Position numbers and translations under genes: made by a program
Assembly: GCA_009692425.1 (NCBI GenBank)
Contig: SHZF01000008.1
Span: 62,001 to 126,000, forward strand
Length of the DNA: 64,000 nt
Direction: 5' to 3'
Origin: Myxococcales bacterium
GTDB taxonomy: Bacteria; Myxococcota_A; UBA9042
In this document: one piece after another, positions 1 through 64,000 of the stretch
Layout of the letters: the number at the start of each line of letters is the position of its first letter
How positions within the stretch are numbered: the stretch's first letter is position 1
The notes under the pieces: model-generated
Told to the model about the DNA's origin: nothing
Seen by the model: the letters and a program-made list of their open reading frames with translations, nothing else
The model's database searches: none

Positions 1-676
1 CCTCCAGCGCGGCGAGCGCGGCAGGATACGCGAGGTCCAGAAAAGGCCAATCTGTTTCGACGAGCAACCGGTCGGCACGGACGGTGCGGGCCACGGCCGC
101 CCGGCGGGCTTCGTCTTCGCGCGGCTCAAGCGCCAGCGAGATGCACAAGCCGAGGCGCTCGTACGCTCCGACGAGGTCCGCCGGACCCGAATAGCGGTGC
201 ACGACGCCCCCGTGGGGCACGCCCACGGCCGCCAACTCCTGCAGCGCGTGCCCGTGCCAGCCCACGACATGGAGCACGACCGGCAGGCCGACCGCGCGCG
301 CCAGTTCGAGCCCGCGCCGAAGCCCACGGCGCTGTTCAGCCGGCCCCGCCAGTTGCTTGCGGGTGCGGTCGAGGCCGATTTCGCCCACGGCCCGCACGTC
401 GGACTCCCGGCAGTCGGCGGCGAGCGCGGTCCAGGCGGCTTCCTGTTCGGCAGGATCCGGGTGTTCCACCAGCCACCACGGGTGCAGCCCCGCCGCCCGG
501 CCGACACCCGCAACGTCGCGACACACGGCACGCTGTGTCGCCGTCCGCTCAGGTCCATAGCCTGCCGCCAACGCGCCCGGCCACCCTGCGGCGCGCAGGC
601 GGAGCAACTCAGCCACCAGAGCGGCAGTGTCGCCGCCGGGGTCGTCAAAGTGGGCATGGCTGTCGAAGGCGAACAT
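1..676 (-). CDS. TatD-family metal-dependent hydrolase (C-terminus beyond window edge)
   Basis: TatD enzymes are TIM-barrel, divalent-metal nucleases or hydrolases acting in the cytoplasm. The first 225 residues are visible and the C-terminus runs off the left edge. Metal-ligand motifs appear in family order: N-terminal DSHAHFDD, GEIGLD near residue 105, HVVGWHGH, an HRYSG stretch replacing the usual HCFSG, and ETDWPFL close to the edge. The ATG at 674-676 puts the DSHAH motif at residues 5-9, the normal TatD position. A Cys-rich lipoprotein gene lies 47 bp upstream on the same strand, so the two may be cotranscribed. The family is clear; the substrate is not known. Confidence 0.88.
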   Translation of the reverse strand, partial: MFAFDSHAHFDDPGGDTAALVAELLRLRAAGWPGALAAGYGPERTATQRAVCRDVAGVGRAAGLHPWWLVEHPDPAEQEAAWTALAADCRESDVRAVGEIGLDRTRKQLAGPAEQRRGLRRGLELARAVGLPVVLHVVGWHGHALQELAAVGVPHGGVVHRYSGPADLVGAYERLGLCISLALEPREDEARRAAVARTVRADRLLVETDWPFLDLAYPAALAALE

Positions 677-723
677 GGGCGGAGACCCTGAACTGGCGAG
701 CGCGTGGTGTGCCAGTTACTCGG

Positions 724-3015
724 TCAGCAGCCGCAGCCGTACTTGTCCGGGCAGCAGTCGCCAAACGTGTCGCAGGCCGCGTCGCACCAGCACCCGCCCG
801 CGCCCTGATCGGCACACGTGCCCTTGCAACTGTTTGCCTTGTCGTGGCCGCACGGGGCGCAGCCGGACTTCAGGTAGTCGCTGCAGCAGTCCCCGATCTT
901 CAAGCACAGGGCGTCGCACCAGCAGGCGCCGAGGCCCTGGCCGCCGCACTTGCCGAGACACGTGCCGGAGGGAGGCACCTTGCACTCGCCGCCGGTCGCC
1001 GTCGCCGCGCACAGGGTGCCTGGCCCGCAGGTCTTGACGGTCGTCCACATCGACCAGACGACAGCGCCATTGCAGGCATTCTTGCCGTCGCAACTCGCCG
1101 TGCCGGTGCGGCTCTGCAACGCGGTGCTGGCACATTGCCACTGGGTCGTGGCAGCCCCGCACGCCGTTCCGGCCGACTTGGGATACGTCTTGGCCACGTC
1201 GCAACACTCGCCGCTCGTGCACCCGCACTGTGCGGCGAAGCCCTTGCAGCAGTCCTTCGACGCCGTGCACGCCGCGTCGCACCAACACGTACCGTCCTTG
1301 GCCTGGCCGCCGCAGGCCCCGTCGCAGGTGCCGGTCGGACCCACGGCGACGCACGCGGGCAACTGGCCCGAGCCGGTCGCCGTGCACACGGTGTTCGCCG
1401 CACACGACTTGACCGTCGTCCAAGCGCCAACCGCAGCCGTCGTGGGCGAGCACGCGTCTGGACCGGTCCCGGTGCAGCCCGGCGTCGTCACGCGCTGCAT
1501 CACCTTGGCACCTTCGCACTTGTATTCGGTCGCGAGCACGGCATCGCCGCACGCAGTCTTGGCAGGTTTGACGGTTTGTGTCGCCACGTTGCAGCAGGTG
1601 CCCGCCGTGCAGCAGCCCGGGTTGTCCGTGACCGTGCATACGTGTTGGGCGACGTTGCACGCTGCAGTCTTGCACGCGCCCGGGGCGTCGCAGTCTGCGT
1701 CCGACAGGCAGCAGCCCGGCTTTGGCGCGCCGGCGCACGCTTTTGTCGCGCTGCACGCATCGTCGTAGGTGCACGCTTCGCCGTCGTCGCAGAAGGCGCC
1801 CGGGTCGGCGGACCACTGCGTCGGGGACTTCGCCGGCACGCACAAGGCACACTCGTTCGTCGCTGCGGAGTCTCCTGCCACGTAGCACGCACCCGCGATG
1901 AGGCAGGAGCCGGGCTTGACCGCCAGCCCGCACGCGCCGACGGCCGGGTCGCAAGTCGCCTGCTGGCACGGGAGCGAGGCCGGGCAGGTCTTCGCAACGA
2001 TCGTGCACGTGCCCGTCGCCACCGTGCACGAATCGGTCGTGCACTTGTTACCGTCGTCACAGTCTACAGCCTTCGTGCAGCAGCCGGCCTTCTTCTTGAG
2101 CCCGCACACGCCGGTCGCCACATCGCAGTTCGGCAAGTCGCAGGTGCCGGGCGCCGGGCACGCGCTGTCGGCAGTGCAGCACGCGGGCTTGGGGGTCCAT
2201 GCCGTCGTCGAGGCCTTCGACTTGCACACTGCGCACGGCTTGGCGGGCTGGGCCGCGCCATCATTCCAGCACGCCCCATCGATCAGGCACGACCCTGCTT
2301 GCAGCGCGTGCGCACAGGCGCCGCTGCCGGCGGTGCATGAATCCGTGGTGCAATCCGTCCCGTCGTCGCAGACCTTGGCCTTGCCCACGCAGAGGCCCGC
2401 CGTGCATTTGTCGCTGACGCTGCAAGCGTTATCATCATCGCAAGCGCCACCTGCGGGCTTGGCGTGCACGACGCAGCAGCCCGTCTCGCACGCGACCTCG
2501 TCGCACGGTCCCGGGGCCGCGCCGCAGTCGGAGTCTGCCGTGCACGCCTGGAGGTCGCAGGTCGGCACCGCGTCCGCGTCGGGATTGGCGCCGGCGTAGG
2601 AGTCCATGCCGGAGTCGGTCGGCGCTCCCGCTTCGCCGTCGCCTGCGCCTACCTTGGTGTCGGGGCCGCGCGAACCGTCGAGCGCGCTGGGCACCGTGAC
2701 GTCTCCCTTGACGCCTTCTGCCGCGTCGGCTCCCGGCGGCGAGCCCTCCTGGCCGGGGTCCGCGCCGAAGTCTCCGCGCGCTCCACTTCCCGCGCCGGCA
2801 TCGATCACCTTCTGCTGCCCAGCGTCTGCCTTCGGGGCGCGGAACGGCGAGCCATCGGTGGCGCCAACGTCAGTCGCAAAACGCGCGATGCGCACCTCGG
2901 CACCCGAAGGCGCAACGGGACCGGCGTCGAGCCCATAGCTGCTGCACCCGGCCACGAAGGCCAAGGCGGCGAGCGCCCGTGTAGCGGCAGCGACTGCTGT
3001 ACGCGATGGCTCCAT
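724..3015 (-). CDS. Cys-rich lipoprotein with CDDG repeats and three somatomedin-B-like domains
   Basis: This is a predicted outer-surface lipoprotein of 763 aa. The chosen ATG (3013-3015) gives a short charged n-region, a hydrophobic stretch and the lipobox LAFVAGC. An in-frame ATG at 3081 would put 22 non-signal residues ahead of it. After a low-complexity Asp/Gly/Ala spacer (about residues 25-170) come repeats of the form CDD.N.CS.SD.C....C, common in myxobacterial surface proteins. The C-terminal third holds three copies of a pattern like C..(A/K)CG.Q....CWCD..C....DCC..., which matches the eukaryotic somatomedin-B fold signature. These alternate with two units containing W.TVK(S/T)C. Function is unknown; adhesion or matrix binding is an inference. 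Confidence 0.85.
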
Positions 3016-3144
3016 CCGTCGCCCCGAACCCGGCCCTGCTCCCCACAGGACGTGAGACGATACCGGATCGCAAGGTCGCATGGCTACAGAATTCTCCGTC
3101 GCAGGCCCGCTGGACGCTCGGATCGGGATACGCGAGCCCCGCCC

Positions 3145-3176
3145 TTGACAATCTTGTGCCTGGCGCTGACTATTTT
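3145..3176 (+). promoter_or_regulatory. Possible sigma-70 type promoter of metK
   Basis: TTGACA at 3145-3150 is a perfect -35. The best AT-rich -10 candidates are TATTTT at 3171-3176 (20-base spacer, long) or GACTAT at 3168-3173 (17-base spacer, weak match). A ribosome-binding GGAGGG lies about 10 bases before the metK ATG. I looked for a SAM-riboswitch-like fold in 3016-3210 and saw none I could support. Confidence 0.35.
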
Positions 3177-3210
3177 ACCCCTTTTCGGCTCCCGGAGGGC
3201 CTGCTCGACC

Positions 3211-4398
3211 ATGCGCGATTTTACCTTCACGAGCGAGTCCGTCACCGCCGGGCATCCCGACAAGATCGCGGACCAGGTCTCCGACGCCATCTTGGACGCC
3301 ATCTTGGAGCAGGACCCCGAGGCACGCGTCGCCTGCGAGACGTTGGTCACGACCGGCCTCGCGCTCATCGCCGGCGAGATCACAACGACCGGCTACGTCG
3401 ACATGCCGGGCGTGGTGCGCCGCACGATCAAGGACATCGGCTACGACGACCCGCGCGATCGTTTCGATGGCGACACGTGCGCGGTGCTGACAAGCATCGG
3501 CAAGCAGTCGCCTGACATCAGCGTCGGCGTCACGGCGCTCGGCACCCACGAACAGGGCGCGGGCGACCAAGGCCTGATGTTCGGATATGCCTGTGATCAT
3601 ACAGACGAACTGATGCCGTTGCCCATCACGCTCGCCCACCGCCTGACGCGCCGCCTGGAAGATCAGATGCGCAGTGGTGCCTTGCCGTGGCTGCGGCCCG
3701 ACGGCAAGAGCCAGGTTTCCGTGCGCTACGAAGACGGTCGGCCCGTCGCAATCGACGCCGTCGTGGTCAGCACGATGCACCGCCCCTCGATCTCGACCGA
3801 AGATCTGCGCGCCGCGGTGCTGGCCCACATCGTCACGCCGGTGCTGCCTGGCGAACTGCTGCACGCCGGCACGAAGTATCACATCAACCCCACGGGCATG
3901 TTCGTGATCGGTGGACCGCACGGCGATTGTGGCCTGACCGGTCGCAAGATCATCGTCGACACGTACGGCGGGTGGGGTCGCCACGGCGGCGGCGCGTTCT
4001 CCGGCAAGGACCCGTCGAAGGTCGATCGGTCCGCGTGCTACTACGCCCGCTACGTCGCGAAGAACATCGTCGCAGCAGGCCTGGCGCGCGAATGCGAGGT
4101 GCAGGTTTCCTATGCAATCGGCGTCGCGCGGCCGACGAGTGTCAAGGTTGACTGCTACGGCTCGGAGACGGTCGCCCCGAAGCGGATCGAAGACGCCGTC
4201 GCCGACGTATTCGACTTCCGCCCGGCGCGGATCATCGAGCAGTTGGGCCTCAAGCGGCCAATCTATCTCAAGACGGCGGCAGGCGGTCACTTTGGCCGCG
4301 TCGATGCCGGCTTCGCCTGGGAACGCACCGACCGGGTCGACGCGCTGCGCAACGCGGTCAACCACGGCAGCGTGCGTGCGGCGGCCAGCCTGCCTTGA
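3211..4398 (+). CDS. metK: S-adenosylmethionine synthetase
   Basis: This cytoplasmic enzyme makes S-adenosylmethionine from ATP and methionine, supplying methyl groups to methyltransferases such as the TrmN6-like gene nearby. The 395-aa product is full length and carries the family motifs: [15 protein letters not shown] near the N-terminus, the ATP-binding [12 protein letters not shown] region near residue 120, and the phosphate-binding [16 protein letters not shown] loop near residue 260. The usual EQSPDI segment reads KQSPDI. The ATG follows a GGAGGG ribosome-binding site. The gene stands ahead of the ribosomal pair rplM-rpsI, which has its own promoter. Confidence 0.97.
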
Positions 4399-4421
4399 TC
4401 GGTCGCTGTGCGAAAACAACC

Positions 4422-4451
4422 TTGACACGGCAGGCTGTACGTACCTAGACT
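4422..4451 (+). promoter_or_regulatory. Sigma-70 type promoter of rplM-rpsI
   Basis: TTGACA (4422-4427), an 18-base spacer and TAGACT (4446-4451) lie between the metK stop and rplM. Transcription would begin near 4458, giving a leader of about 55 bases. Confidence 0.7.
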
Positions 4452-4512
4452 GCCGCCCCCTTGCGCCACGCCCGATGCCCGGGTGCGCGCGCGGACGAAC
4501 GAGGACGCTCCC

Positions 4513-4953
4513 ATGGCACTGACCAAGCAAACCGCGAGCTTGCGCGCCCAGGACGTGCCGCACAATTGGCACGTGATCGATCTCAAGGAGGCCGTGCTCG
4601 GGCGCGCCGCCGTCAAGATCGCCGACCTGCTGCGCGGCAAGAACAAGCCGAGCTATACGCCGAACGGCATGGTGGGCGACTTCGTCGTCGTCATCAACGC
4701 GGGCGATGCGAAGCTGACCGGCAACAAGATGGAATCGAAGATGTACCGCCACCACACACAATTTGTGGGCGGCCTCAAGTCGCAACCGGCGCGCATCTAC
4801 TTCCAGCGCAACAGCACCGAGGCCGTGCGCCGTGCGGTGTGGGGCATGCTGCCCAAGGGGCCGATGGGGCGCCGCCTCATCACGCACCTGAAGGTGTACG
4901 CGGGCGCGGTGCATCCGCATCAGGCCCAGAACCCCGTCCCGTTCGCGGTCTAG
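4513..4953 (+). CDS. rplM: 50S ribosomal protein L13
   Basis: L13 is an early-assembly protein of the large subunit that binds 23S rRNA. The 146-aa product has the expected length and conserved segments: W.VID..... LGR.A..IA.LLRGK near residues 18-45, GDFVVVINA, and MLPKG.MGR near residue 110. The ATG is preceded by GAGGACG. It is followed after 25 bases by rpsI, the near-universal bacterial rplM-rpsI pair, and is driven by the promoter just upstream. Confidence 0.97.
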
Positions 4954-4978
4954 CCCCCACCTCCCGCCAGGAATGAAC

Positions 4979-5404
4979 ATGTCCACCACTCGCCGCGTCA
5001 CCGAATCCAACGCACCCGCCAAGCGCTGGTACGCCACCGGGCGCCGCAAGGAAGCCACGGCGCGGGTCTACCTCGCCGCCGGCTCTGGCAAGATCGTCAT
5101 CAATGAGCGCGTCGCGGGCGAGTTCCTGCGCCGCCCGTCGCTGGAAATGCTGCTGGCCGAGCCCTTCGAGGTGGTCGAGCGCAAGGACCTGTTCGATGTC
5201 CATGCGACCGTTGCCGGTGGTGGAATTTCGGGCCAGGCGGGAGCCATCCGCCATGGCATCGCGCGAGCCCTGACCGTGTGCGACCTCGAGATGCGCCCGG
5301 CGCTCAAGCGGGCCGGCATGCTCACGCGCGACCCACGTGCCAAGGAGCGCAAGAAGTACGGTCGCGTCGCGGCACGGGCCCGCTTCCAGTTCTCGAAGCG
5401 CTAG
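4979..5404 (+). CDS. rpsI: 30S ribosomal protein S9
   Basis: S9 is a small-subunit head protein whose C-terminal tail reaches the P-site tRNA. The ORF has the family motifs [30 protein letters not shown], and the terminal FQFSKR that contacts the ribosomal P site. Two ATGs six bases apart are possible (4973 and 4979). I chose 4979 (141 aa) because AGGA at 4969-4972 then has a usable spacing, whereas it abuts 4973. The gene is cotranscribed with rplM. Confidence 0.96.
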
Positions 5405-5444
5405 TACGTGGCCATTCGGCTGCGGCCGTGCGGCTGTGCCGGTT

Positions 5445-5499
<55 letters not shown>

Positions 5500-5517
<18 letters not shown>

Positions 5518-6177
5518 ACCCACCGGACCGGGCCTCGGGCCCGGTTCGCGTTTTTGAGTGCCGCACGCGTGCGGATCGTGGGCCTCCTTGGAGTTCGGGA
5601 TGTCTGGGCGGTGTGGAACGTCCGGCCGCCGCAAGATGTCGGGGCGCCACTGGCCCGGCGAGCCCCGTTCGAGGCCGCGCAATGGTACCCGGCTCTGCCG
5701 CCACGAGGTGAGGCGCGCCCCGTCACCTTCCCCGTCGCGCCGCTCCAAGCTGACGCCCACAGGCACCTTCGGTCCCGGCCGTGCCCGCAGCCACTGCGCG
5801 ACGTCGATCGCACTGCCGCGCCACAAGAGTTCGAGTCGCCCGGCCCGATCGGGCAAGCGCATGCCGGGAACCTGGATCGCAGCGAACTGCCCGAGCGGCG
5901 TGCACAGCGCTACCTCGCCTGCCGCCACCCACGGCCGCGCCGGTCGCAGCAGGGGCGCCGCCGTGCCGTTCGGCAGTAGCAGTCGGAGATCGGCCAGCGC
6001 GACCGGTGTCGGCCCGAGGTTGGCCAGTTCGACATACTCGCCGGCCCGGTCGTCGAGCAGCAGCGGCGCGGGTTGCACCTCCGTGATCCACAGCCGCGGG
6101 GTAGGCCCAGGCTGTGCGAACCCGAGCGCTGGCCCGAGCCCAATCCATACAAGCGCCGCAAGCACAGTGCTTCGCAT
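5500..6177 (-). CDS. Exported lamin-tail-domain protein
   Basis: The 225-aa product begins with a clear signal peptide (MRSTVLAALVWIGLG then PALGFAQ), so it is exported. Residues about 28-125 match a lamin-tail (LTD) domain: W.TEVQPAP..L.D..GEYVELANLG.TPV.L.DL..LL. These are beta-sandwich modules often found in secreted proteins of myxobacteria and Bacteroidetes. The C-terminal 60 residues are basic and low in structure. The stop codon lies inside the T-loop of the tRNA on the other strand, so the last part is antisense to the terminator and tRNA. AAGGAGAC supplies the ribosome-binding site, and a consensus sigma-54 promoter lies about 60 bases upstream. Substrate or partner is unknown. Confidence 0.8.
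5527..5555 (+). terminator. Rho-independent terminator after the tRNA
   Basis: A perfect 8-bp stem, ACCGGGCC (5527-5534) and GGCCCGGT (5538-5545), closes a TCG loop. TCGCG and then TTTTT (5551-5555) follow. It would end the rplM-rpsI-tRNA transcript. Confidence 0.75.
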
Positions 6178-6236
6178 CGAAGTCTCCTTTTCCGCACGGG
6201 TCGACCCGCAGGCCGCGGCGGATGTCGATGCCTACT

Positions 6237-6252
6237 TGCAAGATGCGTGCCA
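6237..6252 (-). promoter_or_regulatory. Sigma-54 promoter (-24/-12) of the lamin-tail gene
   Basis: On the minus strand the sequence reads TGGCACGCATCTTGCA, an exact match to TGGCACG-N4-TTGCW with GG and GC separated by 10 bases. Initiation about 12 bases further on would give a leader of about 45-50 bases before the ATG of the exported lamin-tail protein. The rest of the intergenic stretch 6178-6558 holds the divergent sigma-70 promoter and no other feature I can support. Confidence 0.75.
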
Positions 6253-6451
6253 GCCATGGTGTCCTGGAATTGCTCAGATCTTTCGGTCACACCTGCCGGG
6301 TCCGTCTCGCACGCCGGTGAGACGCCGCGCGGGGGTGAGACGGCGATCGATGGACGTGACGCCCGGCTGCGGGGCGATCGCGACGCCAGACGAGACGGCG
6401 CGCGCCACCGAGGACATCGGCAAACCGTGTAAAGCAAGCCCACCCCGCGCC

Positions 6452-6479
6452 TTGACACCCACCCCATGCGCCCTACAAT
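6452..6479 (+). promoter_or_regulatory. Sigma-70 type promoter of the PEGA protein gene
   Basis: TTGACA (6452-6457), a 16-base spacer and TACAAT (6474-6479) form a near-consensus promoter. It lies about 80 bases before the ATG at 6559. Confidence 0.75.
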
Positions 6480-6558
6480 CCGCCGCGATACCGCGCGCCG
6501 TCGACCTCGCGAGAGCCTTCGCGTTGCTCGACCTGCCGCCTCTGCTTCGAGGACCCTG

Positions 6559-8070
6559 ATGCCCCCGCGCTTCCGAACGTTGGCCCTGCACGTGCTGCTC
6601 CTGCTGGCGGCCCTGCAAGCTGCGGTCGCCGCGCCCGCCGTGGCCGCGGACGGCGACGTGGAGCGCACGATCGCGGTCCTCGAACTGCGCACGGGCGCCG
6701 ATGCGAGCAGCCAGACGACGGACTACCTGCGCGAGGTCGTGGCCGCGTTCAAGGATAAAAAACCGGGCGATTTCATCCTCGTGCCGATGGACAAGCTCGC
6801 CGGCAAGCTGGGTCGCAGCCGCGATCAGGTACCCGGCGCCGTGACGGAGGACCGCAAGAAGCAACTCGCGGAAGCCAAGAAGAAGGGGATCAGCTACCTT
6901 GACAATGCCGACGCCGCCAACGCCATCAAGGCCTTGTCGGCGGCCGAGCGCGCCTATGGTTCGGCATTGGCGGCCCCCGGTGCCGACGAGACCCTGCGCA
7001 AGGATTACCTCGACGTGCTGGCGCAACTTGCCACGGCTTATGTCGTCGCCAAGGACAACGACGCGGCGGTCGAGGTGTTTCGCATCGTGATCACGACCTT
7101 TGGCCTGAAGGCGCCGGTCACGGACGACTTCTACCGGCCCGACGTCGTCGAGAAGTTCCAGAGGGTGGTCAAGGAGACGAACACGCTGCAGAAGGGCTCG
7201 CTCGACGTGTCGTCGACGCCGCTCGGCGCCCGCATCATCTTGTCGGGTGGCGATCGCGGGGCGACGCCGGGCCAGGTTGCGGACCTGATCGCGGGTACCT
7301 ATGCGTTGCGGCTCCAGCACGGATCGAGCACGTCGCTGCTGCACCGGGTCAAGATCAACGGCGGACAGAACACAAAGATCAACATCGACGTGCCGTTTGA
7401 GAGCCACCTCGTGCTCGACGGGCCGAGCGTCGGCCTCACCTACGCCGACCTCGACGCGGCGAAGCTGCGGCTGGAAAACGACGCGGTGGTGTTGGGGCGC
7501 GACCTCGAAGTCAACCTCGTGGTGCTGTTGGGCGTCATCGACCAGAAGCTCGTGACGTATGTGGTCGACGTCTCGCAGGGCAAGGTCGAGCGTAGCTTCC
7601 AGGTCAAGGTGCCGCAGGTCGGCGTGTCGCCGCGCGCGATCACTCGGGCGATCGAGACGATCCTCGGCAAGGAAGGGGCTGCGGCCCCGGCCCCGGCCCC
7701 GGCGACCGACCCCTGGTACACGTACACGCCCGGTGTCGCAGCGGGCGGTGCGGGAGCCGTCGCGTTGATTGTCGGCCTCGTGTTCTCCCCGGCGATTTTC
7801 GCCATTGAAGCCAAGAACGAGGCCGAAAAAGCCAGCCTCGAATCGAACCGCACGATTGCGGGAGCCACGTTGGCCATCGGCGCGATCCTGGGCGGGGTGG
7901 CAGGCTACCTGTTCTGGAACCGGTCGAATGTGGCAACTGCGGCAGAACAAGCGGGCAGCCCTGCCCCAGTCGGGTTGCCGCCGGCAGCGTTCGGCTTCGC
8001 GCCGGTGCACTTTGGTTCGGTACCTGCGCAGACTGCCGCGTTGCCGTCCCCTTTCGCCCCCGCCCGCTGA
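6559..8070 (+). CDS. Membrane-anchored PEGA-domain protein
   Basis: The 503-aa product starts with a signal peptide (LALHVLLLLAALQAAVAAPAVAA). Residues 30-200 form an alpha-helical, TPR-like region. A PEGA segment follows near 213-270 (GSLDVSSTPLGARI.L.GG..G.TP), then a region resembling the sigma-G/CsgG-type envelope proteins only loosely. Two C-terminal hydrophobic helices lie at about 392-415 and 432-453. PEGA domains are short surface-exposed beta units common in myxobacterial lipoproteins and S-layer-linked proteins. The ATG at 6559 follows GAGGA; an upstream in-frame ATG (6466) overlaps the promoter and is unlikely. Function is unknown; an envelope role is inferred. Confidence 0.8.
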   Translation: MPPRFRTLALHVLLLLAALQAAVAAPAVAADGDVERTIAVLELRTGADASSQTTDYLREVVAAFKDKKPGDFILVPMDKLAGKLGRSRDQVPGAVTEDRKKQLAEAKKKGISYLDNADAANAIKALSAAERAYGSALAAPGADETLRKDYLDVLAQLATAYVVAKDNDAAVEVFRIVITTFGLKAPVTDDFYRPDVVEKFQRVVKETNTLQKGSLDVSSTPLGARIILSGGDRGATPGQVADLIAGTYALRLQHGSSTSLLHRVKINGGQNTKINIDVPFESHLVLDGPSVGLTYADLDAAKLRLENDAVVLGRDLEVNLVVLLGVIDQKLVTYVVDVSQGKVERSFQVKVPQVGVSPRAITRAIETILGKEGAAAPAPAPATDPWYTYTPGVAAGGAGAVALIVGLVFSPAIFAIEAKNEAEKASLESNRTIAGATLAIGAILGGVAGYLFWNRSNVATAAEQAGSPAPVGLPPAAFGFAPVHFGSVPAQTAALPSPFAPAR

Positions 8071-8104
8071 GCCGGGCTATCGGCGCGGGCTGAGCTACTC
8101 CTTC

Positions 8105-8710
8105 GTGCGCGTGGTCGATGTCAACGAGGCCGTCGCCTTGCTGGAGCAGGGCCACCTCGTCGTGCATCCCACCGAGGGCGTCTACGGCATCGCGGCAGAC
8201 GCCTACAGCGCCGTGGGTTTGGACCGCATCGAAGCCCTGAAGGGACGCGTGGCGGGTCGCGGCTGGGTGCTGGTGGCGTCCACCGGCGCAGGGGCGCGGG
8301 CGTGGCTGGCACCGGACCCGCTCGTGCAACTGGCCCTCGAACACCCTTGGAGTGGCCCGGTGACGGTCATCGCCCGCGCCGCCGTGGAGGCTCCCCGGCG
8401 CGTCGTCGCTGCCGACGGCTTTGCGGCCCTGCGCATCGATCGGCACCCGGTCGTGGCCTCTCTCGGCGCGCGGCTGTTGCGGCCCTGGGTCACGACCAGC
8501 CTCAACGACACGGGGCAACCTCCTTGCCACGACGTGACCGCGCTGCCGCTCCACCTCGTTCAAGCCCTGGCCGCGGTCTGCGATGGCCCTCCGCGACCGC
8601 GCGGCCGCGCATCCACCCTCATCCGCTGGGACGCGGGCCGCCTGACCGTGGTGCGTGCAGGTGACGTGACGCCCGACGAATTGCGCGCGGTCCTCGGCGA
8701 GGTGGGGTGA
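8105..8710 (+). CDS. YrdC/Sua5-domain protein, threonylcarbamoyl-AMP synthase-like
   Basis: YrdC-domain enzymes make threonylcarbamoyl-AMP from threonine, bicarbonate and ATP for the t6A modification of tRNAs that read ANN codons. The 201-aa protein has the family N-terminus (ALLEQGHLVVHPTEGVYGI), the conserved lysine-arginine block EALKGR, and an SLNDTGQPP stretch in place of the usual SAN.SG.P. I chose the GTG at 8105 because it puts the PTE motif at the usual distance from the N-terminus; there is no strong ribosome-binding site. It overlaps the next gene by GTGA. Divergence in the SAN motif leaves room for a paralogue with a different role (YciO-like). Confidence 0.82.
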   Translation: MRVVDVNEAVALLEQGHLVVHPTEGVYGIAADAYSAVGLDRIEALKGRVAGRGWVLVASTGAGARAWLAPDPLVQLALEHPWSGPVTVIARAAVEAPRRVVAADGFAALRIDRHPVVASLGARLLRPWVTTSLNDTGQPPCHDVTALPLHLVQALAAVCDGPPRPRGRASTLIRWDAGRLTVVRAGDVTPDELRAVLGEVG

Positions 8711-9477
8711 GCGCGCGCGGGCCTGAGTCGGCTCCGGTAGGCTCCGACGAAGCCATCGACGTCCTGTTTGACGGGCGTGTGCGCCTTATCCAATCGCGGC
8801 GCGGGTTTCGAACGTCCGTCGACTCGCTCGCGTTGGCCGTCTTCGCGTGTGGCGACGGCGGCGCTCCCCCAGCGACGGTACTCGACCTTGGAGCGGGCAG
8901 CGGCTTCCTGGCCGTGCTGGCCGGTCGCTGCTGGCCGACGGCGCGCCTGGTGCTTGTCGAACGGGACGCCGTGCTGGCCGAGCGTGCCGCACGCAACCTT
9001 GCACTCAACGGACTGGCTGCGCGCGCGACCGTACACTGCTGCGACGCGGCCGACCTCGCAGCGCTGGGAGTCACAGCCGACGTCGTGCTGTGCAACCCGC
9101 CGTTCTTCGTGCCAGGCCACACGGTCGCGCCGGCCCATCCGGAACGACGCGCGGCCCACTCGGAGTCGACGCTCTCGCTCGAAGGGTTTGCCATTGCAGC
9201 CGCAGCCGCCCTGGCTCCAGGCGGAAGCGCCGCATTCGTGTACCCGACCGACCGCGCGGACCGACTCGTCCAAGCGCTGGGGTGCGCCGGCCTCGGCGAC
9301 CTCGTGGTGCACAAACTGCAACACCGGACCGGCGATGGCCATGCGGTCCGCGTACTCGTGCGCGCCGGGCCCGGCTCGCTGCAAGCAAGGGACGGCGCGG
9401 GACTGGCGATGCACCCCGCCGGCGCGCTGGACAGCGTATGGAGCGACCGCTTCGCCGCGTTTCTGCGGCGGCTGTGA
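8707..9477 (+). CDS. TrmN6-like SAM-dependent adenine-N6 methyltransferase
   Basis: The protein resembles TrmN6 (YfiC), which methylates A37 of tRNA1(Val), within the wider small-RNA/protein N-methylase group. The SAM-binding loop VLDLGAGSGFLAVLA lies at about residues 58-71, an acidic ribose-binding VLVERD follows, and the catalytic NPPFF motif is at 130-134, the signature of N6-adenine or glutamine methylases. An N-terminal FRTSVDSLALA segment also fits TrmN6. The GTG start overlaps the stop of the YrdC gene (GTGA), so the two tRNA-modification-type genes are translationally coupled. The exact target base is inferred. Confidence 0.83.
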   Translation: MSARGPESAPVGSDEAIDVLFDGRVRLIQSRRGFRTSVDSLALAVFACGDGGAPPATVLDLGAGSGFLAVLAGRCWPTARLVLVERDAVLAERAARNLALNGLAARATVHCCDAADLAALGVTADVVLCNPPFFVPGHTVAPAHPERRAAHSESTLSLEGFAIAAAAALAPGGSAAFVYPTDRADRLVQALGCAGLGDLVVHKLQHRTGDGHAVRVLVRAGPGSLQARDGAGLAMHPAGALDSVWSDRFAAFLRRL

Positions 9478-9499
9478 CGGGCAGGTGCGAGTCGTTTCC

Positions 9500-9528
9500 T
9501 TGCGGAGCCCGGACCCGGATGCTAGCTT
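9500..9528 (+). promoter_or_regulatory. Weak sigma-70 type promoter before a small ORF
   Basis: TTGCGG (9500-9505), a 17-base spacer and TAGCTT (9523-9528) lie in the 241-base gap 9478-9718. Nothing else is evident in this gap. Confidence 0.3.
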
Positions 9529-9718
9529 GAAAACAGGAGGCTGGAACCGCTTGCGCAGGGCGCGAGGGTGGCCCGGCCAGAGCGTGCAGGGACCATGACG
9601 ATGGCCTTCGACCAGTGGAGATTGAACCCGGGCACGTCCCGGTGCGTCTGATCAGGCAGAACGGTCTCGGGCGCTCGGCCCGGACCCCAAAGCCGGTCGG
9701 GCCTTTCGGGAGGGCAAG

Positions 9719-9928
9719 ATGCTGGACGCCTTCATCATCGATCAGATTCGGCGCCGCGAAGACCGCCAGGAACGCTGGCAGCCCCGGCTGGAAATCCCGG
9801 TTCCGGGCTTGGAGCCGCTCTCACCCCCCGACGGCTGGCGGCACGACAGCAACCGGGATGCACGCGATCGGGATGCACGCGACCGGGACGGCGAAGAGTC
9901 CAACGGCGTGATCATCCTCGATATGTGA
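9719..9928 (+). CDS. Small acidic-ended protein of unknown function
   Basis: A 69-aa ORF with ATG at 9719 and a good ribosome-binding site (GGGAGGGCAAG). It starts MLDAFIIDQIRRRE and ends GVIILDM, with a middle Arg/Asp tract RDARDRDARDRD encoded by a short direct repeat. From memory, small proteins with a similar hydrophobic start and a GV.I.D(L/I/M) ending occur in deltaproteobacteria; I cannot check this here. There is no signal peptide or membrane segment. Coding potential is supported by the ribosome-binding site, the intergenic position and the balanced termini, but function is unknown. Confidence 0.6.
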   Translation: MLDAFIIDQIRRREDRQERWQPRLEIPVPGLEPLSPPDGWRHDSNRDARDRDARDRDGEESNGVIILDM

Positions 9929-9976
9929 GCCTAGGGGCTCCGCGCGCCCTCTTTGCCCCTGCCTTGGGCTGAACCG

Positions 9977-10672
9977 CTAGCGGTCGTCCGCGCCGGCCGC
10001 GCCAGGGACCTCTCCTGCCGCCTTGGCGGATTCCACGACGTCCGGCCCATCGAGTTCCGAGCGCGCCGCGACCACCCGGTGCACGAGTCCGTACGCCTGC
10101 GCCTCCTCGGCCCCGAGCCAGAAATCCCGCTGCGTATCCGCTTCGATGCGCGCCAACGGTTGGCCCGTCTCAGCCGCCAGCAGCGCGTTGATGCGCGCCC
10201 GCGTCTTGAGGATTTCGTTCGCCGTGATCTCCAAGTCGCTGGCGGGCCCATAGACCGTCATCGGCAGCAGCGGTTGGTGGATCAGCAGGCGCGCGTTGGG
10301 CAGCGCAAGGCGGTTCTCCTTGCTGGCCCCCATGAGTACGACCGTTGCAATGCTGGCCGTCAGCCCGTTGCACACGACGCGCACCGGCGGCCGCACGAAA
10401 CGCATCATGTCGTAGATCGCGAAGCCCGCGGTTACGCTGCCGCCCGGAGAGTTCACGAACATCGTGATGGGCTTGGTGGCGTCGTCGGCTTCCAGTGCGA
10501 GCAACTCGGCGACGACGCGTGCGGCGGCTTTGTCGTTCACCTCGCCGGTCAGGAACAGCGTGCGCGACTTCAACAGCTTGTCGGCGAGGCTGCCACGCAC
10601 CGGGTCTTCGCGGTCACGGTCGCGTGGCGGTTGGGCGGGGGCGGCGTGCGGGGTGCGGGTGGCGTGGGTCAT
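9977..10672 (-). CDS. ClpP-type serine protease paralogue
   Basis: ClpP forms barrel-shaped tetradecamers that degrade proteins delivered by Clp/Hsp100 ATPases. The 231-aa product retains the catalytic triad by position: Ser107 in GLTASIA, His132 in IHQPL, and Asp183 in QRDFW. The oxyanion-side segment NSPGGSV is also intact. The usual GxAASMAA nucleophile context reads GLTASIAT, and there is a 25-residue charged N-terminal extension, both more like secondary ClpP paralogues than housekeeping ClpP. It lies 28 bases after the WbpE-like aminotransferase in a three-gene minus-strand operon. No Clp ATPase lies in the window. Confidence 0.9.
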   Translation of the reverse strand: MTHATRTPHAAPAQPPRDRDREDPVRGSLADKLLKSRTLFLTGEVNDKAAARVVAELLALEADDATKPITMFVNSPGGSVTAGFAIYDMMRFVRPPVRVVCNGLTASIATVVLMGASKENRLALPNARLLIHQPLLPMTVYGPASDLEITANEILKTRARINALLAAETGQPLARIEADTQRDFWLGAEEAQAYGLVHRVVAARSELDGPDVVESAKAAGEVPGAAGADDR

Positions 10673-10700
10673 CGGTTGCCTCGGTGGGGGAACGAAAACG

Positions 10701-11834
10701 TCATGCGGCGAGTGCGGCGGTGGTCACTTCGGCCACGCGGTCGCGTTCGGTTGCGGTGAGTCCGGGGTACACGGGCAGCGCCAGGACTTCCGTGCACATC
10801 TGCGCGGTGCACGGCTGCGGACCTTGCGGCCCGCACGCGGAAAACACGGGCTGCGTGTGCAGGCCCGATGGGTAGTAGATGGCTGAGCCGATGCCGGCGC
10901 CGGTCAGCGCCTGTTGCAGGCGGTCGCGCAACGGGGTGCGCACGACGTACTGGTTCCACGCATGGCCCGGCACAACGGCGGGCAACTGCACGCGGCCAGC
11001 GCGAACCAGCGGCGCGAACGCCGCACTGTAGGCCTGCGCATGGGCCGTGCGCGCGGCCAGCCAACCGTCGAGCGCCGGCAGCAGCACTTGGAGGAATGCT
11101 GCCTGAAGCGCGTCGAGGCGAAAGTTGCCGCCCAGGTGGTCGGCCTGGTAGCGCACCGTGAAGCCGTGCTGGCGCTTCGCCCGGATCACCGCCGCGAGTT
11201 CTGCGTCGTCGGTGAGCGCGGCGCCACCGTCGCCCAGGGCGCCGAGGTTCTTGGCCGGGAAGAACGACAGCGCGCCCACCACGCCGGTGTGGCCCACGTG
11301 GCGACCGTCGGTCTGGCGCGCGCCGATCGCTTGGGCGCAGTCCTCGACGAGCACGGCGCCGCGGGCATGGCACAGGACGGCGACGTCGGCGAGCGGCTGC
11401 GGGGCACCGAACAGGTGGACGGAAAGCACGGCGCGGGTGCGCGGCGTCCAAGCAGCGTCGAACGCGACGACATCCGGCGTGAAGGCGTCGGGGGCCAGGT
11501 CGACGAACACCGGGCGCAGGCCCGCGCGCATGATCGAGGTCGCGCTCGCGATGAACGTGAAAGACGGCACGAGCACGTCGTCGCCCGCGCCGATGCGGCC
11601 CTGCTGGACCAGGGCCATCAGGGTTGCGAGCAGGCTGTCAGTGCCGCTGGCGAGGCCGATCGCGTGGTTGTGGCCGGTGTAGGCCTGGAGCGCGCGCTCG
11701 AATGCCTGCACTTCGGGGCCGAGCACGAACGTGCCGTGGTCGAGGCAGCGCTCCAGGGCGGCGTGCAGGGCCGGCCGGTGCGGGGCGAGCACGCGCGCCA
11801 GGTCGAACAACGCCACACGGGCCGCTTCGCTCAT
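10701..11834 (-). CDS. DegT/DnrJ/EryC1-type PLP sugar aminotransferase (WbpE-like)
   Basis: These enzymes transfer an amino group from glutamate to a keto-sugar nucleotide using pyridoxal phosphate. The 377-aa protein has all the landmarks: [10 protein letters not shown] near residue 63, the PSFTFIASA block at 90, [10 protein letters not shown] at 163, and the Schiff-base lysine at 195 in [15 protein letters not shown]. It overlaps the fused dehydrogenase-acetyltransferase gene by ATGA. In the Pseudomonas/Bordetella pathway, WbpB, WbpE and WbpD act in sequence to convert UDP-GlcNAc-uronate to the 2,3-diacetamido sugar. The context makes this the 3-keto aminotransferase step (inferred). Confidence 0.9.
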
Positions 11835-13444
11835 GGGGCGGCCTCGCGCAGGTCGTCGCCGTCGTGGCTCCAGCGCGCGGCGCAGCGTGCGCAAGTGGCG
11901 CTTCGCTTCGGCTCTGGACGCGCGGGCAGGGCCAACCGTTCGCCGCAACGGCACACCCAGCCCGTAGTGCGCGCCGGGTTCCCGACGACCAGCGCGTGGG
12001 CCGGCACCGGGCGCGTGACGACCGCGCCCGCACCCACGAAAGCGTACGGTCCGATCGCGTTGCCGCACACGATCGTTGCGTTGGCCCCCAAGGTCGCGCC
12101 CGTACCGACGCGGGTGGACCCGAACTCGCTGCGCCGGTTGACTCCCGCGCGCGGCCGCACGACGTTGGTGAACACGCACGACGGCCCGCAGAACACGCCA
12201 TCACCGAGCTCGACCCCGTCGTAGATCGACACGTTGTTCTGTACGCGCACGCGGTCGCCCAGCAGGGCGCCGGACTGCACGAACACGTTGTGGCCGAGCA
12301 CACAATCCTTGCCGATCCGGGCGCCGTCCATCACATGGACGAAATGCCACACCTTCGTGCCGGCGCCGATCTGCGCGCGCGCACCGACGATGGCCGACGG
12401 ATGCACTTCCACGCCCGCGGCCGCCCACTGCAGCGGCGCAGCGGCGGCCAGGCGACCCAGTTCGACGGGCTGCCCGTGCGCCAGCAGCGAACGCTCGGCA
12501 GCAGCCAACACCGCGAGCACGCGCATCCCTTCGGCACCGTCGGCCCGCACCGGCAGGGCGGGGTGGCGCACGGCATCGAGGAAGGCCTGCATCTCGCGCC
12601 GCAATGGCTCATCGGACGCGATCGGCACGGGCTCCGGCTCGGCCTTGCGCGGCACCGGCACGCCGTCCTTCCAATCCACACCGTGGCGGTAGAGCACGAG
12701 CTTGTCGCGCGCGGCGGTGTCGTCGAACACGGCCATCGCGCGCTCGCCGATCACGACCAGGCGCTGCTCCTTGAACGGATGGAGCCACGAGACGTGGATG
12801 TGGGCTTGGACGCCCTCGGCCCATGACAGCGTCGTCAGCGTCGTGTCGGCGATGCGCGGGTGCAGGAAGCTGCCGCCCGTGCATGTCACCCGCTCCGGTG
12901 GCCCGCCCACCAGCCGCAATGCAACGGCGATGTCGTGCGGGGCAAACGACCACAGGCTGTTCTCCTCTCGACGAAACTTACCCAAATTCAATCTGTTGGA
13001 ATATAGGTACAGCAGGCGCCCCAACGCGCCGCCGCGAATCAGGCTGTCGAGCGCATCGACGGCGGGGTGATGGTGCAGCAGGTGCCCGACCATCAGCACG
13101 AGGCCGCCGGCGCGGGCGCTTTCGATCAGGGGCGGACAATCCTCGACGCGCAGCGCCAAGGGCTTCTCGACGAACACGTGCTGGCCGCGGTCCAGAAAAT
13201 ACAGCGCGAGTTCGGCGTGCAGGGCGGCGGGCGCGGCAATCGCCACCGCACAGCCGGGTGGCACTTCGGCGGGCGTCGCACACACGCCAGCGTGCGGGTA
13301 GTCGCGGGCAGCCAGGGCGCGGGCGACCGGATCCGGGTCGCACACCATCGCGAGCGCGCCGAGCGCATCGAGGTTGCGCGCCAGATTGCGGCCCCACGGC
13401 CCGAAGCCGACAAGTGCAACGCGCGGGACGGCAGGTTCGGACAA
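11831..13444 (-). CDS. Fused sugar-nucleotide dehydrogenase and N-acetyltransferase (WbpB-WbpD type)
   Basis: The 537-aa protein joins two enzymes. Residues 1-325 are a Gfo/Idh/MocA oxidoreductase with the NAD loop GFGPWG at 13-18 and the EKP catalytic lysine motif at 93-95; this matches WbpB, the 3-dehydrogenase. Residues from about 343 to 495 are a left-handed beta-helix acetyltransferase with hexapeptide repeats and the VGNPAR ending, matching WbpD. A short CxC...CxxC tail (about 498-521) looks like a zinc ribbon. The TTG start is chosen for the strong GAGGAGG five bases ahead of it and because it sits directly before the Rossmann strand. The next gene overlaps by ATGA. The product likely feeds surface polysaccharide. 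Confidence 0.9.
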
Positions 13445-13476
13445 GGCAACCTCCTCAGCGAGGCCGAGGGCGCGGC

Positions 13477-13506
13477 GGTGTAGCACTTTCGGGGCCTGCG
13501 TGCCAA
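13477..13506 (-). promoter_or_regulatory. Possible sigma-70 type promoter of the sugar-nucleotide operon
   Basis: On the minus strand, TTGGCA (13501-13506), an 18-base spacer and TACACC (13477-13482) lie about 33 bases before the TTG start. An 8-bp inverted repeat, CACTTTCG at 13484-13491 and CGAAAGTG at 13540-13547, flanks the -35 and could be a looping operator, though this is speculative. Confidence 0.35.
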
Positions 13507-13620
13507 CTCTGTGGGGCGCGCAGCGACGCCCACAGGCCGCGAAAGTGGCAGCCCGGAACACTTCGGCTACGCTGGCGGTTGCGCAGAAGCGGGCGGCCGC
13601 TGCAAGACGAGGTGCAAGGG

Positions 13621-14472
13621 GTGGCGATCTCGCGGCGAAATCGAAACACGGTTGTGGGACGTGCCGCGCTTGGCGCCTGGGTCGCGGGGGCGCTGGTCCC
13701 GGCGCTCGCGTTCGCTTCGACACCGTGCGAAGAGGTGATCTTCGACTGCAGCCGCGACCCCGCAGTCTTCGTGGGCAAGAACCTGCGCCAATTGCGCAGC
13801 GAGCGCCGCAGCGACGCTTGGATTCGCAAGGCGTGCGCCCCCACATTCACGATGCCGACCGGCTGCGACTGGCGGCGGGCGAGCGCGCCGGCCCCGATGG
13901 CAAACCAGACGATCGAGTTGACCGCGGCCACTGTCGCAACAACGCCTGTGGCGGCGGTCGGGGCGGCGAGTGCGGCAGTCGGCCCCCGCGATCCGGGTGG
14001 TCGGCTCGGGCCTACTCCGGCACCCGTGGCCGAGGGCAATCCGCTCGACCCCCGCGCACCCTACGCCGCCGAGGTCGCCGCCGCCGCGCTGCGCTACAAG
14101 TTGCCTGTCGAACTCGTGCGTGCCGTGATGCAGGTCGAGAGCGGCAACAGCCCGATCGCGCTCAGCCACCGCGGCGCCGTGGGCCTGATGCAACTGCTGC
14201 CCGAGACGGGAAAGGCGATGGGCGTCACGGACCTCTACGACCCGGCGCAGAATGTGGCCGGCGGCGCCCGCTTCTTGCGCGTGCTCGCCAACCGGTTCCA
14301 GGGCGATCTCGTCAAGGTCCTGTCGGCCTACCATGCCGGGTCGGCGCGGGTCCAGACGCGGGAGGCGACGCCGTTTGCGGCCACGGACGACTATGTGCGC
14401 AAGGTCTTGCGACTGTACTACCAGTTGCGCGATGCAGCCGACCGGAGCCGCGCCGCGCCGCCCGCCCCATGA
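13621..14472 (+). CDS. Exported lytic transglycosylase (SLT domain)
   Basis: Lytic transglycosylases cleave peptidoglycan between MurNAc and GlcNAc, leaving 1,6-anhydro ends. The 283-aa product has a signal peptide ([18 protein letters not shown]), a Cys-containing N-terminal region, an Ala/Thr linker, and a C-terminal SLT domain. That domain carries the catalytic glutamate in AVMQVESGN, the [13 protein letters not shown] motif and the AYHAG motif. The GTG at 13621 is chosen because the signal peptide follows at once and AAGG precedes it. It is divergent from the nucleotide-sugar operon and followed by the large Cys-rich lipoprotein. It may open the wall for envelope assemblies, but no partner is shown. 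Confidence 0.88.
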
Positions 14473-14499
14473 CCCGCGCCCCGCCGCGCCCGCAACAGA

Positions 14500-14528
14500 C
14501 TGACCACGTCGGCGGACCGTGCTAGGCT
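14500..14528 (+). promoter_or_regulatory. Possible sigma-70 type promoter of the 1179-aa lipoprotein
   Basis: CTGACC (14500-14505), a 17-base spacer and TAGGCT (14523-14528) lie 38 bases before the first ATG. Confidence 0.45.
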
Positions 14529-14565
14529 GTTCGACTGCCGTTCGTCCTGGGGGCCCGTCCGCCGC

Positions 14566-18105
<3,540 letters not shown>

Positions 18106-18289
18106 TGGCGGGGCCCCGGATCCGCCGATACGGGCCCACCTCCGTCGTTGTCGCTCCGGGCTTGGCGCTCGATGGACCTGATGTCGTATCGAGCCCCAAG
18201 TCCTTACTCCGCCTAGGATCTGGACCCGTCTCGACGGCCCGGAGAGGTTCCGGGGTGGTGGATCCTGGGGGCCAACTGGGGAGGCGCAC

Positions 18290-19765
18290 ATGGTAACGAA
18301 GACGGCTCTGGCAACGCGCCGGAGCGACGAGCGGTTCGACAAGTGGGCTGCTTGGGCGGCAGCGGCGGCGTGCAGCGCGGTCTTCGCACTCGCCGGATGC
18401 GCACAACCGGACGCGGCCGGTGCGGGCAAGGCAGACACGAGTGCGGAGACGAGCAACCCGGGCGGCGGCGGCGATGCCACCCGGGGCAAGGACGTGGCGG
18501 GCGGGGCGGTGGCAGAGACGACCGGTGGACCCTGTGACCCCAACCTGGCGGGAGGGCCCTCGCCGCGTGGGGATGTCGGCGGCGGCTTCGCGGCGGGGCG
18601 CCTGGCGGTGCTGTTCGGCGACGACGGCCCTCCGCTCCAGTGCCAGTCCAATCCGAAGGCGACCACCGACGGGTGGCTCCTCGACCCTTGCGTGGGCTGG
18701 AAAAAGCTGGTCGGCGACGGTCCGCCCCCGCGCGCGCGCTCGGCCTCGGCGACGGACGCGGTGGCCGGCCACGTCTACGTCTACGGTGGGCGCTACCGTT
18801 CCGCGGCATCGAGCGGAACCTTGTGCACGGGGACAGCCGGCTGCCCGGTGTCGGAAACGTGCAGCGGCAGCAAATGCCAGGTCGGCACGAAGTACACGGT
18901 CTACGGCGACTTGTGGCGGCTCGACGTCAAGGCCGAGACGTGGACGCTGCTCGACGAAGGCAAGGCCCCGGCGCCGCAGCCGCGCTCCAACACGGTGCTC
19001 GCGCGCCACCCGCAAGACAGCGCGCTGTGGGTGATGGGCGGCAACCTGTCGGGCGACGGGCTCGCGTTTGCGCCGATGAACGACACGTGGCGCTACGACG
19101 TGCCGACGGGTGTGTGGGCGAAACAGGAGACCAAGGGGCCGGTGCCGGCGGCGCGCCTGTTCCACTCGGGCGTCATCACGGCCGACGGTACGGCGCTGAT
19201 CGTGGTCGGCGGCGGCGGTGTGGGCGCGTTCCAAGGGCCGTTCTACCGCGATGCCTGGCGCCTCGACCTGGCCAACTTGACTTGGAGCAAACTGCTTGCG
19301 CCCGCGCAACAGCCGATGGCACGCATCAAGGCCGGGCTGCTTGCGGTGCCCGGGCAGAAGCGCTTGCTGTACTTCGCCGGCCACGACGATGGCGCCGTCG
19401 GCAACCGCAACGATCTCTGGTGGCTCGACCCGGTGACGGGCGCGTGGGACGTTGCGCGGATCGGCGACCTCGGTGCTGGCAACGACCCCGACGTGCCGCT
19501 CAAGAAGGCGAATGCGTTCTGCGATTTCCCGCCGGACTTCACCGACGTCGATCTCGACTCGCCTGAGCGCCGCGAAGCGTTCCTGTTCGACTGGGACCCC
19601 AAGGCCCAGCGCGCTTGGCTTTTCGGCGGCAAGAGCGACTGCGGCACGCTGCGCGACGTGTGGACGCTCGACCCGCTGAAGGTACAATGGACCGCCATCG
19701 ACGACTCGACGAAGGGGTGGAGTTGCGTGCGCTACCTCAAGCCGTGCCAGACCTTGTGCAACTGA
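18290..19765 (+). CDS. Kelch-repeat lipoprotein
   Basis: The 491-aa product has a lipoprotein signal with lipobox ALAGC, then a low-complexity Gly/Ala/Thr linker. The remainder shows kelch-type beta-propeller blades: repeated P.AR..H segments, a VYVYGG or LIVVGGG strand, and a YGDLWRLD, NDTWRYD, RDAWRLD, NDLWWLD and RDVWTLD series, giving at least five blades. Kelch propellers are protein or glycan interaction surfaces. The ATG follows GGGGAGG. It lies between two Cys-rich lipoprotein genes in the same direction, so the three may form a surface-protein group. No confident promoter is visible in 18106-18289. The ligand is unknown. Confidence 0.87.
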   Translation: MVTKTALATRRSDERFDKWAAWAAAAACSAVFALAGCAQPDAAGAGKADTSAETSNPGGGGDATRGKDVAGGAVAETTGGPCDPNLAGGPSPRGDVGGGFAAGRLAVLFGDDGPPLQCQSNPKATTDGWLLDPCVGWKKLVGDGPPPRARSASATDAVAGHVYVYGGRYRSAASSGTLCTGTAGCPVSETCSGSKCQVGTKYTVYGDLWRLDVKAETWTLLDEGKAPAPQPRSNTVLARHPQDSALWVMGGNLSGDGLAFAPMNDTWRYDVPTGVWAKQETKGPVPAARLFHSGVITADGTALIVVGGGGVGAFQGPFYRDAWRLDLANLTWSKLLAPAQQPMARIKAGLLAVPGQKRLLYFAGHDDGAVGNRNDLWWLDPVTGAWDVARIGDLGAGNDPDVPLKKANAFCDFPPDFTDVDLDSPERREAFLFDWDPKAQRAWLFGGKSDCGTLRDVWTLDPLKVQWTAIDDSTKGWSCVRYLKPCQTLCN

Positions 19766-19796
19766 CCGCTACCCACCGCTGCCTTGCAGGAGCCCC

Positions 19797-20309
19797 ATGC
19801 CTACGCTGTCGTCCGTCGCCGAGACCTGGTGTGCCCCGCGCGCGCCGGGCGCCTTGGTCATTGTCCGCGCCTGGGTTGGTGTCGGAGCATTCGTCGCGCT
19901 GTGTTGCGGATGCGTCGCTGCCACCGACACCGAGTACAGTTGTACGAAGTCGGCCAGCATTGCGACCACGACCGGCAAGCTGCACGGCGAAGAGTGCACG
20001 GCAAACGCGGACTGCAAGTACGGCAACTGCTCGGGCACGGCGCTGATGCTGGCGGGTGCCACGACGTTCAAGGTCTGCACGAAGGAAGCGTCGTGCGGCA
20101 CCGGCACGCAGTGCTCCGACGACAATGACACGGCCAAAGGGCTTGAATTCACATCGATCAAGGCGGCAGCCGGCGCAGGCACGGAGTGTGCCATGACTTG
20201 CCTGTCCGCGGCCGATTGCGCCAAGGTCAACCCCAAGCTGGCGTTCTGTGTCACGTCGGTGACCGGCAAGTTCTCTGCGGGCCGCAAGGTGTGCTCGGCC
20301 GGCAAGTAG
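19797..20309 (+). CDS. Small Cys-rich probable lipoprotein
   Basis: A 170-aa product with ATG at 19797 preceded by GCAGGAG. The signal region (ALVIVRAWVGVGAFVALCCGC) ends in a cluster of three cysteines, any of which could be the lipidated residue, so the cleavage site is uncertain. The mature part has paired-Cys motifs such as GEECTANADC.YGNC and C.MTCLSAADCA, as in other Cys-rich surface proteins here. No catalytic motif is visible. It lies 31 bases after the kelch lipoprotein and is probably cotranscribed. Function is unknown. Confidence 0.75.
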   Translation: MPTLSSVAETWCAPRAPGALVIVRAWVGVGAFVALCCGCVAATDTEYSCTKSASIATTTGKLHGEECTANADCKYGNCSGTALMLAGATTFKVCTKEASCGTGTQCSDDNDTAKGLEFTSIKAAAGAGTECAMTCLSAADCAKVNPKLAFCVTSVTGKFSAGRKVCSAGK

Positions 20310-20446
20310 GGAGCGCACGACAGGCAGGCGCTGCGCTCGGGCCGTGCAACCATGCAGGCGCTTGTGCGATTTCCCCGGTCCGTTGCGACTCAGGACACCG
20401 CGTGATAGGGTTCGACTACGGCGCCAGCATGCGACGTGGATAGCGG

Positions 20447-21892
20447 GTGAAGGTGGACCCAGCACCTCCAACCGGGGGCCAAGACATCCTGTTGACGGCC
20501 GGCGGCATCGTCGCCTCCCTGCTGTCTGCATTCGTCTTCGCCGGCGCCGAGACCGCCATCACGGGCATGGGCGAACTCCGCATCCGCCGGCTCATCGACG
20601 ACAACGTCGGGCCGCGCGGCTGGTTTGAGTTGTGGCTGCGCGACCCCGCCCAGGTGCTCACGACGCTGCTTGCGGGCAACACGCTGGCGCTGACGGCGGC
20701 CTCTTCCCTCGCAACGACCGTCACGCTCACCGTGATCGCGCGGACCGGCATGAGCCACGCGTGGAGCGACTGGGTCTTGACGGGCGTGGTCTTCACCGTC
20801 GCGGTCGTCATGTTGATCGCCAGCGAGATCGCGCCAAAAACGCTGGCCAAGGTTCACCCGGAGTGGTTCCTGCCGTCGATGCGCATCGTCTGGTGGTTCC
20901 ACCTGTGCACACAGTGGCTGACGCGCTTTACGACCTGGACCGCCATGCTCATCGTGCGCGCGCTCGGCGGCAACACGGTGCACGGCAGCTTCCAGGTGAC
21001 CGAGGAACAGATCGAGGACATGGTCCGCATCGGCAGCGAGGCCGGTTCGATCGACGAGAACCGCGGCGACATGCTGCAGGGCGTGTTCGACATCGCGGAC
21101 CTGCCTGTGCGCGCGATCATGACGCCGCGCACCCAGATCGACGGGGTCGCGCTCGATGCCCACTTCGACGACGTGATGGCCATGGTGCGCGCGACGAATT
21201 TCAGCCGGTACCCGGTATACGATCGCACGCTCGACAAGATTGTCGGCATCTACTATGCAAAGGATCTTCTGCAGTTCTGCACGCAGGAGACCCGCGACAC
21301 CTTTGGCGTGGGCCTCAGCATGAAAGAGGCGCGCTTCGTGCCGGAGACGAAGAAGGCCATCGAGGTGTTACGGGAGTTCCAGCAGAGTTCCATGCATATG
21401 GCGATCGTGGTGGACGAGCATGGCGGCACGTCGGGCATCGTGACGCTCGAAGACGTGCTCGAAGAACTGGTCGGCGAGATCTACGACGAGTACGACCTGC
21501 CGCAGCGTGCGGTCCATTCGTTGGGCGATCGGCGCTGGCGCATCGATGCGGCGGCCGAGATCCGGGCGGTGGCGGGCGAGGTCGGCTTCGTGATCCCCGA
21601 CGAAACCCCGACGTACAGCACGCTCGGCGGGTTCGTGGTCGACAAGCTCGGCCGCGTTCCCGCCAAGGGTGAGGAACTCGTGTGGGACGGCTGGCGCTTC
21701 ATCGTGTTGGCGGCCGACGAGACGCGGGTCGTTCGCGTCGAAGTCGAACGTCCCGCCGCAGCGGACGCCGACGGGACCGCCGGCCAAGGCCGCGTGCCGA
21801 CACCGACGGGAGTGCATCGGCGGGCGACCACGGGGGCGTTCCGCATCACCGGCCAGGAACGGGTGGTCGTTGTCGGTGAGGGCGCGCGGTAG
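20447..21892 (+). CDS. CNNM/CBS/CorC-domain membrane protein (hemolysin C or magnesium-efflux family)
   Basis: The 481-aa protein has the three-part layout of the CorC/HlyC family. An N-terminal DUF21/CNNM membrane domain with about four hydrophobic helices spans residues about 12-200. A CBS pair at about 215-345 carries VRAIMTPRTQ and VDEHGGTSGIVTLEDVLEELVGEI. The C-terminal transporter-associated domain contains TLGGFV..KLGRVP.KGEE near 385-420. Family members export or sense magnesium or cobalt at the inner membrane. The GTG start (20447) is the one that brings the first membrane segment within 15 residues; a second GTG two codons later is also possible. Substrate is inferred from the family. 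Confidence 0.9.
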   Translation: MKVDPAPPTGGQDILLTAGGIVASLLSAFVFAGAETAITGMGELRIRRLIDDNVGPRGWFELWLRDPAQVLTTLLAGNTLALTAASSLATTVTLTVIARTGMSHAWSDWVLTGVVFTVAVVMLIASEIAPKTLAKVHPEWFLPSMRIVWWFHLCTQWLTRFTTWTAMLIVRALGGNTVHGSFQVTEEQIEDMVRIGSEAGSIDENRGDMLQGVFDIADLPVRAIMTPRTQIDGVALDAHFDDVMAMVRATNFSRYPVYDRTLDKIVGIYYAKDLLQFCTQETRDTFGVGLSMKEARFVPETKKAIEVLREFQQSSMHMAIVVDEHGGTSGIVTLEDVLEELVGEIYDEYDLPQRAVHSLGDRRWRIDAAAEIRAVAGEVGFVIPDETPTYSTLGGFVVDKLGRVPAKGEELVWDGWRFIVLAADETRVVRVEVERPAAADADGTAGQGRVPTPTGVHRRATTGAFRITGQERVVVVGEGAR

Positions 21893-21910
21893 CCAGCAAG
21901 CAACGCCCGT

Positions 21911-22690
21911 TCAGGGCAGGTTGACCGTCTTGTCGATGCCACCGAACTTCTTTTCGGGCGTCACGTGGTCTTCTTGGGTCGCCAGGACGGCAGCCGTCAC
22001 GCCGCCGACGACGACGGCGCCGACGCCGCCCCAGAACCACCACTTCGCCCAGATCGCCTTGTTCTCGATCTCGATCGGCTTCGGCACAAGTTCGAGCCTG
22101 ACATCGAGCGCGATCTCGTCGCCGGCCTTGACCTCGATGTCGCGCGTGTCGGTGACATAGCCGGTCGATGCTACCTGGAGTTTGTGTTTGCCGGGCGTCA
22201 CGTCGCCGTCGAACGGCGTGCGCCCGAATGGCTTTCCATCGATCAACACCTGCGATCGCGGCACGTTGCACGCGACCTTGACGACGCCGCCTGACGGCAC
22301 GAGGTCCGCCTCGATCTCGGAGTTCTGGCCGGCCCCCGCGAGCACCGTGCTGACGTATGGCGAGAACCCGCGCTTCTGGATGCGCACCGTGTACGACGCG
22401 CCCGCCTTCACCTCGATCGGCTTGGTCAACGGCACTTCGCCGACCTCTTCGTCGTTGACGAAGACCTTGGCGCCACGCGTCGTCGAACTGATGGAAATCG
22501 TCGCGGCCTTGGGCGCCGCAAGGGCAGACGTGGTCGCCAAGATCGGGCCAGCCACGAGCGCGGCAACGAGAAGCGCAGCGACCCGGCTCCCCACGCGGAG
22601 CGCAGCGACCCGGCTCCCCACGTGGAGCGCAGCGACCCGGCTCCCCACGCGGAGCGCAGCGATCGGCAAGCGGGGATTGGCTCGAGTCAT
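21911..22690 (-). CDS. Exported two-PEGA-domain protein with C-terminal membrane helix
   Basis: A 259-aa product. The ATG at 22688-22690 is preceded by AGGAGG. The signal region is unusual: a 9-residue unit (AALRVGSRV-type) is repeated about three times before the hydrophobic core, encoded by 27-bp tandem repeats. Two PEGA units follow, one near residues 60-110 (ISISSTTRGAKVFVNDEEVG..PL) and one near 130-195 (VLIDGKPFGRTPFDGDVTPG). A C-terminal membrane helix (WWFWGGVGAVVVGGVTAAVLA) lies at about 218-238. The layout parallels the PEGA protein at 6559-8070. A sigma-54-like site lies about 60 bases upstream. Function is unknown. Confidence 0.82.
   Translation of the reverse strand: MTRANPRLPIAALRVGSRVAALHVGSRVAALRVGSRVAALLVAALVAGPILATTSALAAPKAATISISSTTRGAKVFVNDEEVGEVPLTKPIEVKAGASYTVRIQKRGFSPYVSTVLAGAGQNSEIEADLVPSGGVVKVACNVPRSQVLIDGKPFGRTPFDGDVTPGKHKLQVASTGYVTDTRDIEVKAGDEIALDVRLELVPKPIEIENKAIWAKWWFWGGVGAVVVGGVTAAVLATQEDHVTPEKKFGGIDKTVNLP
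22574..22666 (-). repeat. 27-bp tandem repeat in a signal-peptide coding region
   Basis: Three 27-bp copies (22574-22600, 22601-22627, 22628-22654, nearly identical) and a partial fourth copy encode the repeated signal n-region of the PEGA protein. The length is a multiple of three, so copy-number changes keep the frame. Confidence 0.92.
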
Positions 22691-22748
22691 GGGGCCTCCT
22701 TGCGCGCATTGTGCGGTCGCGTCCACCGGGGCGCAAGCGGACGATGCC

Positions 22749-22764
22749 CGCAATGACCTTGCCG
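22749..22764 (-). promoter_or_regulatory. Sigma-54-like site before the two-PEGA gene
   Basis: The minus strand reads CGGCAAGGTCATTGCG. GG and GC are 10 bases apart, and 9 of the 12 defined positions of TGGCACG-N4-TTGCW match. It lies about 60 bases before the ATG. It is weaker than the two consensus sites elsewhere in the window. Confidence 0.4.
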
Positions 22765-22792
22765 ACCCACACGCGCGGCGGGCGCCCGAGCG

Positions 22793-22820
22793 TTGACAGC
22801 GCGGCACCCAGGCCTATACT
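22793..22820 (+). promoter_or_regulatory. Sigma-70 type promoter of rplY-pth
   Basis: TTGACA (22793-22798), a 16-base spacer and TATACT (22815-22820) form a near-consensus promoter about 55 bases before rplY. Confidence 0.8.
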
Positions 22821-22874
22821 TGCGCCCCCTCGCGGGCACCCTGAACGCCGCGACCGCACGCAAGAAGGCTCGCC

Positions 22875-23546
22875 ATGGACACCTTTCCGATCATCGTCAA
22901 GCCCCGCAACCTCGCCGGTTCCGACGTGGCGCGCGCCCTGCTGCGGGCCGGGCTGCTGCCCGCCGTCGTGTACGGTCCGGGGGAGGCGACGCGCTCGGTG
23001 ACGCTGGAGCCCAAGGCCGTGCGCAAGGGCCTGATCGGCCCGTATGGCCGCAACCAGGTGTTCGCGCTCGAACTCGACGGAGCGCCGCGCTTGGCGATTG
23101 CCCGCGAAGTCCAGATCGACCCCGTCAAGCGCTCGCTGCGCCATGTCGACTTCTACCTCGTGGGGCCCGACTCGACGATCGAAGTGACGGTGCCGGTCGT
23201 GCTGCATGGCCGTTCGCTGGGCCAGAAGGCCGGCGGCCGGCTGGATCACATCGCGCGGACGATCAAGGTGCGCTGCACGCCGGCATCGCTGCCCAAGTCG
23301 ATCGAGTTCGACGTGTCGCCGATCGACAACGGCATGACGGTCACCGTCGATGCGCTGCCGATGCCCCCTGGCGTCGAGGCCGTCTTCAAGCGACCGTTCA
23401 AGGTTCTCGAGGTCATGGTGCCGAAGGCCGAACCCACGGGCACCGAAGTGGCGGCAACGCCTGGGGCGGCGGCGGCGGCGACGCCTGCGAAGGCGGCCCC
23501 CGCCAAGGCAGCGCCGGCCAAGGACGACAAGGGCGGCAAGAAGTAG
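22875..23546 (+). CDS. rplY: 50S ribosomal protein L25 (CTC type)
   Basis: L25/CTC binds 5S rRNA on the large subunit; the long CTC form has a second C-terminal beta domain. The 223-aa protein has the RNA-binding N-terminal domain (A..LR..G..PAVVYGPG near residues 20-37, then LRHVDFYLV) and the C-terminal TL5/CTC domain. It ends in a low-complexity Ala/Lys/Pro tail. The ATG at 22875 follows a strong sigma-70 promoter. The next gene, pth, starts on the last base of the stop codon (TAGTG), the common rplY-pth pairing. Confidence 0.95.
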   Translation: MDTFPIIVKPRNLAGSDVARALLRAGLLPAVVYGPGEATRSVTLEPKAVRKGLIGPYGRNQVFALELDGAPRLAIAREVQIDPVKRSLRHVDFYLVGPDSTIEVTVPVVLHGRSLGQKAGGRLDHIARTIKVRCTPASLPKSIEFDVSPIDNGMTVTVDALPMPPGVEAVFKRPFKVLEVMVPKAEPTGTEVAATPGAAAAATPAKAAPAKAAPAKDDKGGKK

Positions 23547-24226
23547 TGGCGGATCCGGCCCCGGTACGCGCGATCGTCGGTCTCGGCAATCCGGGGCGCC
23601 GCTACGAGCTGACCCGTCACAACGCGGGCTTTCTCGTCGCAGACGAACTCCTGCGTCGCCACGACACGGGTGCAACCGTGAAATTCACCAGCAAATTCAA
23701 TGCAGAGTTCACGCGACTGACGTTGGCTGGGCGCGAGGTCGCACTGCTCAAGCCGGGCACGTTCATGAACCTGTCCGGCCATCCGACCCACGCAATGTGC
23801 CAGTTCTACGGATTCGCGCCCGACGAACTGCTCGTCGTGCACGACGACCTGGACCTGCCGTGGGGCAAGGTGCAGATCAAGGCGGGCGGTGGCCATGGCG
23901 GCCACAATGGGCTGCGCTCGCTGGTGGACCAGTTGGCCTCGAACGCTTTCGTGCGCGTGCGCGTCGGCATCGGCCGGCCCCCTGGGGCAGCCGACGCGGC
24001 CGACTGGGTGCTGCAGCCGATCGTCGGGGTCGAGAAGGCCGAATGGCCCGACATCGTGGGGCGCGCTGCGGCCGCGGCCCTCGCCGTGGTGCAAGTCGGC
24101 GTGAGTGTGGCGATGAACGCGTGCAACGGCCTGCCACCGCGCAACGGCCCGCGCGCCTCCATCGGCGCCGCAGAATCGAAGGACTCGTCGCCCGCCGCCA
24201 AGGTTGGCCGCGGCACGGTCCACTGA
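23546..24226 (+). CDS. pth: Peptidyl-tRNA hydrolase
   Basis: Pth frees tRNAs from peptidyl-tRNAs that drop off ribosomes. The 226-aa product carries the signature VGLGNPG..YE.TRHNAGF with the catalytic histidine at residue 25, the FMNLSG asparagine, the HDDLDLPWGK aspartate and the GGHNGLRSL asparagine. The GTG start (23546-23548) overlaps the rplY stop by one base and puts the motif at the expected distance. The last 30 residues (Ala/Ser/Pro-rich) are an unconserved tail. It is translationally coupled to rplY. Confidence 0.96.
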   Translation: MADPAPVRAIVGLGNPGRRYELTRHNAGFLVADELLRRHDTGATVKFTSKFNAEFTRLTLAGREVALLKPGTFMNLSGHPTHAMCQFYGFAPDELLVVHDDLDLPWGKVQIKAGGGHGGHNGLRSLVDQLASNAFVRVRVGIGRPPGAADAADWVLQPIVGVEKAEWPDIVGRAAAAALAVVQVGVSVAMNACNGLPPRNGPRASIGAAESKDSSPAAKVGRGTVH

Positions 24227-24359
24227 ACGCGATGCGGTCCCGCTGTGGGGCCGCGCGTGCCTGCGGAAGTGTTTTCCGGCAGGGCAACTCCTCGCTCGGG
24301 CTTGCGGCCCGGGCGAACACGGGCCAAGCGGCCCGCAGCACCGAGGGGAGATACCCAAG

Positions 24360-24821
24360 ATGATGCTCGTGCGCATGTACGAGACGATCTTCATCACGCG
24401 TCCTGACCTCGAGGCGGACGTCATTGAGAAGCTGCACCAGCGGCTCTTGAAGGCGCTCGAATCGATTGGCGGGGTCGAGTTGAAGCTCGCGGACTGGGGC
24501 AAGCGCAAGCTTGCCTATGAAATCGACCGCCAAAAGAAGGGCAATTACTGGTACTTCGGATACATCTCGAAGCCGGCCTATGTCGCCGAGTGCGAGCGCC
24601 AGCTCAAGCTCAGCGTCGATGTGCTGCGCTTCCAGACCGTCGTGCTGTCGAATCTGGAACAGATGCCGACCTTCGACATCGAGATCGAGCGCAAGCGGGT
24701 CGAATCGCTGACGCCTGAGCGCGAGGAGGACGAAGAGGAGCAGTACCTGCGCCGCTCGATGTCCGGTCGCCGCGATGACGACGACGACGACGGTCCGATG
24801 GACGAGGAGGTGCGCGGATGA
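24360..24821 (+). CDS. rpsF: 30S ribosomal protein S6
   Basis: S6 pairs with S18 on the small-subunit platform. The 153-aa protein has the family fold markers ([33 protein letters not shown]) and an acidic C-terminal tail with a run of six aspartates, as in other bacteria whose S6 tail is glutamylated or acidic. Two ATGs lie in tandem at 24360 and 24363; GAGGGGAG about ten bases ahead serves either. The rpsR start overlaps its stop (ATGA). The 133-base leader (24227-24359) could hold the S6:S18-binding autoregulatory hairpin known from other bacteria, but I could not draw a convincing one. Confidence 0.95.
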
Positions 24822-25069
24822 AGCCCGAGACGCCGACCACGAAGCGCCGCTTCGGCCGCCGCAAGGTGTGCCCGTTCTGCGCCGACAAAACACTCTACAT
24901 CGACTACAAGACGCCGAGCATGCTCAAGCGTTTCATCTCGGAGCGCGGCAAGATCGTGCCGCGCCGCATCTCCGGCGTGTGTGCACCGCACCAGCGTACG
25001 CTGCAGAACGAGATCAAGCGCGCCCGCGTGCTCGCCTTTATGCCGTATTCCAGCGCGACGGCGGACTAA
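24818..25069 (+). CDS. rpsR: 30S ribosomal protein S18
   Basis: S18 binds 16S rRNA together with S6. The 83-aa product has the core YIDYK....[17 protein letters not shown]. It keeps the zinc-type ligands CPFC near residues 18-21 and C.PHQ near 54-57, so it is the C+ form. The ATGA overlap with rpsF means coupled translation. Confidence 0.96.
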
Positions 25070-25082
25070 AAGGGGGCAGGCC

Positions 25083-25529
25083 ATGAAGGTGATTTTGCGC
25101 GAGAACGTGCCGAACGTGGGCAAGATCGGGGACATCCTGACGGTTGCCGACGGCTTCGGCCGCAACTACCTGCTGCCCCGCAGCCTGGCGACGCTCGCCA
25201 ACGAGCGCAACGTCGGGCAAATGGAGCACCACAAGCGTGTCGCGACCGCCCGGCTGTCGAAAGCCAAGGCGGCGGCGCGCGTGACGGCGGACCGCATGTC
25301 GGGCTTGCGCGTCGTGGCCACGCGCCACGCGGGCGAGGATGGCAAGCTGTTCGGCTCGGTGACGACCCGCGACATCGCGGACCTCATCGCGGAGCACGGC
25401 TTCGTGATCGACAAGCGCGACATCGGTGCGCCGGAGTCGATCAAGCAGATCGGCGAGTACCCGATCCTGGTGAAGCTGCATGGCGACGTCATCGCCAAGG
25501 TGACGTTGGAAGTGAAACCGGACGCCTAG
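25083..25529 (+). CDS. rplI: 50S ribosomal protein L9
   Basis: L9 bridges 23S rRNA with two globular domains joined by a long helix. The 148-aa product shows the N-terminal signature V.NVGKIGDI..VADGFGRNYLLPR, the connecting helix, and a C-terminal domain with GKLFGSVT..DIA. An AGGGGGCAGG ribosome-binding site precedes the ATG. It is the last gene of rpsF-rpsR-rplI and is followed by a terminator. Confidence 0.96.
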   Translation: MKVILRENVPNVGKIGDILTVADGFGRNYLLPRSLATLANERNVGQMEHHKRVATARLSKAKAAARVTADRMSGLRVVATRHAGEDGKLFGSVTTRDIADLIAEHGFVIDKRDIGAPESIKQIGEYPILVKLHGDVIAKVTLEVKPDA

Positions 25530-25651
25530 TACCAGGGCACAGGTGTTTTGACCGGTTGCCGTGAGGCGACGTCGATCATTTCGGTCGGTCAAAATCCTTG
25601 TGTCGGGCAATCAGGCGTCTGGCGGGACTTCAAACCGGAGAGTCAGCGGCG

Positions 25652-25688
25652 CGCCCGTCGGAGCGATCCGGCGGGCGTGGCCGTTTTT
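25652..25688 (+). terminator. Rho-independent terminator after rplI
   Basis: A 10-bp stem (CGCCCGTCGG 25652-25661 with CCGGCGGGCG 25668-25677, one G-T pair) closes a six-base loop. TTTTT at 25684-25688 follows. Confidence 0.7.
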
Positions 25689-25693
25689 GCTGG

Positions 25694-25719
25694 GTGTGCG
25701 TGTGCGTGTGTGCGTGTGG
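25694..25719. repeat. Short GTGTGC-type simple repeat
   Basis: An imperfect GTGTGC/GTGTGT run lies between the rplI terminator and the 3' end of exbD. It is low-complexity sequence with no assigned role. Confidence 0.6.
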
Positions 25720-25722
25720 GCG

Positions 25723-26178
25723 CTACTTGCCCGCCGCACCCTTCGTGCCGAGCCCGACGTTGCGGATGCCGAGGGCCTGGAGCCCGGAAATGACCTCGAC
25801 GAGTCGCTGCACGGGCAGACGCTGGTCTGAGTCGATGCGCACCTGCAGGTCCGGCTCCTTGGCCAGGCGATCGACGAGCGTCGCCGTCAGTGCCTTCCAG
25901 TCCGTCGATTGGCCACCCTCGTAGAGCGCGCCGTCGAGGTCGACCTGGAGCACGACCTCGACCATGGGAGCAGCATTCGCGGGCACGGCGCCCGACGGCA
26001 ACTGCAACTCGACCTGCGCCTGGGCAGCCTCCGCACGGCTCGTATCGACGACGACCGCCGAACTGACCATGAACACGACGAGCAGCACGAGCACGACATC
26101 GACGAGCGGGGTGAGGTTGAGTTCGACCCCTTCCGGGTCATGCAGCGACGGGTCGTCGCCCCAGTCAACCGGCCGCAT
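25723..26178 (-). CDS. exbD: ExbD/TolR-type biopolymer transport protein
   Basis: ExbD/TolR proteins form the periplasm-facing rotor of proton-motive-force motors that energise outer-membrane transport or envelope constriction. The 151-aa protein has the single N-terminal membrane helix with the essential aspartate in NLTPLVDVVLVLLVVFMV (about residues 20-37), then a periplasmic beta domain with the VRID.DQR...Q.LVEV segment. The ATG at 26176-26178 is chosen because it lies 20 residues before the helix; it overlaps the end of exbB by 14 bases. No TonB, TolA or TolB gene lies beside it, so the partner system is unknown. Confidence 0.9.
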   Translation of the reverse strand: MRPVDWGDDPSLHDPEGVELNLTPLVDVVLVLLVVFMVSSAVVVDTSRAEAAQAQVELQLPSGAVPANAAPMVEVVLQVDLDGALYEGGQSTDWKALTATLVDRLAKEPDLQVRIDSDQRLPVQRLVEVISGLQALGIRNVGLGTKGAAGK

Positions 26179-26932
26179 GGAGGGGCTCCTCGCGCCCGGC
26201 CGTTGGCGCTCCCGAAGCGGCGGCAGCGGGCGCGCCGTGAGCGGCCAACCCGAAGCCGCCCGGGGCAACGGAACCCACCGGGGCCAACGCCGGACCGGCA
26301 AGCGACGCAGCCGGAGCGACGCGAGCGAACTGATCGGCAGCGTCTTCAACCAACACCTGAACTTCGAGCACGGCGCGCAGCAACTGGCCCCGGAGCACCT
26401 GGTGCAGCACGACCATCACCACGGCGACGAGGATGCCAGCGGCGGTCGTCACCAGCGCTTCGGAAACGCCCGTCGCGACCACGTCGAGGCCACCGCTGCC
26501 CGCCTTCCCGATCGCGCGCAGCGCCTCCATGATCCCGAGCACGGTGCCGAACAGCCCGACAAATGGCGCCATCGTCCCCAGCGTGGCCAGCAGCCCGAGG
26601 CCACGCTTGAGCCGCAGGTTGAGGCGACGGGCGTCGCGTGCCATTTCTGCCAGCACCTCGTCGCGCGGCGCGCGCCGCAGGGCCGCTTCGACGCCGCGCA
26701 GCAACACCGGCGCCATGCCCCCCGGAGCCGCCCGACACACCGGGACGAGGTCCGCCAGCGACCCACGCAGGGCCGTCTCGCGCAGTTGGCGCTCCGTGTC
26801 GTGCAACTGGCCAGCGAGACCCACGATCGCGAAGAGTCGCTCGAAAAACAGGCACGCGCCCAGCACCGCCAAGCCGGCGATGGCCCACATCGTCGGCCCG
26901 CCGAGCGCGAAAAGGTGCTGAAGCTGGGTCAC
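26165..26932 (-). CDS. exbB: ExbB/TolQ/MotA-type proton channel protein
   Basis: ExbB forms the pentameric inner-membrane channel around ExbD. The 255-aa product has three membrane segments at about 9-28, 112-135 and 150-175. It also has the conserved A..APFVGLFGTVLGIM stretch and TTAAGILVAV of the MotA/TolQ/ExbB family. The GTG at 26932 follows GAGGAGAA, and an upstream in-frame ATG would add 24 residues with no ribosome-binding site. The C-terminal 50 residues are an Ala/Pro/Gly tail. A perfect palindrome lies about 100 bases upstream in the gap shared with the divergent NrnA-like gene. Confidence 0.9.
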   Translation of the reverse strand: MTQLQHLFALGGPTMWAIAGLAVLGACLFFERLFAIVGLAGQLHDTERQLRETALRGSLADLVPVCRAAPGGMAPVLLRGVEAALRRAPRDEVLAEMARDARRLNLRLKRGLGLLATLGTMAPFVGLFGTVLGIMEALRAIGKAGSGGLDVVATGVSEALVTTAAGILVAVVMVVLHQVLRGQLLRAVLEVQVLVEDAADQFARVAPAASLAGPALAPVGSVAPGGFGLAAHGAPAAAASGAPTAGREEPLHAAG

Positions 26933-27034
26933 GGCGTCGGGTTCTCCTCGGAAGCGCGGGCCACCGTCTGCCGGCGACAAGGGTCCGGGCCGCGCGCGGG
27001 GCACTGGCAGCAGCCGACCGGACCGCCACCTCCC

Positions 27035-27053
27035 AACAACCTAGCAGGTTGTT
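27035..27053. promoter_or_regulatory. Perfect palindrome in a divergent intergenic region (possible operator)
   Basis: AACAACCTAGCAGGTTGTT is an 8-bp perfect inverted repeat with a 3-base centre. It lies between exbB and the divergent DHH gene. A terminator is not expected between divergent starts and no T-run of five follows, so an operator is more likely. Confidence 0.45.
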
Positions 27054-27169
27054 TCATGCCCCGGAAGCACAGGCCTCGCCTGCTGCGTCGGATGCCCGCC
27101 GACGTTGACAGCCGCCGGCACGCCCGCCACAGTGGTGGCCGCACCCGTGCATGGATGCGGCATCGGTGA

Positions 27170-28201
27170 GTGTTCGTGGCGCGTGTGACCGGTTTTCCGT
27201 TCGAGCCCTGGTTGCTGGACCGCCTGGCGGGCGCTGGCCGCGTGGCCTTGATGACCCACGTCGGACCCGACGCCGACGGGCTGGGCAGCCAACTCGCGTT
27301 TTGCCAGGGGGCGCGCGCTGCCGGGATCGACGCGTTCATCGTCAACGAGGACCCGCTGCCGCCGCGCTACGCCTGGCTCGATCCGGATGGCCTGGTGGGG
27401 CATTTCGAGCGCGATCAAGGGCGCCTGTCCGAGGCGACGCTGGGGCTGGTGTTCGACGCCCACGAGGTCGAGCGCGTGCAGCGGCCGGCGACGTGGCTGC
27501 GACAGCATGGCACTGACGTGTGGGTCATCGACCACCATGCCGTGCGGCCAGGCAGCGACGTAACGGGCTGCGTAGCGACCGGGTTTTCGTCGTCGGGCGA
27601 ACTGACGTACCGCCTGCTGCGTGCGCTCGGCTGGCCAGTGGATGTGGGCGCGGCACGGTGCCTGTATGCGGCGATCAGCTTCGATACGGGCAGCTTCCGC
27701 TTCTTGCGCAACGACCCGAACACGCTGCGGGTGGCCGCAGAACTGATCGAGACCGGGCTCGACACCAATCCCATTCAGGAGGCCTTGTGGGCCAGTCGCT
27801 CGCGCGGCGAACTGACCCTGCTCGGCCGCGTGCTCGCCAAGGTGCAGTATGCCGCGCAAGGGCGCGTCGCCTGGGCCGCGCTGGAACCGGACATCACGGA
27901 CGGGCTCGACGTGGCGCACGACGCGGTCGGGGAGTCGATCCCGTTCCTGGTCGGCACCGAAGGCGTGCTGGTGGCGGTGCTGCTCAAGCCCGGCCGGGCG
28001 CCGGGGGAATGGAAGCTGTCGATGCGGTCGAAAACCGCGGTCCGTATCGGGCACATCGCCCAGGAACTCGGCGGTGGTGGCCACGCGCACGCGGCCGGCG
28101 CGACGTTGCACGGCGACCTCGACACTTGGACCCGCGACATCGTGGCGCGTGTGGTGGCCGCCGTGGAGACGCAGAGCCGTGGCCAAGACACGCAAGCCTG
28201 A
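27170..28201 (+). CDS. DHH/DHHA1 phosphoesterase (NrnA-like)
   Basis: NrnA-type enzymes degrade nano-RNAs, pApA and pAp in the cytoplasm. The 343-aa protein has the DHH-family metal motifs: HVGPDADGLGS near residues 30-40 (a variant of H.NPDGDA.GS), an aspartate at 96 in VFDAHE, and DHH at 121-123. The C-terminal DHHA1 RNA-binding motif is GGGGHAHAAGA. GTG codons at 27170 and 27176 are both possible; the ribosome-binding site is weak. The next gene begins inside its last 23 bases, indicating coupling. The phosphatase versus nuclease preference cannot be told from sequence. Confidence 0.88.
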   Translation: MFVARVTGFPFEPWLLDRLAGAGRVALMTHVGPDADGLGSQLAFCQGARAAGIDAFIVNEDPLPPRYAWLDPDGLVGHFERDQGRLSEATLGLVFDAHEVERVQRPATWLRQHGTDVWVIDHHAVRPGSDVTGCVATGFSSSGELTYRLLRALGWPVDVGAARCLYAAISFDTGSFRFLRNDPNTLRVAAELIETGLDTNPIQEALWASRSRGELTLLGRVLAKVQYAAQGRVAWAALEPDITDGLDVAHDAVGESIPFLVGTEGVLVAVLLKPGRAPGEWKLSMRSKTAVRIGHIAQELGGGGHAHAAGATLHGDLDTWTRDIVARVVAAVETQSRGQDTQA

Positions 28202-28436
28202 CCCGCGCGACCCGCTGGTCTGCTCGTGCAACGAGGTGCCGTTGTCGCACATCTGCGCCGCGCTCGACCGAGGCGCTACGACGCTGGCTGAGATTTTCGA
28301 CGCCACGTTTGCGGGCTGCGGCCCGTGCGGCGGGTCGTGCCAGCCGCATCTCGCGGAACTGTTGCGGGCGCACGCCGCAGCGCGCACCACCGGCCGCGTC
28401 GCCTCGATCGGCGCGAGCGGTCGACCGCAGAGCTAG
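28179..28436 (+). CDS. BFD-like [2Fe-2S] small ferredoxin domain
   Basis: BFD-type domains bind a [2Fe-2S] cluster through CxC and CxxC pairs and act in iron release from bacterioferritin, or as ligand domains of larger redox enzymes. The 85-aa product has CSCN at residues 15-18 and GCGPCGGSC about 32 residues later, matching the CxC-x(~30)-CxxC spacing. The GTG (28179) overlaps the DHH gene by 23 bases. The SWIM-domain gene starts 7 bases after the stop. The C-terminal 25 residues are unconserved. Whether it serves bacterioferritin is unknown, as no bfr lies in the window. Confidence 0.8.
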   Translation: MAKTRKPDPRDPLVCSCNEVPLSHICAALDRGATTLAEIFDATFAGCGPCGGSCQPHLAELLRAHAAARTTGRVASIGASGRPQS

Positions 28437-28442
28437 CCGAAC

Positions 28443-30071
28443 GTGGCACGCGCCGACGAACGCTCCGTCCTGCTCGGGCTGCTGCCCCTGCTCGAACAGG
28501 TCGGCGTCGTGGCGTGGGCGGGCGCGCGGGCGGCCGCGAAGGGTGCGCAGTTGCACCGCGATGGCGCTACGGGTCGCGTGGGCGTCACGGACGACGCTGG
28601 GGCGTTCGTCCATGTCAAGGATGGCTTGGAGCAACCGGAGCGCGTCGTGTTTCGCGCCGAGCGGGCTCGCTTGGCGGTGTCGTGTACGTGCGAGACGGCT
28701 CCGTGCGCGCACGCGGCAGCCGGGCTTCACGAGTTGCTGCGGCGCGCGCGCCGGTGGCGCGAGGGCGCCCAGCAGCAGGCCAGTGCGCTCGACGTACTGC
28801 GCGAGCGGATGCGCGGGGTGCGGGCGGCAGAACCCGCGGTGCCGCGCGTGCTCAGCGATCTGGACCGCCTGCCACTGGACGCCGCCGTCGACATGCTGGC
28901 CCTGCAGGCAAGGCAGGTGCTGCGGCTCGGTCCGCCCGAGGTGGAAACACTGACTGCCGTGGCCCAGCGCGTCCGCAGCGGCGCCGCCGCGCTGCCGGGC
29001 CCCCACGCGCGGCTCGCTGTGCGGCTGCTGCAGGCCATGGCCGTGCGCAAGCTGGTCTACATGCCCTTGCCCGAAGCCGCGGAGACCGCCGCCCGCGATC
29101 TCGCCGCGGTGGCGTGTCTCGATGGGACGGCTGCCACCGCCGCAGCGGTCGAACTGGTCGACCTCGTCGTCGAAGGGCACCCGCAGGTCGGGGTACACGT
29201 CGCCGCCGAGTTGGATGCCGCCGTGCGCCGCGATGCGGCTGTGAGGGCGGCCGTCGCGTCCGAAGCCGTGACGCGGCTCGAACCCCTGGCCAGCGCCTGG
29301 CGACCGGCGGCCGCGCTCACCGCCCGCGATCGGCTGGTCTCGGCGCTGGTCGCGGCCCACGCAGAGGCCGGCGAATTGGAGGCTGCCCAGACGCTCGCGC
29401 GCGTCTGGCCGCCAACGCGTTCGGGACTTGCGGCGCTGGCGGCGGCGTGCGGCGCGGTGGGTGACGCGGCCGCCGTCGCCGAATTGGCCGAACGGCACCC
29501 GCCCGGCACGGAAGCGTGGCGTACCGCGCTGGCTGCCGGAGCCGAGGCCGCCGAGGGCGCGCACCACTTCGCGGCGGCCCGCACGCTGGCGGCGCGCCTG
29601 GTCGAGATCGAGCCAACGCCGGATGCGTTCGCGCGCGCCGCCCGCCTGTTTCGCGACGAAGCGCAGTGGCCGGCCCGCCGCGACGGCTGGGTTGCCGACT
29701 GGCTCGGCCGCGACGAGGCGGCGTGGCTCGTGCCGGCCCTCGCAGGCGAATCCGATGCCGTCGCCGCGCTGCTCCACGCCGCCGTCGCGGGCGCGCTGCG
29801 CCCGCGCACGGTGTGCGCTGCGGTCGAGTTGCTGATCGATCTCGACCCGTACACAGCCTGGCGCGCGCAGTGCGTGCGGTTGCGCGCGCTCGAGGCCTCC
29901 ACCGCTGTGTCGCTGCGGACCGCACGCGAAGACGTCGCGACCCTGCAACGGGCCGCTCACGCCTTGGGCGAGCCGGGCCTCGCGACCGACTTTGTGAGGC
30001 TCGTCGCGCGCGAGGCGCCCTACTCCAGTTCGTTCTCGAGGAACGGCTCTTTCATCTCCGACGACAAGTAG
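28443..30071 (+). CDS. SWIM-type zinc-finger protein
   Basis: The 542-aa protein has a SWIM zinc finger near residues 78-95 (VSCTCETAPCAHAAAGLHELL pattern, CxC...CxH). The remainder is Ala-rich helical repeats resembling TPR/HEAT-like coils. SWIM fingers bind DNA or proteins and occur with helicases, MULE transposases and recombination regulators. The GTG start lies 7 bases after the BFD gene, with no strong ribosome-binding site, so translation is probably coupled. The last 52 bases overlap the pilin gene on the opposite strand. No helicase follows. Function is unknown. Confidence 0.75.
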   Translation: MARADERSVLLGLLPLLEQVGVVAWAGARAAAKGAQLHRDGATGRVGVTDDAGAFVHVKDGLEQPERVVFRAERARLAVSCTCETAPCAHAAAGLHELLRRARRWREGAQQQASALDVLRERMRGVRAAEPAVPRVLSDLDRLPLDAAVDMLALQARQVLRLGPPEVETLTAVAQRVRSGAAALPGPHARLAVRLLQAMAVRKLVYMPLPEAAETAARDLAAVACLDGTAATAAAVELVDLVVEGHPQVGVHVAAELDAAVRRDAAVRAAVASEAVTRLEPLASAWRPAAALTARDRLVSALVAAHAEAGELEAAQTLARVWPPTRSGLAALAAACGAVGDAAAVAELAERHPPGTEAWRTALAAGAEAAEGAHHFAAARTLAARLVEIEPTPDAFARAARLFRDEAQWPARRDGWVADWLGRDEAAWLVPALAGESDAVAALLHAAVAGALRPRTVCAAVELLIDLDPYTAWRAQCVRLRALEASTAVSLRTAREDVATLQRAAHALGEPGLATDFVRLVAREAPYSSSFSRNGSFISDDK

Positions 30072-30586
30072 ATGTTCGAGTACTCGAAATCAGTGTCGAA
30101 GTCGGCCCGCGCACGCGCGTACCACCAGTCGACATTCGGGTTCTGCACGTAGATGCCGGGCGGCACGATCGGCGCATCGGGGTTGCGTGCGATGACGAGA
30201 TACTGGAACGGCGGCTGCTCGGCCGCCCGATACCCGGCACCCAGCGCGCACCAGCCCGGATTGGCGGCGACGTCGCCCGGCTTCAAACAGTCGATGCCCC
30301 ACACGACCGAGCTCTGGTACCAGTAGAGGTCCTTCGGCCAGAAGTCCTTGTCGGTCTGGCCCGTGGAAATGTAGCGGTGGTAGGTCTGGTAGTACGTCTC
30401 CTGCTTGATGCGGATGTCGCCCAAGAAGCTGATGGCTTCTTGGACCCGGGCGCGCCGTGTGAAGCGCTTGTAGGAGGCGACCGCCAGCGTGGCCAGGATG
30501 CCGATGATCGTGACGACGATCATGAGCTCGATCAGCGTGAAGCCGCGTGCGCCGCGCTGCGGCAGGGAGACGGGGCGGTGGAGCAT
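30020..30586 (-). CDS. Type IV pilin-like protein (PilA family)
   Basis: The 188-aa product is a prepilin. A 15-residue basic leader ends in glycine before the processed N-terminus FTLIELMIVVTIIG, with Glu at +5 and a 25-residue hydrophobic helix ILATLAVASY. The C-terminal part contains Tyr/Trp-rich segments and two cysteines (DCLKPGD...NPGWCALG) that could close a D-loop. The ATG at 30584-30586 gives the short leader; upstream ATGs would lengthen it to about 40. Pilins assemble into fibres for motility or secretion. No other pil genes are adjacent. The gene's 3' end overlaps the SWIM gene antisense. Confidence 0.9.
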   Translation of the reverse strand: MLHRPVSLPQRGARGFTLIELMIVVTIIGILATLAVASYKRFTRRARVQEAISFLGDIRIKQETYYQTYHRYISTGQTDKDFWPKDLYWYQSSVVWGIDCLKPGDVAANPGWCALGAGYRAAEQPPFQYLVIARNPDAPIVPPGIYVQNPNVDWWYARARADFDTDFEYSNIYLSSEMKEPFLENELE

Positions 30587-30629
30587 GGCAGGCCTCAGGA
30601 CGCGCGGCGACCGGCCGGCATCTAGGGCC

Positions 30630-30658
30630 ATGTTGCGGCGGGTGTTGCGGGGCGTCAA
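30630..30658 (-). promoter_or_regulatory. Weak sigma-70 type promoter of the pilin gene
   Basis: On the minus strand, TTGACG (30653-30658), a 17-base spacer and CAACAT (30630-30635) lie about 44 bases before the pilin ATG. No sigma-54 site is visible here, unlike Myxococcus pilA. Confidence 0.35.
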
Positions 30659-30716
30659 CGGAATTCCGGGTCTTGCGCGGTTTCGGGCGAGCCGCAGCCA
30701 GGGACCGCGCCGCTGC

Positions 30717-32044
<1,328 letters not shown>

Positions 32045-32048
<4 letters not shown>

Positions 32049-33286
32049 CCGGGCATCGTCTCCGCCGTGTTTGCGACCACGTTGTCGGCCATCACGCCCG
32101 CTGCCAATGCGCCGAAGCACGAGCGGCCGAGCGCCAGGGGTGCCAAGCCGAAGTTTTCCGCCAGCGTCTGGCCGAGCGCCGCGAACGAATCCGCCGTGCC
32201 GAGGTCCGCGCCGTGGGCAAAGCGGCGCGAGGCGAACACACACGGCACGTACTCGCGCGTGTGGTCCGTCGAAGCGAGGTGGGTCGTGTCGTTGCCGTGG
32301 TCGGCCGTCAAGATGAGCAGGCCGTCGGGGCCGAGCGCGTCGAGCAGGCCGGGCAGCGCAGCGTCGGCCTCGCGCAGAGCGGCCGCGAAGCCTGCGGGAT
32401 TGCGGCGGTGGCCGTAGAGCGCATCGAAATCGACAAGGTTCGTGAACACCAGGCCGCGCTCCAGCCGCCGGCACGCGTCGAGCGTCAACGCCAGACCGTC
32501 GGTGTTGCCTTCGCTGTGCACGTTTTCGCTGACGCCGCAGCCGGCGAAGATGTCGTGGATCTTGCCGACGCCGATCACGGGCAAGCCCGCCGCCACCATG
32601 CGGTCGAGCAGGGTGCCAGGCGGCGGTGGCATCGAGAAGTCGCGGCGGTTGTAGGTCCGCTGCCACGCGCCGGGCTGGCCGACGAAAGGCCGGGCGATGA
32701 CGCGGCCGACGCGCCACGGGTCCAGGATGGCGCGCGCGGTCGCACAGATTTCCCACAGCCGCTCGATCGAAATGACCGCTTCGTGGGCCGCGACCTGGAA
32801 CACCGAATCGGCCGACGTGTAGACGATCGGCAAACCGGTCCGAATGTGCTCGGCGCCGAGGTCGTCCAAGATCGCCGTTCCCGACGCCACGCAATTGCCC
32901 AGCACGTCGTAGCCGGTGCGTGCCTTGAACTCGGCGAGGATCTCCGGCGGGAAGCCGGGGCTGAACGTCGCGAACGGTTCGCGCGTATCGATGCCCATCA
33001 TCTCCCAGTGCCCGGTCGGCGTGTCCTTGCCGTTGGAGCGCTCGGCCATCTTGAGGACGAACCCGGCGGGGCTCGTGCCGGGTGGCGGTGGTGGCACGCC
33101 TTGGATCGCCGTCAGGATGCCAAAACCGAGCGCCGTCAGGTTGGGTGCATCGAAGCCGCCGACTGCGCGGGAGCAGTTGCCCAGCGTATCGACCGTTGCC
33201 GGATCGCCGAATTCGCCGCAATCGGGCAGCGCGCCGACGCCAGCGCCGTCGAGCACGAGGATGCAGGCCTTGCGGAAGGGGCGCAT
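32045..33286 (-). CDS. deoB: Phosphopentomutase
   Basis: DeoB interconverts (deoxy)ribose-1-phosphate and -5-phosphate. The 413-aa protein belongs to the alkaline-phosphatase superfamily. It has LVLDGAGVGALPD near the N-terminus, the GKDTPTGHWEMMG nucleophile motif, a GVGKI.DIFAG segment and the metal-binding TADHGNDTT near the C-terminus. Inserts around residues 65-75 (a Pro/Gly run) are unusual. The ATG at 33284-33286 is chosen because it lies seven residues before the first beta strand; the ribosome-binding site is weak. It is the first gene of a two-gene operon with deoA. Confidence 0.93.
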
Positions 33287-33331
33287 GGGCAGGGGGCTTC
33301 TCGCGCGGCAGGCGGCGCTGCGGCGGGGCGT

Positions 33332-33360
33332 ACGGTACAAGGCGAGGGGGCCGGTCGCAA
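33332..33360 (-). promoter_or_regulatory. Possible sigma-70 type promoter of deoB-deoA
   Basis: On the minus strand, TTGCGA (33355-33360), a 17-base spacer and TACCGT (33332-33337) lie about 45 bases before deoB. Confidence 0.35.
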
Positions 33361-33414
33361 CCCATCATGCGACCGCGCCAGTGGGGCACCTGGCATCCGT
33401 GGCGCGCCGCTTGA

Positions 33415-34032
33415 ACTGCCGTCGCCGCGCACCTACCCTGCGCCCGCAACCACCCGCATCCACGCGCAAGCCAGGTCGTGCTCGGCTGGCAGACCGATTC
33501 ACCGTGCGTGCCGGCACGCGACGGCCCCACCGAGTGTCCGGTCGCGGACCCGCAGTGGCGCGCCACGATCCCGCCCAGCCACGGCCTGTTCGGCCTGCCC
33601 AAGCCCAAGGTCGGCAAGTTGGAACCCGCGACGACGCCCCTGCGCGCCGCCGTCACGGTGGTCGCGAACCTGCCGATTTTCGCCGAAGCCGCCCGCCATG
33701 CCGGCTACTTCAACGCCTTTCTCGATGCGGACGGCGTCGTGCGCACCGCCCCGCTCGTGATGGCCGTGGCCGGCAAGCTGCACCCGTCGCTGGCTCTCGC
33801 GATGGCCCAGGTGGTGGTGGAGGCCCTTTCTGCCGCCGAGGCAACCGCCTACGCAGCGGCGCACCAGGCCTACGTCGATGGCGCGTTCGCAGCGGCGGTG
33901 GCGGCTTTCGAGGCCCGCGCCGCGACCTCGCCGCACAAGATATACCCGCTGATGGCAGAGCGGAGTAGGCTGCTGGCGTCTCGGCCTCAGGCCCCCGGTT
34001 GGTCCGGTGCCTGGACGATGGTGTCGAAATGA
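33415..34032 (+). pseudogene. Remnant of a CHASE2-domain adenylate/guanylate cyclase
   Basis: The reading frame begins mid-domain, after an in-frame stop at 33412-33414. It encodes the second half of a CHASE2 sensor domain (VVLGWQ..., then AGYFNAFLDADGVVRTAPLV and LHPSLALAMAQ) and jumps straight to the tail normally found after a class III cyclase domain (AYVDG.F..AV.AFEA..., LMAERSRLLAS, GWSGAWTM.SK). The CHASE2 N-terminus, the transmembrane helices and the whole catalytic domain are missing. A GTG at 33478 could start a 184-aa product. It overlaps the FecR-like frame by ATGA, the normal coupling of this gene pair. Most likely a deletion-decayed gene. Confidence 0.7.
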
Positions 34033-34545
34033 AGACCACCCACCAAGTCGCCTTCGCTTGCGTGGCTGCGCTGGGCACCCTCGCCTTGGCGGTGCCAGGA
34101 CCCGCCACTCGCCACCGAACTCGAGTCCGTCAGCGGCAGGGGTGGCGTGCTGTTGACACGGGCAGGCAAGGCCCAACCCGCCGAGGAGGGCGACACGTTG
34201 CAGGCGGGCGATCGGCTGGCCGTGGGTGCCAAGACGGCGGCGCGCATCTTGTTTGACGACGGCACCCACCTGACGCTTGCCGAGGGCTGCGCGGTCGAAC
34301 TGGCGCGCCCGCTACAGGGGGCCGCCGGCGTCGTGCTCCAGCGCGGCTCTCTGGCGGCGAACGTGGCGAAGGCCCCTGCCCCGGCACCCACTGCGGCATC
34401 GGCGGCACCACTCAAGTTCTTCATCAGGACGAACGCGGCCGTGATGGGCGTGCGCGGCGAGGGTACCGGGGAGCGCAAGGACGGCGCCCACGAGCGCAAG
34501 GAAGCAATCGAGGACCGCAAAGAACGGCGCCGCGATCGCGACTGA
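34029..34545 (+). pseudogene. FecR-domain protein gene split by a frameshift
   Basis: From the ATG at 34029 the frame encodes a signal peptide (MKTTHQVAFACVAALG then TLALAVPG). The FecR domain lies in the next frame: LATELESVSGRGGVLL, AGDRL.VG..TAARI.FDDGT.LTLAE, FFIRTNAAVMGVRG. The two join cleanly if one G near 34098 is removed (AVP then DPPLATELES). FecR-type periplasmic domains often sit next to CHASE2 cyclases. The 3' end is a charged tail of repeated Glu/Arg/Lys/Asp. Either a true frameshift or a sequencing error; the neighbouring cyclase remnant makes decay more likely. Confidence 0.72.
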
Positions 34546-34616
34546 TACCGCGCAAGGTCGAAGTGGCGCGCGGCGCGCAGCCTTTCAGCCCATGAGCCGG
34601 TCAGCGGGACCGCACG

Positions 34617-34961
34617 TCAACTCGACGCCGGCTCCGGATAGGCGCGGTCGGCTTTCGCCGCAAAGAAAAAGTCGCTCGGCGTCAGTCCCGCGATCTTGTG
34701 CGTCCAGATTTCGACTCGGCACTGGCCCCACGCGATCGCGAGGTCGGGGTGGTGACCTTGCCCTTCGGCGATCGCGGCGACCCGGTTGGCGAACGCCATG
34801 GCAGCGGAGAAGTCGCCGAAGCGATACGTGCGCTCGAGATGCCCGGCGCCATTGCACTGCCAGCCGGCTTCGAGTTCGTGGAGCAGCATGGCGACTTCAG
34901 CCGGGGGCACGGGCGCCACGCCGCCGCGGCACGGGATGCAATCGTTGTCGGCAAGACCCAT
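34617..34961 (-). CDS. phhB: 4a-hydroxytetrahydrobiopterin dehydratase (PCD/DCoH family)
   Basis: PCD recycles the 4a-carbinolamine made by aromatic amino-acid hydroxylases, and can support molybdopterin metabolism. The 114-aa product has the family motif GHHPDLAIAWGQCRVEIWTH (about residues 75-94), preceded by YRFGDFSAAMAFANRVA. The start (34959-34961) follows GGAG and gives the family-typical length. No phenylalanine hydroxylase is adjacent, so the substrate in this organism is open. The gene is divergent from the desaturase. Confidence 0.92.
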   Translation of the reverse strand: MGLADNDCIPCRGGVAPVPPAEVAMLLHELEAGWQCNGAGHLERTYRFGDFSAAMAFANRVAAIAEGQGHHPDLAIAWGQCRVEIWTHKIAGLTPSDFFFAAKADRAYPEPASS

Positions 34962-35018
34962 GATCGGACTCCTTCGGCGGGCGCGCCAGAACAGGCCCCT
35001 TGGGGCGCAGCCGACGCG

Positions 35019-35047
35019 GGTGTAGAGTGCCGCGCCTGCACTTGCAA
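35019..35047 (-). promoter_or_regulatory. Weak sigma-70 type promoter of phhB
   Basis: On the minus strand, TTGCAA (35042-35047), a 17-base spacer and TACACC (35019-35024) lie about 58 bases before phhB. Confidence 0.3.
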
Positions 35048-35199
35048 GGCGCAGCCCGCAATTCGTTGTGCAACGCCCCAGTTTCCCGGCAGCGCGGCCC
35101 GAAACGGTGACCAAACCTTGACAATCGGACGACCGCGGCGACACAGCGCGCGCGCATGCTAAGGCGACGGTTGCATCCCTTTGCGGCCCGGATTCCCTG

Positions 35200-36324
35200 A
35201 TGACCGCTGCCGTTGAAGAAGCCCCGCGCCCGCGCTTTCTGCCCCACGGGGCGTTCCACTACGACGTGAAGGCGCGCGTCGAAGCGTGGTTGGCGCAGCC
35301 CGGCCGCAGCGCGCGCGACGTGCCGGCCATGTATGCGAAGACCGCCATCATTCTCGCGTGGTTCGCGGTGTCGTGGACCGCTCTGGTCTTCTTTGCGTCG
35401 TCGTGGTGGGCCGCAGGCGCGCTGTCGGTGTCGCTCGGGCTGGCGATCGCCACGATCGGCTCGGCCGTGATGCACGACGCGAACCATGGAGCCTACTCGC
35501 GCCACGTCTGGGTCAATCGCGTCGCCGGCTGGGCGTTGGATGCGATGGGGGCGAGTTCCTACATCTGGCGCACCAAGCACAACGCCGCGCACCACACCTG
35601 GACGAACCTCGACGCCCACGACGACGACCTGCACGTCGGCCCGTTTGCGCGCCTGACGGTCGAGCAACCGCTGCGCGCGTGGCACCGTGCCCAGCACCTG
35701 TACATGTGGGGACTGTACGGTTTTTTGCTGCCGAAGTGGGCGTATTTCGATGATTTCGTCAACCTGTCGACGGGCCGGGTCGGCAGCCTGCGCCTCGACA
35801 AGCCGAGCCGCGGCGAGTGGGCGGCGCTGTGGGCCGGCAAGGTCACATTCACACTGTGGGCCCTGGTCATCCCGCTGTGGCGACACGACCTGCTGTCGGT
35901 GCTGGTGTGTTTGGTCGTGGCGAGCTTCGCGACGGGGGTGACGCTGGCGGTGACGTTCCAGTTGGCCCATTGCGTCGAGGACGCCGGCTTCCCTGTCGTG
36001 GCAGCAGACGGCCGCCTCGGCCTCGACTTCGCCGAACACCAGTTGGCCACGACCGTCGATTTCGCGCCGGGCAACCCGATCGTGACGTTTCTCGCCGGCG
36101 GGCTGAACTATCAGGTCGAGCACCACCTTTTCCCCAAGGTCTGCCATCTGCACTACCCGGCGCTGGCCCGCATCGTGGAGGCGACGGCTCGCGACCATGG
36201 CGTGGCCTACCGCGTGACGCCCGGGCTGTGGGCGGCGATCGGCTCGCACTACCGGATGCTGCGGAAGATGGGGGCGGCGGCGCCTGCGCCCCACAGGTCA
36301 GTGCAGGCTGGGCTGGTCGCGTAG
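35200..36324 (+). CDS. Membrane fatty-acid desaturase (acyl-lipid or front-end type)
   Basis: Di-iron desaturases insert double bonds into membrane acyl chains using O2. The 374-aa protein has four hydrophobic segments and the three histidine boxes in order: HDANH at about 91-95, HNAAHHTW at 127-134, and QVEHHLFP at about 306-313. The Gln in place of His in the third box is the hallmark of front-end and linoleoyl-type desaturases, but there is no cytochrome-b5 domain. The ATG at 35200 has no strong ribosome-binding site. An upstream TTGACA lacks a -10 at proper spacing. The electron donor is unknown. Confidence 0.9.
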   Translation: MTAAVEEAPRPRFLPHGAFHYDVKARVEAWLAQPGRSARDVPAMYAKTAIILAWFAVSWTALVFFASSWWAAGALSVSLGLAIATIGSAVMHDANHGAYSRHVWVNRVAGWALDAMGASSYIWRTKHNAAHHTWTNLDAHDDDLHVGPFARLTVEQPLRAWHRAQHLYMWGLYGFLLPKWAYFDDFVNLSTGRVGSLRLDKPSRGEWAALWAGKVTFTLWALVIPLWRHDLLSVLVCLVVASFATGVTLAVTFQLAHCVEDAGFPVVAADGRLGLDFAEHQLATTVDFAPGNPIVTFLAGGLNYQVEHHLFPKVCHLHYPALARIVEATARDHGVAYRVTPGLWAAIGSHYRMLRKMGAAAPAPHRSVQAGLVA

Positions 36325-36434
36325 CAACTCGCTCCACAGCTTGCCGTGCGCGGCGCCTAACCCTCGGCCATGACACGGCCGCGCCGCTCTGGCAGCATCC
36401 GGCCCCACCGCCGACTGCGCGGCAGGCTCTTTCC

Positions 36435-37142
36435 ATGCCCACGCCCGAACCCACCGCCGTCGGCTTCCACGTGCGCATCCACCCCACGCCGCGCGAGGTG
36501 ATCGCGGCCATCGCCGCACTGCAACCCGGCGCCACGATCGCGACCGACGCCGACAACACGCTGTGGGCGGGCGACGTCGGCGACGAGGTCGTGCGCGCCG
36601 CAGCGACGGCTCCCCATACGCCGTGGCCGCCCGGCACCGCCAATCTCACTGCCTACGAGGCGCTGATGGCCGCGGACTACGTGGCCGGCTGCCGCCACTC
36701 GGCCGAACTAATCGCGCAGGTGGCTGCCGCCGCCGCCGTGCCCGTGCTCACGACGGCCTTCGCCACCCGGATCCGGCCCCGCCGCTGGCTGCTCGACGCG
36801 CTGGCCGAGGCCGTCGGACGCGGTGTGCGCGTCGTCGTCGTGTCGGCATCGCCGCGGCTGGCGGTCACTGTCGGCGCGGCACTGTTCGGTGTGGCGAATT
36901 GGCCGGTGATCGCCGTAGACGCTGCGGGCGGCGCATCGGCAGTCTTGCGCGAGCCGGTCCCGATCGGCCAGGGCAAGGTCGAGGCGTGGCACGTTGCCGG
37001 ACTGCCGCAGCCAGCGCTCGCGCTCGGCGACAGCGCGTGGGACCTGCCGCTGCTGAACCTCGCGGCCGTCGGGTTGCAGGTGACGCGGGCCTGCGACGAC
37101 CCGCTGTGCGACGTGGGCGCCGCCGAACTTCCCGAAGCTTGA
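36435..37142 (+). CDS. HAD-superfamily phosphatase (PSP-like, HAD-IB)
   Basis: HAD phosphatases remove phosphate via an aspartyl intermediate. The 235-aa protein carries motif I as TDADNTLWAGDVG near residues 37-49, a variant of DxDGTL. Motif II is the serine in VVVVSASPRL, and motif III-IV are the lysine in GQGKVEAW and ALGDSAWDLPLL. A helical cap lies between motif I and II. The layout is that of phosphoserine phosphatase relatives, though serine biosynthesis is not indicated by neighbours. The ATG at 36435 is preceded by no clear Shine-Dalgarno. It is followed 17 bases later by the EI24 membrane protein. Confidence 0.83.
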   Translation: MPTPEPTAVGFHVRIHPTPREVIAAIAALQPGATIATDADNTLWAGDVGDEVVRAAATAPHTPWPPGTANLTAYEALMAADYVAGCRHSAELIAQVAAAAAVPVLTTAFATRIRPRRWLLDALAEAVGRGVRVVVVSASPRLAVTVGAALFGVANWPVIAVDAAGGASAVLREPVPIGQGKVEAWHVAGLPQPALALGDSAWDLPLLNLAAVGLQVTRACDDPLCDVGAAELPEA

Positions 37143-37159
37143 ATCGGGCACCCACTATC

Positions 37160-38020
37160 ATGAACCTGCTGGCGCATGCCGACCCGTCGGTGCTCCTGTC
37201 GAACGGCGACCCAGGCCGCCCCGACGACCCGCTCGCCGGGTCACGCTGGCGCCAGTTCGGCCGGGGCTTTGCGGCAGCGTTCGCGGGGTTCGGCTGGGTC
37301 GCGCGCCACCCTGACGCGCGCATTCCCGTCCTTGTCGCCGTCGCGGTCTATGTTGCGGTCTGGCTGACGGCACTCGCGACCGCCGCCGCGTGGGACGCGC
37401 CGTTTGCCCGGTTTGCCGTCCATGACTTGGGCCACACGTGGTGGCAGATCGCGCTGGCGGCGACCCTGCGCGGGCTGGCGTACGTGCTGTTCTGGGTGCT
37501 TGCCCTGCTTTTTGCGCTGGTTTTCGCGTTGCCGGTGTGCGCGCCGGCGTTCGCCTGGGTGGCCGACCGCACCGAGCGGCGCTGGTTCGGCGGCGCGCCC
37601 GTCGCTGGGGCCTCTTGGCGCACGCTCGCCGTCGAGATGGCGCGCGGGCTCGGGCGGGCGCTGGCCCTGGTCACCTTGCAACTGGTGGGCGCGGCGCTCT
37701 TGTGGCTGCCCGGCTTCGTGTTGGGGTTGGCGCTGCCGCCGCTGGGCGCGGCCTGGGCGATCGGCGTCGGTGGCTGTTGGAATGCGCTGTTTCTTGCGCT
37801 GGCGCTCGGGAGCTTCGCCTTGGACAACGCGCGGCTGCCGTTGCCGGAACAGCTCGCGCTCGTGCGGCGCGCGGCGCCGTTGCTGGCCGGGTTCGGCCTG
37901 GCGGCGCAGGTGTTGGGGTGGGTGCCGTTCACGGTGCCGTTCCTCGTGGCGGCGGCGACGTTGTTGGTGTGCCGGCTGCATGGGTATGGGCACTGTCGGT
38001 GGCCGACGCGGGAGTCATGA
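37160..38020 (+). CDS. EI24/CysZ-type integral membrane protein
   Basis: The 286-aa protein has a short hydrophilic N-terminus and then four to six strongly hydrophobic segments (about residues 55-75, 103-135, 170-190, 195-225 and 245-270), the pattern of the EI24 domain family. In E. coli the family member CysZ imports sulfate. The C-terminus contains the family-like block LDNARLPLPEQ. ATG at 37160. It lies 17 bases after the HAD gene and may be cotranscribed. No cysteine-biosynthesis genes are near, so sulfate transport is not supported by context. Confidence 0.78.
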   Translation: MNLLAHADPSVLLSNGDPGRPDDPLAGSRWRQFGRGFAAAFAGFGWVARHPDARIPVLVAVAVYVAVWLTALATAAAWDAPFARFAVHDLGHTWWQIALAATLRGLAYVLFWVLALLFALVFALPVCAPAFAWVADRTERRWFGGAPVAGASWRTLAVEMARGLGRALALVTLQLVGAALLWLPGFVLGLALPPLGAAWAIGVGGCWNALFLALALGSFALDNARLPLPEQLALVRRAAPLLAGFGLAAQVLGWVPFTVPFLVAAATLLVCRLHGYGHCRWPTRES

Positions 38021-38231
38021 AGCCGGAGCCAGGGAGCAGCCACGGAGCAGGCCCGGGGAGGCCCGGCCACTTCAGTCACGGGGTTCTCAGACCCACGGTC
38101 CGCTGGACCCCGGATTGCGATCCTCACCCTGCCGTTGGACGCCGCCCCGTAGCCACGCCGCCCCGACCCGGCTACGATCGGTGGCGCCCCGCGTCCCCAC
38201 CCGCGCGCGGCGGGCGCCCAGACCCAGCCGC

Positions 38232-39254
38232 ATGACCCTTGCCGCCGCCCCGCCCGACCGCGTGTCCTCGCCCGATGTCGTGGCGGGCCTGCTCGCGCGT
38301 TCGGTGCTGCTCGTCACCGGCAAGGGCGGCGTGGGCAAAAGCACGGTCGCGGTCGCTTTGGCCCGGCTCGCGGCCAGCCGCGGCAAGCGCGTGCTGCTGG
38401 TCGAGCTCGAATCGGTGTCGCACGCCGGCCCCCTGTTCAAGCGGCCCGTCGGCGCCCAGCCCGTCGATGTCGCGCCGCGCCTGACCGCGGTGTGCCTGCA
38501 GACGGCCGACTCCCTGCGCCACTTCGCGCTGCAGCAGCTCAAGGTGCCCGCGCTCGTCAATCTGGCGCTGCGCAACCGCTCCGTCGAGCACTTCTTCCAG
38601 GCGATGCCGGCGATCAAGCCGATCCTGTTCCTCTACCACCTGTGGTGTCTCGAATCGATCCACGGGCCGCACGGCGATGCGCGCTGGGACCTCATCGTGT
38701 GCGACCTGCCGACCACGGGGTTCGCGATCGGCATGTACGAGATTCCGCGCACGCTCAGCACGGTGTTCCGGCTCGGACCGATCGCGGGCTATGCCGACGG
38801 CATGCAGAAACTGCTCGGCGACCCGCGCCGCACCGGCCTCGTACTCGTCGCGCTGCCCGAAGAGATGCCGCTGGTCGAGACGATCGAACTCCACGCGGCG
38901 ATGCAGCGGCGCTTCGGGGTCGAGGCGGCCGCGGTCGTGGTCAACGGGATGTTTCCGGAACTCGTCGCCCCCGCCGACCTCGCCGAGCTGCGTGCGGCCC
39001 TCGACAGGCCCGGGACACCGGACGCCGCCACGACTGCCCCTGCAAACTCCGACGCCGCCCTTGCTGCCTGGCGCTGGGCCGCCGAGGTCGTCGCGTCGCG
39101 GCGCCAGCGTGCCACCGAAGCCCTGCCGCGCCTGCGTGCGGTGGTCGGCGACCGCGTGCTGGCGCTGCCGTTCTTGTTCCGCCGCGACCTGCCGCTCGAT
39201 GCCATCGACGGGCTCGCTGCCCGCTTGGGTGGCCAGGACGGGGAGCCGCGATGA
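38232..39254 (+). CDS. ArsA/GET3-like P-loop ATPase, first of a pair
   Basis: Cytoplasmic ATPase of the ArsA/TRC40/MinD branch. The 340-aa product has the deviant Walker A LLVTGKGGVGKSTVAVALA near residues 31-49, the switch-I-like LLVELES stretch, the IVCDLPTTGFA switch-II motif in the middle, and a C-terminal helical domain. It lacks the arsenite-binding cysteines. It overlaps the second ArsA-like gene by ATGA. Such adjacent pairs are reported in several high-GC bacteria; by analogy with the two halves of ArsA, they may form a heterodimer. The client is unknown. Confidence 0.85.
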   Translation: MTLAAAPPDRVSSPDVVAGLLARSVLLVTGKGGVGKSTVAVALARLAASRGKRVLLVELESVSHAGPLFKRPVGAQPVDVAPRLTAVCLQTADSLRHFALQQLKVPALVNLALRNRSVEHFFQAMPAIKPILFLYHLWCLESIHGPHGDARWDLIVCDLPTTGFAIGMYEIPRTLSTVFRLGPIAGYADGMQKLLGDPRRTGLVLVALPEEMPLVETIELHAAMQRRFGVEAAAVVVNGMFPELVAPADLAELRAALDRPGTPDAATTAPANSDAALAAWRWAAEVVASRRQRATEALPRLRAVVGDRVLALPFLFRRDLPLDAIDGLAARLGGQDGEPR

Positions 39255-40453
39255 CCTACAATGCGCTCGCCAACGTGCTCGACGCCAGCCGGGTGCTCGT
39301 GCTGTGTGGCTCCGGCGGCGTCGGCAAAACGACGACGTCGGCGGCGCTTGCGGTCACGGCGGCGCGGCGCGGGCGCAAGGTGCTGGTGCTCACGATCGAC
39401 CCTGCCCAGCGGCTGCTGCAGGCGCTCGGCCTGCACGGCCACGGGCTGGCGCCGAACGCGCCCCACGAGGTGTTGCCAAAGCGGGCCGCCGACTTGCCCG
39501 CGGACCTGGCCGTGACGCCCGGCGGCAGTCTGCACGCGATGATGCTCGACGCGGAGTCCGGGGCCATCGCCATGGTCGAGCGACTGCTGCCCGACAAGGC
39601 CCTGCGCAGCCAGGTGTTGGGCAACCGCGTCTACCGCGCGTTCCTGCCCGCCCTGCAGGCCTCGCCGGACTACATCGCGCTCGAACTCATCGCATCTCTC
39701 GCCGAAGCCGGGCACTTCGACCTCGTCGTGCTCGACACGCCGCCGATGCACAATGCGCTAGATTTCCTCCATGCTGGCGGGACGTTGTCTGCTTTCATCA
39801 ACGAGCGCGTGCTGCGCTGGTTCGCCAAGGTGCCGCAGCCGGGGCAGAAAGCACGCCTGTCGCTGCTGAGCGCAGGCACCTCGATGGCGATGGCCGTGCT
39901 CGGCAAACTGTTCGGCCACGAGGCGCTGCCGGACATCGCGCAGTTCTTCGCGTCGTTTCAGGACGTGCTGCCGCGCCTGAAGGAGCGCACCCAGCAGACC
40001 GATCGCCTGCTGCGTTCGCCGGCGACTGCGTTCCTCGTCGTGACCGCGCCGGGCGAGACGGCCCTGCGCGAGGCTCGCCACCTGCACGGCGTGCTGCGCG
40101 CCCACGACATGCGGGTCGCCGGCTTCATTGTGAACCGCGTGGTGCAAGCCCCGGCCGTCTTGCGTGGTGAGCACGATGCCGCGACCGAAGCCCTGCACCA
40201 CCACCTGACGCACCACGGCCACGGCGCCGACCGGGCCCATGCGCTCGCCGCCGCTCTCGGCGCTGCCGCCCGCCAGCTCGAATTCCTGGCAAGCGCCGAC
40301 GAAGCGCACGTGGCCGCCTTGGAACAGTTGGGGGGCTTCGGGTCGCTGTGCACGGTGGTAGGGCAGCGCGAGCAGGACATCCACACAGTGGCCGAACTGG
40401 CGCAATTGGGCGGCGCGCTGCTGGATGGTTTGCGCGGCCACCGCACTCGCTGA
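39251..40453 (+). CDS. ArsA/GET3-like P-loop ATPase, second of a pair
   Basis: The 400-aa product has the Walker A LVLCGSGGVGKTTTSAALA near residues 15-33 and the LTIDPAQRL motif at about 48-56. The DLVVLDTPPMHNALDFL switch II lies near 155-170, and TAFLVVTAPGETALREA near 257-273. LTIDPAQ is the signature of ArsA/GET3 rather than MinD. A long Ala/His-rich helical C-terminus follows. No CxxC or arsenite-site cysteine triad is seen. Translational coupling with the preceding paralogue implies a joint complex. No arsenic genes are nearby, so arsenite efflux is unlikely. Confidence 0.87.
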   Translation: MTYNALANVLDASRVLVLCGSGGVGKTTTSAALAVTAARRGRKVLVLTIDPAQRLLQALGLHGHGLAPNAPHEVLPKRAADLPADLAVTPGGSLHAMMLDAESGAIAMVERLLPDKALRSQVLGNRVYRAFLPALQASPDYIALELIASLAEAGHFDLVVLDTPPMHNALDFLHAGGTLSAFINERVLRWFAKVPQPGQKARLSLLSAGTSMAMAVLGKLFGHEALPDIAQFFASFQDVLPRLKERTQQTDRLLRSPATAFLVVTAPGETALREARHLHGVLRAHDMRVAGFIVNRVVQAPAVLRGEHDAATEALHHHLTHHGHGADRAHALAAALGAAARQLEFLASADEAHVAALEQLGGFGSLCTVVGQREQDIHTVAELAQLGGALLDGLRGHRTR

Positions 40454-40471
40454 CGGCGCCCCGTTGGCCGG

Positions 40472-40852
40472 CTAGCCGAACCGGACCGACCCACCCGTAA
40501 ACACGCGCCCGCGGCCGATTTCCGTGTACGTGACGAAGGCGTTGCCGGGTTCGAGGCGCAGTTCGGCACACAGCACGGCGGCGGCGGCTTCGAGAGCGGC
40601 GCGGATTTGCGCGTCCGACCGGCCGGCATAGGCCGCGATGTCGAGCAGCGGCGGGTGGGTGCCGGCGGGCTGGAGGGCCGCCGCGCTGGACCCCTGCACG
40701 AAACTGCCCGGCGCGAGCGGTTGATGCACGGCAAAGACGCGGGCGGCATCGACACCGAGGCACGGCGCGACCGCTGCGACCAGCGCGGCCAGCACGCGCG
40801 GGGGCGGCACATCGGCAGGCAGGGGCAGCGTGCGCAAGGTGAGGACGGGCAT
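40472..40852 (-). CDS. Tautomerase/MIF-superfamily-like protein
   Basis: The 126-aa product starts MPVLTLRT, with Pro2 in the position of the catalytic N-terminal proline of the 4-oxalocrotonate tautomerase/MIF superfamily. Its length fits a two-module (MIF or CHMI-like) subunit. The ATG at 40850-40852 exposes this proline after Met removal, whereas in-frame sequence upstream adds only Arg/Pro-rich residues. A conserved VTYTEIGRGRVFTGG ending resembles the second beta-alpha-beta unit. Substrate is unknown. It is convergent with the ArsA-like pair. Confidence 0.65.
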   Translation of the reverse strand: MPVLTLRTLPLPADVPPPRVLAALVAAVAPCLGVDAARVFAVHQPLAPGSFVQGSSAAALQPAGTHPPLLDIAAYAGRSDAQIRAALEAAAAVLCAELRLEPGNAFVTYTEIGRGRVFTGGSVRFG

Positions 40853-40925
40853 GGGCGGCAGCGTGCCATGGCGCGGCGCGTGCGGCCAGCGGGGTGGGCC
40901 ATGCGGCGACCCGCATCGGCATCTC

Positions 40926-40953
40926 TTGCGAACCTGCACCGCGCTCTTATGCT
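40926..40953 (+). promoter_or_regulatory. Possible sigma-70 type promoter ahead of the SMUG1 gene
   Basis: TTGCGA (40926-40931), a 16-base spacer and TATGCT (40948-40953) lie 8 bases before an ATG at 40962. It would transcribe the short ORF and the SMUG1 gene coupled to it. Confidence 0.45.
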
Positions 40954-40961
40954 AGTTGACG

Positions 40962-41312
40962 ATGCACGCGCCCATTCGCACGACCACCCTCCAACTCCCA
41001 GCTTCGAAAACTTTTTTGCGCATGGTTCACGGTTCTCCTGTTGTGGTCGTCACGGGCCCGCGCCAATCTGGCAGGACCGCATCGGAGCGAACACGTTCGC
41101 CAGACGACCCCGGTGAGCACCACAACCCCGATCGTCGGCATGACGGCTACCTGCGTGATCCCGGCACATGGTCGGTACTCGATCGCGGGTTGTTCGAGGC
41201 GATGTCGGCGATTCGTGCTCGCCGTGGGGGCACCGCCGACGTCGAGCGATCCGGTGTGCTCGGGTCGGCGACGTTCGCCCGGGTCGAGATCCACGAGAGC
41301 CGGGAGCCCTGA
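40962..41312 (+). pseudogene. Probable AAA-ATPase (AAA_14-like) N-terminal remnant
   Basis: An open frame of about 116 codons. Residues about 20-40 contain R..HGSPVVVVTGPRQSGRT, which resembles the Walker A region of AAA_14/DUF4143-type ATPases (GPRQ.GKT with Arg in place of Lys). After that the sequence becomes Arg/Asp/His-rich without Walker B or the DUF4143 domain, so it looks truncated. The stop overlaps the SMUG1 ATG (TGATG), which would couple translation. It may be a leftover gene start now serving as a leader for SMUG1, or spurious. Sequence 40853-40961 holds only the promoter. Confidence 0.45.
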
Positions 41313-42022
41313 TGCTCAACCAGATCACCGACGACCTGATCCGCGACCTCGACGGGCTCCCGTTCGGCCCGCCGGTCACCTACGTCTACAACCCGCTGGT
41401 CTATGCCCGAGCCCCCTGGGACGTCTACTGCGAGCGCTACGGCGTCGGCCCGCGCGAGGTCTTGTTGGTCGGGCTGAATCCCGGACCCTTCGGCATGGCT
41501 CAAGTTGGCGTGCCGTTCGGTGAGGTCTCGATGGTGCGCGATTGGCTCCGCATCGAGGCACCGGTCGGCAAGCCCCCGCTCGAACACCCGAAGCGGCCCG
41601 TGCTCGGGTTCGCGTGCCGCCGCAGCGAGGTGTCGGGTGCGCGGCTGTGGGGTTGGGCGCGGGAACGGTTCGGGACACCGGCGCACTTTTTCCGCCGCTT
41701 CATCGTTACGAACTACTGCCCGCTCGTCTTCATCGAGGCGACGGGTGCGAACCGGACTCCCGACAAGCTGCCGGCCGCCGAGCGGGAGCCCTTGGCCGCC
41801 GCGTGCGACCGGGCGCTGCGCCGGACCATCGACCACTTCCAGCCCCGGTTCGTCGTTGGGGTTGGCAAGTTCGCCGAGCAACGCATTCGCGCCGTGCTGG
41901 CTCCGGTCCCCGCTGGCGTCGTTGTCGGCAGCGTGCCACACCCGAGCCCGGCAAATCCGCTTGCCAACGCCGGCTGGGCCGCCCAGATGGACCGGGCCCT
42001 GGCCGGACTCGGCGTGGCCTGA
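41312..42022 (+). CDS. SMUG1-type uracil-DNA glycosylase
   Basis: SMUG1 removes uracil and 5-hydroxymethyluracil from DNA, starting base-excision repair. The 236-aa product has the family active-site motif GLNPGPFGMAQVGVPFGE, with the key asparagine near residue 56, then FACRRSEVSGARLWGW. The C-terminal HPSPANPLAN loop with its histidine inserts into the minor groove. The ATG (41312) shares bases with the preceding stop codon. SMUG1 is common in animals and scattered among bacteria, so this is a less usual choice of uracil glycosylase. Confidence 0.93.
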   Translation: MLNQITDDLIRDLDGLPFGPPVTYVYNPLVYARAPWDVYCERYGVGPREVLLVGLNPGPFGMAQVGVPFGEVSMVRDWLRIEAPVGKPPLEHPKRPVLGFACRRSEVSGARLWGWARERFGTPAHFFRRFIVTNYCPLVFIEATGANRTPDKLPAAEREPLAAACDRALRRTIDHFQPRFVVGVGKFAEQRIRAVLAPVPAGVVVGSVPHPSPANPLANAGWAAQMDRALAGLGVA

Positions 42023-42109
42023 CCGGAACAGAAAAATGCCCCTTGCGATCCACCACCTGCGTGGGCACGCTGCGGCCAGCCGGTCAGCTACGCGACGCGG
42101 GAGCAACCC

Positions 42110-43327
42110 ATGAGCGACATCTCTCCAGCGCGTGTGCGGTTGGCCTGCGCCGCGGCAGCGATGGTCTTTGCCAGCTGTGGCGAGGCGCCCGCCGCCGGTG
42201 TGCTGGCCACGGGTGACAGCGCGCCCGAAACCAACGTTGCGCCCGACACCGGCCCCGGCACAGTCACGCCCGACCCCAGCGCGTGGGGCCCGTACGGCGT
42301 CGGCACCCGCAGCTACGCCTGGGTCGATGCCAAGCGCCAGAACCGCATGGTCACCACGCAGATCTGGCACCCCGCGGCGCCCTGCGGCAAGGGCATCAGC
42401 TACCTGCAACTGTTCCCCGGCAAGGCGTGCGGCGACGTCGAGCCGGAGATGAAGGGCGCGCCCTACCCGATCATCTTGTTCTCGCACGGCTTCAAGGGCG
42501 TCAACACGCAGTCGGTCAGCCTCATCGAGCACCTTGCCAGCCACGGCTACGTCGTCGTCGCCCCCAACCACGTCGGCAACACGCTTTTCGACTTCACGGC
42601 CAAGGACAAGGACGTCGCCAACGCGGCCATCGAGCGCGCCAACGACGTGCGCTTCGCCTACGACGAAGCCCTGAAACTGAACGCGAAAGGTGACCTCGCG
42701 GGCAGCATGGACAGTGCCAACGTCGCGATGACCGGACACAGCTTCGGGGCGTGGACGGCGCTGGTAGTCGCGGGCGGCGAAGTCGACGTGGACGCGGCCA
42801 AGGCGGCGTGCGCGGCGGGTTCGAAATCGGACATCTTCTGCAAGTACCTGGGCTTCTGGCCGCCAGGCAGCACGATCAAGCTGAGCGAGAAGATTCCCGG
42901 CCTCAAGGCGGCCATCGCGTGGGCGCCGGCCGGCTATTCGTCGTTTGGCGACAAGGGCCTGGCGCTCGTCAAGGTGCCCGTGTTCGTAATGGGCGGCACG
43001 CTCGACAATACCGCTCCGCTGCAATGGGAGATCGATCCCATCTACAACGCCCTGCCCGCGCCCAAGGCCGAGGTCGTGGTGCAGGACGCGAGCCACATGA
43101 GTTTCACGAACATCTGTGGGCTGCCCGCGGCCGAGGTGGTGATCAAGGACTTCTGCGGGGTCAAGGGCGTGGCGAAGCCGGACGATGCGTTCAAGAACAT
43201 CAACACTTTCTCCACAGCATGGCTGGCGCGCTGGGTGGCGGGCGACAAGGCGATGGCGGCGTGGTTCGACCCCACCAGCAAAGGCAAGGTGGGGTTGACG
43301 GCGGTGTCGAAGGCGCAGGGGTTGTAG
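42110..43327 (+). CDS. Alpha/beta-hydrolase lipoprotein (PAF-acetylhydrolase-like)
   Basis: The 405-aa product has a signal peptide with lipobox VFASC (Cys23), then an acidic/Pro linker to about residue 58. The hydrolase domain carries the nucleophile elbow TGHSFGAW (Ser211), an oxyanion-side FSHGFKG near 124, a likely acid at GGTLDNTAP and the His in DASHMSF. This fits PAF-acetylhydrolase/chlorophyllase-type lipases. ATG at 42110 with GGGAG upstream. It is probably anchored to the outer membrane and acts on lipids or esters; the substrate is not known. Several cysteines could form disulfides. Confidence 0.85.
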   Translation: MSDISPARVRLACAAAAMVFASCGEAPAAGVLATGDSAPETNVAPDTGPGTVTPDPSAWGPYGVGTRSYAWVDAKRQNRMVTTQIWHPAAPCGKGISYLQLFPGKACGDVEPEMKGAPYPIILFSHGFKGVNTQSVSLIEHLASHGYVVVAPNHVGNTLFDFTAKDKDVANAAIERANDVRFAYDEALKLNAKGDLAGSMDSANVAMTGHSFGAWTALVVAGGEVDVDAAKAACAAGSKSDIFCKYLGFWPPGSTIKLSEKIPGLKAAIAWAPAGYSSFGDKGLALVKVPVFVMGGTLDNTAPLQWEIDPIYNALPAPKAEVVVQDASHMSFTNICGLPAAEVVIKDFCGVKGVAKPDDAFKNINTFSTAWLARWVAGDKAMAAWFDPTSKGKVGLTAVSKAQGL

Positions 43328-43456
43328 GGGATCACCTTGCAGCGCGAACCGCAGCAGCCACGGGTCACGTCAGGCTGACCAGCGAGGTCCGCCCCGACAA
43401 CGACGGCGACGACGACCTCGCCGGCATCGCGAACGCCTGCGCCGGCGAAGGGCGCG

Positions 43457-43807
43457 ATGGAGGTGGAGTCGGGCCGAGCGGTGCGCAGAGCGTTGGAGCG
43501 GGCAGGTTGGCGATTCGCGCGACAGATCGGCAGCCACATGGTGCTCGTCAAGCCGGGCCCGATGGTGTCGCTGTCGATTCCTGACCACCGCGAACTGACG
43601 CCCGGCAGTTTGCTGGCGCTGATCCGGGCCACGGGGATGGCGGCACACGAGGTCAGCCAGCACACCTGGCACCTGCTCTTCTACAAGTTCGCTACGCAGG
43701 TTACTTCGGCCAACTCGTCCATGGCTGCGTTTCTACTCCTGGCCGAGAACTCTGGGTGCCGGCCGTTTCGGGTAACACCTTTGAAATTGCGCCGTTTTCC
43801 CTGCTGA
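43457..43807 (+). CDS. HicA-like mRNA interferase with an atypical C-terminal tail
   Basis: The first 65 residues match HicA (YcfA): a GRAVRRALERAGW..ARQ.GSHMVLVKPG core with the catalytic histidine at residue 27, a second SLSIPDH.ELTPG strand and a helical ALIRATGM end. HicA proteins are usually 60-80 aa, but this ORF continues to 116 aa with unrelated sequence that overlaps a different-frame fragment, so the 3' end may be a junction. No HicB antitoxin is recognisable upstream (43328-43456) or downstream. It is either an orphan or a disrupted toxin. Upstream bases read as an Asp/Asn/Gly-rich stretch in another frame. Confidence 0.65.
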   Translation: MEVESGRAVRRALERAGWRFARQIGSHMVLVKPGPMVSLSIPDHRELTPGSLLALIRATGMAAHEVSQHTWHLLFYKFATQVTSANSSMAAFLLLAENSGCRPFRVTPLKLRRFPC

Positions 43808-43935
43808 CCTACGGAATCCGGTTCTTCGGGCGGCGCATCTCTGCCGGCCTGGCATTTATCAAGGGGTTGGGTGATCTTGCGGCCAAGGAGTTCCCCTTGG
43901 GCATTCCCCTGGTGACATACAACGCCCGGTTCTGA
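43669..43935 (+). pseudogene. Fragment of an unidentified gene (lower GC)
   Basis: An open frame without a start, ending in TGA at 43933-43935. It reads plausibly as protein: YAGYFGQLVHGC, RELWVPAVSG, APFSLLTYGIRFFGRR, AKEFPLGIPLVTYNARF. It is noticeably less GC-rich than its surroundings and overlaps the tail of the HicA-like ORF in another frame. It looks like the 3' end of a gene imported or rearranged here. I do not recognise the family. Confidence 0.4.
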
Positions 43936-43972
43936 TCCGGCAGCGCACCGCGCTGTGCGCCAGACGCCAGCA

Positions 43973-45637
43973 TCAGCCACGCCCCGCCAACACCCCGCGC
44001 AGCAGGGTCCGCCCCACCACCATCACCGCCAGCACCTCCTCGGCGCCCTCGAAGATCGACAGCACGCGCGCGTCCTGCCAGTAGCGGCTGACCGCGTACT
44101 CTTCGCTGTACCCCATGCCGCCGTGCAACTGCATCGCCTCGCGCGTGACGTCTTCGGCGGTGCGGCAGGCGAGCAGTTTGACCAGGCTGGCGTCGAGGTC
44201 GCCGTGGCCGCGGTCCATCTTGTCGCACGTGGCGTACGTCATCTGGCGGCACAGGGCCACGCTGGCGGCCATCTCGACCAGCGTCCGGCGGGTCAGGGCG
44301 AGGTCGCTCAAACGGCGGCCGAACACGGACCGGTCCTGGGTGTAGCGCACGGCCGCCCGCAGCGCGGCTTCCATCACACCGACCGCGCGCGCCGCCGTCT
44401 GGATGCGGCCCCCCGCGAACCCAGCCATTTGCAGAGCAAAGCCTTCGCCGTCGGCGCCGATGCGGTTGGCGTCGGGCACGTACCAGTCCTCGAAGAACAC
44501 CGTGAACGAGTGCATGCCGCGGTAGCCGATGGTCGGGATCGCGCGGCCTGCCAGCTTGCCGCCGGCGGGGTACGCGGTGGAGCGGTGGCCGTCTTCGAAC
44601 GCAAAGCTGCGGTCGTCGGCGGGCGGCACCACGGGCGGTTTCTCGGCGAGGAACAGCGTCAATCCCTTCGCCTTGGCGTCGGTCGTGCCGGTGCGCGCCA
44701 GCACCAGCAGCAACGACGCGCGGCCAGCAAACGTACACCAGGTCTTCTCGCCGCGCAGTCGCCAGCCGTCGCCGTCGCGCAGCGCCTGGACGCGCACGGC
44801 GGCCACGTCTGAACCCGCGGCGGGCTCGGTGACGGCAATCGCCACCACGTCCTGGCCGCGCGCGATGCGGGGCAGCCAGCGGCGCTTCTGCTCCTCGGTG
44901 CCGCCCTTGAGCAGCGCCTTCGACGCGATCTCCGGCCGCGTGATGACTGAGCCGCCCGCGCCCAGCGATGCGCGTGCCAGTTCTTCGGTCGCCAACGCCA
45001 TCGCGCGGGTGTCGACGAACTGGCCGCCATAGCGCTCGGGGATCGTGATGCCGAGCGCGCCCAGGTCCGCATACGCCTTGAGCAGCGTCTCGGGCAGCAC
45101 GGCGTCGTGGCGATGGATCGACTCGGCCAGCGGCGCCACCTCGGCGTCGGCAAAATCGCGGAACACGGCGCGCACGTCGGCGTGGTCGTCATCGAGCGCG
45201 TAGGCGTCGGTGGACCACGCGCCGCCGTCGAGCAACCACGGGGCCAGCGCCTGCACTGCGGCCGGGCCCGTCGCCTCGGCAAGCGCGGCCTCCACGTGTG
45301 CGGGGTAGACCGGAGCCTGCGAGGCAGTCACGCCCGCCCGCACGAAGCCCGCGCGCACATCGAGCAGTCCCCGTGACGCGGCAAAACGCCACAGCTGCCG
45401 CACCCGCCCAGCCGTGTGGCGCGCGTCGGCCAGATCGAGCAGTGCGCCCACCGCCACGGTCGTCGCGTGCAACCGGGCAAAGGCGAAGACCTCGTCGCCG
45501 CACGCGTGCAGGGCGTCGTTCGAGACCGCGCCGGGCCGCGCCGGATCGGCCACGCGCAGCGCCAACTGACGCCCGATGTGGGCCACGGCTGCGGTACACG
45601 CGTGCAGGCCGGTCCGCAGGTCGTGAGTCGTTTCCAT
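43973..45637 (-). CDS. Acyl-CoA dehydrogenase with N-terminal extension (methylsuccinyl-CoA dehydrogenase-like layout)
   Basis: A FAD-dependent alpha,beta-desaturase of an acyl-CoA. The 554-aa protein has a helical N-terminal domain (about residues 1-150, with an ARPGAVSNDALHACGDEVF.FARLHA-type segment) and a standard acyl-CoA dehydrogenase core. The core has the ITRPE and AIAVTEPAAGSD flavin motifs and the IFEGAEEVL region, which contains the catalytic glutamate in most family members. The extended architecture and length match (2S)-methylsuccinyl-CoA dehydrogenase and related actinobacterial enzymes, but the substrate is inferred. It lies 67 bases after an MDR reductase gene in the same direction, a plausible ethylmalonyl-type pathway pair. 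Other pathway genes are not visible. Confidence 0.85.
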   Translation of the reverse strand: METTHDLRTGLHACTAAVAHIGRQLALRVADPARPGAVSNDALHACGDEVFAFARLHATTVAVGALLDLADARHTAGRVRQLWRFAASRGLLDVRAGFVRAGVTASQAPVYPAHVEAALAEATGPAAVQALAPWLLDGGAWSTDAYALDDDHADVRAVFRDFADAEVAPLAESIHRHDAVLPETLLKAYADLGALGITIPERYGGQFVDTRAMALATEELARASLGAGGSVITRPEIASKALLKGGTEEQKRRWLPRIARGQDVVAIAVTEPAAGSDVAAVRVQALRDGDGWRLRGEKTWCTFAGRASLLLVLARTGTTDAKAKGLTLFLAEKPPVVPPADDRSFAFEDGHRSTAYPAGGKLAGRAIPTIGYRGMHSFTVFFEDWYVPDANRIGADGEGFALQMAGFAGGRIQTAARAVGVMEAALRAAVRYTQDRSVFGRRLSDLALTRRTLVEMAASVALCRQMTYATCDKMDRGHGDLDASLVKLLACRTAEDVTREAMQLHGGMGYSEEYAVSRYWQDARVLSIFEGAEEVLAVMVVGRTLLRGVLAGRG

Positions 45638-45704
45638 GCGGTGCGTTCCTGGCGGTGCGGGTTCGTTCCTGCGCTGCCGGGTTGTTCCTGGCCGGGCGCG
45701 CGGC

Positions 45705-46868
45705 CTACAGCTTGTTCACCTGGAAGATCGGAAAATAGCTGTGCTGGTGCCCCGCGTCGTACTCCTTCTGCAACTGCGGGATCGAGTCGTACGGGAAGAT
45801 GTCGTATTTCGGCGTGTCTTCGGGCATCCACCCCGTGTTCTCGGCGAACTGCACGGCGGCGCGCCCCTGGCCGTAGCGGGCGTAGTGCGTGTGCACGTGG
45901 GTGTGGCGACTGATGCACTCGATGGCGCGCACGGAATCGGACTTCATCCCCTCCTTCCACCCCGCCGTCGCGATGACGCCCTGGCGTGACAAGGCCTTGA
46001 GCGTGGCGCGAATGACCGGAGAGCCGACGTAGTCCAGAAAGATCGACACGCCGATGTCTTGGGTATGCTCGCGCACGATGCGCAAGAACGTCTCTTCGGA
46101 CTCCAAGTAGCGCTTCTTGTACTCCGGGTCGGCCTTGTAGCGCTCCATGTCGTACTCGAGGTGCTTGAACAGGCGGCGGTCGATCGGCTTCATCCCGGCC
46201 GACTCGATCGCGTACAACCGCTTGGGATTGCCGCTGATCATGGCGACGCGCGAGCCCCAGAACTTCGCCAGCGTCAGTTCCGCCCACGTCACGCCGCCGC
46301 CCCAGCCCCACACGTACGGCGATGGGCAGTCCTCGATGGTCATCTGTACGCGCCAGGTGTTGTGGGCCTGATGCCAATTCGACCACGCCGTCACGTAGCG
46401 CAGGCTGAAGGCGGCCCACTGCGGCAGGCTGAAGCGCGTGTTTTCGGGCAGCGGGATCAACTGCTTTTCGTGGGTGACGGTGCGGCGCGCCAGCAGGCCG
46501 ATCGTGCCCGGCGCGTCGTAGCCGAAAATCTTGATGGGATAGCCCCACTTGTCCCAGACGCCGTTGCAAAACAGCATGGCGAGGTCGCCAACCTTGACGG
46601 TGGTCACGCGCTCGCCGACGGCCAGCACCCGCACGGTGCCCGCATTGCCGAGCACGACGTGGGGCTCGCCGCGCTGCTTGCAGATGTCGACCGGATCGCG
46701 TTCGACGGCGTGGCTCATGTTGCCTTCCCAGCAACCGAACAGGGGTTCGACGAGGCATTGGTCGAGAGCGATGTCGGGCAGCGTAATCTCGGCCTGCTCC
46801 AACTGGCCCGGGCCCGGCTTGGCACCCGCTGCTGCCTTGAGGATCCAGGCGGTCGTGGTCTCGGCCAT
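45705..46868 (-). CDS. MDR-superfamily reductase (zinc-independent, crotonyl-CoA-reductase-like neighbour)
   Basis: A 387-aa medium-chain dehydrogenase/reductase. The catalytic GroES-like half lacks the zinc ligands: the usual GHE.xG reads GNAGTV. The nucleotide-binding half has VWGWGGGVTWAELTLAKFWG, a GxGxxG-type loop. Zinc-free MDRs include quinone and enoyl-CoA reductases such as crotonyl-CoA carboxylase/reductase, which this resembles only distantly (shorter, no clear carboxylase motifs). Pairing with the acyl-CoA dehydrogenase suggests both act on one acyl-CoA or polyketide-precursor pathway. ATG at 46866-46868; a good promoter lies upstream. Confidence 0.78.
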   Translation of the reverse strand: MAETTTAWILKAAAGAKPGPGQLEQAEITLPDIALDQCLVEPLFGCWEGNMSHAVERDPVDICKQRGEPHVVLGNAGTVRVLAVGERVTTVKVGDLAMLFCNGVWDKWGYPIKIFGYDAPGTIGLLARRTVTHEKQLIPLPENTRFSLPQWAAFSLRYVTAWSNWHQAHNTWRVQMTIEDCPSPYVWGWGGGVTWAELTLAKFWGSRVAMISGNPKRLYAIESAGMKPIDRRLFKHLEYDMERYKADPEYKKRYLESEETFLRIVREHTQDIGVSIFLDYVGSPVIRATLKALSRQGVIATAGWKEGMKSDSVRAIECISRHTHVHTHYARYGQGRAAVQFAENTGWMPEDTPKYDIFPYDSIPQLQKEYDAGHQHSYFPIFQVNKL

Positions 46869-46906
46869 GGCGGTCTCCGGGGAGCGCGCCTCGGCGCCGG
46901 GCGTGC

Positions 46907-46935
46907 AGGCTAGTGAAAATGACGCGGTGCGTCAA
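46907..46935 (-). promoter_or_regulatory. Sigma-70 type promoter of the MDR/acyl-CoA dehydrogenase pair
   Basis: On the minus strand, TTGACG (46930-46935), a 17-base spacer and TAGCCT (46907-46912) lie about 38 bases before the MDR start. Confidence 0.6.
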
Positions 46936-47013
46936 CCGGCCGGCTGTTTCGTGCGCCCCAGGCTAGAACGCGTTGCCGAACGCCGCAGGTGCTGCCGGTG
47001 GGGGCGCAACCGA

Positions 47014-47595
47014 CTACGCGCCAGCATCGGGAGCCACGCCGTCGCGCCACATGCGGCCGATGTCTTCGTGCGATGCGTTCTGCTCCGGCGCGTTCGTGCA
47101 CACGTACTGGCGGCACTCGTAAGGCCGCGCGCCGTAGATGCGGCAGCCGGTCCCGTTGAAGAACACGCACGGGCCCCGCAACACCCGGTACAGCGCATCG
47201 ACCGGCTTGCCCGTCGGCAGCGCGGGCTTGCCGAAGCGGTCGAGCTTGACCGGCGCAAACGCGTTGACGGACTGACCATCGACATCGACCGAATCGACCA
47301 CGAGCCAGCGCCGCACGAACGCGTCGGGTTCCTGGCCCAGCAGCGCGGCGGCCCGCTCGACCTCGCCCGGCGCAAACCAGCCGGGGCTCGAGCGGCAGCA
47401 CAGTCCGCGACGGATGCAGCCCAACTCCGGATTCGGATGCGGCGCCGCCTCCTCGTCGAGCCAGTAGGGATTGGTGGGTTCGAGTTCGATGCCAGCGGCG
47501 GCCAGGCTGTCAGGCGTCGGCGCCAGCGCGGGGTCGCGGCGGGTGGCGACATCTTCGCGACCGAAGATGCGAAGCTGGCGGGGTGGGTCGGGCAT
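47014..47595 (-). CDS. YkgJ-family Cys-cluster protein
   Basis: The 193-aa product has the YkgJ (UPF0153) cysteine pattern: C.RRGLCC near residue 65, then GPCVFF..GCRIY..RPYECR.YVC near 140-170. These cysteines are thought to bind zinc or an iron-sulfur cluster. The ATG at 47593-47595 starts a polar N-terminus (PPRQLRIFG) followed by an NPYWLDEE segment. No signal peptide. The cellular role of the family is not known. Confidence 0.82.
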   Translation of the reverse strand: MPDPPRQLRIFGREDVATRRDPALAPTPDSLAAAGIELEPTNPYWLDEEAAPHPNPELGCIRRGLCCRSSPGWFAPGEVERAAALLGQEPDAFVRRWLVVDSVDVDGQSVNAFAPVKLDRFGKPALPTGKPVDALYRVLRGPCVFFNGTGCRIYGARPYECRQYVCTNAPEQNASHEDIGRMWRDGVAPDAGA

Positions 47596-48080
47596 GGCCA
47601 ATAGCGTGCAGGGGCGCGGCGGTTGGGTCAATCGGCGGTTGCGGCGGCCCGTGGACCCAGGATCCACCAACCAACCTTCCCCGACCGACTCCGACGCGAC
47701 GATCCGCACCTTGATTCAGCGTCAGGTCAAGTCCGCGATCGGCGCCCCGCGTCTCCGACACGGGCGCAGAGGCAGCCCCGAACGTCAGCGAGACACCGGA
47801 CGCCGTCGATGGCGTGGTGGGGAAGGCGAAATCGGGCTCGGGCGAAATCCTGCAGAGCCTTGCCCTGCCGGGCTGTGCGGCGCGAAAATGGGTGCCCCTG
47901 CCCTTTGAGTGTGCCGAGGGCCAACTCGCCTGCGTGGGCGCGGACGTCGTCGCAAAGTGCACAAATTCGGGATACTGGATGGAGCACATCGACGAATGCG
48001 GCGAGCGAGGTCTTGCCCAGCCACCGCCCCCGGCGCACCATCGTTGCGCGCCGGCCTCACCGGCCGCCCATGCCGTGCCG
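47596..48080. other. Intergenic stretch with an in-frame Cys-rich segment before pdxJ
   Basis: No complete gene is supported here. In the plus-strand frame of pdxJ, with no stop between, a segment from about 47814 encodes [17 protein letters not shown] and then [11 protein letters not shown], a Cys pattern like the extracellular repeats elsewhere in the window. It could be a degraded surface-protein fragment or an N-terminal extension using the GTG at 47814. I favour a remnant. Confidence 0.4.
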
Positions 48081-48851
48081 ATGCAACCGTCTGCCTCCAC
48101 CCCGCCCAGGCCCAAGCCGCGCGTGCTGCTCGGCGTCAACGTCGACCACGTGGCGACGATCCGCCAGCAGCGCGGCACCCGCTACCCCGACCCGGTGCTG
48201 GCCGCCAGCCTCGCCGAACTCGCCGGCGCCGACCAGATCACGGTCCACTTGCGCGAAGACCGCCGCCACGTGCAGGACCGCGACCTCGACGTGCTGCGCC
48301 GCACGGTGCAGGTACCGCTCAACCTCGAGATGGCGGCGACACCGGCCATGGTCGCCATCGCTTGTGCCGTACGGCCCGACGTCGTCACGCTGGTGCCCGA
48401 GCGCCGGGCGGAGCGCACGACTGAGGGCGGCCTCGACGTCGCCAGCCAGGTCGCGCGCCTGGCCGGACTTGCTGCGCAACTGCGCGAGGCGGGCATCGTC
48501 GTGTCGGTTTTCGTCGCCGCGGCCGAGGTCCAGTTGCGGGCTGCGGCCGAAGTCGGCGCCGCGACGGTCGAGTTGCACACCGGAGAGTATTGCGACGCCA
48601 AGGGTGCCCTGCACCGGCAGAGCCACCTCGACGACCTGCGCCGCGGGGCAGCCACGGCCCATTCGCTGGGGCTGCGCGTCGCCGCCGGCCATGGGCTCGA
48701 CTACCACAACGTGGGCCCCGTCGCGGCCCTACCCTACGTCGAGGAACTCAACATCGGCCACAGCCTCGTGGCGCGCGCGGTGCTGGTCGGCTTCGAGCGG
48801 GCCGTGCGCGAGATGCGCGCCCTGCTGGTGCCACCGTTCGACCCGAACTGA
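48081..48851 (+). CDS. pdxJ: Pyridoxine 5'-phosphate synthase
   Basis: PdxJ condenses 1-deoxyxylulose-5-phosphate with 3-amino-2-oxopropyl phosphate to make pyridoxine phosphate, the last committed step of the DXP-dependent vitamin B6 pathway. The 256-aa protein has the TIM-barrel signature [16 protein letters not shown], then [31 protein letters not shown] and ELHTGEY. It ends with [10 protein letters not shown] and [10 protein letters not shown]. The ATG at 48081 fits the family start. PLP made here would serve the aminotransferase at 10.7 kb among others. nnr follows after 36 bases. Confidence 0.96.
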
Positions 48852-48887
48852 CGCCGCTCCCCACGCGGCGACCCGACCAGGAGACCC

Positions 48888-50477
48888 ATGCGCCTTGTCT
48901 CTCCCGACCAGATGCGCGAGTTGGACCGCCGCACGATCGCCGAACTCGGGCTGCCCGCCGTCGTGCTGATGGAAACCGCCGGCCGTGCCATCGCACGCGC
49001 CGTTCTCCAGCGGCTCGGGCCCCCGGACGGACGGCTCGCCACGGTGCTGGCTGGCGCCGGCAACAACGGCGGCGATGGCTTCGTGGCGGCGCGTGTGCTG
49101 CATGCCGCAGGCTTCGATGTGGATGTGTACGGCGCCGGCGACCCGGGACGCATGAGCCCCGAGACGCAGGTGCACTACAAGGCGATGCGCCACCACGGGC
49201 TCGACTGCCGCTGGTACCGCGACGTGCCCAAGCACCCAGAACTGCAGAACCTACGCCGTTCGCTGGGGCGCTCGGCGGCAATCGTCGACGCGCTCGCGGG
49301 CATCGGCCCTGTCGATGAACTGCACGAGCCGCTGCGCACGTTTGCGGCCCAACTCGACGGGCGCCACCGCGCGCTGGTCGTGGCTGCCGATGTGCCGTCG
49401 GGCCTGTGTGCGGTCGATGGCCGGGTGCTGGGCGCGGCCGTGCGCTGCGATGTCGTGGTCACGATGGGGGCGGCCAAGGCGGGACTTTTTCTTGGCAACG
49501 GTCCGGACTTGTGGGACGAGATCGAGGTCGCCGACATCGGCATCCCGCCGGGCTGGGTCACCGCACTGGAGCCGGTGGGGCGGGTCATCGACGCCGCAGC
49601 CGTGCGCGCGCTGCTGCCGCTGCGACCGGCGGTGGCGCACAAGGGGACTTGCGGGCACGCCTTCGTCGTCGCCGGGTCGCCGGGCAAGGCGGGTGCCGCG
49701 TTGCTGGCGAGCCATGCCGCACTGCGGGCAGGCGCTGGCCTCGTCACGCTCGGCACGTCGGGCGAAGTGCGCGGCCGCCTCGAAGCCGAAGTGTGGGACC
49801 TTCTCGTGGAGGCCGTGCGCGGGGGCGCTTCGGAAGCCAAGCGCATCGAGAAGCTGGTGCAGAAGAAGTCGGCGCTGTGCGTCGGCCCGGGGCTCGGCAC
49901 GGGTGCGGCGGAGGCTGACCTCGTGCAGCGCCTGGTGGCCGTGACGACGGTCCCGGTGCTGCTCGACGCAGACGCCCTGCACCTGCTGGCCCAGAAGCCC
50001 GACGTGGGCGAACCCGCCCGCGGCCGCCTCGTGCTGACGCCGCACCCCGGCGAGATGGCCGCGCTGCTGGCGACGACGGTGGATGCGGTCGAGGCCGATC
50101 GCGCCAAGGCGGCGCACGCGGCGGCGGCGCGCTTCGGTGCGGTCGTCGTGCTCAAGGGCGCGCGCACGCTCATCGCGGCCCCGGACGGCGCCTGGGCCGT
50201 GTGGCCGCGCCCGAATGCCGCGCTCGCCAAGGGCGGCACCGGCGACGTGCTGGCCGGGCTGATCGGCGGGCTGCTGGCCCAAGGGGCAACACCGTTCGCG
50301 GCGGCTTGTGCGGGTGTGGGCCTGCACGGGCTGGCGGGACAGAAGTTGCGCGGCCACGCTGGCGCCCGCGGCGGCACGGCGTCGGACCTGCTCGCTCAGG
50401 TGGTCGCCGTGCTCGCCGAAATCGATGGGGGCGAGCCAGTCTCGGGGGACGGGCGAGCGTCGCGGAGTCCAGGCTGA
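48888..50477 (+). CDS. nnr: Bifunctional NAD(P)H-hydrate epimerase / dehydratase
   Basis: Nnr repairs hydrated NADH/NADPH. The N-terminal YjeF-type epimerase (about residues 1-210) carries MRELDRRTI.E.G.P...LME.AG and GAGNNGGDGFVAAR. The C-terminal YjeF/CARKD dehydratase (about 225-500) carries the ADP/ATP-binding AGSPGKAGAALLA, GPGLGTG, LDADALH, LTPHPGEMA and the NAALAKGGTGDVLAGLIGG loop. The ATG at 48888 follows GGAG. The fusion is the common bacterial form, with full length at 529 aa. The usual tsaE neighbour is absent; pdxJ precedes it. Confidence 0.95.
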   Translation: MRLVSPDQMRELDRRTIAELGLPAVVLMETAGRAIARAVLQRLGPPDGRLATVLAGAGNNGGDGFVAARVLHAAGFDVDVYGAGDPGRMSPETQVHYKAMRHHGLDCRWYRDVPKHPELQNLRRSLGRSAAIVDALAGIGPVDELHEPLRTFAAQLDGRHRALVVAADVPSGLCAVDGRVLGAAVRCDVVVTMGAAKAGLFLGNGPDLWDEIEVADIGIPPGWVTALEPVGRVIDAAAVRALLPLRPAVAHKGTCGHAFVVAGSPGKAGAALLASHAALRAGAGLVTLGTSGEVRGRLEAEVWDLLVEAVRGGASEAKRIEKLVQKKSALCVGPGLGTGAAEADLVQRLVAVTTVPVLLDADALHLLAQKPDVGEPARGRLVLTPHPGEMAALLATTVDAVEADRAKAAHAAAARFGAVVVLKGARTLIAAPDGAWAVWPRPNAALAKGGTGDVLAGLIGGLLAQGATPFAAACAGVGLHGLAGQKLRGHAGARGGTASDLLAQVVAVLAEIDGGEPVSGDGRASRSPG

Positions 50478-50484
50478 CCGGTCG

Positions 50485-51030
50485 TCAGCGCACCGGCCCA
50501 TGCCACAACACCACGGGCGGCGGTCGCCAGGGCGGGGCCCAGCGCGGGGCCTCGCGCGGATCGCCCACCTGCTGCAGTTCGAGCAGCGCCCCGTCGAGGT
50601 GCCGCGACAGCCGGAGCCGGGCCGGGCGCGCGCCGCCGGCCAGTTCCAGCACATAGGAGCGGTCGGGCTCCAGGAACGTGAAACGCTCCAACCGCAGCCC
50701 GCCGTCGAGTGGCCGCCGCGCGCTCACCCACTTCTGCGCCAAGGCGACCACCCGATCGAAGTCGGTGTCGGTCACGAGCCACAGGTCGGCCGGGTCGGCG
50801 CGCACCACGCGGCGGGCGCGCACGGGCGCCAGCAGCGGCGTCACGGCAATCTCGGCCGGGTCGCGCTCGGCGGCCACCGGGATGTCGGTCGGCGTGTCGG
50901 CGTGTGCCATGCTGGTGCGGATCAAGGCCACCGCCGCGCCGGCCAGTGCGAACCCGCGGACGCGGCGCGCCGGCGCAATCGCAGCGCCACGCCCCACCTT
51001 CGTGCTGGACTCCCTCGCGCAGGTCACCAT
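50485..51030 (-). CDS. Exported protein of unknown function
   Basis: The 181-aa product starts with a basic region (RRVRG) followed by a hydrophobic FALAGAAVALIR stretch and a possible AHA cleavage site near residue 43. A Tat-like twin arginine is present but the motif is weak. The mature part has VVRADPADLWLVTDTDFDRVV and a C-terminal RLSRHLDGALLELQQV segment; I do not recognise a domain. The ATG at 51028-51030 is chosen over an upstream in-frame ATG (51087) because it brings the hydrophobic stretch nearer the N-terminus. Convergent with nnr. Confidence 0.6.
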   Translation of the reverse strand: MVTCARESSTKVGRGAAIAPARRVRGFALAGAAVALIRTSMAHADTPTDIPVAAERDPAEIAVTPLLAPVRARRVVRADPADLWLVTDTDFDRVVALAQKWVSARRPLDGGLRLERFTFLEPDRSYVLELAGGARPARLRLSRHLDGALLELQQVGDPREAPRWAPPWRPPPVVLWHGPVR

Positions 51031-51154
51031 CGCGCGCCAGCGTAGCGCGGCCGTCGGCAGGGCACCAGCAGCGTCCGTAGGCGCCACGCCCGTGCTCCAC
51101 CGGCCGAGTCACCGCCCCGTCGACAACCCGCAGAAAACGTGAAGGATTCCGCAG

Positions 51155-51183
51155 TTGACGAGACACAGAGCCGCGTCTATCAT
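51155..51183 (+). promoter_or_regulatory. Sigma-70 type promoter of the 651-aa lipoprotein
   Basis: TTGACG (51155-51160), a 17-base spacer and TATCAT (51178-51183) lie about 75 bases before the ATG at 51260. Confidence 0.7.
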
Positions 51184-51259
51184 CGCGCGCTCGGTTTTGC
51201 CCGGCCGTTCGGGCAGACCGCTCTCCTTTCGAACCGGCCCGTTGCGCCACAGGTCCCCG

Positions 51260-53215
51260 ATGCTGCGATTCCGGCGTACCGCCCACGTTGTCCTCGGTTT
51301 GCTCCTGGTCCTGCCCGCACTCGCGTGCCAGCGTGGCGAGAAGTCCTGCCGCTACTACAGCCTCGTGCTCGAGCGCGCCGAGGCGCCGGACGACAAGCGC
51401 CGCGCGCTCAGCGATCTCAAGCGCCTGCCGACGAAAGACCAGCTCAAATGCGACGACGACAAGGTGTACGCGCGCTTCACCAAGGCCATGGACGACAACA
51501 AGTTCCGGCCGATACTGATCGACACGATGGAGAACCTGGGCCGCGTCGGCGGCAAGATCCGCGACCGGACGGAAAAGCTACTGGTCGCGGGCCTCAAGTT
51601 CGGCGACACGGCCGGCCAGATCGGCACCGTGTTCCGCACGTGGCGGCTCGAGTCTTCCGACACGCGCGACCCGTGGCTGCCGGCAAAGGCGACCGCCAAG
51701 GGCTTGGCCGACGCCATCCGGCGCCCGAATTCAGGGGGCGCGCAGCAGGGCCAGATTCGCGCCCAGTTGGTCGAAGCCCTTTTCCTCGCCGTGCCGAACC
51801 CGGCCGACCGGGCGGAGTACGAGGAACTGCTGATTGAACTCGCCGACACCGATCCCGCCATGCAGTCGGTCGAGGTCAACATCCGCGCGCTGCAGTATCT
51901 GACCGAGATGCGCACGAAGAAGGAAGGCGCCTTCGACGCTTATGTGCACGGCCTGTTCCAGAAGGACGCGGCGCGCGCCGAAACGTACATGGCAGGGCGG
52001 TTGGCGCTCGCGACGTTCCCGCGCGACAAGGTGGCCAAGACGGCCCTCGACATCTTCACCAAGAAAGACACGAGGTTTGAGGCGTGGGTCAAGACCGCCG
52101 GCATGTTTGACTGGGAATGGCAGGAAGGCCCCAAGCTCGCCCAGGTGTTGTCTGACGTGCACGCGCCAAGTACCGCGCTCGCCCTCGTGCAGGCGGTCGC
52201 CAAGCCGGTCGACGTCACCGATGCGGGGGTGCCGAAGACGTTCACCGTCATCAACAAGGCGCTGCCGTGGTCCGGCTACCTGACGAGCCGCTTCCAACTC
52301 GCCATGTGGGCGCTGGCCGCGATGGGCAACGAGATTCCGGCCGACGCCGTCGCCGAGATCGCAAAAACGTCCCTGTCGAGCGGACTCGCCGCCGAGCAGC
52401 GTACGTTGCCGCTGACAGGCCTCGCGATCTCGGGTTCGGCGCTGGCGTGGCCGACGATCCTGAAGGTGTTCACCGACGCGGCGGAAATTGAGAAGGCGGA
52501 GTTCCTGACCGCGCTCAGCTACGCGCTGGACCCCGAGCACCTCGCCGAGTGGGACAAGGTCGTCGGCGGCGACCTCAGCGAGGGCGTGAAGACCGGCCGC
52601 GAAGACCCCGTCATCATCGACCGCCTCAAGGTGGTGCGCGATTGCAAGGCCGCCCAGGATGGCGGGCCGGACGAGGCCACCAAGCAGACATCACTGCTGA
52701 CGTGCTACGTCGGCTTCATGAAGAATTCCGGCAACCCGACCCAAACTGAGAAGGCGTCGATCAACTTGCTGCACCTCGGTGCGCGCGGCGCGGACGTCGT
52801 GCCGATCCTGCTTGAAGCCATCAAGACGTCGGAGCCGACGAATGCCACGCTGCGTCAGGTCGCGCTCGCGGGCCTGAAGGCGTTGGCGAAGCCCGAGCAC
52901 ATGAAGGCGATCTACAACGTCCAGCAACTCGACGTGTCGCGCGGCCCCGTGGCGCAGTCGTGGATTTGGGAGTTCGACATCCTGCTCGGCCACTTGTTCC
53001 AGGCCGCCGATGGTCAGGTGCCGATGCCGGTCAATACGCCGAACCCAAACAACATTCCCGCGGAGCCTGCCGCGCCTGCCGCCGCTCCGGGCGCCGACCC
53101 GGCTGTTGCCGCAGTTCCTCCCGCTCCTGCTGGCGCTGCCGGCAATGTGCCTGCCCCGGCACCGGTTCCGACGCCTGGGGTCGCTGTGCCCCAGCCCGCG
53201 CCCGTTCCGAAGTAA
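51260..53215 (+). CDS. Large helical-repeat lipoprotein of unknown function
   Basis: The 651-aa product has a lipoprotein signal (HVVLGLLLVLPALAC). The body is a long run of paired helices resembling HEAT or Armadillo repeats, with segments such as A.LALVQAVAKP and TLRQVALAGLKALAKPEHM. It ends in a Pro/Ala-rich tail of about 70 residues. The ATG at 51260 is favoured over an upstream start that overlaps the promoter. A scaffold role at the envelope is an inference. No catalytic residues are visible. It lies upstream of a lamin-tail lipoprotein. Confidence 0.78.
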   Translation: MLRFRRTAHVVLGLLLVLPALACQRGEKSCRYYSLVLERAEAPDDKRRALSDLKRLPTKDQLKCDDDKVYARFTKAMDDNKFRPILIDTMENLGRVGGKIRDRTEKLLVAGLKFGDTAGQIGTVFRTWRLESSDTRDPWLPAKATAKGLADAIRRPNSGGAQQGQIRAQLVEALFLAVPNPADRAEYEELLIELADTDPAMQSVEVNIRALQYLTEMRTKKEGAFDAYVHGLFQKDAARAETYMAGRLALATFPRDKVAKTALDIFTKKDTRFEAWVKTAGMFDWEWQEGPKLAQVLSDVHAPSTALALVQAVAKPVDVTDAGVPKTFTVINKALPWSGYLTSRFQLAMWALAAMGNEIPADAVAEIAKTSLSSGLAAEQRTLPLTGLAISGSALAWPTILKVFTDAAEIEKAEFLTALSYALDPEHLAEWDKVVGGDLSEGVKTGREDPVIIDRLKVVRDCKAAQDGGPDEATKQTSLLTCYVGFMKNSGNPTQTEKASINLLHLGARGADVVPILLEAIKTSEPTNATLRQVALAGLKALAKPEHMKAIYNVQQLDVSRGPVAQSWIWEFDILLGHLFQAADGQVPMPVNTPNPNNIPAEPAAPAAAPGADPAVAAVPPAPAGAAGNVPAPAPVPTPGVAVPQPAPVPK

Positions 53216-53355
53216 TCGATTTCACGAAGAAAACCTGAGTCGTCGTTCCGGCCAGATGGACCGCGTTCTTGCGCGGCTCCCGCTGCGGCGCGGCAACTCC
53301 TCGCCCAGAGCGAACCCTCCACGGCGCCCGCCCGTTTCGGCGCCGCGGAGGTTCC

Positions 53356-54168
53356 ATGTCGTTGTCCCGTGCTTTCCGTATTTCCGTCCCCGTGCAAGCT
53401 GCCTTGGTTGCGACCGGCGTTTCGGCCAGCGCCGGTCTCGTCACGCTGGTGGCCCTTTTGCTGGCGTGCGGGTGCAGTGCCGTCGCGGGCCTGCCCGAGC
53501 CGTCGCGCCCGGAATTCGCCGGGTCCATCGCCGAACTGGGCGTGCTGCTGCCACCGCCTCCGCCCAAGCCAGCGTGCCGGGCCGCGGCGACGGGAGAACT
53601 GGTCGTCAACGAGTACCTCGTGCGTCCGGGCGGCATCGACCTCGACGGCGACGGCAAGTCGACCCTGCGCGACGAGAGCATCGAATTCGCGGTCGACTCC
53701 GACGAACCCGTGCACGTGCTTGGCGCGGAATGGTGGGTAGACGGCGTGCGGCGCGCCAAGGTGACGACTCCCGTGTGCCTGCCTCCGCAGCGGTTCGCCG
53801 TCCTCGTCGGCAACGCGTCCGGCAAGCTGGTGCTGGGGCCCGGGGCCATCGAAGTCCGACTGGACCGCTCGCTGCGGTTGACCGACGCCGGATCCCACCT
53901 CGAACTGCGCAGTCCCCAGGGACAGGTCATTGCCCACCTCGAATACGCCGCGGAGCCGCACGGGGTGCCGGCTGCGACGTGGGTGCGCGCGCTGGACGGC
54001 GAGCGGGGTTCGCCGTTCGTGCGCCACGACGCGCTGCCGGCGGGTACGGGCGCGCCGCACTCGCTCGGGACCTGCGCGACCGGCCAACCGGCCTGCGAGT
54101 GCCTCGGCGCCCAGGGGATGGACTGCCCGGAACTGGCCCGGGCGGCGACGACAGCGCAAGGTGGCTGA
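53356..54168 (+). CDS. Lamin-tail-domain lipoprotein
   Basis: The 270-aa product has a signal ending in LLLACGC, so one of two cysteines is lipidated. A Pro-rich linker leads to an LTD-like region (ELVVNEYLVRPGGIDLDGDGKSTLRDESIEF, about residues 82-112), then AGSHLELRSPQGQVI. The NE.L..P...D.(D)GDG pattern is the usual lamin-tail start and may bind calcium. CGGAGG precedes the ATG. This is the second LTD protein in the window, after the sigma-54-linked one at 5500-6177. The ligand is unknown. Confidence 0.82.
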   Translation: MSLSRAFRISVPVQAALVATGVSASAGLVTLVALLLACGCSAVAGLPEPSRPEFAGSIAELGVLLPPPPPKPACRAAATGELVVNEYLVRPGGIDLDGDGKSTLRDESIEFAVDSDEPVHVLGAEWWVDGVRRAKVTTPVCLPPQRFAVLVGNASGKLVLGPGAIEVRLDRSLRLTDAGSHLELRSPQGQVIAHLEYAAEPHGVPAATWVRALDGERGSPFVRHDALPAGTGAPHSLGTCATGQPACECLGAQGMDCPELARAATTAQGG

Positions 54169-54232
54169 AGTCTCGGCTCCGAGCTGCGCGGTGGCGTGGT
54201 GGGGCTGCAATGCCTCACCGGTCTGAAGGTAT

Positions 54233-54260
54233 ACTGGTATGACCAGTTGACCAGTTGACC
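54233..54260 (+). promoter_or_regulatory. FadR-like operator with tandem half-sites
   Basis: TACTGGTATGACCAGTT (54232-54248) contains the perfect palindrome ACTGGT-ATG-ACCAGT. It is close to the enterobacterial FadR box (AACTGGTCNGACCAGTT), differing at the first base and one inner base. It is followed in phase by TGACCAGT units at 8-bp steps, up to 54260. The operator overlaps the -35 of the promoter. Confidence 0.7.
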
Positions 54261-54276
54261 TCTTTGGGGCTAGACT
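54247..54276 (+). promoter_or_regulatory. Promoter of the FadR-like regulator and hydroxylase genes
   Basis: TTGACC (54247-54252), an 18-base spacer and TAGACT (54271-54276). The -35 lies within the operator repeats, so binding would block RNA polymerase. Confidence 0.55.
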
Positions 54277-54315
54277 GCCGGCCACGCGGAGTGCAACCCG
54301 CGCCGGAACGTGACC

Positions 54316-55131
54316 ATGTCGATCGTCAACCCCCAGTCGGCAGTGCCAGGCAGCATCATCGCATCCGGCACCGCTGCCGCATTCACCCCGGTTGCGCGCC
54401 AGTCGCTCAGTGAATCGGTGTTCCTGCAACTGCAGGGGCGCATCGTGGCGGGTTCGCTGCCAGCAGGGGAACCGCTGCCGTCCGAACGGGACCTCTGCGA
54501 TCTGCTTCAGGTCAACCGAGGTGCCGTGCGCGAAGCCGTGCGGCGGCTGGAACAAGCCGGGCTGGTGGCATCCCGGCACGGCGCGGTGGGGCGTGTGCTC
54601 GACTTCCGCCGCCACGGCGGACTCGATCTGCTGCCGAGCCTGCTCGTGCGGACCGATGGCGGCGTCGACCTCGATGTCGTGCGCAGCGTGATGGAGATGC
54701 GCTCGGCGATGGGCCCCGACGCCGCCCGGTTGTGTGCCCGGCGCGACCGTGCGCGCGGCCATGTGCTGCTGGGCCTCGTCAACCGCATGGGGGCCGCGCA
54801 CGGCGAACTGACGGTGCTGCAGGAACTGGCGCTCGAATTCTGGGACGAGGTCGTCGATGGCAGCGGCAACGTGGCCTACCGGCTGGCCCTGAACAGCCTG
54901 CGCCGCATCTACGACCCGGTGCGAGAGGCAATGGCGAGCGTGCTGTCGGCCGAATTGACGGACGAACTGCGCCACTGGCACCTGGCCGATGCCGTCGTGC
55001 GTGGTGACGAGCACCTGGCGGCGCTGACGAGCGCGGAACTCATGCGCCACGGCCTCGACGCCGTGACGATCGCGATCGAGGCGCTGCGCGGCGACGACCA
55101 CCCGGTGCGCGCTGCCGACCTGGGCACGTGA
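54316..55131 (+). CDS. FadR-like GntR-family transcriptional regulator
   Basis: The 271-aa protein has an N-terminal winged helix (LPSERDLCDLLQVNRGAVREAVRRLEQAGLV, about residues 55-85). This is followed by GRVLDFRRHGGLDLLPSLL, matching FadR's own linker, and by a FadR-type helical C-terminus (about 115-250) with YRLALNSLRRIYDPVREAM in the acyl-CoA-binding region. FadR binds DNA and releases it on long-chain acyl-CoA. The ATG at 54316 is preferred; a GTG two codons earlier is possible. It is cotranscribed with the hydroxylase, so the pair probably links membrane-lipid hydroxylation to acyl-CoA levels (inferred). Confidence 0.85.
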   Translation: MSIVNPQSAVPGSIIASGTAAAFTPVARQSLSESVFLQLQGRIVAGSLPAGEPLPSERDLCDLLQVNRGAVREAVRRLEQAGLVASRHGAVGRVLDFRRHGGLDLLPSLLVRTDGGVDLDVVRSVMEMRSAMGPDAARLCARRDRARGHVLLGLVNRMGAAHGELTVLQELALEFWDEVVDGSGNVAYRLALNSLRRIYDPVREAMASVLSAELTDELRHWHLADAVVRGDEHLAALTSAELMRHGLDAVTIAIEALRGDDHPVRAADLGT

Positions 55132-55200
55132 GTCTGGACCCGCCGCACGCCGCCCTGCGCTCGGAACCGCTTTTTCTTCTGCCCCCTTCCGGAGACCCGA

Positions 55201-56012
55201 TGACCACTCTGACCGCTTCGCTCGCCACCCCCGTATCAACCCCGGCACGGCTCGCTCGTGTCACGGAACCTGCCCCGCAGGCCGTTGAACCCGCCCGCCG
55301 CAGCGCCGACCCGACACCGGGCGTCGCCGGACAAGATGCCGAACGCGCCGGGGTCCGGGCGCCGACCGAACGCCTGACGCTCGCCGGCGCGATGGTCCAG
55401 TTTTTCCGTTACGGCAGCCCGCGCACGCTGACGCTCGGCCTGTTGCTGGCCGTCGGCGCGCGGCTGTCCGTGGGTGAGTGGACGTGGTGGGACGCCTTGA
55501 TCGTATTTGGCTTTCTCACATTCGAGCCGTTACAGGAGTGGCTCATCCACGTCCATGTGCTGCACTGGCGGCCGCGGCGTGTGCTCGGCGTGCACATCGA
55601 CCCCTACCTCGCGCGCAAGCACCGTGCGCACCACCGCAATCCGTGGACCGTGCCGACCCTGTTCATTCCGCTGCGCACGCTGGCGCTGTCGTTTGCGGCG
55701 AACGTCGCGCTGTGGTCCCTCGTTGCGCCGACGTGGCCGCTGTTCTTGACCGCGCTGACGATGCTGCTCGTCATCGGGTTCGGCTACGAGTGGACCCACT
55801 ACCTCATCCACACGCCGTACCGGCCGCGCACGCGGCTGTTCAAGCTCTTGTTTCAGCACCACCGACTGCACCACTTCAAGAACGAGCACTACTGGATGGG
55901 CGTGACATCGGACCTAGGTGATCGCCTGCTCGGCACGCGGCCCGACGCGCGCACGGTGGAGCTTTCGCCGACAGCGCGCGACCTGCTGGGCGAGGGTGCG
56001 GCCGGGGCGTGA
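55201..56012 (+). CDS. Fatty-acid hydroxylase-superfamily membrane enzyme
   Basis: Di-iron membrane hydroxylases or desaturases modify lipids or sterols. The 270-aa product has a basic/Pro-rich N-terminus of about 60 residues, then hydrophobic segments and four histidine clusters in family order: HVHVLH at about 116-121, HRAHHR at 141-146, HYLIH at 200-204 and HHRLHH at 220-225. The chosen ATG (55201) follows GGAG. A GTG at 55128 overlapping the regulator stop is possible but adds sequence without features. Targets could be ornithine lipids, sphingolipids or carotenoids; none is demonstrated. Confidence 0.87.
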
Positions 56013-56050
56013 GGCAAGGGGGAGCCGCGCCCCAGCAAGCGTGCCCGTGC

Positions 56051-57136
56051 CTACTGACACCCAAACTTCTTCCCATCGAACTTGCAAGCCATCCCAGCGT
56101 CTGCGCAGTCGAGCACGGCGACCTTGCCCTGGTTGCAGAACACCCACTTGTCAATCTGGCACAGGCCCGTCGGCGGCAGCGATCCGCAGAGGGCTCCCGC
56201 CTTGGGGATGCACTCGCCCTGCGTACACGCCCAGCCCGCCGTGCACGTGCCGCAGGTCCCGCTGCAGCCGTCGTCGCCGCACTCGAACTCGGTGCCGCTG
56301 GCATCCTTGCACACCGGCTCGCACGGGCCCTTGTCGATGCAGGCAAAGGTGCCGGGCAGCGCGACGGCGTTCCACCCGCACTTCTTGCCGGGCTTGGCGG
56401 CGCAGTCGATCTGGACCTTTTGCGCGATCGTGCCGTCGCCCTGGCACTGGACGAGGATCGCGCCCTTGCACTCGCCCTCCTTCGGCACGCCCTTGCACGG
56501 TCCCGCGGCACACAGGCCGCCCGGGCCGCACACGTCGCCCACGCCGCACGAGCCGCACGCCATGCCGCAGCCGTTGTCGCCGCACTGCTTGGTGCCGCAC
56601 TTGGGCTGGCAGTCGTCGGGGTGACACAACTGGTCGTCCGCGCAATGGAACGCCGCCAAGCACCCGCCGCACTGCCCGCCGCAGCCGTTGGGCCCGCACT
56701 GCTTGCCTGCACACACCGGCACGCACACCGTCGTGCACGCCTTGCCGTCGGATTGGCACGACTGGCCCGTCTCGCAGAAGCCGCACACCGCGCCGCAGCC
56801 GTCCGAGCCGCACACCTTGCCCGTGCAGGCGCGCTTGCAGGCGGCGGCGTCGAGCGCGCCGGCCCCCTTGGCGTCGGGCTTTCTGGCGCTGTCGGCGGCC
56901 CCGTCCTTGCCGCCACCGACGCTGTCGGAAGTCACAAGGGTGTCTGCCAGGCCGTCCGTTGCAGCCGCGGCGCTGTCGCCCGTACCGCTGTCGGCCGCCG
57001 CGCTATCGAAAGCGTCGGGGGCGTCCGCGCTGGCTGGCAGTTCCTCGGTGCCGCACCCCTGCACAAGCACGGTTGCGACGGCGACGGTAGCGGCAAGCCC
57101 AGCCGCTGCGGTCGGCCAATGACGTCCAGTCCTCAC
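56051..57136 (-). CDS. Cys-rich lipoprotein with CG(N/D)GCG repeats
   Basis: The 361-aa product has a lipoprotein signal (GLAATVAVATVLVQGC), an Asp/Ala/Ser linker to about residue 95, and then repeats of C.GK.CG.(D/N)GCG..CG.C (four clear copies). These give way to a region rich in C..DG..A..C pairs. Such repeats are frequent in myxobacterial surface proteins. The GTG at 57134-57136 follows GGGGAG and directly precedes the signal; longer in-frame starts lack signals. It is divergent from the type II secretion operon and shares its 296-base intergenic region. Possible T2SS-related or independent surface protein. Confidence 0.85.
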   Translation of the reverse strand: MRTGRHWPTAAAGLAATVAVATVLVQGCGTEELPASADAPDAFDSAAADSGTGDSAAAATDGLADTLVTSDSVGGGKDGAADSARKPDAKGAGALDAAACKRACTGKVCGSDGCGAVCGFCETGQSCQSDGKACTTVCVPVCAGKQCGPNGCGGQCGGCLAAFHCADDQLCHPDDCQPKCGTKQCGDNGCGMACGSCGVGDVCGPGGLCAAGPCKGVPKEGECKGAILVQCQGDGTIAQKVQIDCAAKPGKKCGWNAVALPGTFACIDKGPCEPVCKDASGTEFECGDDGCSGTCGTCTAGWACTQGECIPKAGALCGSLPPTGLCQIDKWVFCNQGKVAVLDCADAGMACKFDGKKFGCQ

Positions 57137-57174
57137 GCGGCGCTCCCCGCCCGCCCCTTTCGGCAGGAACGCGC

Positions 57175-57204
57175 AGGATAGCGATGCCGCGCCCCGGTTG
57201 TCAT
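57175..57204 (-). promoter_or_regulatory. Sigma-70 type promoter of the Cys-rich lipoprotein
   Basis: On the minus strand, ATGACA (57199-57204), an 18-base spacer and TATCCT (57175-57180) lie about 38 bases before the GTG. Confidence 0.5.
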
Positions 57205-57316
57205 TTTGGCACACCCCGGCGGCGATCGAAGCGGCTCGTGCGCCAGCCGGACCGCTGATGAACGGCGACGCTGACACGATCGGCCTGACATTGCTAGGTT
57301 TTCTCAGTCCGCGATC

Positions 57317-57332
57317 TGGCACGCCCTTTGCT
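57317..57332 (+). promoter_or_regulatory. Sigma-54 promoter (-24/-12) of the type II secretion operon
   Basis: TGGCACGCCCTTTGCT matches the sigma-54 consensus at every defined position, with GG (57318-57319) and GC (57330-57331) 10 bases apart. Initiation near 57343 gives a leader of about 90 bases before the gspC GTG. It requires an AAA+ enhancer-binding activator, not seen in the window. Confidence 0.85.
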
Positions 57333-57432
57333 TCTCTACCAGGAGGGAACAGCACGCGTCGCCCGGACGTTCGTTCACCCCGGGCGGCCCGCAGTGGGCG
57401 CGCAGCACTTCGGCAAAGGAGAGGACCTCGGC

Positions 57433-58425
57433 GTGGAAACCCTGCTCAAGCGCCACTTCTGGCTGCTCAACCTCGCCGGCCTCGGCCTGGTGGCGTGGCT
57501 GGGCGCGGGCACCTTGAGCGCGCTGGGCGGCGTGCTGCTCGCCAACGCGACCGGCCGCATCGAGACGAAGGAGACGCTGACCGCGCTACAAGGCGAAACC
57601 GCGCTGCAGAAAAAGCTACGCGACGGCCGTGTGGGCTCGCTGGCGGGGGCCGAAATGGCGGGGCGCACGCCGTTCCTGATCGAGGAAGCCGCGCCGGAAC
57701 CGATCGACGAGCCGCCCGCAGAGCCGCCGCCTGAAGTGCCCGCCACGCCGCACGAGCCGACCTACGACCCGACGACCCTGCCGATCAAGCTGCTCGGCAC
57801 GATGGTCGTCAGCCCGGAGACGTGGTCGTCGGCGACCCTCGAACTCGAGCGGCAGAACCAGAAAATCGTCGCGCAGGGCACCGAAATCCTCGGCGGCCAG
57901 GCCACGGTCTACGCGATCCGCCGCAATTACGTGGTGCTCAAGGAAGGCGACAAGCTCACGATCGCACCGCTCTACCCGCGCGAAGGTGGCCCCTCGACGT
58001 CCGAAGCGACCCCGCCGCCCTCCCCACTGCCGACACGCTCCGAGCCCGAGCGCCAGCGCCTGGCCGATGCCGGGCCGAAGGTGGACGGCGTGCGCAAGGT
58101 GTCGGAGACGGCGTACCAACTCGACCGCAGCCACGTGAACGACAAGCTCAAGGACCTGGCGTCGCTCGGCCAGCAGGTGCGCGTGGTGCCGAACTACCGC
58201 GGCGGCAAGTACGACGGCGTGCGGCTGATCGGCATGAGCGACGAGAGCCTGTTCAAGCAGATCGGCTTCGGCAACGGCGACATCCTGATGGCCGTCAACG
58301 GCGACCGCGTCGACTCGCCCAACAAGGCGCTGTCGCTGTACGAGGCGCTCAAGAACAAGTCCCGCCTGACCGTGCTGCTGGAGCGCGACGGCATCGCCAA
58401 GACCCTGCGCTACACCGTGCGCTGA
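57433..58425 (+). CDS. gspC: Type II secretion system inner-membrane connector GspC
   Basis: GspC links the inner-membrane platform to the secretin. The 330-aa product has one N-terminal membrane helix (about residues 8-30), a Pro-rich linker, a homology region near 115-175 (LPIKLLGTMVVSPETWSSATLE), and a C-terminal PDZ-like domain near 225-325 (GVRLIGMSDESLFKQIGFGNGDILMAVNG). The GTG at 57433 follows GGAGAGG. Any start before about 57343 would precede the sigma-54 transcription start. The order gspC-gspD-gspE-gspF matches classic T2SS operons. Confidence 0.92.
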   Translation: METLLKRHFWLLNLAGLGLVAWLGAGTLSALGGVLLANATGRIETKETLTALQGETALQKKLRDGRVGSLAGAEMAGRTPFLIEEAAPEPIDEPPAEPPPEVPATPHEPTYDPTTLPIKLLGTMVVSPETWSSATLELERQNQKIVAQGTEILGGQATVYAIRRNYVVLKEGDKLTIAPLYPREGGPSTSEATPPPSPLPTRSEPERQRLADAGPKVDGVRKVSETAYQLDRSHVNDKLKDLASLGQQVRVVPNYRGGKYDGVRLIGMSDESLFKQIGFGNGDILMAVNGDRVDSPNKALSLYEALKNKSRLTVLLERDGIAKTLRYTVR

Positions 58426-58446
58426 TTTTTTTGCCTGGAGCTTGCC

Positions 58447-61314
58447 TTGGTTCACCGCATCTTTCCGATCCGACGCCGCGCCCGCACCGTTGGCGCCGCC
58501 GCGTGGCCCGCCCTGGCCGGCGTGTGGCCCGCCCTGGCCGCCGTGTGGGCCACCGTGCTCGCGGCGGGGTCGACCCTGCCGCGCCCGGCCGCCGCGCAGG
58601 AGGCCACGGCAGAGCGTTCGATCCCGGTAACGGCAGGCAAGGGCACGCTGCGCAAGAAGGCCAAGGCCGACGCGATTCAGGCCGGCAGCGCAAAATCGGG
58701 CACGTTTCGCCGCAAGAAGACGCCATCGCTCGACCCCAGCTACGACCCGGCCCAGGCGACCGAAGCGCTCGACGCGCGCGGAGAACCTGCGCCGCCGTCT
58801 GACCCCGGTCCCGGTCGCCGCTTCGAGGCGCCGCCACCGCCCGCACCGGGCGATCGGGCAGCGGACCGCAACGGTGCCCCGGGCACGGCGGCCACCGACA
58901 ACGCCGACAAGAAGAAGATCGAGGACCTCGTCACCTTCAAGTCGAACTTCGAAAAGGACCTGAAGTGCAAGCGCCTGCCGCTGAACGCGAAGGTGACGCT
59001 CGACTTCCAGGAGGCGCCGATCGAGTCGGTCATCAAGCTGATGTCGTGCTGGACCGACCGCAACTTCCTGCTCGCCACGCAGAAAAGAGGGGGCAAGATC
59101 ACGATCCTGTCGCCGCAACCGGTCAGCGTCTATGAGGCCTACCGGGCGTTCCTGTCGAGCATGATGGTTAACGGCATGGCCATCACGAAGAAGGGCGAGT
59201 TCTACCACATCGTCGATACCACCGACGCGCGCGGCTCGGGCGCCGAAGTGTACGGCGGCAAGGGCAACGTGCCCGACGACGACAACATCGTGACGCGCAT
59301 CCTCCGGCTCAAGCACCTTGACGCCAAGGACGTCGAGCAGTTGATCAGCAAGTTCAAGTCCAAGAACGGGGACGTCTTCTTGTACCCGCCGACCAACGCG
59401 GTCGTCATCACCGACTCGGGCTCGATCATCCGCCGCATCCAGAAGTTGCTGCTCGACTTCGACGTCCCGCTCGGCGCCGAGAAGATCTGGCTGCGGCCGG
59501 TACAGCACATGGATGCCGCCGAACTCGTCGAGAAGGTGCAGGCCGTGTTCGGCGAACAGGGCCGGGGACCGCAGAGTCCGGGCGGCGGGCCCCCGAGCGC
59601 CAAGGTGACGATCTCGAAGATCATCGCCGACGATCGCTCGAACCAGTTGATCCTGATTGCGACGCGGGCGAACTACCTCAAGGTCGACGCGCTGATCCGC
59701 AAGCTTGACGTGCCGATCCCGGGCGAGGGCGCCGTCCACATCCACCACCTCGAGAATGCCGACGCCGAAGACGTGGCGCAGACGCTTGGTTCGCTGGCCC
59801 AAGGCGGTGGTGCGGCGGCGCGCGGCAAAAAGGGCGCGGCCAAGGGGGCGAAGGCGGGCGGTTCGAGCGCGACCCTTTTCGAGGGCGACGTGAAAATCAC
59901 CGCGCACAAGGCGACGAACGCGCTGGTCATCGAGGCGAGCCTGAAGGACTACCTGAGCTTGCAGAAGGTCGTCGCCCAACTCGATCGGCGCCGCAAGCAG
60001 GTCTATGTCGAAGCCGTCATCATGGAAATCTCGACGACGAAAAACCGCCGCACCCAACTGTCGGGCTCGGCGGGTACGACGTTCGACATCGGCGGCGAGA
60101 CGGTGCCGTTCCTGTTGGGCCTCGGCGGACTCGGCATCGGTGGCTTCGATCTCAGCCAACTCAACTCGGGCGGCTTCGCGGCCGGCATGCAAGGGCCGCT
60201 CGTCAACGTGAACACCGGCACGACGGCGAACTCGGCGGTGCCGGCGGGGGCGACGCTGTCGATCCCAGCGTTCGGCTTCATGGTCCAGGCCATCCAGGAG
60301 AATTCCGACGTCAACGTCCTGAGCACGCCCCACATCCTGACGCTCAACAACGAGGAGGCCGAAATCACGGTGGGACGCAAGGTGCCATACCGCTCGCAGA
60401 CCTCGGGCGGCGGGCTGGGTGGCCTGGGTGGGCTCGGCGCGCTCGGCAGCCTCGGTTCTTCGGCGCTGAGCGGCTTGGGCGGGCTCGGCGCGCTTGGCGG
60501 GGCGCTCGGCGGCATGGGCGCCACAGTGCAGCACATCGACGTGGATCTGAACCTGAAGATCACGCCGCAGATCAACGAGTCGGACTTCATCAAACTGAAA
60601 ATCGACGAGCAGTTGGACGAGGTGGAGGCCATCGACCCGAACCTGGGGCCGACGACGTCGAAGCGCAAGGTGTCGAATACGGTCGTCGTGCGCGATCAGC
60701 AGCCGGTCGTGGTCGGTGGCCTCGTGACGGATCGCGAGTCGTCGGGCGTGGCGAAAATCCCGGTGCTGGGCGATCTGCCGCTCATCGGCATGTTCTTCCG
60801 CAAGACGACCAAGACCATCGAGAAGAAGAACCTGATGCTGATCGTGGTGCCGCACATCATCAAGGACCCGAGCGACCTCGAGCGCCTGCACCAGCAGAAG
60901 ATGGACCAGATTCGCGACTTCGCCGAGGAACTGGCGACGAAGCAGAAGGAGTACCAGGGCAAGGTCGACTTCCGCAAGAAGGCGGGATTCTTGGAGAAGA
61001 TCTTTGGCGCCATCGACAAGATCGCGAGCGAGCGCAAGCTGACGGAGAAGGCCTATTTCGACAACGCCGACGTCGATCTAGTCGGGCCACCCGATGACCA
61101 CGATCTGGAGTACGACCCGTTCGCGGCGCCGCGCAAGGACGGCAAGGTCAAGGCCAGGGCAGGCAAGACAGTAGACGGCGACGACGACAGCGAGCCCGAG
61201 GTCGATTCGATCGATCTGCCTGACGCCGACCCGACGCCGACCGCGCCCAGGGCCGGCGCCAGCAAGTCCGCAAGCCCCGCAAGCAAGGGCGCCCGCAAGG
61301 AGCCCAAGCCGTGA
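58447..61314 (+). CDS. gspD: Type II secretion system secretin GspD
   Basis: GspD forms the outer-membrane secretion channel. The 955-aa precursor starts at a TTG preceded by GGAG. It has a signal region with a short tandem duplication, then a variable Lys/Ala/Pro stretch, N0 near residues 175-260 (VTLDFQEAPIESVIKLM), and N1-N3 with LKHLDAKDVEQLI and VHHLENADAEDV-type motifs. The secretin core at about 540-790 has GRKVPYRS and a Gly/Leu-rich stretch, and VVVRDQQPVVVGGLVTDRES near 750. The C-terminal tail of about 110 residues is charged and low-complexity. It overlaps gspE by GTGA. Confidence 0.95.
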   Translation: MVHRIFPIRRRARTVGAAAWPALAGVWPALAAVWATVLAAGSTLPRPAAAQEATAERSIPVTAGKGTLRKKAKADAIQAGSAKSGTFRRKKTPSLDPSYDPAQATEALDARGEPAPPSDPGPGRRFEAPPPPAPGDRAADRNGAPGTAATDNADKKKIEDLVTFKSNFEKDLKCKRLPLNAKVTLDFQEAPIESVIKLMSCWTDRNFLLATQKRGGKITILSPQPVSVYEAYRAFLSSMMVNGMAITKKGEFYHIVDTTDARGSGAEVYGGKGNVPDDDNIVTRILRLKHLDAKDVEQLISKFKSKNGDVFLYPPTNAVVITDSGSIIRRIQKLLLDFDVPLGAEKIWLRPVQHMDAAELVEKVQAVFGEQGRGPQSPGGGPPSAKVTISKIIADDRSNQLILIATRANYLKVDALIRKLDVPIPGEGAVHIHHLENADAEDVAQTLGSLAQGGGAAARGKKGAAKGAKAGGSSATLFEGDVKITAHKATNALVIEASLKDYLSLQKVVAQLDRRRKQVYVEAVIMEISTTKNRRTQLSGSAGTTFDIGGETVPFLLGLGGLGIGGFDLSQLNSGGFAAGMQGPLVNVNTGTTANSAVPAGATLSIPAFGFMVQAIQENSDVNVLSTPHILTLNNEEAEITVGRKVPYRSQTSGGGLGGLGGLGALGSLGSSALSGLGGLGALGGALGGMGATVQHIDVDLNLKITPQINESDFIKLKIDEQLDEVEAIDPNLGPTTSKRKVSNTVVVRDQQPVVVGGLVTDRESSGVAKIPVLGDLPLIGMFFRKTTKTIEKKNLMLIVVPHIIKDPSDLERLHQQKMDQIRDFAEELATKQKEYQGKVDFRKKAGFLEKIFGAIDKIASERKLTEKAYFDNADVDLVGPPDDHDLEYDPFAAPRKDGKVKARAGKTVDGDDDSEPEVDSIDLPDADPTPTAPRAGASKSASPASKGARKEPKP
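58504..58545 (+). repeat. 21-bp tandem duplication in the GspD signal region
   Basis: Two 21-bp units (58504-58524, 58525-58545) differ at one base and encode WPALAGV and WPALAAV in the hydrophobic core. A partial third copy (tgggcc) follows. Confidence 0.85.
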
Positions 61315-63035
61315 TCGACCCGCGCCCCATCGGCGAAATCCTGGTCGGACAGGGCCTGTGCAGCGTAGACGCCGTGCAGCAAGCCCTGCAGGTCCAGTCC
61401 GATCGCGGCGGCCTGACGGGCGATCTGCTCGTCGGCCAGGGCGCCGTCACCCGGTTGCAACTGCTGACGGGGCTCGGCGCGCAATTCGGCATGACCGTGC
61501 GACCGGCGCTCGACGAGGCCGCGATCGATGTCAGCCTGGTCGCCGCGCTGTCGATGGGTTGGGCGAAGGAATGCGAGGTGTTGCCGCTGCAGCGGAGCAA
61601 CGGCGTCATCGAGGTGGCGACGTCGAATCCCTTGCAGACGGGCGCGCTCGACGACCTGCGCGTGCTGTTTGGCGGCGCCCGCATCGAGCCCGTGCTGGTG
61701 CCGGCCGAGATCCTGACCGCGGCCATCAACCATGCGTTCGACCGGCGCGCGCGGGCCGATCAGGTCGTCGACGACATGGAGCGCCAAGACGATGCGGTCG
61801 CCCACATCGCGCTCGAACTGGAAGAAGGCGCGAAGGACATCCTCGACGAAGACGACGAGGCCCCGATCATCCGGCTGGTCAACTCGATCCTGAACCAGGC
61901 GGCCAAGGAGAAGGTCTCGGACGTCCACATCGAGCCGATGGAGAAGTTCGTCGCCGTGCGCTTTCGCAAGGACGGGGTGCTGCGCGAGGTGGTGCGGACG
62001 GCCAAGAAGTTCCAGCCGTCGATCACGAGCCGCGTCAAGATCATGGGCGGGCTCAACATCGCTGAGAAGCGCCTGCCGCAAGACGGCCGCATCCGCATCA
62101 AGGTGGCCGGGCGCGACATCGACCTGCGCTTGAGCACGATCCCGACCGCGCACGGCGAGCGCATCGTGCTGCGTCTGCTCGACAAGAGCTCGACCACGTT
62201 GGACCTGCGCACGCTCGGCATGCGCCAGCAGATCTACGAGGCGATCGTGGCGCTGGTCGAGCGACCCAACGGCATCTTGCTGTGCACGGGGCCGACCGGC
62301 TCGGGCAAGACGACGACGCTCTATTCGGCGCTGATGCTGATCAACAAGCCCGACATCAACATCTTGACCATCGAGGACCCCGTCGAATACCAGATCGAGG
62401 GCATCGGCCAGATGCAGGTGAACCCGAAGATTGAGTTCACGTTTGCCAAGGGCCTGCGCGCGACGTTGCGGCAGGACCCCGATGTCGTGCTGGTCGGCGA
62501 AATCCGCGATCTGGAGACGGCCGAGATTGCGGTGCAGGCGGCGTTGACCGGCCACCTCGTGCTGTCGACGGTGCACACGAACGACGCGGCATCGACGTAC
62601 ACGCGGCTCATCGACATGGGGCTGGAGCCGTTCCTGCTGTCGTCGTCGATCATCGGCATCCTGGCGCAGCGCCTCATCCGCGTGCTGTGCCGCGATTGCC
62701 GGGTGCCGCACCTGCCGACCGACCTCGAACTCGAGACGTTGGGGCTGAAGCGCACGGACCCCGACCTGAAGACGGCGACGTTCTATCGCGCCAAGGGCTG
62801 CCCACAGTGCGGCATGACGGGCTTCTCCGGCCGCTGCGGCCTGCACGAATTGCTCATGCCGAACGACGACATCAAGCGGTTGGTGGTCGCCAAGGCCGAC
62901 GCGAGCACCATCAAACGGGCCGCCGCCAGTTCGGGCATGACGACGCTGATGGCCGACGGTGCCTTCAAGTGCATGACAGGGGTGACGACGGTCGAAGAAG
63001 TGATGCGAATCGCCAACGTGGACGAAGAGGACTAG
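61311..63035 (+). CDS. gspE: Type II secretion ATPase GspE
   Basis: GspE is the cytoplasmic hexameric ATPase that powers pseudopilus assembly. The 574-aa protein has an N-terminal MshEN-like region and a connector (DDEAPIIRLVNSILNQA near 185). The core has Walker A GPTGSGKTTTLYSA near 326, the Asp box ILTIEDPVEYQ, Walker B DVVLVGEIRD near 394 and the His box. The zinc-binding C..C pairs CRDC and CPQC lie near 460 and 497. The GTG start overlaps the gspD stop, so translation is coupled. All catalytic residues look intact. Confidence 0.96.
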   Translation: MIDPRPIGEILVGQGLCSVDAVQQALQVQSDRGGLTGDLLVGQGAVTRLQLLTGLGAQFGMTVRPALDEAAIDVSLVAALSMGWAKECEVLPLQRSNGVIEVATSNPLQTGALDDLRVLFGGARIEPVLVPAEILTAAINHAFDRRARADQVVDDMERQDDAVAHIALELEEGAKDILDEDDEAPIIRLVNSILNQAAKEKVSDVHIEPMEKFVAVRFRKDGVLREVVRTAKKFQPSITSRVKIMGGLNIAEKRLPQDGRIRIKVAGRDIDLRLSTIPTAHGERIVLRLLDKSSTTLDLRTLGMRQQIYEAIVALVERPNGILLCTGPTGSGKTTTLYSALMLINKPDINILTIEDPVEYQIEGIGQMQVNPKIEFTFAKGLRATLRQDPDVVLVGEIRDLETAEIAVQAALTGHLVLSTVHTNDAASTYTRLIDMGLEPFLLSSSIIGILAQRLIRVLCRDCRVPHLPTDLELETLGLKRTDPDLKTATFYRAKGCPQCGMTGFSGRCGLHELLMPNDDIKRLVVAKADASTIKRAAASSGMTTLMADGAFKCMTGVTTVEEVMRIANVDEED

Positions 63036-63048
63036 CAAGGACGCACGA

Positions 63049-64000
63049 ATGCCCGTCTTCGAATACTCCGGCAAGACCTCGGGCGGCAAGACGCTCCAGG
63101 GCGTCCTCGACGTCGAGTCCGTGCGCGCGCTGAAAGCGGCACTGCGGCGCGACGGCGTCTTCTTGACCGAGTACCACGAGACGAGCGTGCGCGGCGACAA
63201 GAAGGGCAAGGTCAAGGCCGGCGTCGAGCAGAAGTCGGCGTCGCGCGATGTCGATGTGGCCGACTGGCTGACGCGCATCACGCCGATCGACGTCGCCGAG
63301 GCCACGCGGCAGTTGGCGACGCTGGTCAAGGCCGGCGTGCCGTTGGTCGAGGCGCTGCAGGCCATCGTCGAGCAGATCGAAAACCCGAAGCTCAAGCGCG
63401 TGCTGGCCCAAGTGCGCACGGACATCAACGAAGGCGCGGCGTTCTGGCGCGCCCTGCAATCGCACCCCAAGGTGTTCGAGACGACGTACTACAACATGGT
63501 TCGCGCTGGCGAGACCTCGGGCAACCTCGACGTGGTGCTGTTGCGGCTGAGCGACTTCACCGAGTCGCAGGTGCGGCTGCGCAACAAGGTGATCGGCGCC
63601 TTGACGTACCCCATCATCATGATGGGCATCGCGCTGGCGATCGCGACGGCCATGCTCGTGTTCGTGGTGCCGGTCATCACGACGATGTTCGACGACCTCG
63701 GCGCCGAACTGCCGCTCATCACGCAGGTGCTCATTTTCATTTCCAAGGTCGTCTCGCGCGGCTGGCCACTGATCGTGCTGGCGGCGGTCGGTTCCGCCAT
63801 GGCGTTCCGGCGCTGGCAGATGAGCGACTCCGGCGGCACAACGTGGGACCGCTCGGTACTGCGCGTGCCGATCCTCGGCGACCTGATCCGCAAGATCGCC
63901 ATCAGCCGGTTCGCGCGCACGCTGGGCACGCTGCTGAGTTCAGGCGTGCCGCTGCTGACCGCCCTCGAGATCGTCGAGAACGTGGTCGCCAACCGCATCC
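63049..64000 (+). CDS. gspF: Type II secretion inner-membrane platform protein GspF (partial)
   Basis: GspF anchors the ATPase to the inner membrane. The first 317 residues are present and the gene runs past the right edge. The start MPVFEYSGKTSGGKT and the DVAEATRQLATLVKAGVPLVEAL repeat region match the family. A first cytoplasmic T2SSF domain contains ETSGNLDVVL. Hydrophobic helices lie near 185-215 and 225-255, and a second domain begins with FARTLGTLLSSGVPLL. Thirteen bases separate it from gspE. Confidence 0.94.
   Translation, partial: MPVFEYSGKTSGGKTLQGVLDVESVRALKAALRRDGVFLTEYHETSVRGDKKGKVKAGVEQKSASRDVDVADWLTRITPIDVAEATRQLATLVKAGVPLVEALQAIVEQIENPKLKRVLAQVRTDINEGAAFWRALQSHPKVFETTYYNMVRAGETSGNLDVVLLRLSDFTESQVRLRNKVIGALTYPIIMMGIALAIATAMLVFVVPVITTMFDDLGAELPLITQVLIFISKVVSRGWPLIVLAAVGSAMAFRRWQMSDSGGTTWDRSVLRVPILGDLIRKIAISRFARTLGTLLSSGVPLLTALEIVENVVANRI

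Follow-up and report, generated by a model that had tools for sequence, protein, structure and literature searches.

The consensus sigma-54 promoter in front of a lamin-tail-like gene of an uncultured myxobacterium carries repeated upstream copies of the word TGAGAC, and the same combination recurs before comM, before radC and before a multi-copy structured RNA. The joint explanation that we consider likely is a sigma-54 regulon read by a TGAGAC-binding bacterial enhancer-binding protein (bEBP), comprising the lamin-tail-like gene, comM, a radC-HhH unit and the RNAs, with the T2SS under another bEBP. The features around the promoter, in coordinates of the window (the whole stretch of 64,000 nucleotides that was analysed), are as follows.

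5500..6177, minus strand: lamin-tail-like protein, exported by its look, 225 aa
6184..6189, minus strand: AAGGAG, ribosome-binding site of the lamin-tail-like gene, read directly
6237..6252, minus strand: sigma-54 core promoter TGGCACGCATCTTGCA, with -24 GG and -12 GC; predicted +1 at about 6226
6304..6309, minus strand: related motif CGAGAC, at about -57 from the site
6318..6323, plus strand: enhancer motif TGAGAC, at about -71 from the site
6336..6341, plus strand: enhancer motif TGAGAC, at about -89 from the site
6391..6396, plus strand: related motif CGAGAC, at about -144 from the site

The original prediction of a consensus sigma-54 promoter on the minus strand is confirmed by the reading of TGGCACGCATCTTGCA, which fits TGGCACG-N4-TTGCW with the proper spacing of its GG and GC elements. 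The ATG at 6177, directly behind the AAGGAG, lies 59 nt past the site, matching the claim that an exported-protein gene begins about 60 bases away (the signal peptide was judged by eye), and the predicted +1 agrees with the proposed start near 6226. Exact matches had been called rare in random sequence, and the window indeed contains two, at 6237 and at 57317, against a shuffle mean of 0.04, with none of 100 shuffles reaching two; the second is the T2SS promoter, whose consensus had correctly been said to be the same. Across the genome (4.94 Mb) the exact pattern TGGCACGN4TTGCW occurs 24 times, and a control pattern read backwards occurs once. When up to two mismatches are permitted, the excess in the window is gone (14 sites versus 14.5 expected), so that only near-perfect sites are informative.

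That imperfect sites, with one or two mismatches, are no commoner than chance could be taken to mean that the consensus at 6237 is itself a functionless coincidence. Against this reading, the position, the core and the enhancer are kept: a sigma-54-like site (score at least 0.89, no more than 150 nt from the start) with at least one TGAGAC or CGAGAC within 150 nt upstream precedes the lamin-tail gene in 15 of 20 relatives, compared with 0.075% of dinucleotide shuffles, and we give coincidence next to no credence. The five upstream regions that fail, some of them because of uncertain starts or contig edges, were counted against the preferred explanation: L051 has four motifs and an altered -12 element, L055 has a site without a motif, and the starts of L062, L063 and L065 are uncertain or lie at contig edges. 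In the lamin-tail upstream regions of many genomes the motifs are spaced by about 10 bp (for example, at -81, -71 and -61), and motif positions concentrate between -50 and -110. Judged by its sequence, the lamin-tail promoter has the upstream enhancer sites of a sigma-54 promoter. As a separate observation, TGAGAC is strongly under-represented across the window (6 copies versus 23.8 expected in shuffles), as if the enhancer word were shunned away from promoters, and two of the six copies precede the lamin-tail promoter.

The gene product is named lamin-tail-like because its match to Pfam LTD (PF00932) is far under the cut-off and does not reach the curated threshold (E 0.03; 15.1 bits versus 34.3). 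The predicted model shows a beta sandwich at about residues 20-165 (pLDDT 71.5 for the whole model, mostly 88-97 in blocks 51-130), and lamin tails make up most of its best structural matches (Z 8.2-9.2, rmsd 2.4-3.6 over 95-107 residues), which also include a DUF4876 protein (Z 9.1). The predicted fold is thus the Ig-like fold of lamin tail domain proteins; unlike those proteins, this one is bacterial, is exported or a lipoprotein, and bears a C-terminal extension in addition to its sub-threshold LTD match. Homologs are present in 21 of 22 family genomes, this one included; in each relative the main match is 42-54% identical across its matched part. The N-termini of the homologs resemble, by eye, signal peptides or lipoprotein signals. 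The named relatives belong to uncultured Myxococcales, Deltaproteobacteria or Proteobacteria MAGs. A scan of viral contigs found no relative, a sequence search of solved structures using the lamin-tail alignment found no match, and no literature was found on lamin-tail proteins together with ComEC. Two further observations concern this end of the window. The 3' end of the lamin-tail frame, at 5500, overlaps a tRNA-Met gene on the opposite strand (5444-5522) by 23 nt, and because homologs elsewhere also seem to end over a tRNA (with C-termini such as DLNPRPNDYESFALTT), this tail-to-tail synteny may be conserved. Positions 724-3081 encode a large Cys-rich exported protein with weak matches to Somatomedin B and to a Dictyostelium repeat.

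The second exact site of the window lies in the following setting.

57199..57211, plus strand: palindromic enhancer TGTCATTTTGGCA of the gspC promoter, at -118; shared by all 22 genomes, including this one
57317..57332, plus strand: second exact sigma-54 site, before gspC (T2SS)
57433..58425, plus strand: gspC (T2SSC/PDZ domains), found in 22 of 22 genomes
58447..61314, plus strand: gspD secretin, predicted start (TIGR02517, E 2.6e-137)

From the two sites together, a single sigma-54 regulon had been suggested that unites exported proteins with the T2SS responsible for their export. Both promoters are indeed genuine and conserved (in all 22 genomes the gspC site has a score of 0.96 or more), one of them precedes an exported protein, and control of the cell exterior has been tied to sigma-54 (PMC3162934). 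Their union in a single regulon is contradicted by the enhancers. All 22 gspC promoters carry the palindrome TGCCA-WWW-TGGCA, at -116 to -120, and none of 21 lamin-tail upstream regions does, while TGAGAC is found in 1 of 22 and 16 of 21, respectively, both sets including this genome. The palindrome having been defined on these gspC sequences, the count of 22 of 22 is descriptive; the argument is carried by the absence of the palindrome from the lamin-tail set and by its near-fixed position. No enhancer motif common to the two promoters was found; since the enhancers are distinct, conserved and mutually exclusive, two bEBPs are expected rather than one export regulon. The group of the lamin-tail promoter, moreover, holds the cytosolic proteins ComM and RadC as well as RNAs, and a single regulon of exported proteins and their exporter is highly unlikely. 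These two exact sigma-54 cores clearly should not be pooled as one regulon, their enhancers keeping them apart. At two exported-protein promoters (L023 and L024), GATTTTTTC-R-R-CATGTG-like words were seen by eye in the upstream DNA, some 100 nt from the exact sites, and these represent a possible third sigma-54 enhancer.

Manual sorting of the 24 exact sites of this genome (G000) placed nine before one and the same non-coding sequence, seven before proteins that look exported by eye, two before T2SS/pilin genes and two before genes of cytosolic DNA-processing proteins (ComM and RadC), with four left without assignment. Given the RNAs, ComM and RadC, export is not the common feature of the lamin-tail promoter's group. 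TGAGAC occurs 36 times in the 7.5 kb upstream of 25 sites (the 24 exact sites and one further RNA site, 300 nt each), compared with four times in 63 kb of the same loci. It accompanies 15 of the 24 exact sites, namely those of the nine RNA copies, ComM, RadC, the lamin-tail-like protein, two exported-looking proteins and one locus without assignment; the nine sites lacking it include those of gspC and a pseudopilin. Relaxed TGGCRYG sites were considered as members and rejected: they number 18 more, of which 13 were taken as loci, 12 of these having no TGAGAC within 200 bp.

A composite pattern of enhancer and promoter gave 50 matches in 22 family genomes, versus one for the control, and these merge manually to 44 distinct promoters, 8 in G000 and 36 elsewhere. 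Outside the family there was no clear enrichment (7 matches versus 3 for the control in 30 genomes). By manual sorting, the 36 promoters of the relatives precede 8 lamin-tail, 5 RadC, 5 HRDC, 1 ComM, 3 Uma2 and 2 subtilase genes, 2 uncharacterised exported proteins, 3 RNAs, 5 assorted genes in G008 and 2 others; four of the HRDC and Uma2 assignments were made because the translated N-terminus resembles that of scanned members, with no scan of their own. Besides the lack of clear enrichment outside the family, two points from this survey were counted against the preferred explanation: several of the enhancer-bearing promoters of G008 precede toxin-antitoxin-like, HTH and AAA genes, and NCBIfam does not identify the HhH protein as ComEA. 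An HhH-type frame follows RadC in the three genomes examined (G002, G012 and G015), with weak Pfam support in the two that were scanned, and in several genera (L144:1550-2600, L120, L130 and L138) a second, exported frame of this type overlaps the RadC gene or directly adjoins it. Behind the TGAGAC promoter, RadC and the HhH-type frame may form a conserved unit of two genes. A single promoter call has in this way become a regulon that can be tested and whose enhancer word is defined.

The occurrence of comM behind a TGAGAC promoter in G000 and G002, and of radC in G000 and five relatives, raises the question of natural competence. Published accounts list both genes among the promoters of CRP-S competence regulons (PMC5809987) and, for Vibrio cholerae, link both to competence, with comM being QstR-dependent (PMC6237807). 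By sequence, the regulon described here would show the co-regulation of comM and radC that marks a natural competence regulon, and its HhH and HRDC proteins fit such a role. Many of its members are not competence genes, however, and a sigma-54 site with the motif was found at 0 of 18 comEC and dprA loci (8 genomes; about 1.5 kb around the domain match). Because comEC and dprA lie outside it, the regulon is not filed as a competence regulon, and that it constitutes a complete one is rather unlikely. It differs from the CRP-S and TfoX-QstR regulons, with which it has comM and radC in common, in excluding comEC and dprA and in its use of sigma-54 and a predicted bEBP rather than CRP-Sxy. The TGAGAC regulon may nevertheless overlap a competence regulon and work like one. 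The literature searched yielded nothing on competence in Myxococcota and nothing on sigma-54 control of genes of the comM/radC type.

The most numerous members are the RNA genes, which occupy ten loci in G000 (L003, L006, L007, L008, L012, L016, L017, L018, L022 and L040) and encode a structured, stand-alone RNA of about 225 nt. A search with the RNA model returned 11 places in G000; of these, one is a fragment at a contig end with no upstream DNA, and the promoter was present wherever upstream DNA exists. Divergent homologs were found in G010, G014 and G016, and in G016, too, the RNA is multi-copy. A sigma-54-like site and TGAGAC precede each of the 17 copies that have upstream DNA, a combination seen at 45 of 20000 random positions. 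For nine G000 copies and one each from G010, G014 and G016 it was the site that first led to the copy, and for these it is therefore not independent evidence; RNA sequence alone led to C43 of G000, C18 of G010 and three G016 copies. The distance from site to anchor is fixed at 19 nt in G000 and 13-14 nt in the other genomes. Regarding the scope of these searches, the model built from G000 copies (R1) finds G000 only and the one from the other genera (R2) misses G000, MAFFT misaligned the two RNA subtypes, and about 140 of the hundreds to thousands of first-look candidates per genome were scored, so that absence elsewhere carries little weight.

The first stem of the RNA begins at about the predicted +1, and the structure comprises about ten helices with 95.8% of cells paired. 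Ten pairs are changed on both sides, versus 3.0 in shuffles (0 of 500 reaching this) and at most 3 when the structure is slid, the structure being derived from the same alignment as was used for this count. The copies stand alone between unrelated genes. We judge it very unlikely that the element past the sites, instead of belonging to an RNA gene family, represents a small-protein gene or mobile repeat with a chance promoter. Contigs do break at copies in G000 and G016, and most G000 copies contain an open frame. Opposed to this, the sequence past +1 is conserved from copy to copy although the flanks and promoters vary; the covariation points to an RNA; the variable columns fall about equally on the three codon positions (15/20/18, of 43 each), so that the RNA is not coding and the small-protein gene was rejected; and phages, plasmids and viral contigs gave no match, on which ground a phage or plasmid element was also rejected. 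In G016, contigs C51, C59, C116, C143, C180, C184 and C202 end inside RNA copies, indicating that copies within this genome are near-identical though their flanks differ; to judge from the sequences, either homogenisation or strong constraint may account for this.

No covariance model of Rfam 15 matched the RNA (seven copies searched to E 1, four loci to E 10); the four-locus search gave only two sub-threshold matches, both outside the RNA. No literature was found on structured Deltaproteobacteria RNAs with sigma-54. The nearest working analogue would be Qrr of Vibrio, under sigma-54 and LuxO, described as several paralogous stand-alone sRNAs with sigma-54 promoters and a bEBP that act redundantly or additively (PMC10162802; PMC5568312). 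The genes found here likewise appear to be paralogous, stand-alone RNA genes, each with a predicted sigma-54 promoter and putative bEBP sites; unlike Qrr, the RNA is about 225 nt long, has ten loci and another sequence and structure, is preceded by the enhancer GGTGAGACC and is co-regulated with comM and radC. Pxr, an sRNA of myxobacteria, has an apparent sigma-54 promoter, two or three described stem-loops, a location near nla19 and tandem paralogs in Cystobacter, as described (PMC5568312). In being myxobacterial, in having paralogs and in its predicted sigma-54 promoter the new RNA is like Pxr, and as far as that description goes it is set apart by its ten or so helices and its scattered copies.

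A sigma-54 holoenzyme waits at its core site until a bEBP activates it. In the model that we propose, which extends the promoters, enhancers and RNA structure read from the sequence to transcription, bEBP and function, such a holoenzyme would wait at the 6237-6252 core and drive the lamin-tail-like gene once a predicted bEBP, bound to repeated GGTGAGACC-type sites 50-150 bp upstream, loops to RNA polymerase. The same enhancer and promoter would drive comM, the radC-HhH unit, two exported proteins and the ten RNA loci in this genome and, in relatives, HRDC/HTH_40, Uma2 and subtilase genes as well, while the T2SS operon would use sigma-54 through its separate palindromic enhancer and hence another bEBP. 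The multi-copy RNA might act as a dosage-boosted regulator, as Qrr RNAs do.

From its members, the TGAGAC programme is most likely one of a DNA-uptake/recombination type, predicted to operate in uncultured lake myxobacteria. A structured RNA family absent from Rfam 15, with about ten loci in one genome and representatives in three genera, tied to DNA-recombination genes and a surface protein, is arguably of greater interest than the promoter that led to it. More tentatively, and with somewhat less than even confidence, we suggest that this uncultured Myxococcota lineage has a sigma-54 programme for DNA uptake and recombination in which a GGTGAGACC-reading bEBP has as its main output, by number of loci, a new class of homogenised, multi-copy RNA, made together with ComM, RadC, HhH and HRDC proteins and a surface lamin-tail protein. 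If this is true, competence-like DNA handling would have its own dedicated RNA component.

Follow-up and report, generated by a model that had tools for sequence, protein, structure and literature searches.

Which RNA polymerase reads the start of the type II secretion system (T2SS) operon at the end of the window (the whole 64-kb stretch of DNA analysed here), and what would switch it on? The operon begins with gspC (57433..58425, +), which encodes 330 amino acids from a GTG start with a good ribosome-binding site (AAAGGAGAGG) ahead of it, and which scored 213.6 bits against the NCBIfam model NF041515 GspC_delta (cut-off 150). It is followed on the same strand by genes for the secretin gspD (58447..61314; TIGR02517, 458.8 bits, cut-off 351), the ATPase gspE (61311..63035; TIGR02533, 675.3 bits, cut-off 630) and gspF, which is cut by the window end (63049..64000; Pfam T2SSF, 139.3 bits, 8.2e-41). 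The curated models place GspC, GspD with its N0 domain, GspE and GspF together in one operon, which identifies it as type II secretion. About 1.1 kb of the contig remains beyond the window, and in this genome gsp genes were seen up to gspF; in relatives, further same-strand genes follow gspF (open frames at L115, L118 and L120, and a T2SSJ/N_methyl gene at L139). On the other side of gspC, a divergent gene (56051-57142, −) encodes a Cys-rich, apparently secreted protein without a Pfam match.

The sigma-54 site before gspC

The first-pass annotation had reported a match to TGGCACG-N4-TTGCW at all twelve defined positions, with GG-N10-GC spacing, about 100 bases before the gspC start. A pattern scan bears this out: the 16-mer TGGCACGCCCTTTGCT at 57317-57332 on the + strand (TGGCACG-CCCT-TTGCT) agrees with the −24/−12 consensus at 12 of 12 defined positions with that spacing, and the reported distance was a fair one, as 116 bases separate the start of the site from the gspC GTG (57433). 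The geometry of sigma-54 promoters would put the transcription start about 12 bases past the −12 GC, at 57343 (plus or minus 1-2, + strand), and the gspC leader would then be approximately 90 nt.

Such a match could be due to chance in a high-GC genome. Inside the window the statistics are weak, with two perfect matches (6237-6252, −, and 57317-57332, +) and with matches of up to two mismatches at the chance level. In the whole genome (4.94 Mb), however, there are 24 perfect matches against one for the pattern read backwards, and all but one of the 24 (L023) lie outside the ORFs called by a crude coding score (beyond the window, both ORFs and gene starts were taken from a simple codon-score script). 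We also took the DNA upstream of gspD from 40 relatives, and then from 60 more genomes across the phylum. The 420 bases before gspC were used as test regions, which gave 21 usable regions from the same family (the window included), 14 from the same class and 53 phylum-wide, and dinucleotide shuffles of the same regions served as controls. A sigma-54 site with at most one mismatch was found in 21/21 same-family, 8/14 same-class and 13/53 phylum-wide regions (shuffles 0.14, 0.06 and 0.12). The four N4 spacer bases vary among the relatives, as expected under selection on the promoter itself. Based on the genome-wide control and this conservation, a chance match was rejected, and we give it practically no weight. 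In a group of genomes in which dnaK is divergent from gspC, neither the sigma-54 site nor the palindrome described below was present (11/11 regions); the association of dnaK with the absence of both elements is correlative, and the dnaK-type lineages may be related to each other.

We also considered the possibility that sigma-54 gives only a conditional boost, while basal T2SS comes from a housekeeping promoter farther upstream or within the operon. A general secretion machine may need a basal supply, and an internal gsp promoter has been reported in M. xanthus (PMC9765219). However, a sigma-70 scan of 57100-57450 gave no match on the + strand, although such scans miss many high-GC bacterial promoters. 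We regard this arrangement as possible but rather unlikely.

An enhancer-like palindrome and a second promoter

The first-pass annotation had proposed a search for activator sites 80-200 bases upstream, and an enhancer-like palindrome does lie at that distance. When the family regions were aligned on the promoter, the palindrome TGCCAWWWTGGCAC appeared approximately 118 bases upstream. In the window this element reads TGTCATTTTGGCA (57199..57211; consensus TGNCAWWWTGNCA), departs once from TGCCAWWWTGGCA and lies 118 bases upstream of the −24 element. In the family, the spacing between the two is 116-120 bases, which is suitable for an upstream activator-type site, and we propose the palindrome as a putative activator-binding site. 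The relaxed form TGNCAWWWTGNCA was found in 21/21 same-family regions, 12/14 same-class regions and 19/53 regions of the phylum sample (shuffle means 0.03, 0.00 and 0.01). A degenerate second site with the half-site CGCCA (57241..57253) follows 41-42 bases after the first palindrome. This second half-site is in register in most family members, with TGCCA, TGACA or TGTCA in relatives, and many other Myxococcota have two full palindromes 40-41 bases apart.

The sigma-54 reading of the locus is upheld by the presence of the site before gspC in every same-family region despite the varying spacer, by the presence of rpoN in the genome (at C15) and by the palindrome at fixed spacing. Together these support the view that gspC is preceded by a genuine sigma-54 promoter with an enhancer site of its own, and that its transcription would depend on sigma-54.

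The exact palindrome is rare genome-wide, and the gsp copy is the sole exact match in three of nine genomes. In the present genome the gsp copy is a variant, and the sole exact match belongs to a second promoter, which lies before an MXAN_2561/MXAN_2562 fusion gene. In this genome and in G001, G003, G004, G005 and G007, the second promoter carries the same palindrome (exact or with one mismatch) 117-120 bases from a near-consensus sigma-54 site, and in G003, G004, G005 and G007 the fusion gene lies a few kilobases upstream of gspC. Exact palindromes at other loci in relatives (L124, L131, L136, L138, L139, L141 and L146-L149) were set aside, as no clear sigma-54 site was found at the matching distance.

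The second promoter also bears on another explanation, namely that the palindrome is the operator of the divergent Cys-rich gene and is unrelated to gsp. A weak sigma-70-like −35 element on the − strand (57204-57199) does overlap the palindrome. However, the palindrome stands at the same distance before another sigma-54 promoter elsewhere, and it is kept where an activator gene transcribed in the gsp direction takes the place of the divergent gene. An operator function of this kind seems very improbable.

An apparent signal peptide and an fn3 domain were recognised in the fusion protein, together with an internal MYXO-CTERM-like segment and, at its C-terminus, a barrel. Against NCBIfam, the protein scored above the cut-off for MXAN_2562 and below the equivalog cut-off for MXAN_2561. 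Of the MYXO-CTERM models TIGR03901 and TIGR03382, TIGR03901 was passed by the copy in this genome only (22.9 v 20 bits), and the relatives reached 15.9 v 20 and 15.8 v 15.85. The motif occupies residues 296-331 of 585 and is followed by the barrel domain, so that it is not C-terminal. MYXO-CTERM proteins depend on the T2SS (PMC11980579), and the fusion protein is a plausible T2SS client.

Other perfect sigma-54 sites in the genome

The gsp palindrome is absent from the other 23 perfect sigma-54 sites, where the search gave a single one-mismatch match, at L004, 195 bases upstream of its site. The idea that these sites and gsp form one regulon was rejected for this reason.

The same sites showed a different repeat. 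TGAGAC/GTCTCA occurs 31 times in the 24 upstream regions of 220 bases, compared with 1.9 times in mononucleotide shuffles, and only six times in the entire window (those at 6318 and 6336 are among the copies upstream of perfect sites). These repeats probably serve another activator as its enhancer. The second perfect site in the window (6237-6252, −) has two GTCTCA motifs upstream and faces an ORF (5500-6165, −) without a Pfam match. Genes for a ComM-like Mg-chelatase protein (L012) and a RadC protein (L013) also have perfect sites before them, as does one that contains a pilin-type N_methyl motif (L022), which hints that sigma-54 may be linked to DNA uptake.

The repeats lie ahead of comM, radC and most copies of a multicopy RNA element roughly 235 nt long. 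The genome has at least 10 of these elements (L005, L008, L009, L010, L014, L018, L019, L020, L024 and L250, on contigs C11, C21, C30, C33, C55, C63, C86, C87, C115 and C43), each beginning immediately downstream of a sigma-54 site with a perfect or near-perfect match. The element is structured (z = −3.4), with 10 base pairs showing compensatory changes among seven copies. An Rfam search of its loci gave no match, and among 52 relatives only weak partial matches were seen, in one. By analogy with Qrr RNAs, the element is possibly a family of sigma-54-driven small RNAs.

A candidate activator and comparison with known systems

If the gspC promoter is read by sigma-54, this introduces the question of which activator serves it. 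There are 12 strong Sigma54_activat matches in the genome. In 27 of the upstream regions analysed, an NtrC-type activator gene lies directly before gspC on the same strand. In the family studied here the activator gene lies apart from gsp, and for this reason the assignment rests on homology. The closest counterpart is L032 (G000, C45:120665-122104), on a contig other than that of gsp. Compared with nine gsp-adjacent activators, it showed 51-56% identity and was each time the best of the 12 (the next reached at most 50%); its HTH showed 45-62% identity to those of the gsp-adjacent activators. L032 has the NtrC-family architecture of a receiver domain (REC, PF00072), an AAA+ domain (Sigma54_activat, PF00158) with an intact GAFTGA and a Fis-type HTH_8 (PF02954). 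It is matched at E below 1e-100 in 20 of the 21 same-family relatives (63-75% identity in 18), and its counterparts adjoin gsp in the same-class genomes G023, G027, G031 and G039. In a quick tree, L032 falls in a family clade that joins the gsp-adjacent set with moderate support (82/93 SH-aLRT); the long-branched activator L036 of the same genome also falls in this clade, which may be an artefact according to the tool's warning, and long branches among other activators of this genome limit the grouping. Among 24 gsp-adjacent cases, a close −24/−12 match is missing in seven and the exact palindrome in 11. No sensor kinase gene was seen adjacent to L032 in this genome, and the gene that follows it is without a Pfam match. 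Based on this genomic association, L032 is probably the dedicated gsp activator and a candidate for binding TGNCAWWWTGNCA.

Alternatively, the promoter may be real and its activator another of the 12, for example an Nla28-like one. L032 is not adjacent to gsp in this genome, and Nla28 binds a promoter belonging to the T2SS operon of M. xanthus, at MXAN2511 (PMC9765219). However, the family regions before gspC show no enrichment of the Nla28 half-site CTSCGSAG (one exact copy where 1.2 are expected; 31 v 24.4 when one mismatch is allowed), and the gspC upstream region of this genome has none. What is conserved there is another palindrome, and the gspC-adjacent activators elsewhere are most like L032. 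Nla28-type regulation was rejected on the lack of half-site enrichment, and we consider it unlikely that an activator other than L032 is responsible.

Our preferred reading, which we hold to be very likely, is that sigma-54 RNA polymerase transcribes the gsp operon from its start and that a dedicated response regulator of the NtrC type turns it on. The phosphorylated regulator would bind the palindrome approximately 118 bases upstream and the weaker site 41-42 bases further on, and would loop to the RNA polymerase-sigma-54 at −24/−12, where ATP hydrolysis by its GAFTGA AAA+ domain would open the promoter. GspCDEF and the products of the following genes would then be made when the signal of the regulator is present. 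The same regulator would drive the second promoter, so that the machine and its likely client are made together. This gives a concrete prediction: one regulator, one palindrome and two promoters. More speculatively, the T2SS in much of the Myxococcota might be under an ancient dedicated two-component sigma-54 circuit, with a regulator that senses secretion demand or envelope state and co-produces the machine and a MYXO-CTERM/barrel surface protein; we think this wider reading doubtful. If it is true, then general secretion is an inducible, client-coupled function. In myxobacteria, MYXO-CTERM surface proteins, among them the kin-recognition receptor TraA, reach the cell surface by way of the T2SS (PMC11980579). 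With a dedicated activator, a defined enhancer and one candidate client under the same control, there would be a specific handle on the timing and signal of surface secretion.

Among known systems, LuxO and other NtrC-type activators with a Fis HTH share the receiver-AAA+-HTH_8 architecture and the 5-3-5 geometry of the palindrome. The LuxO site is TTGCA-W3-TGCAA. The gsp palindrome, TGNCA-W3-TGNCA, and its T2SS target are unlike the site and target of LuxO, and we claim no LuxO assignment.

In MYXO-CTERM/myxosortase sorting there is a precedent, MXAN_5598, for an internal MYXO-CTERM motif with an outer-membrane barrel after it (PMC11980579). The fusion protein is alike in having both. It differs from the sorting system in that its motif is internal and in that the relatives' motif scores are below or near the cut-off.

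The first-pass annotation had also called sigma-54 control unusual for a secretion operon. The site itself is real, but the arrangement is less unprecedented than was implied, as links between the T2SS and sigma-54 have been published (PMC12316311, PMC9765219). A survey of predicted sigma-54 regulons (PLoS One 2025, PMC12316311) reports that T2SS COGs are enriched among predicted targets, mainly in Myxococcia and less in Polyangia. This is the same link, but it is an enrichment at the class level, and the passages concerned name no enhancer site, activator or co-regulated client. The survey also cites a report that sigma-54 is essential in M. xanthus. The general link between sigma-54 and the T2SS in Myxococcota is already known; what is new here is the dedicated gspC promoter, its enhancer, the candidate activator and the co-regulated gene. 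We found no description of these four in the open-licence papers searched, and an earlier description elsewhere is possible.

The closest precedent is the Nla28 system of M. xanthus. There too, a putative sigma-54 site of a Myxococcota T2SS operon is bound by an NtrC-type activator, at the internal gsp promoter of MXAN2511 (PMC9765219), whose locus number is close to that of gspD (MXAN2514 in PMC3222651). That system has a weak site (GGGCGCG-N4-TTGCA), half-sites of the form CT(C/G)CG(C/G)AG and a starvation regulator with many targets, whereas the operon studied here has a promoter before gspC, a perfect site, a different palindrome and an apparently dedicated activator.
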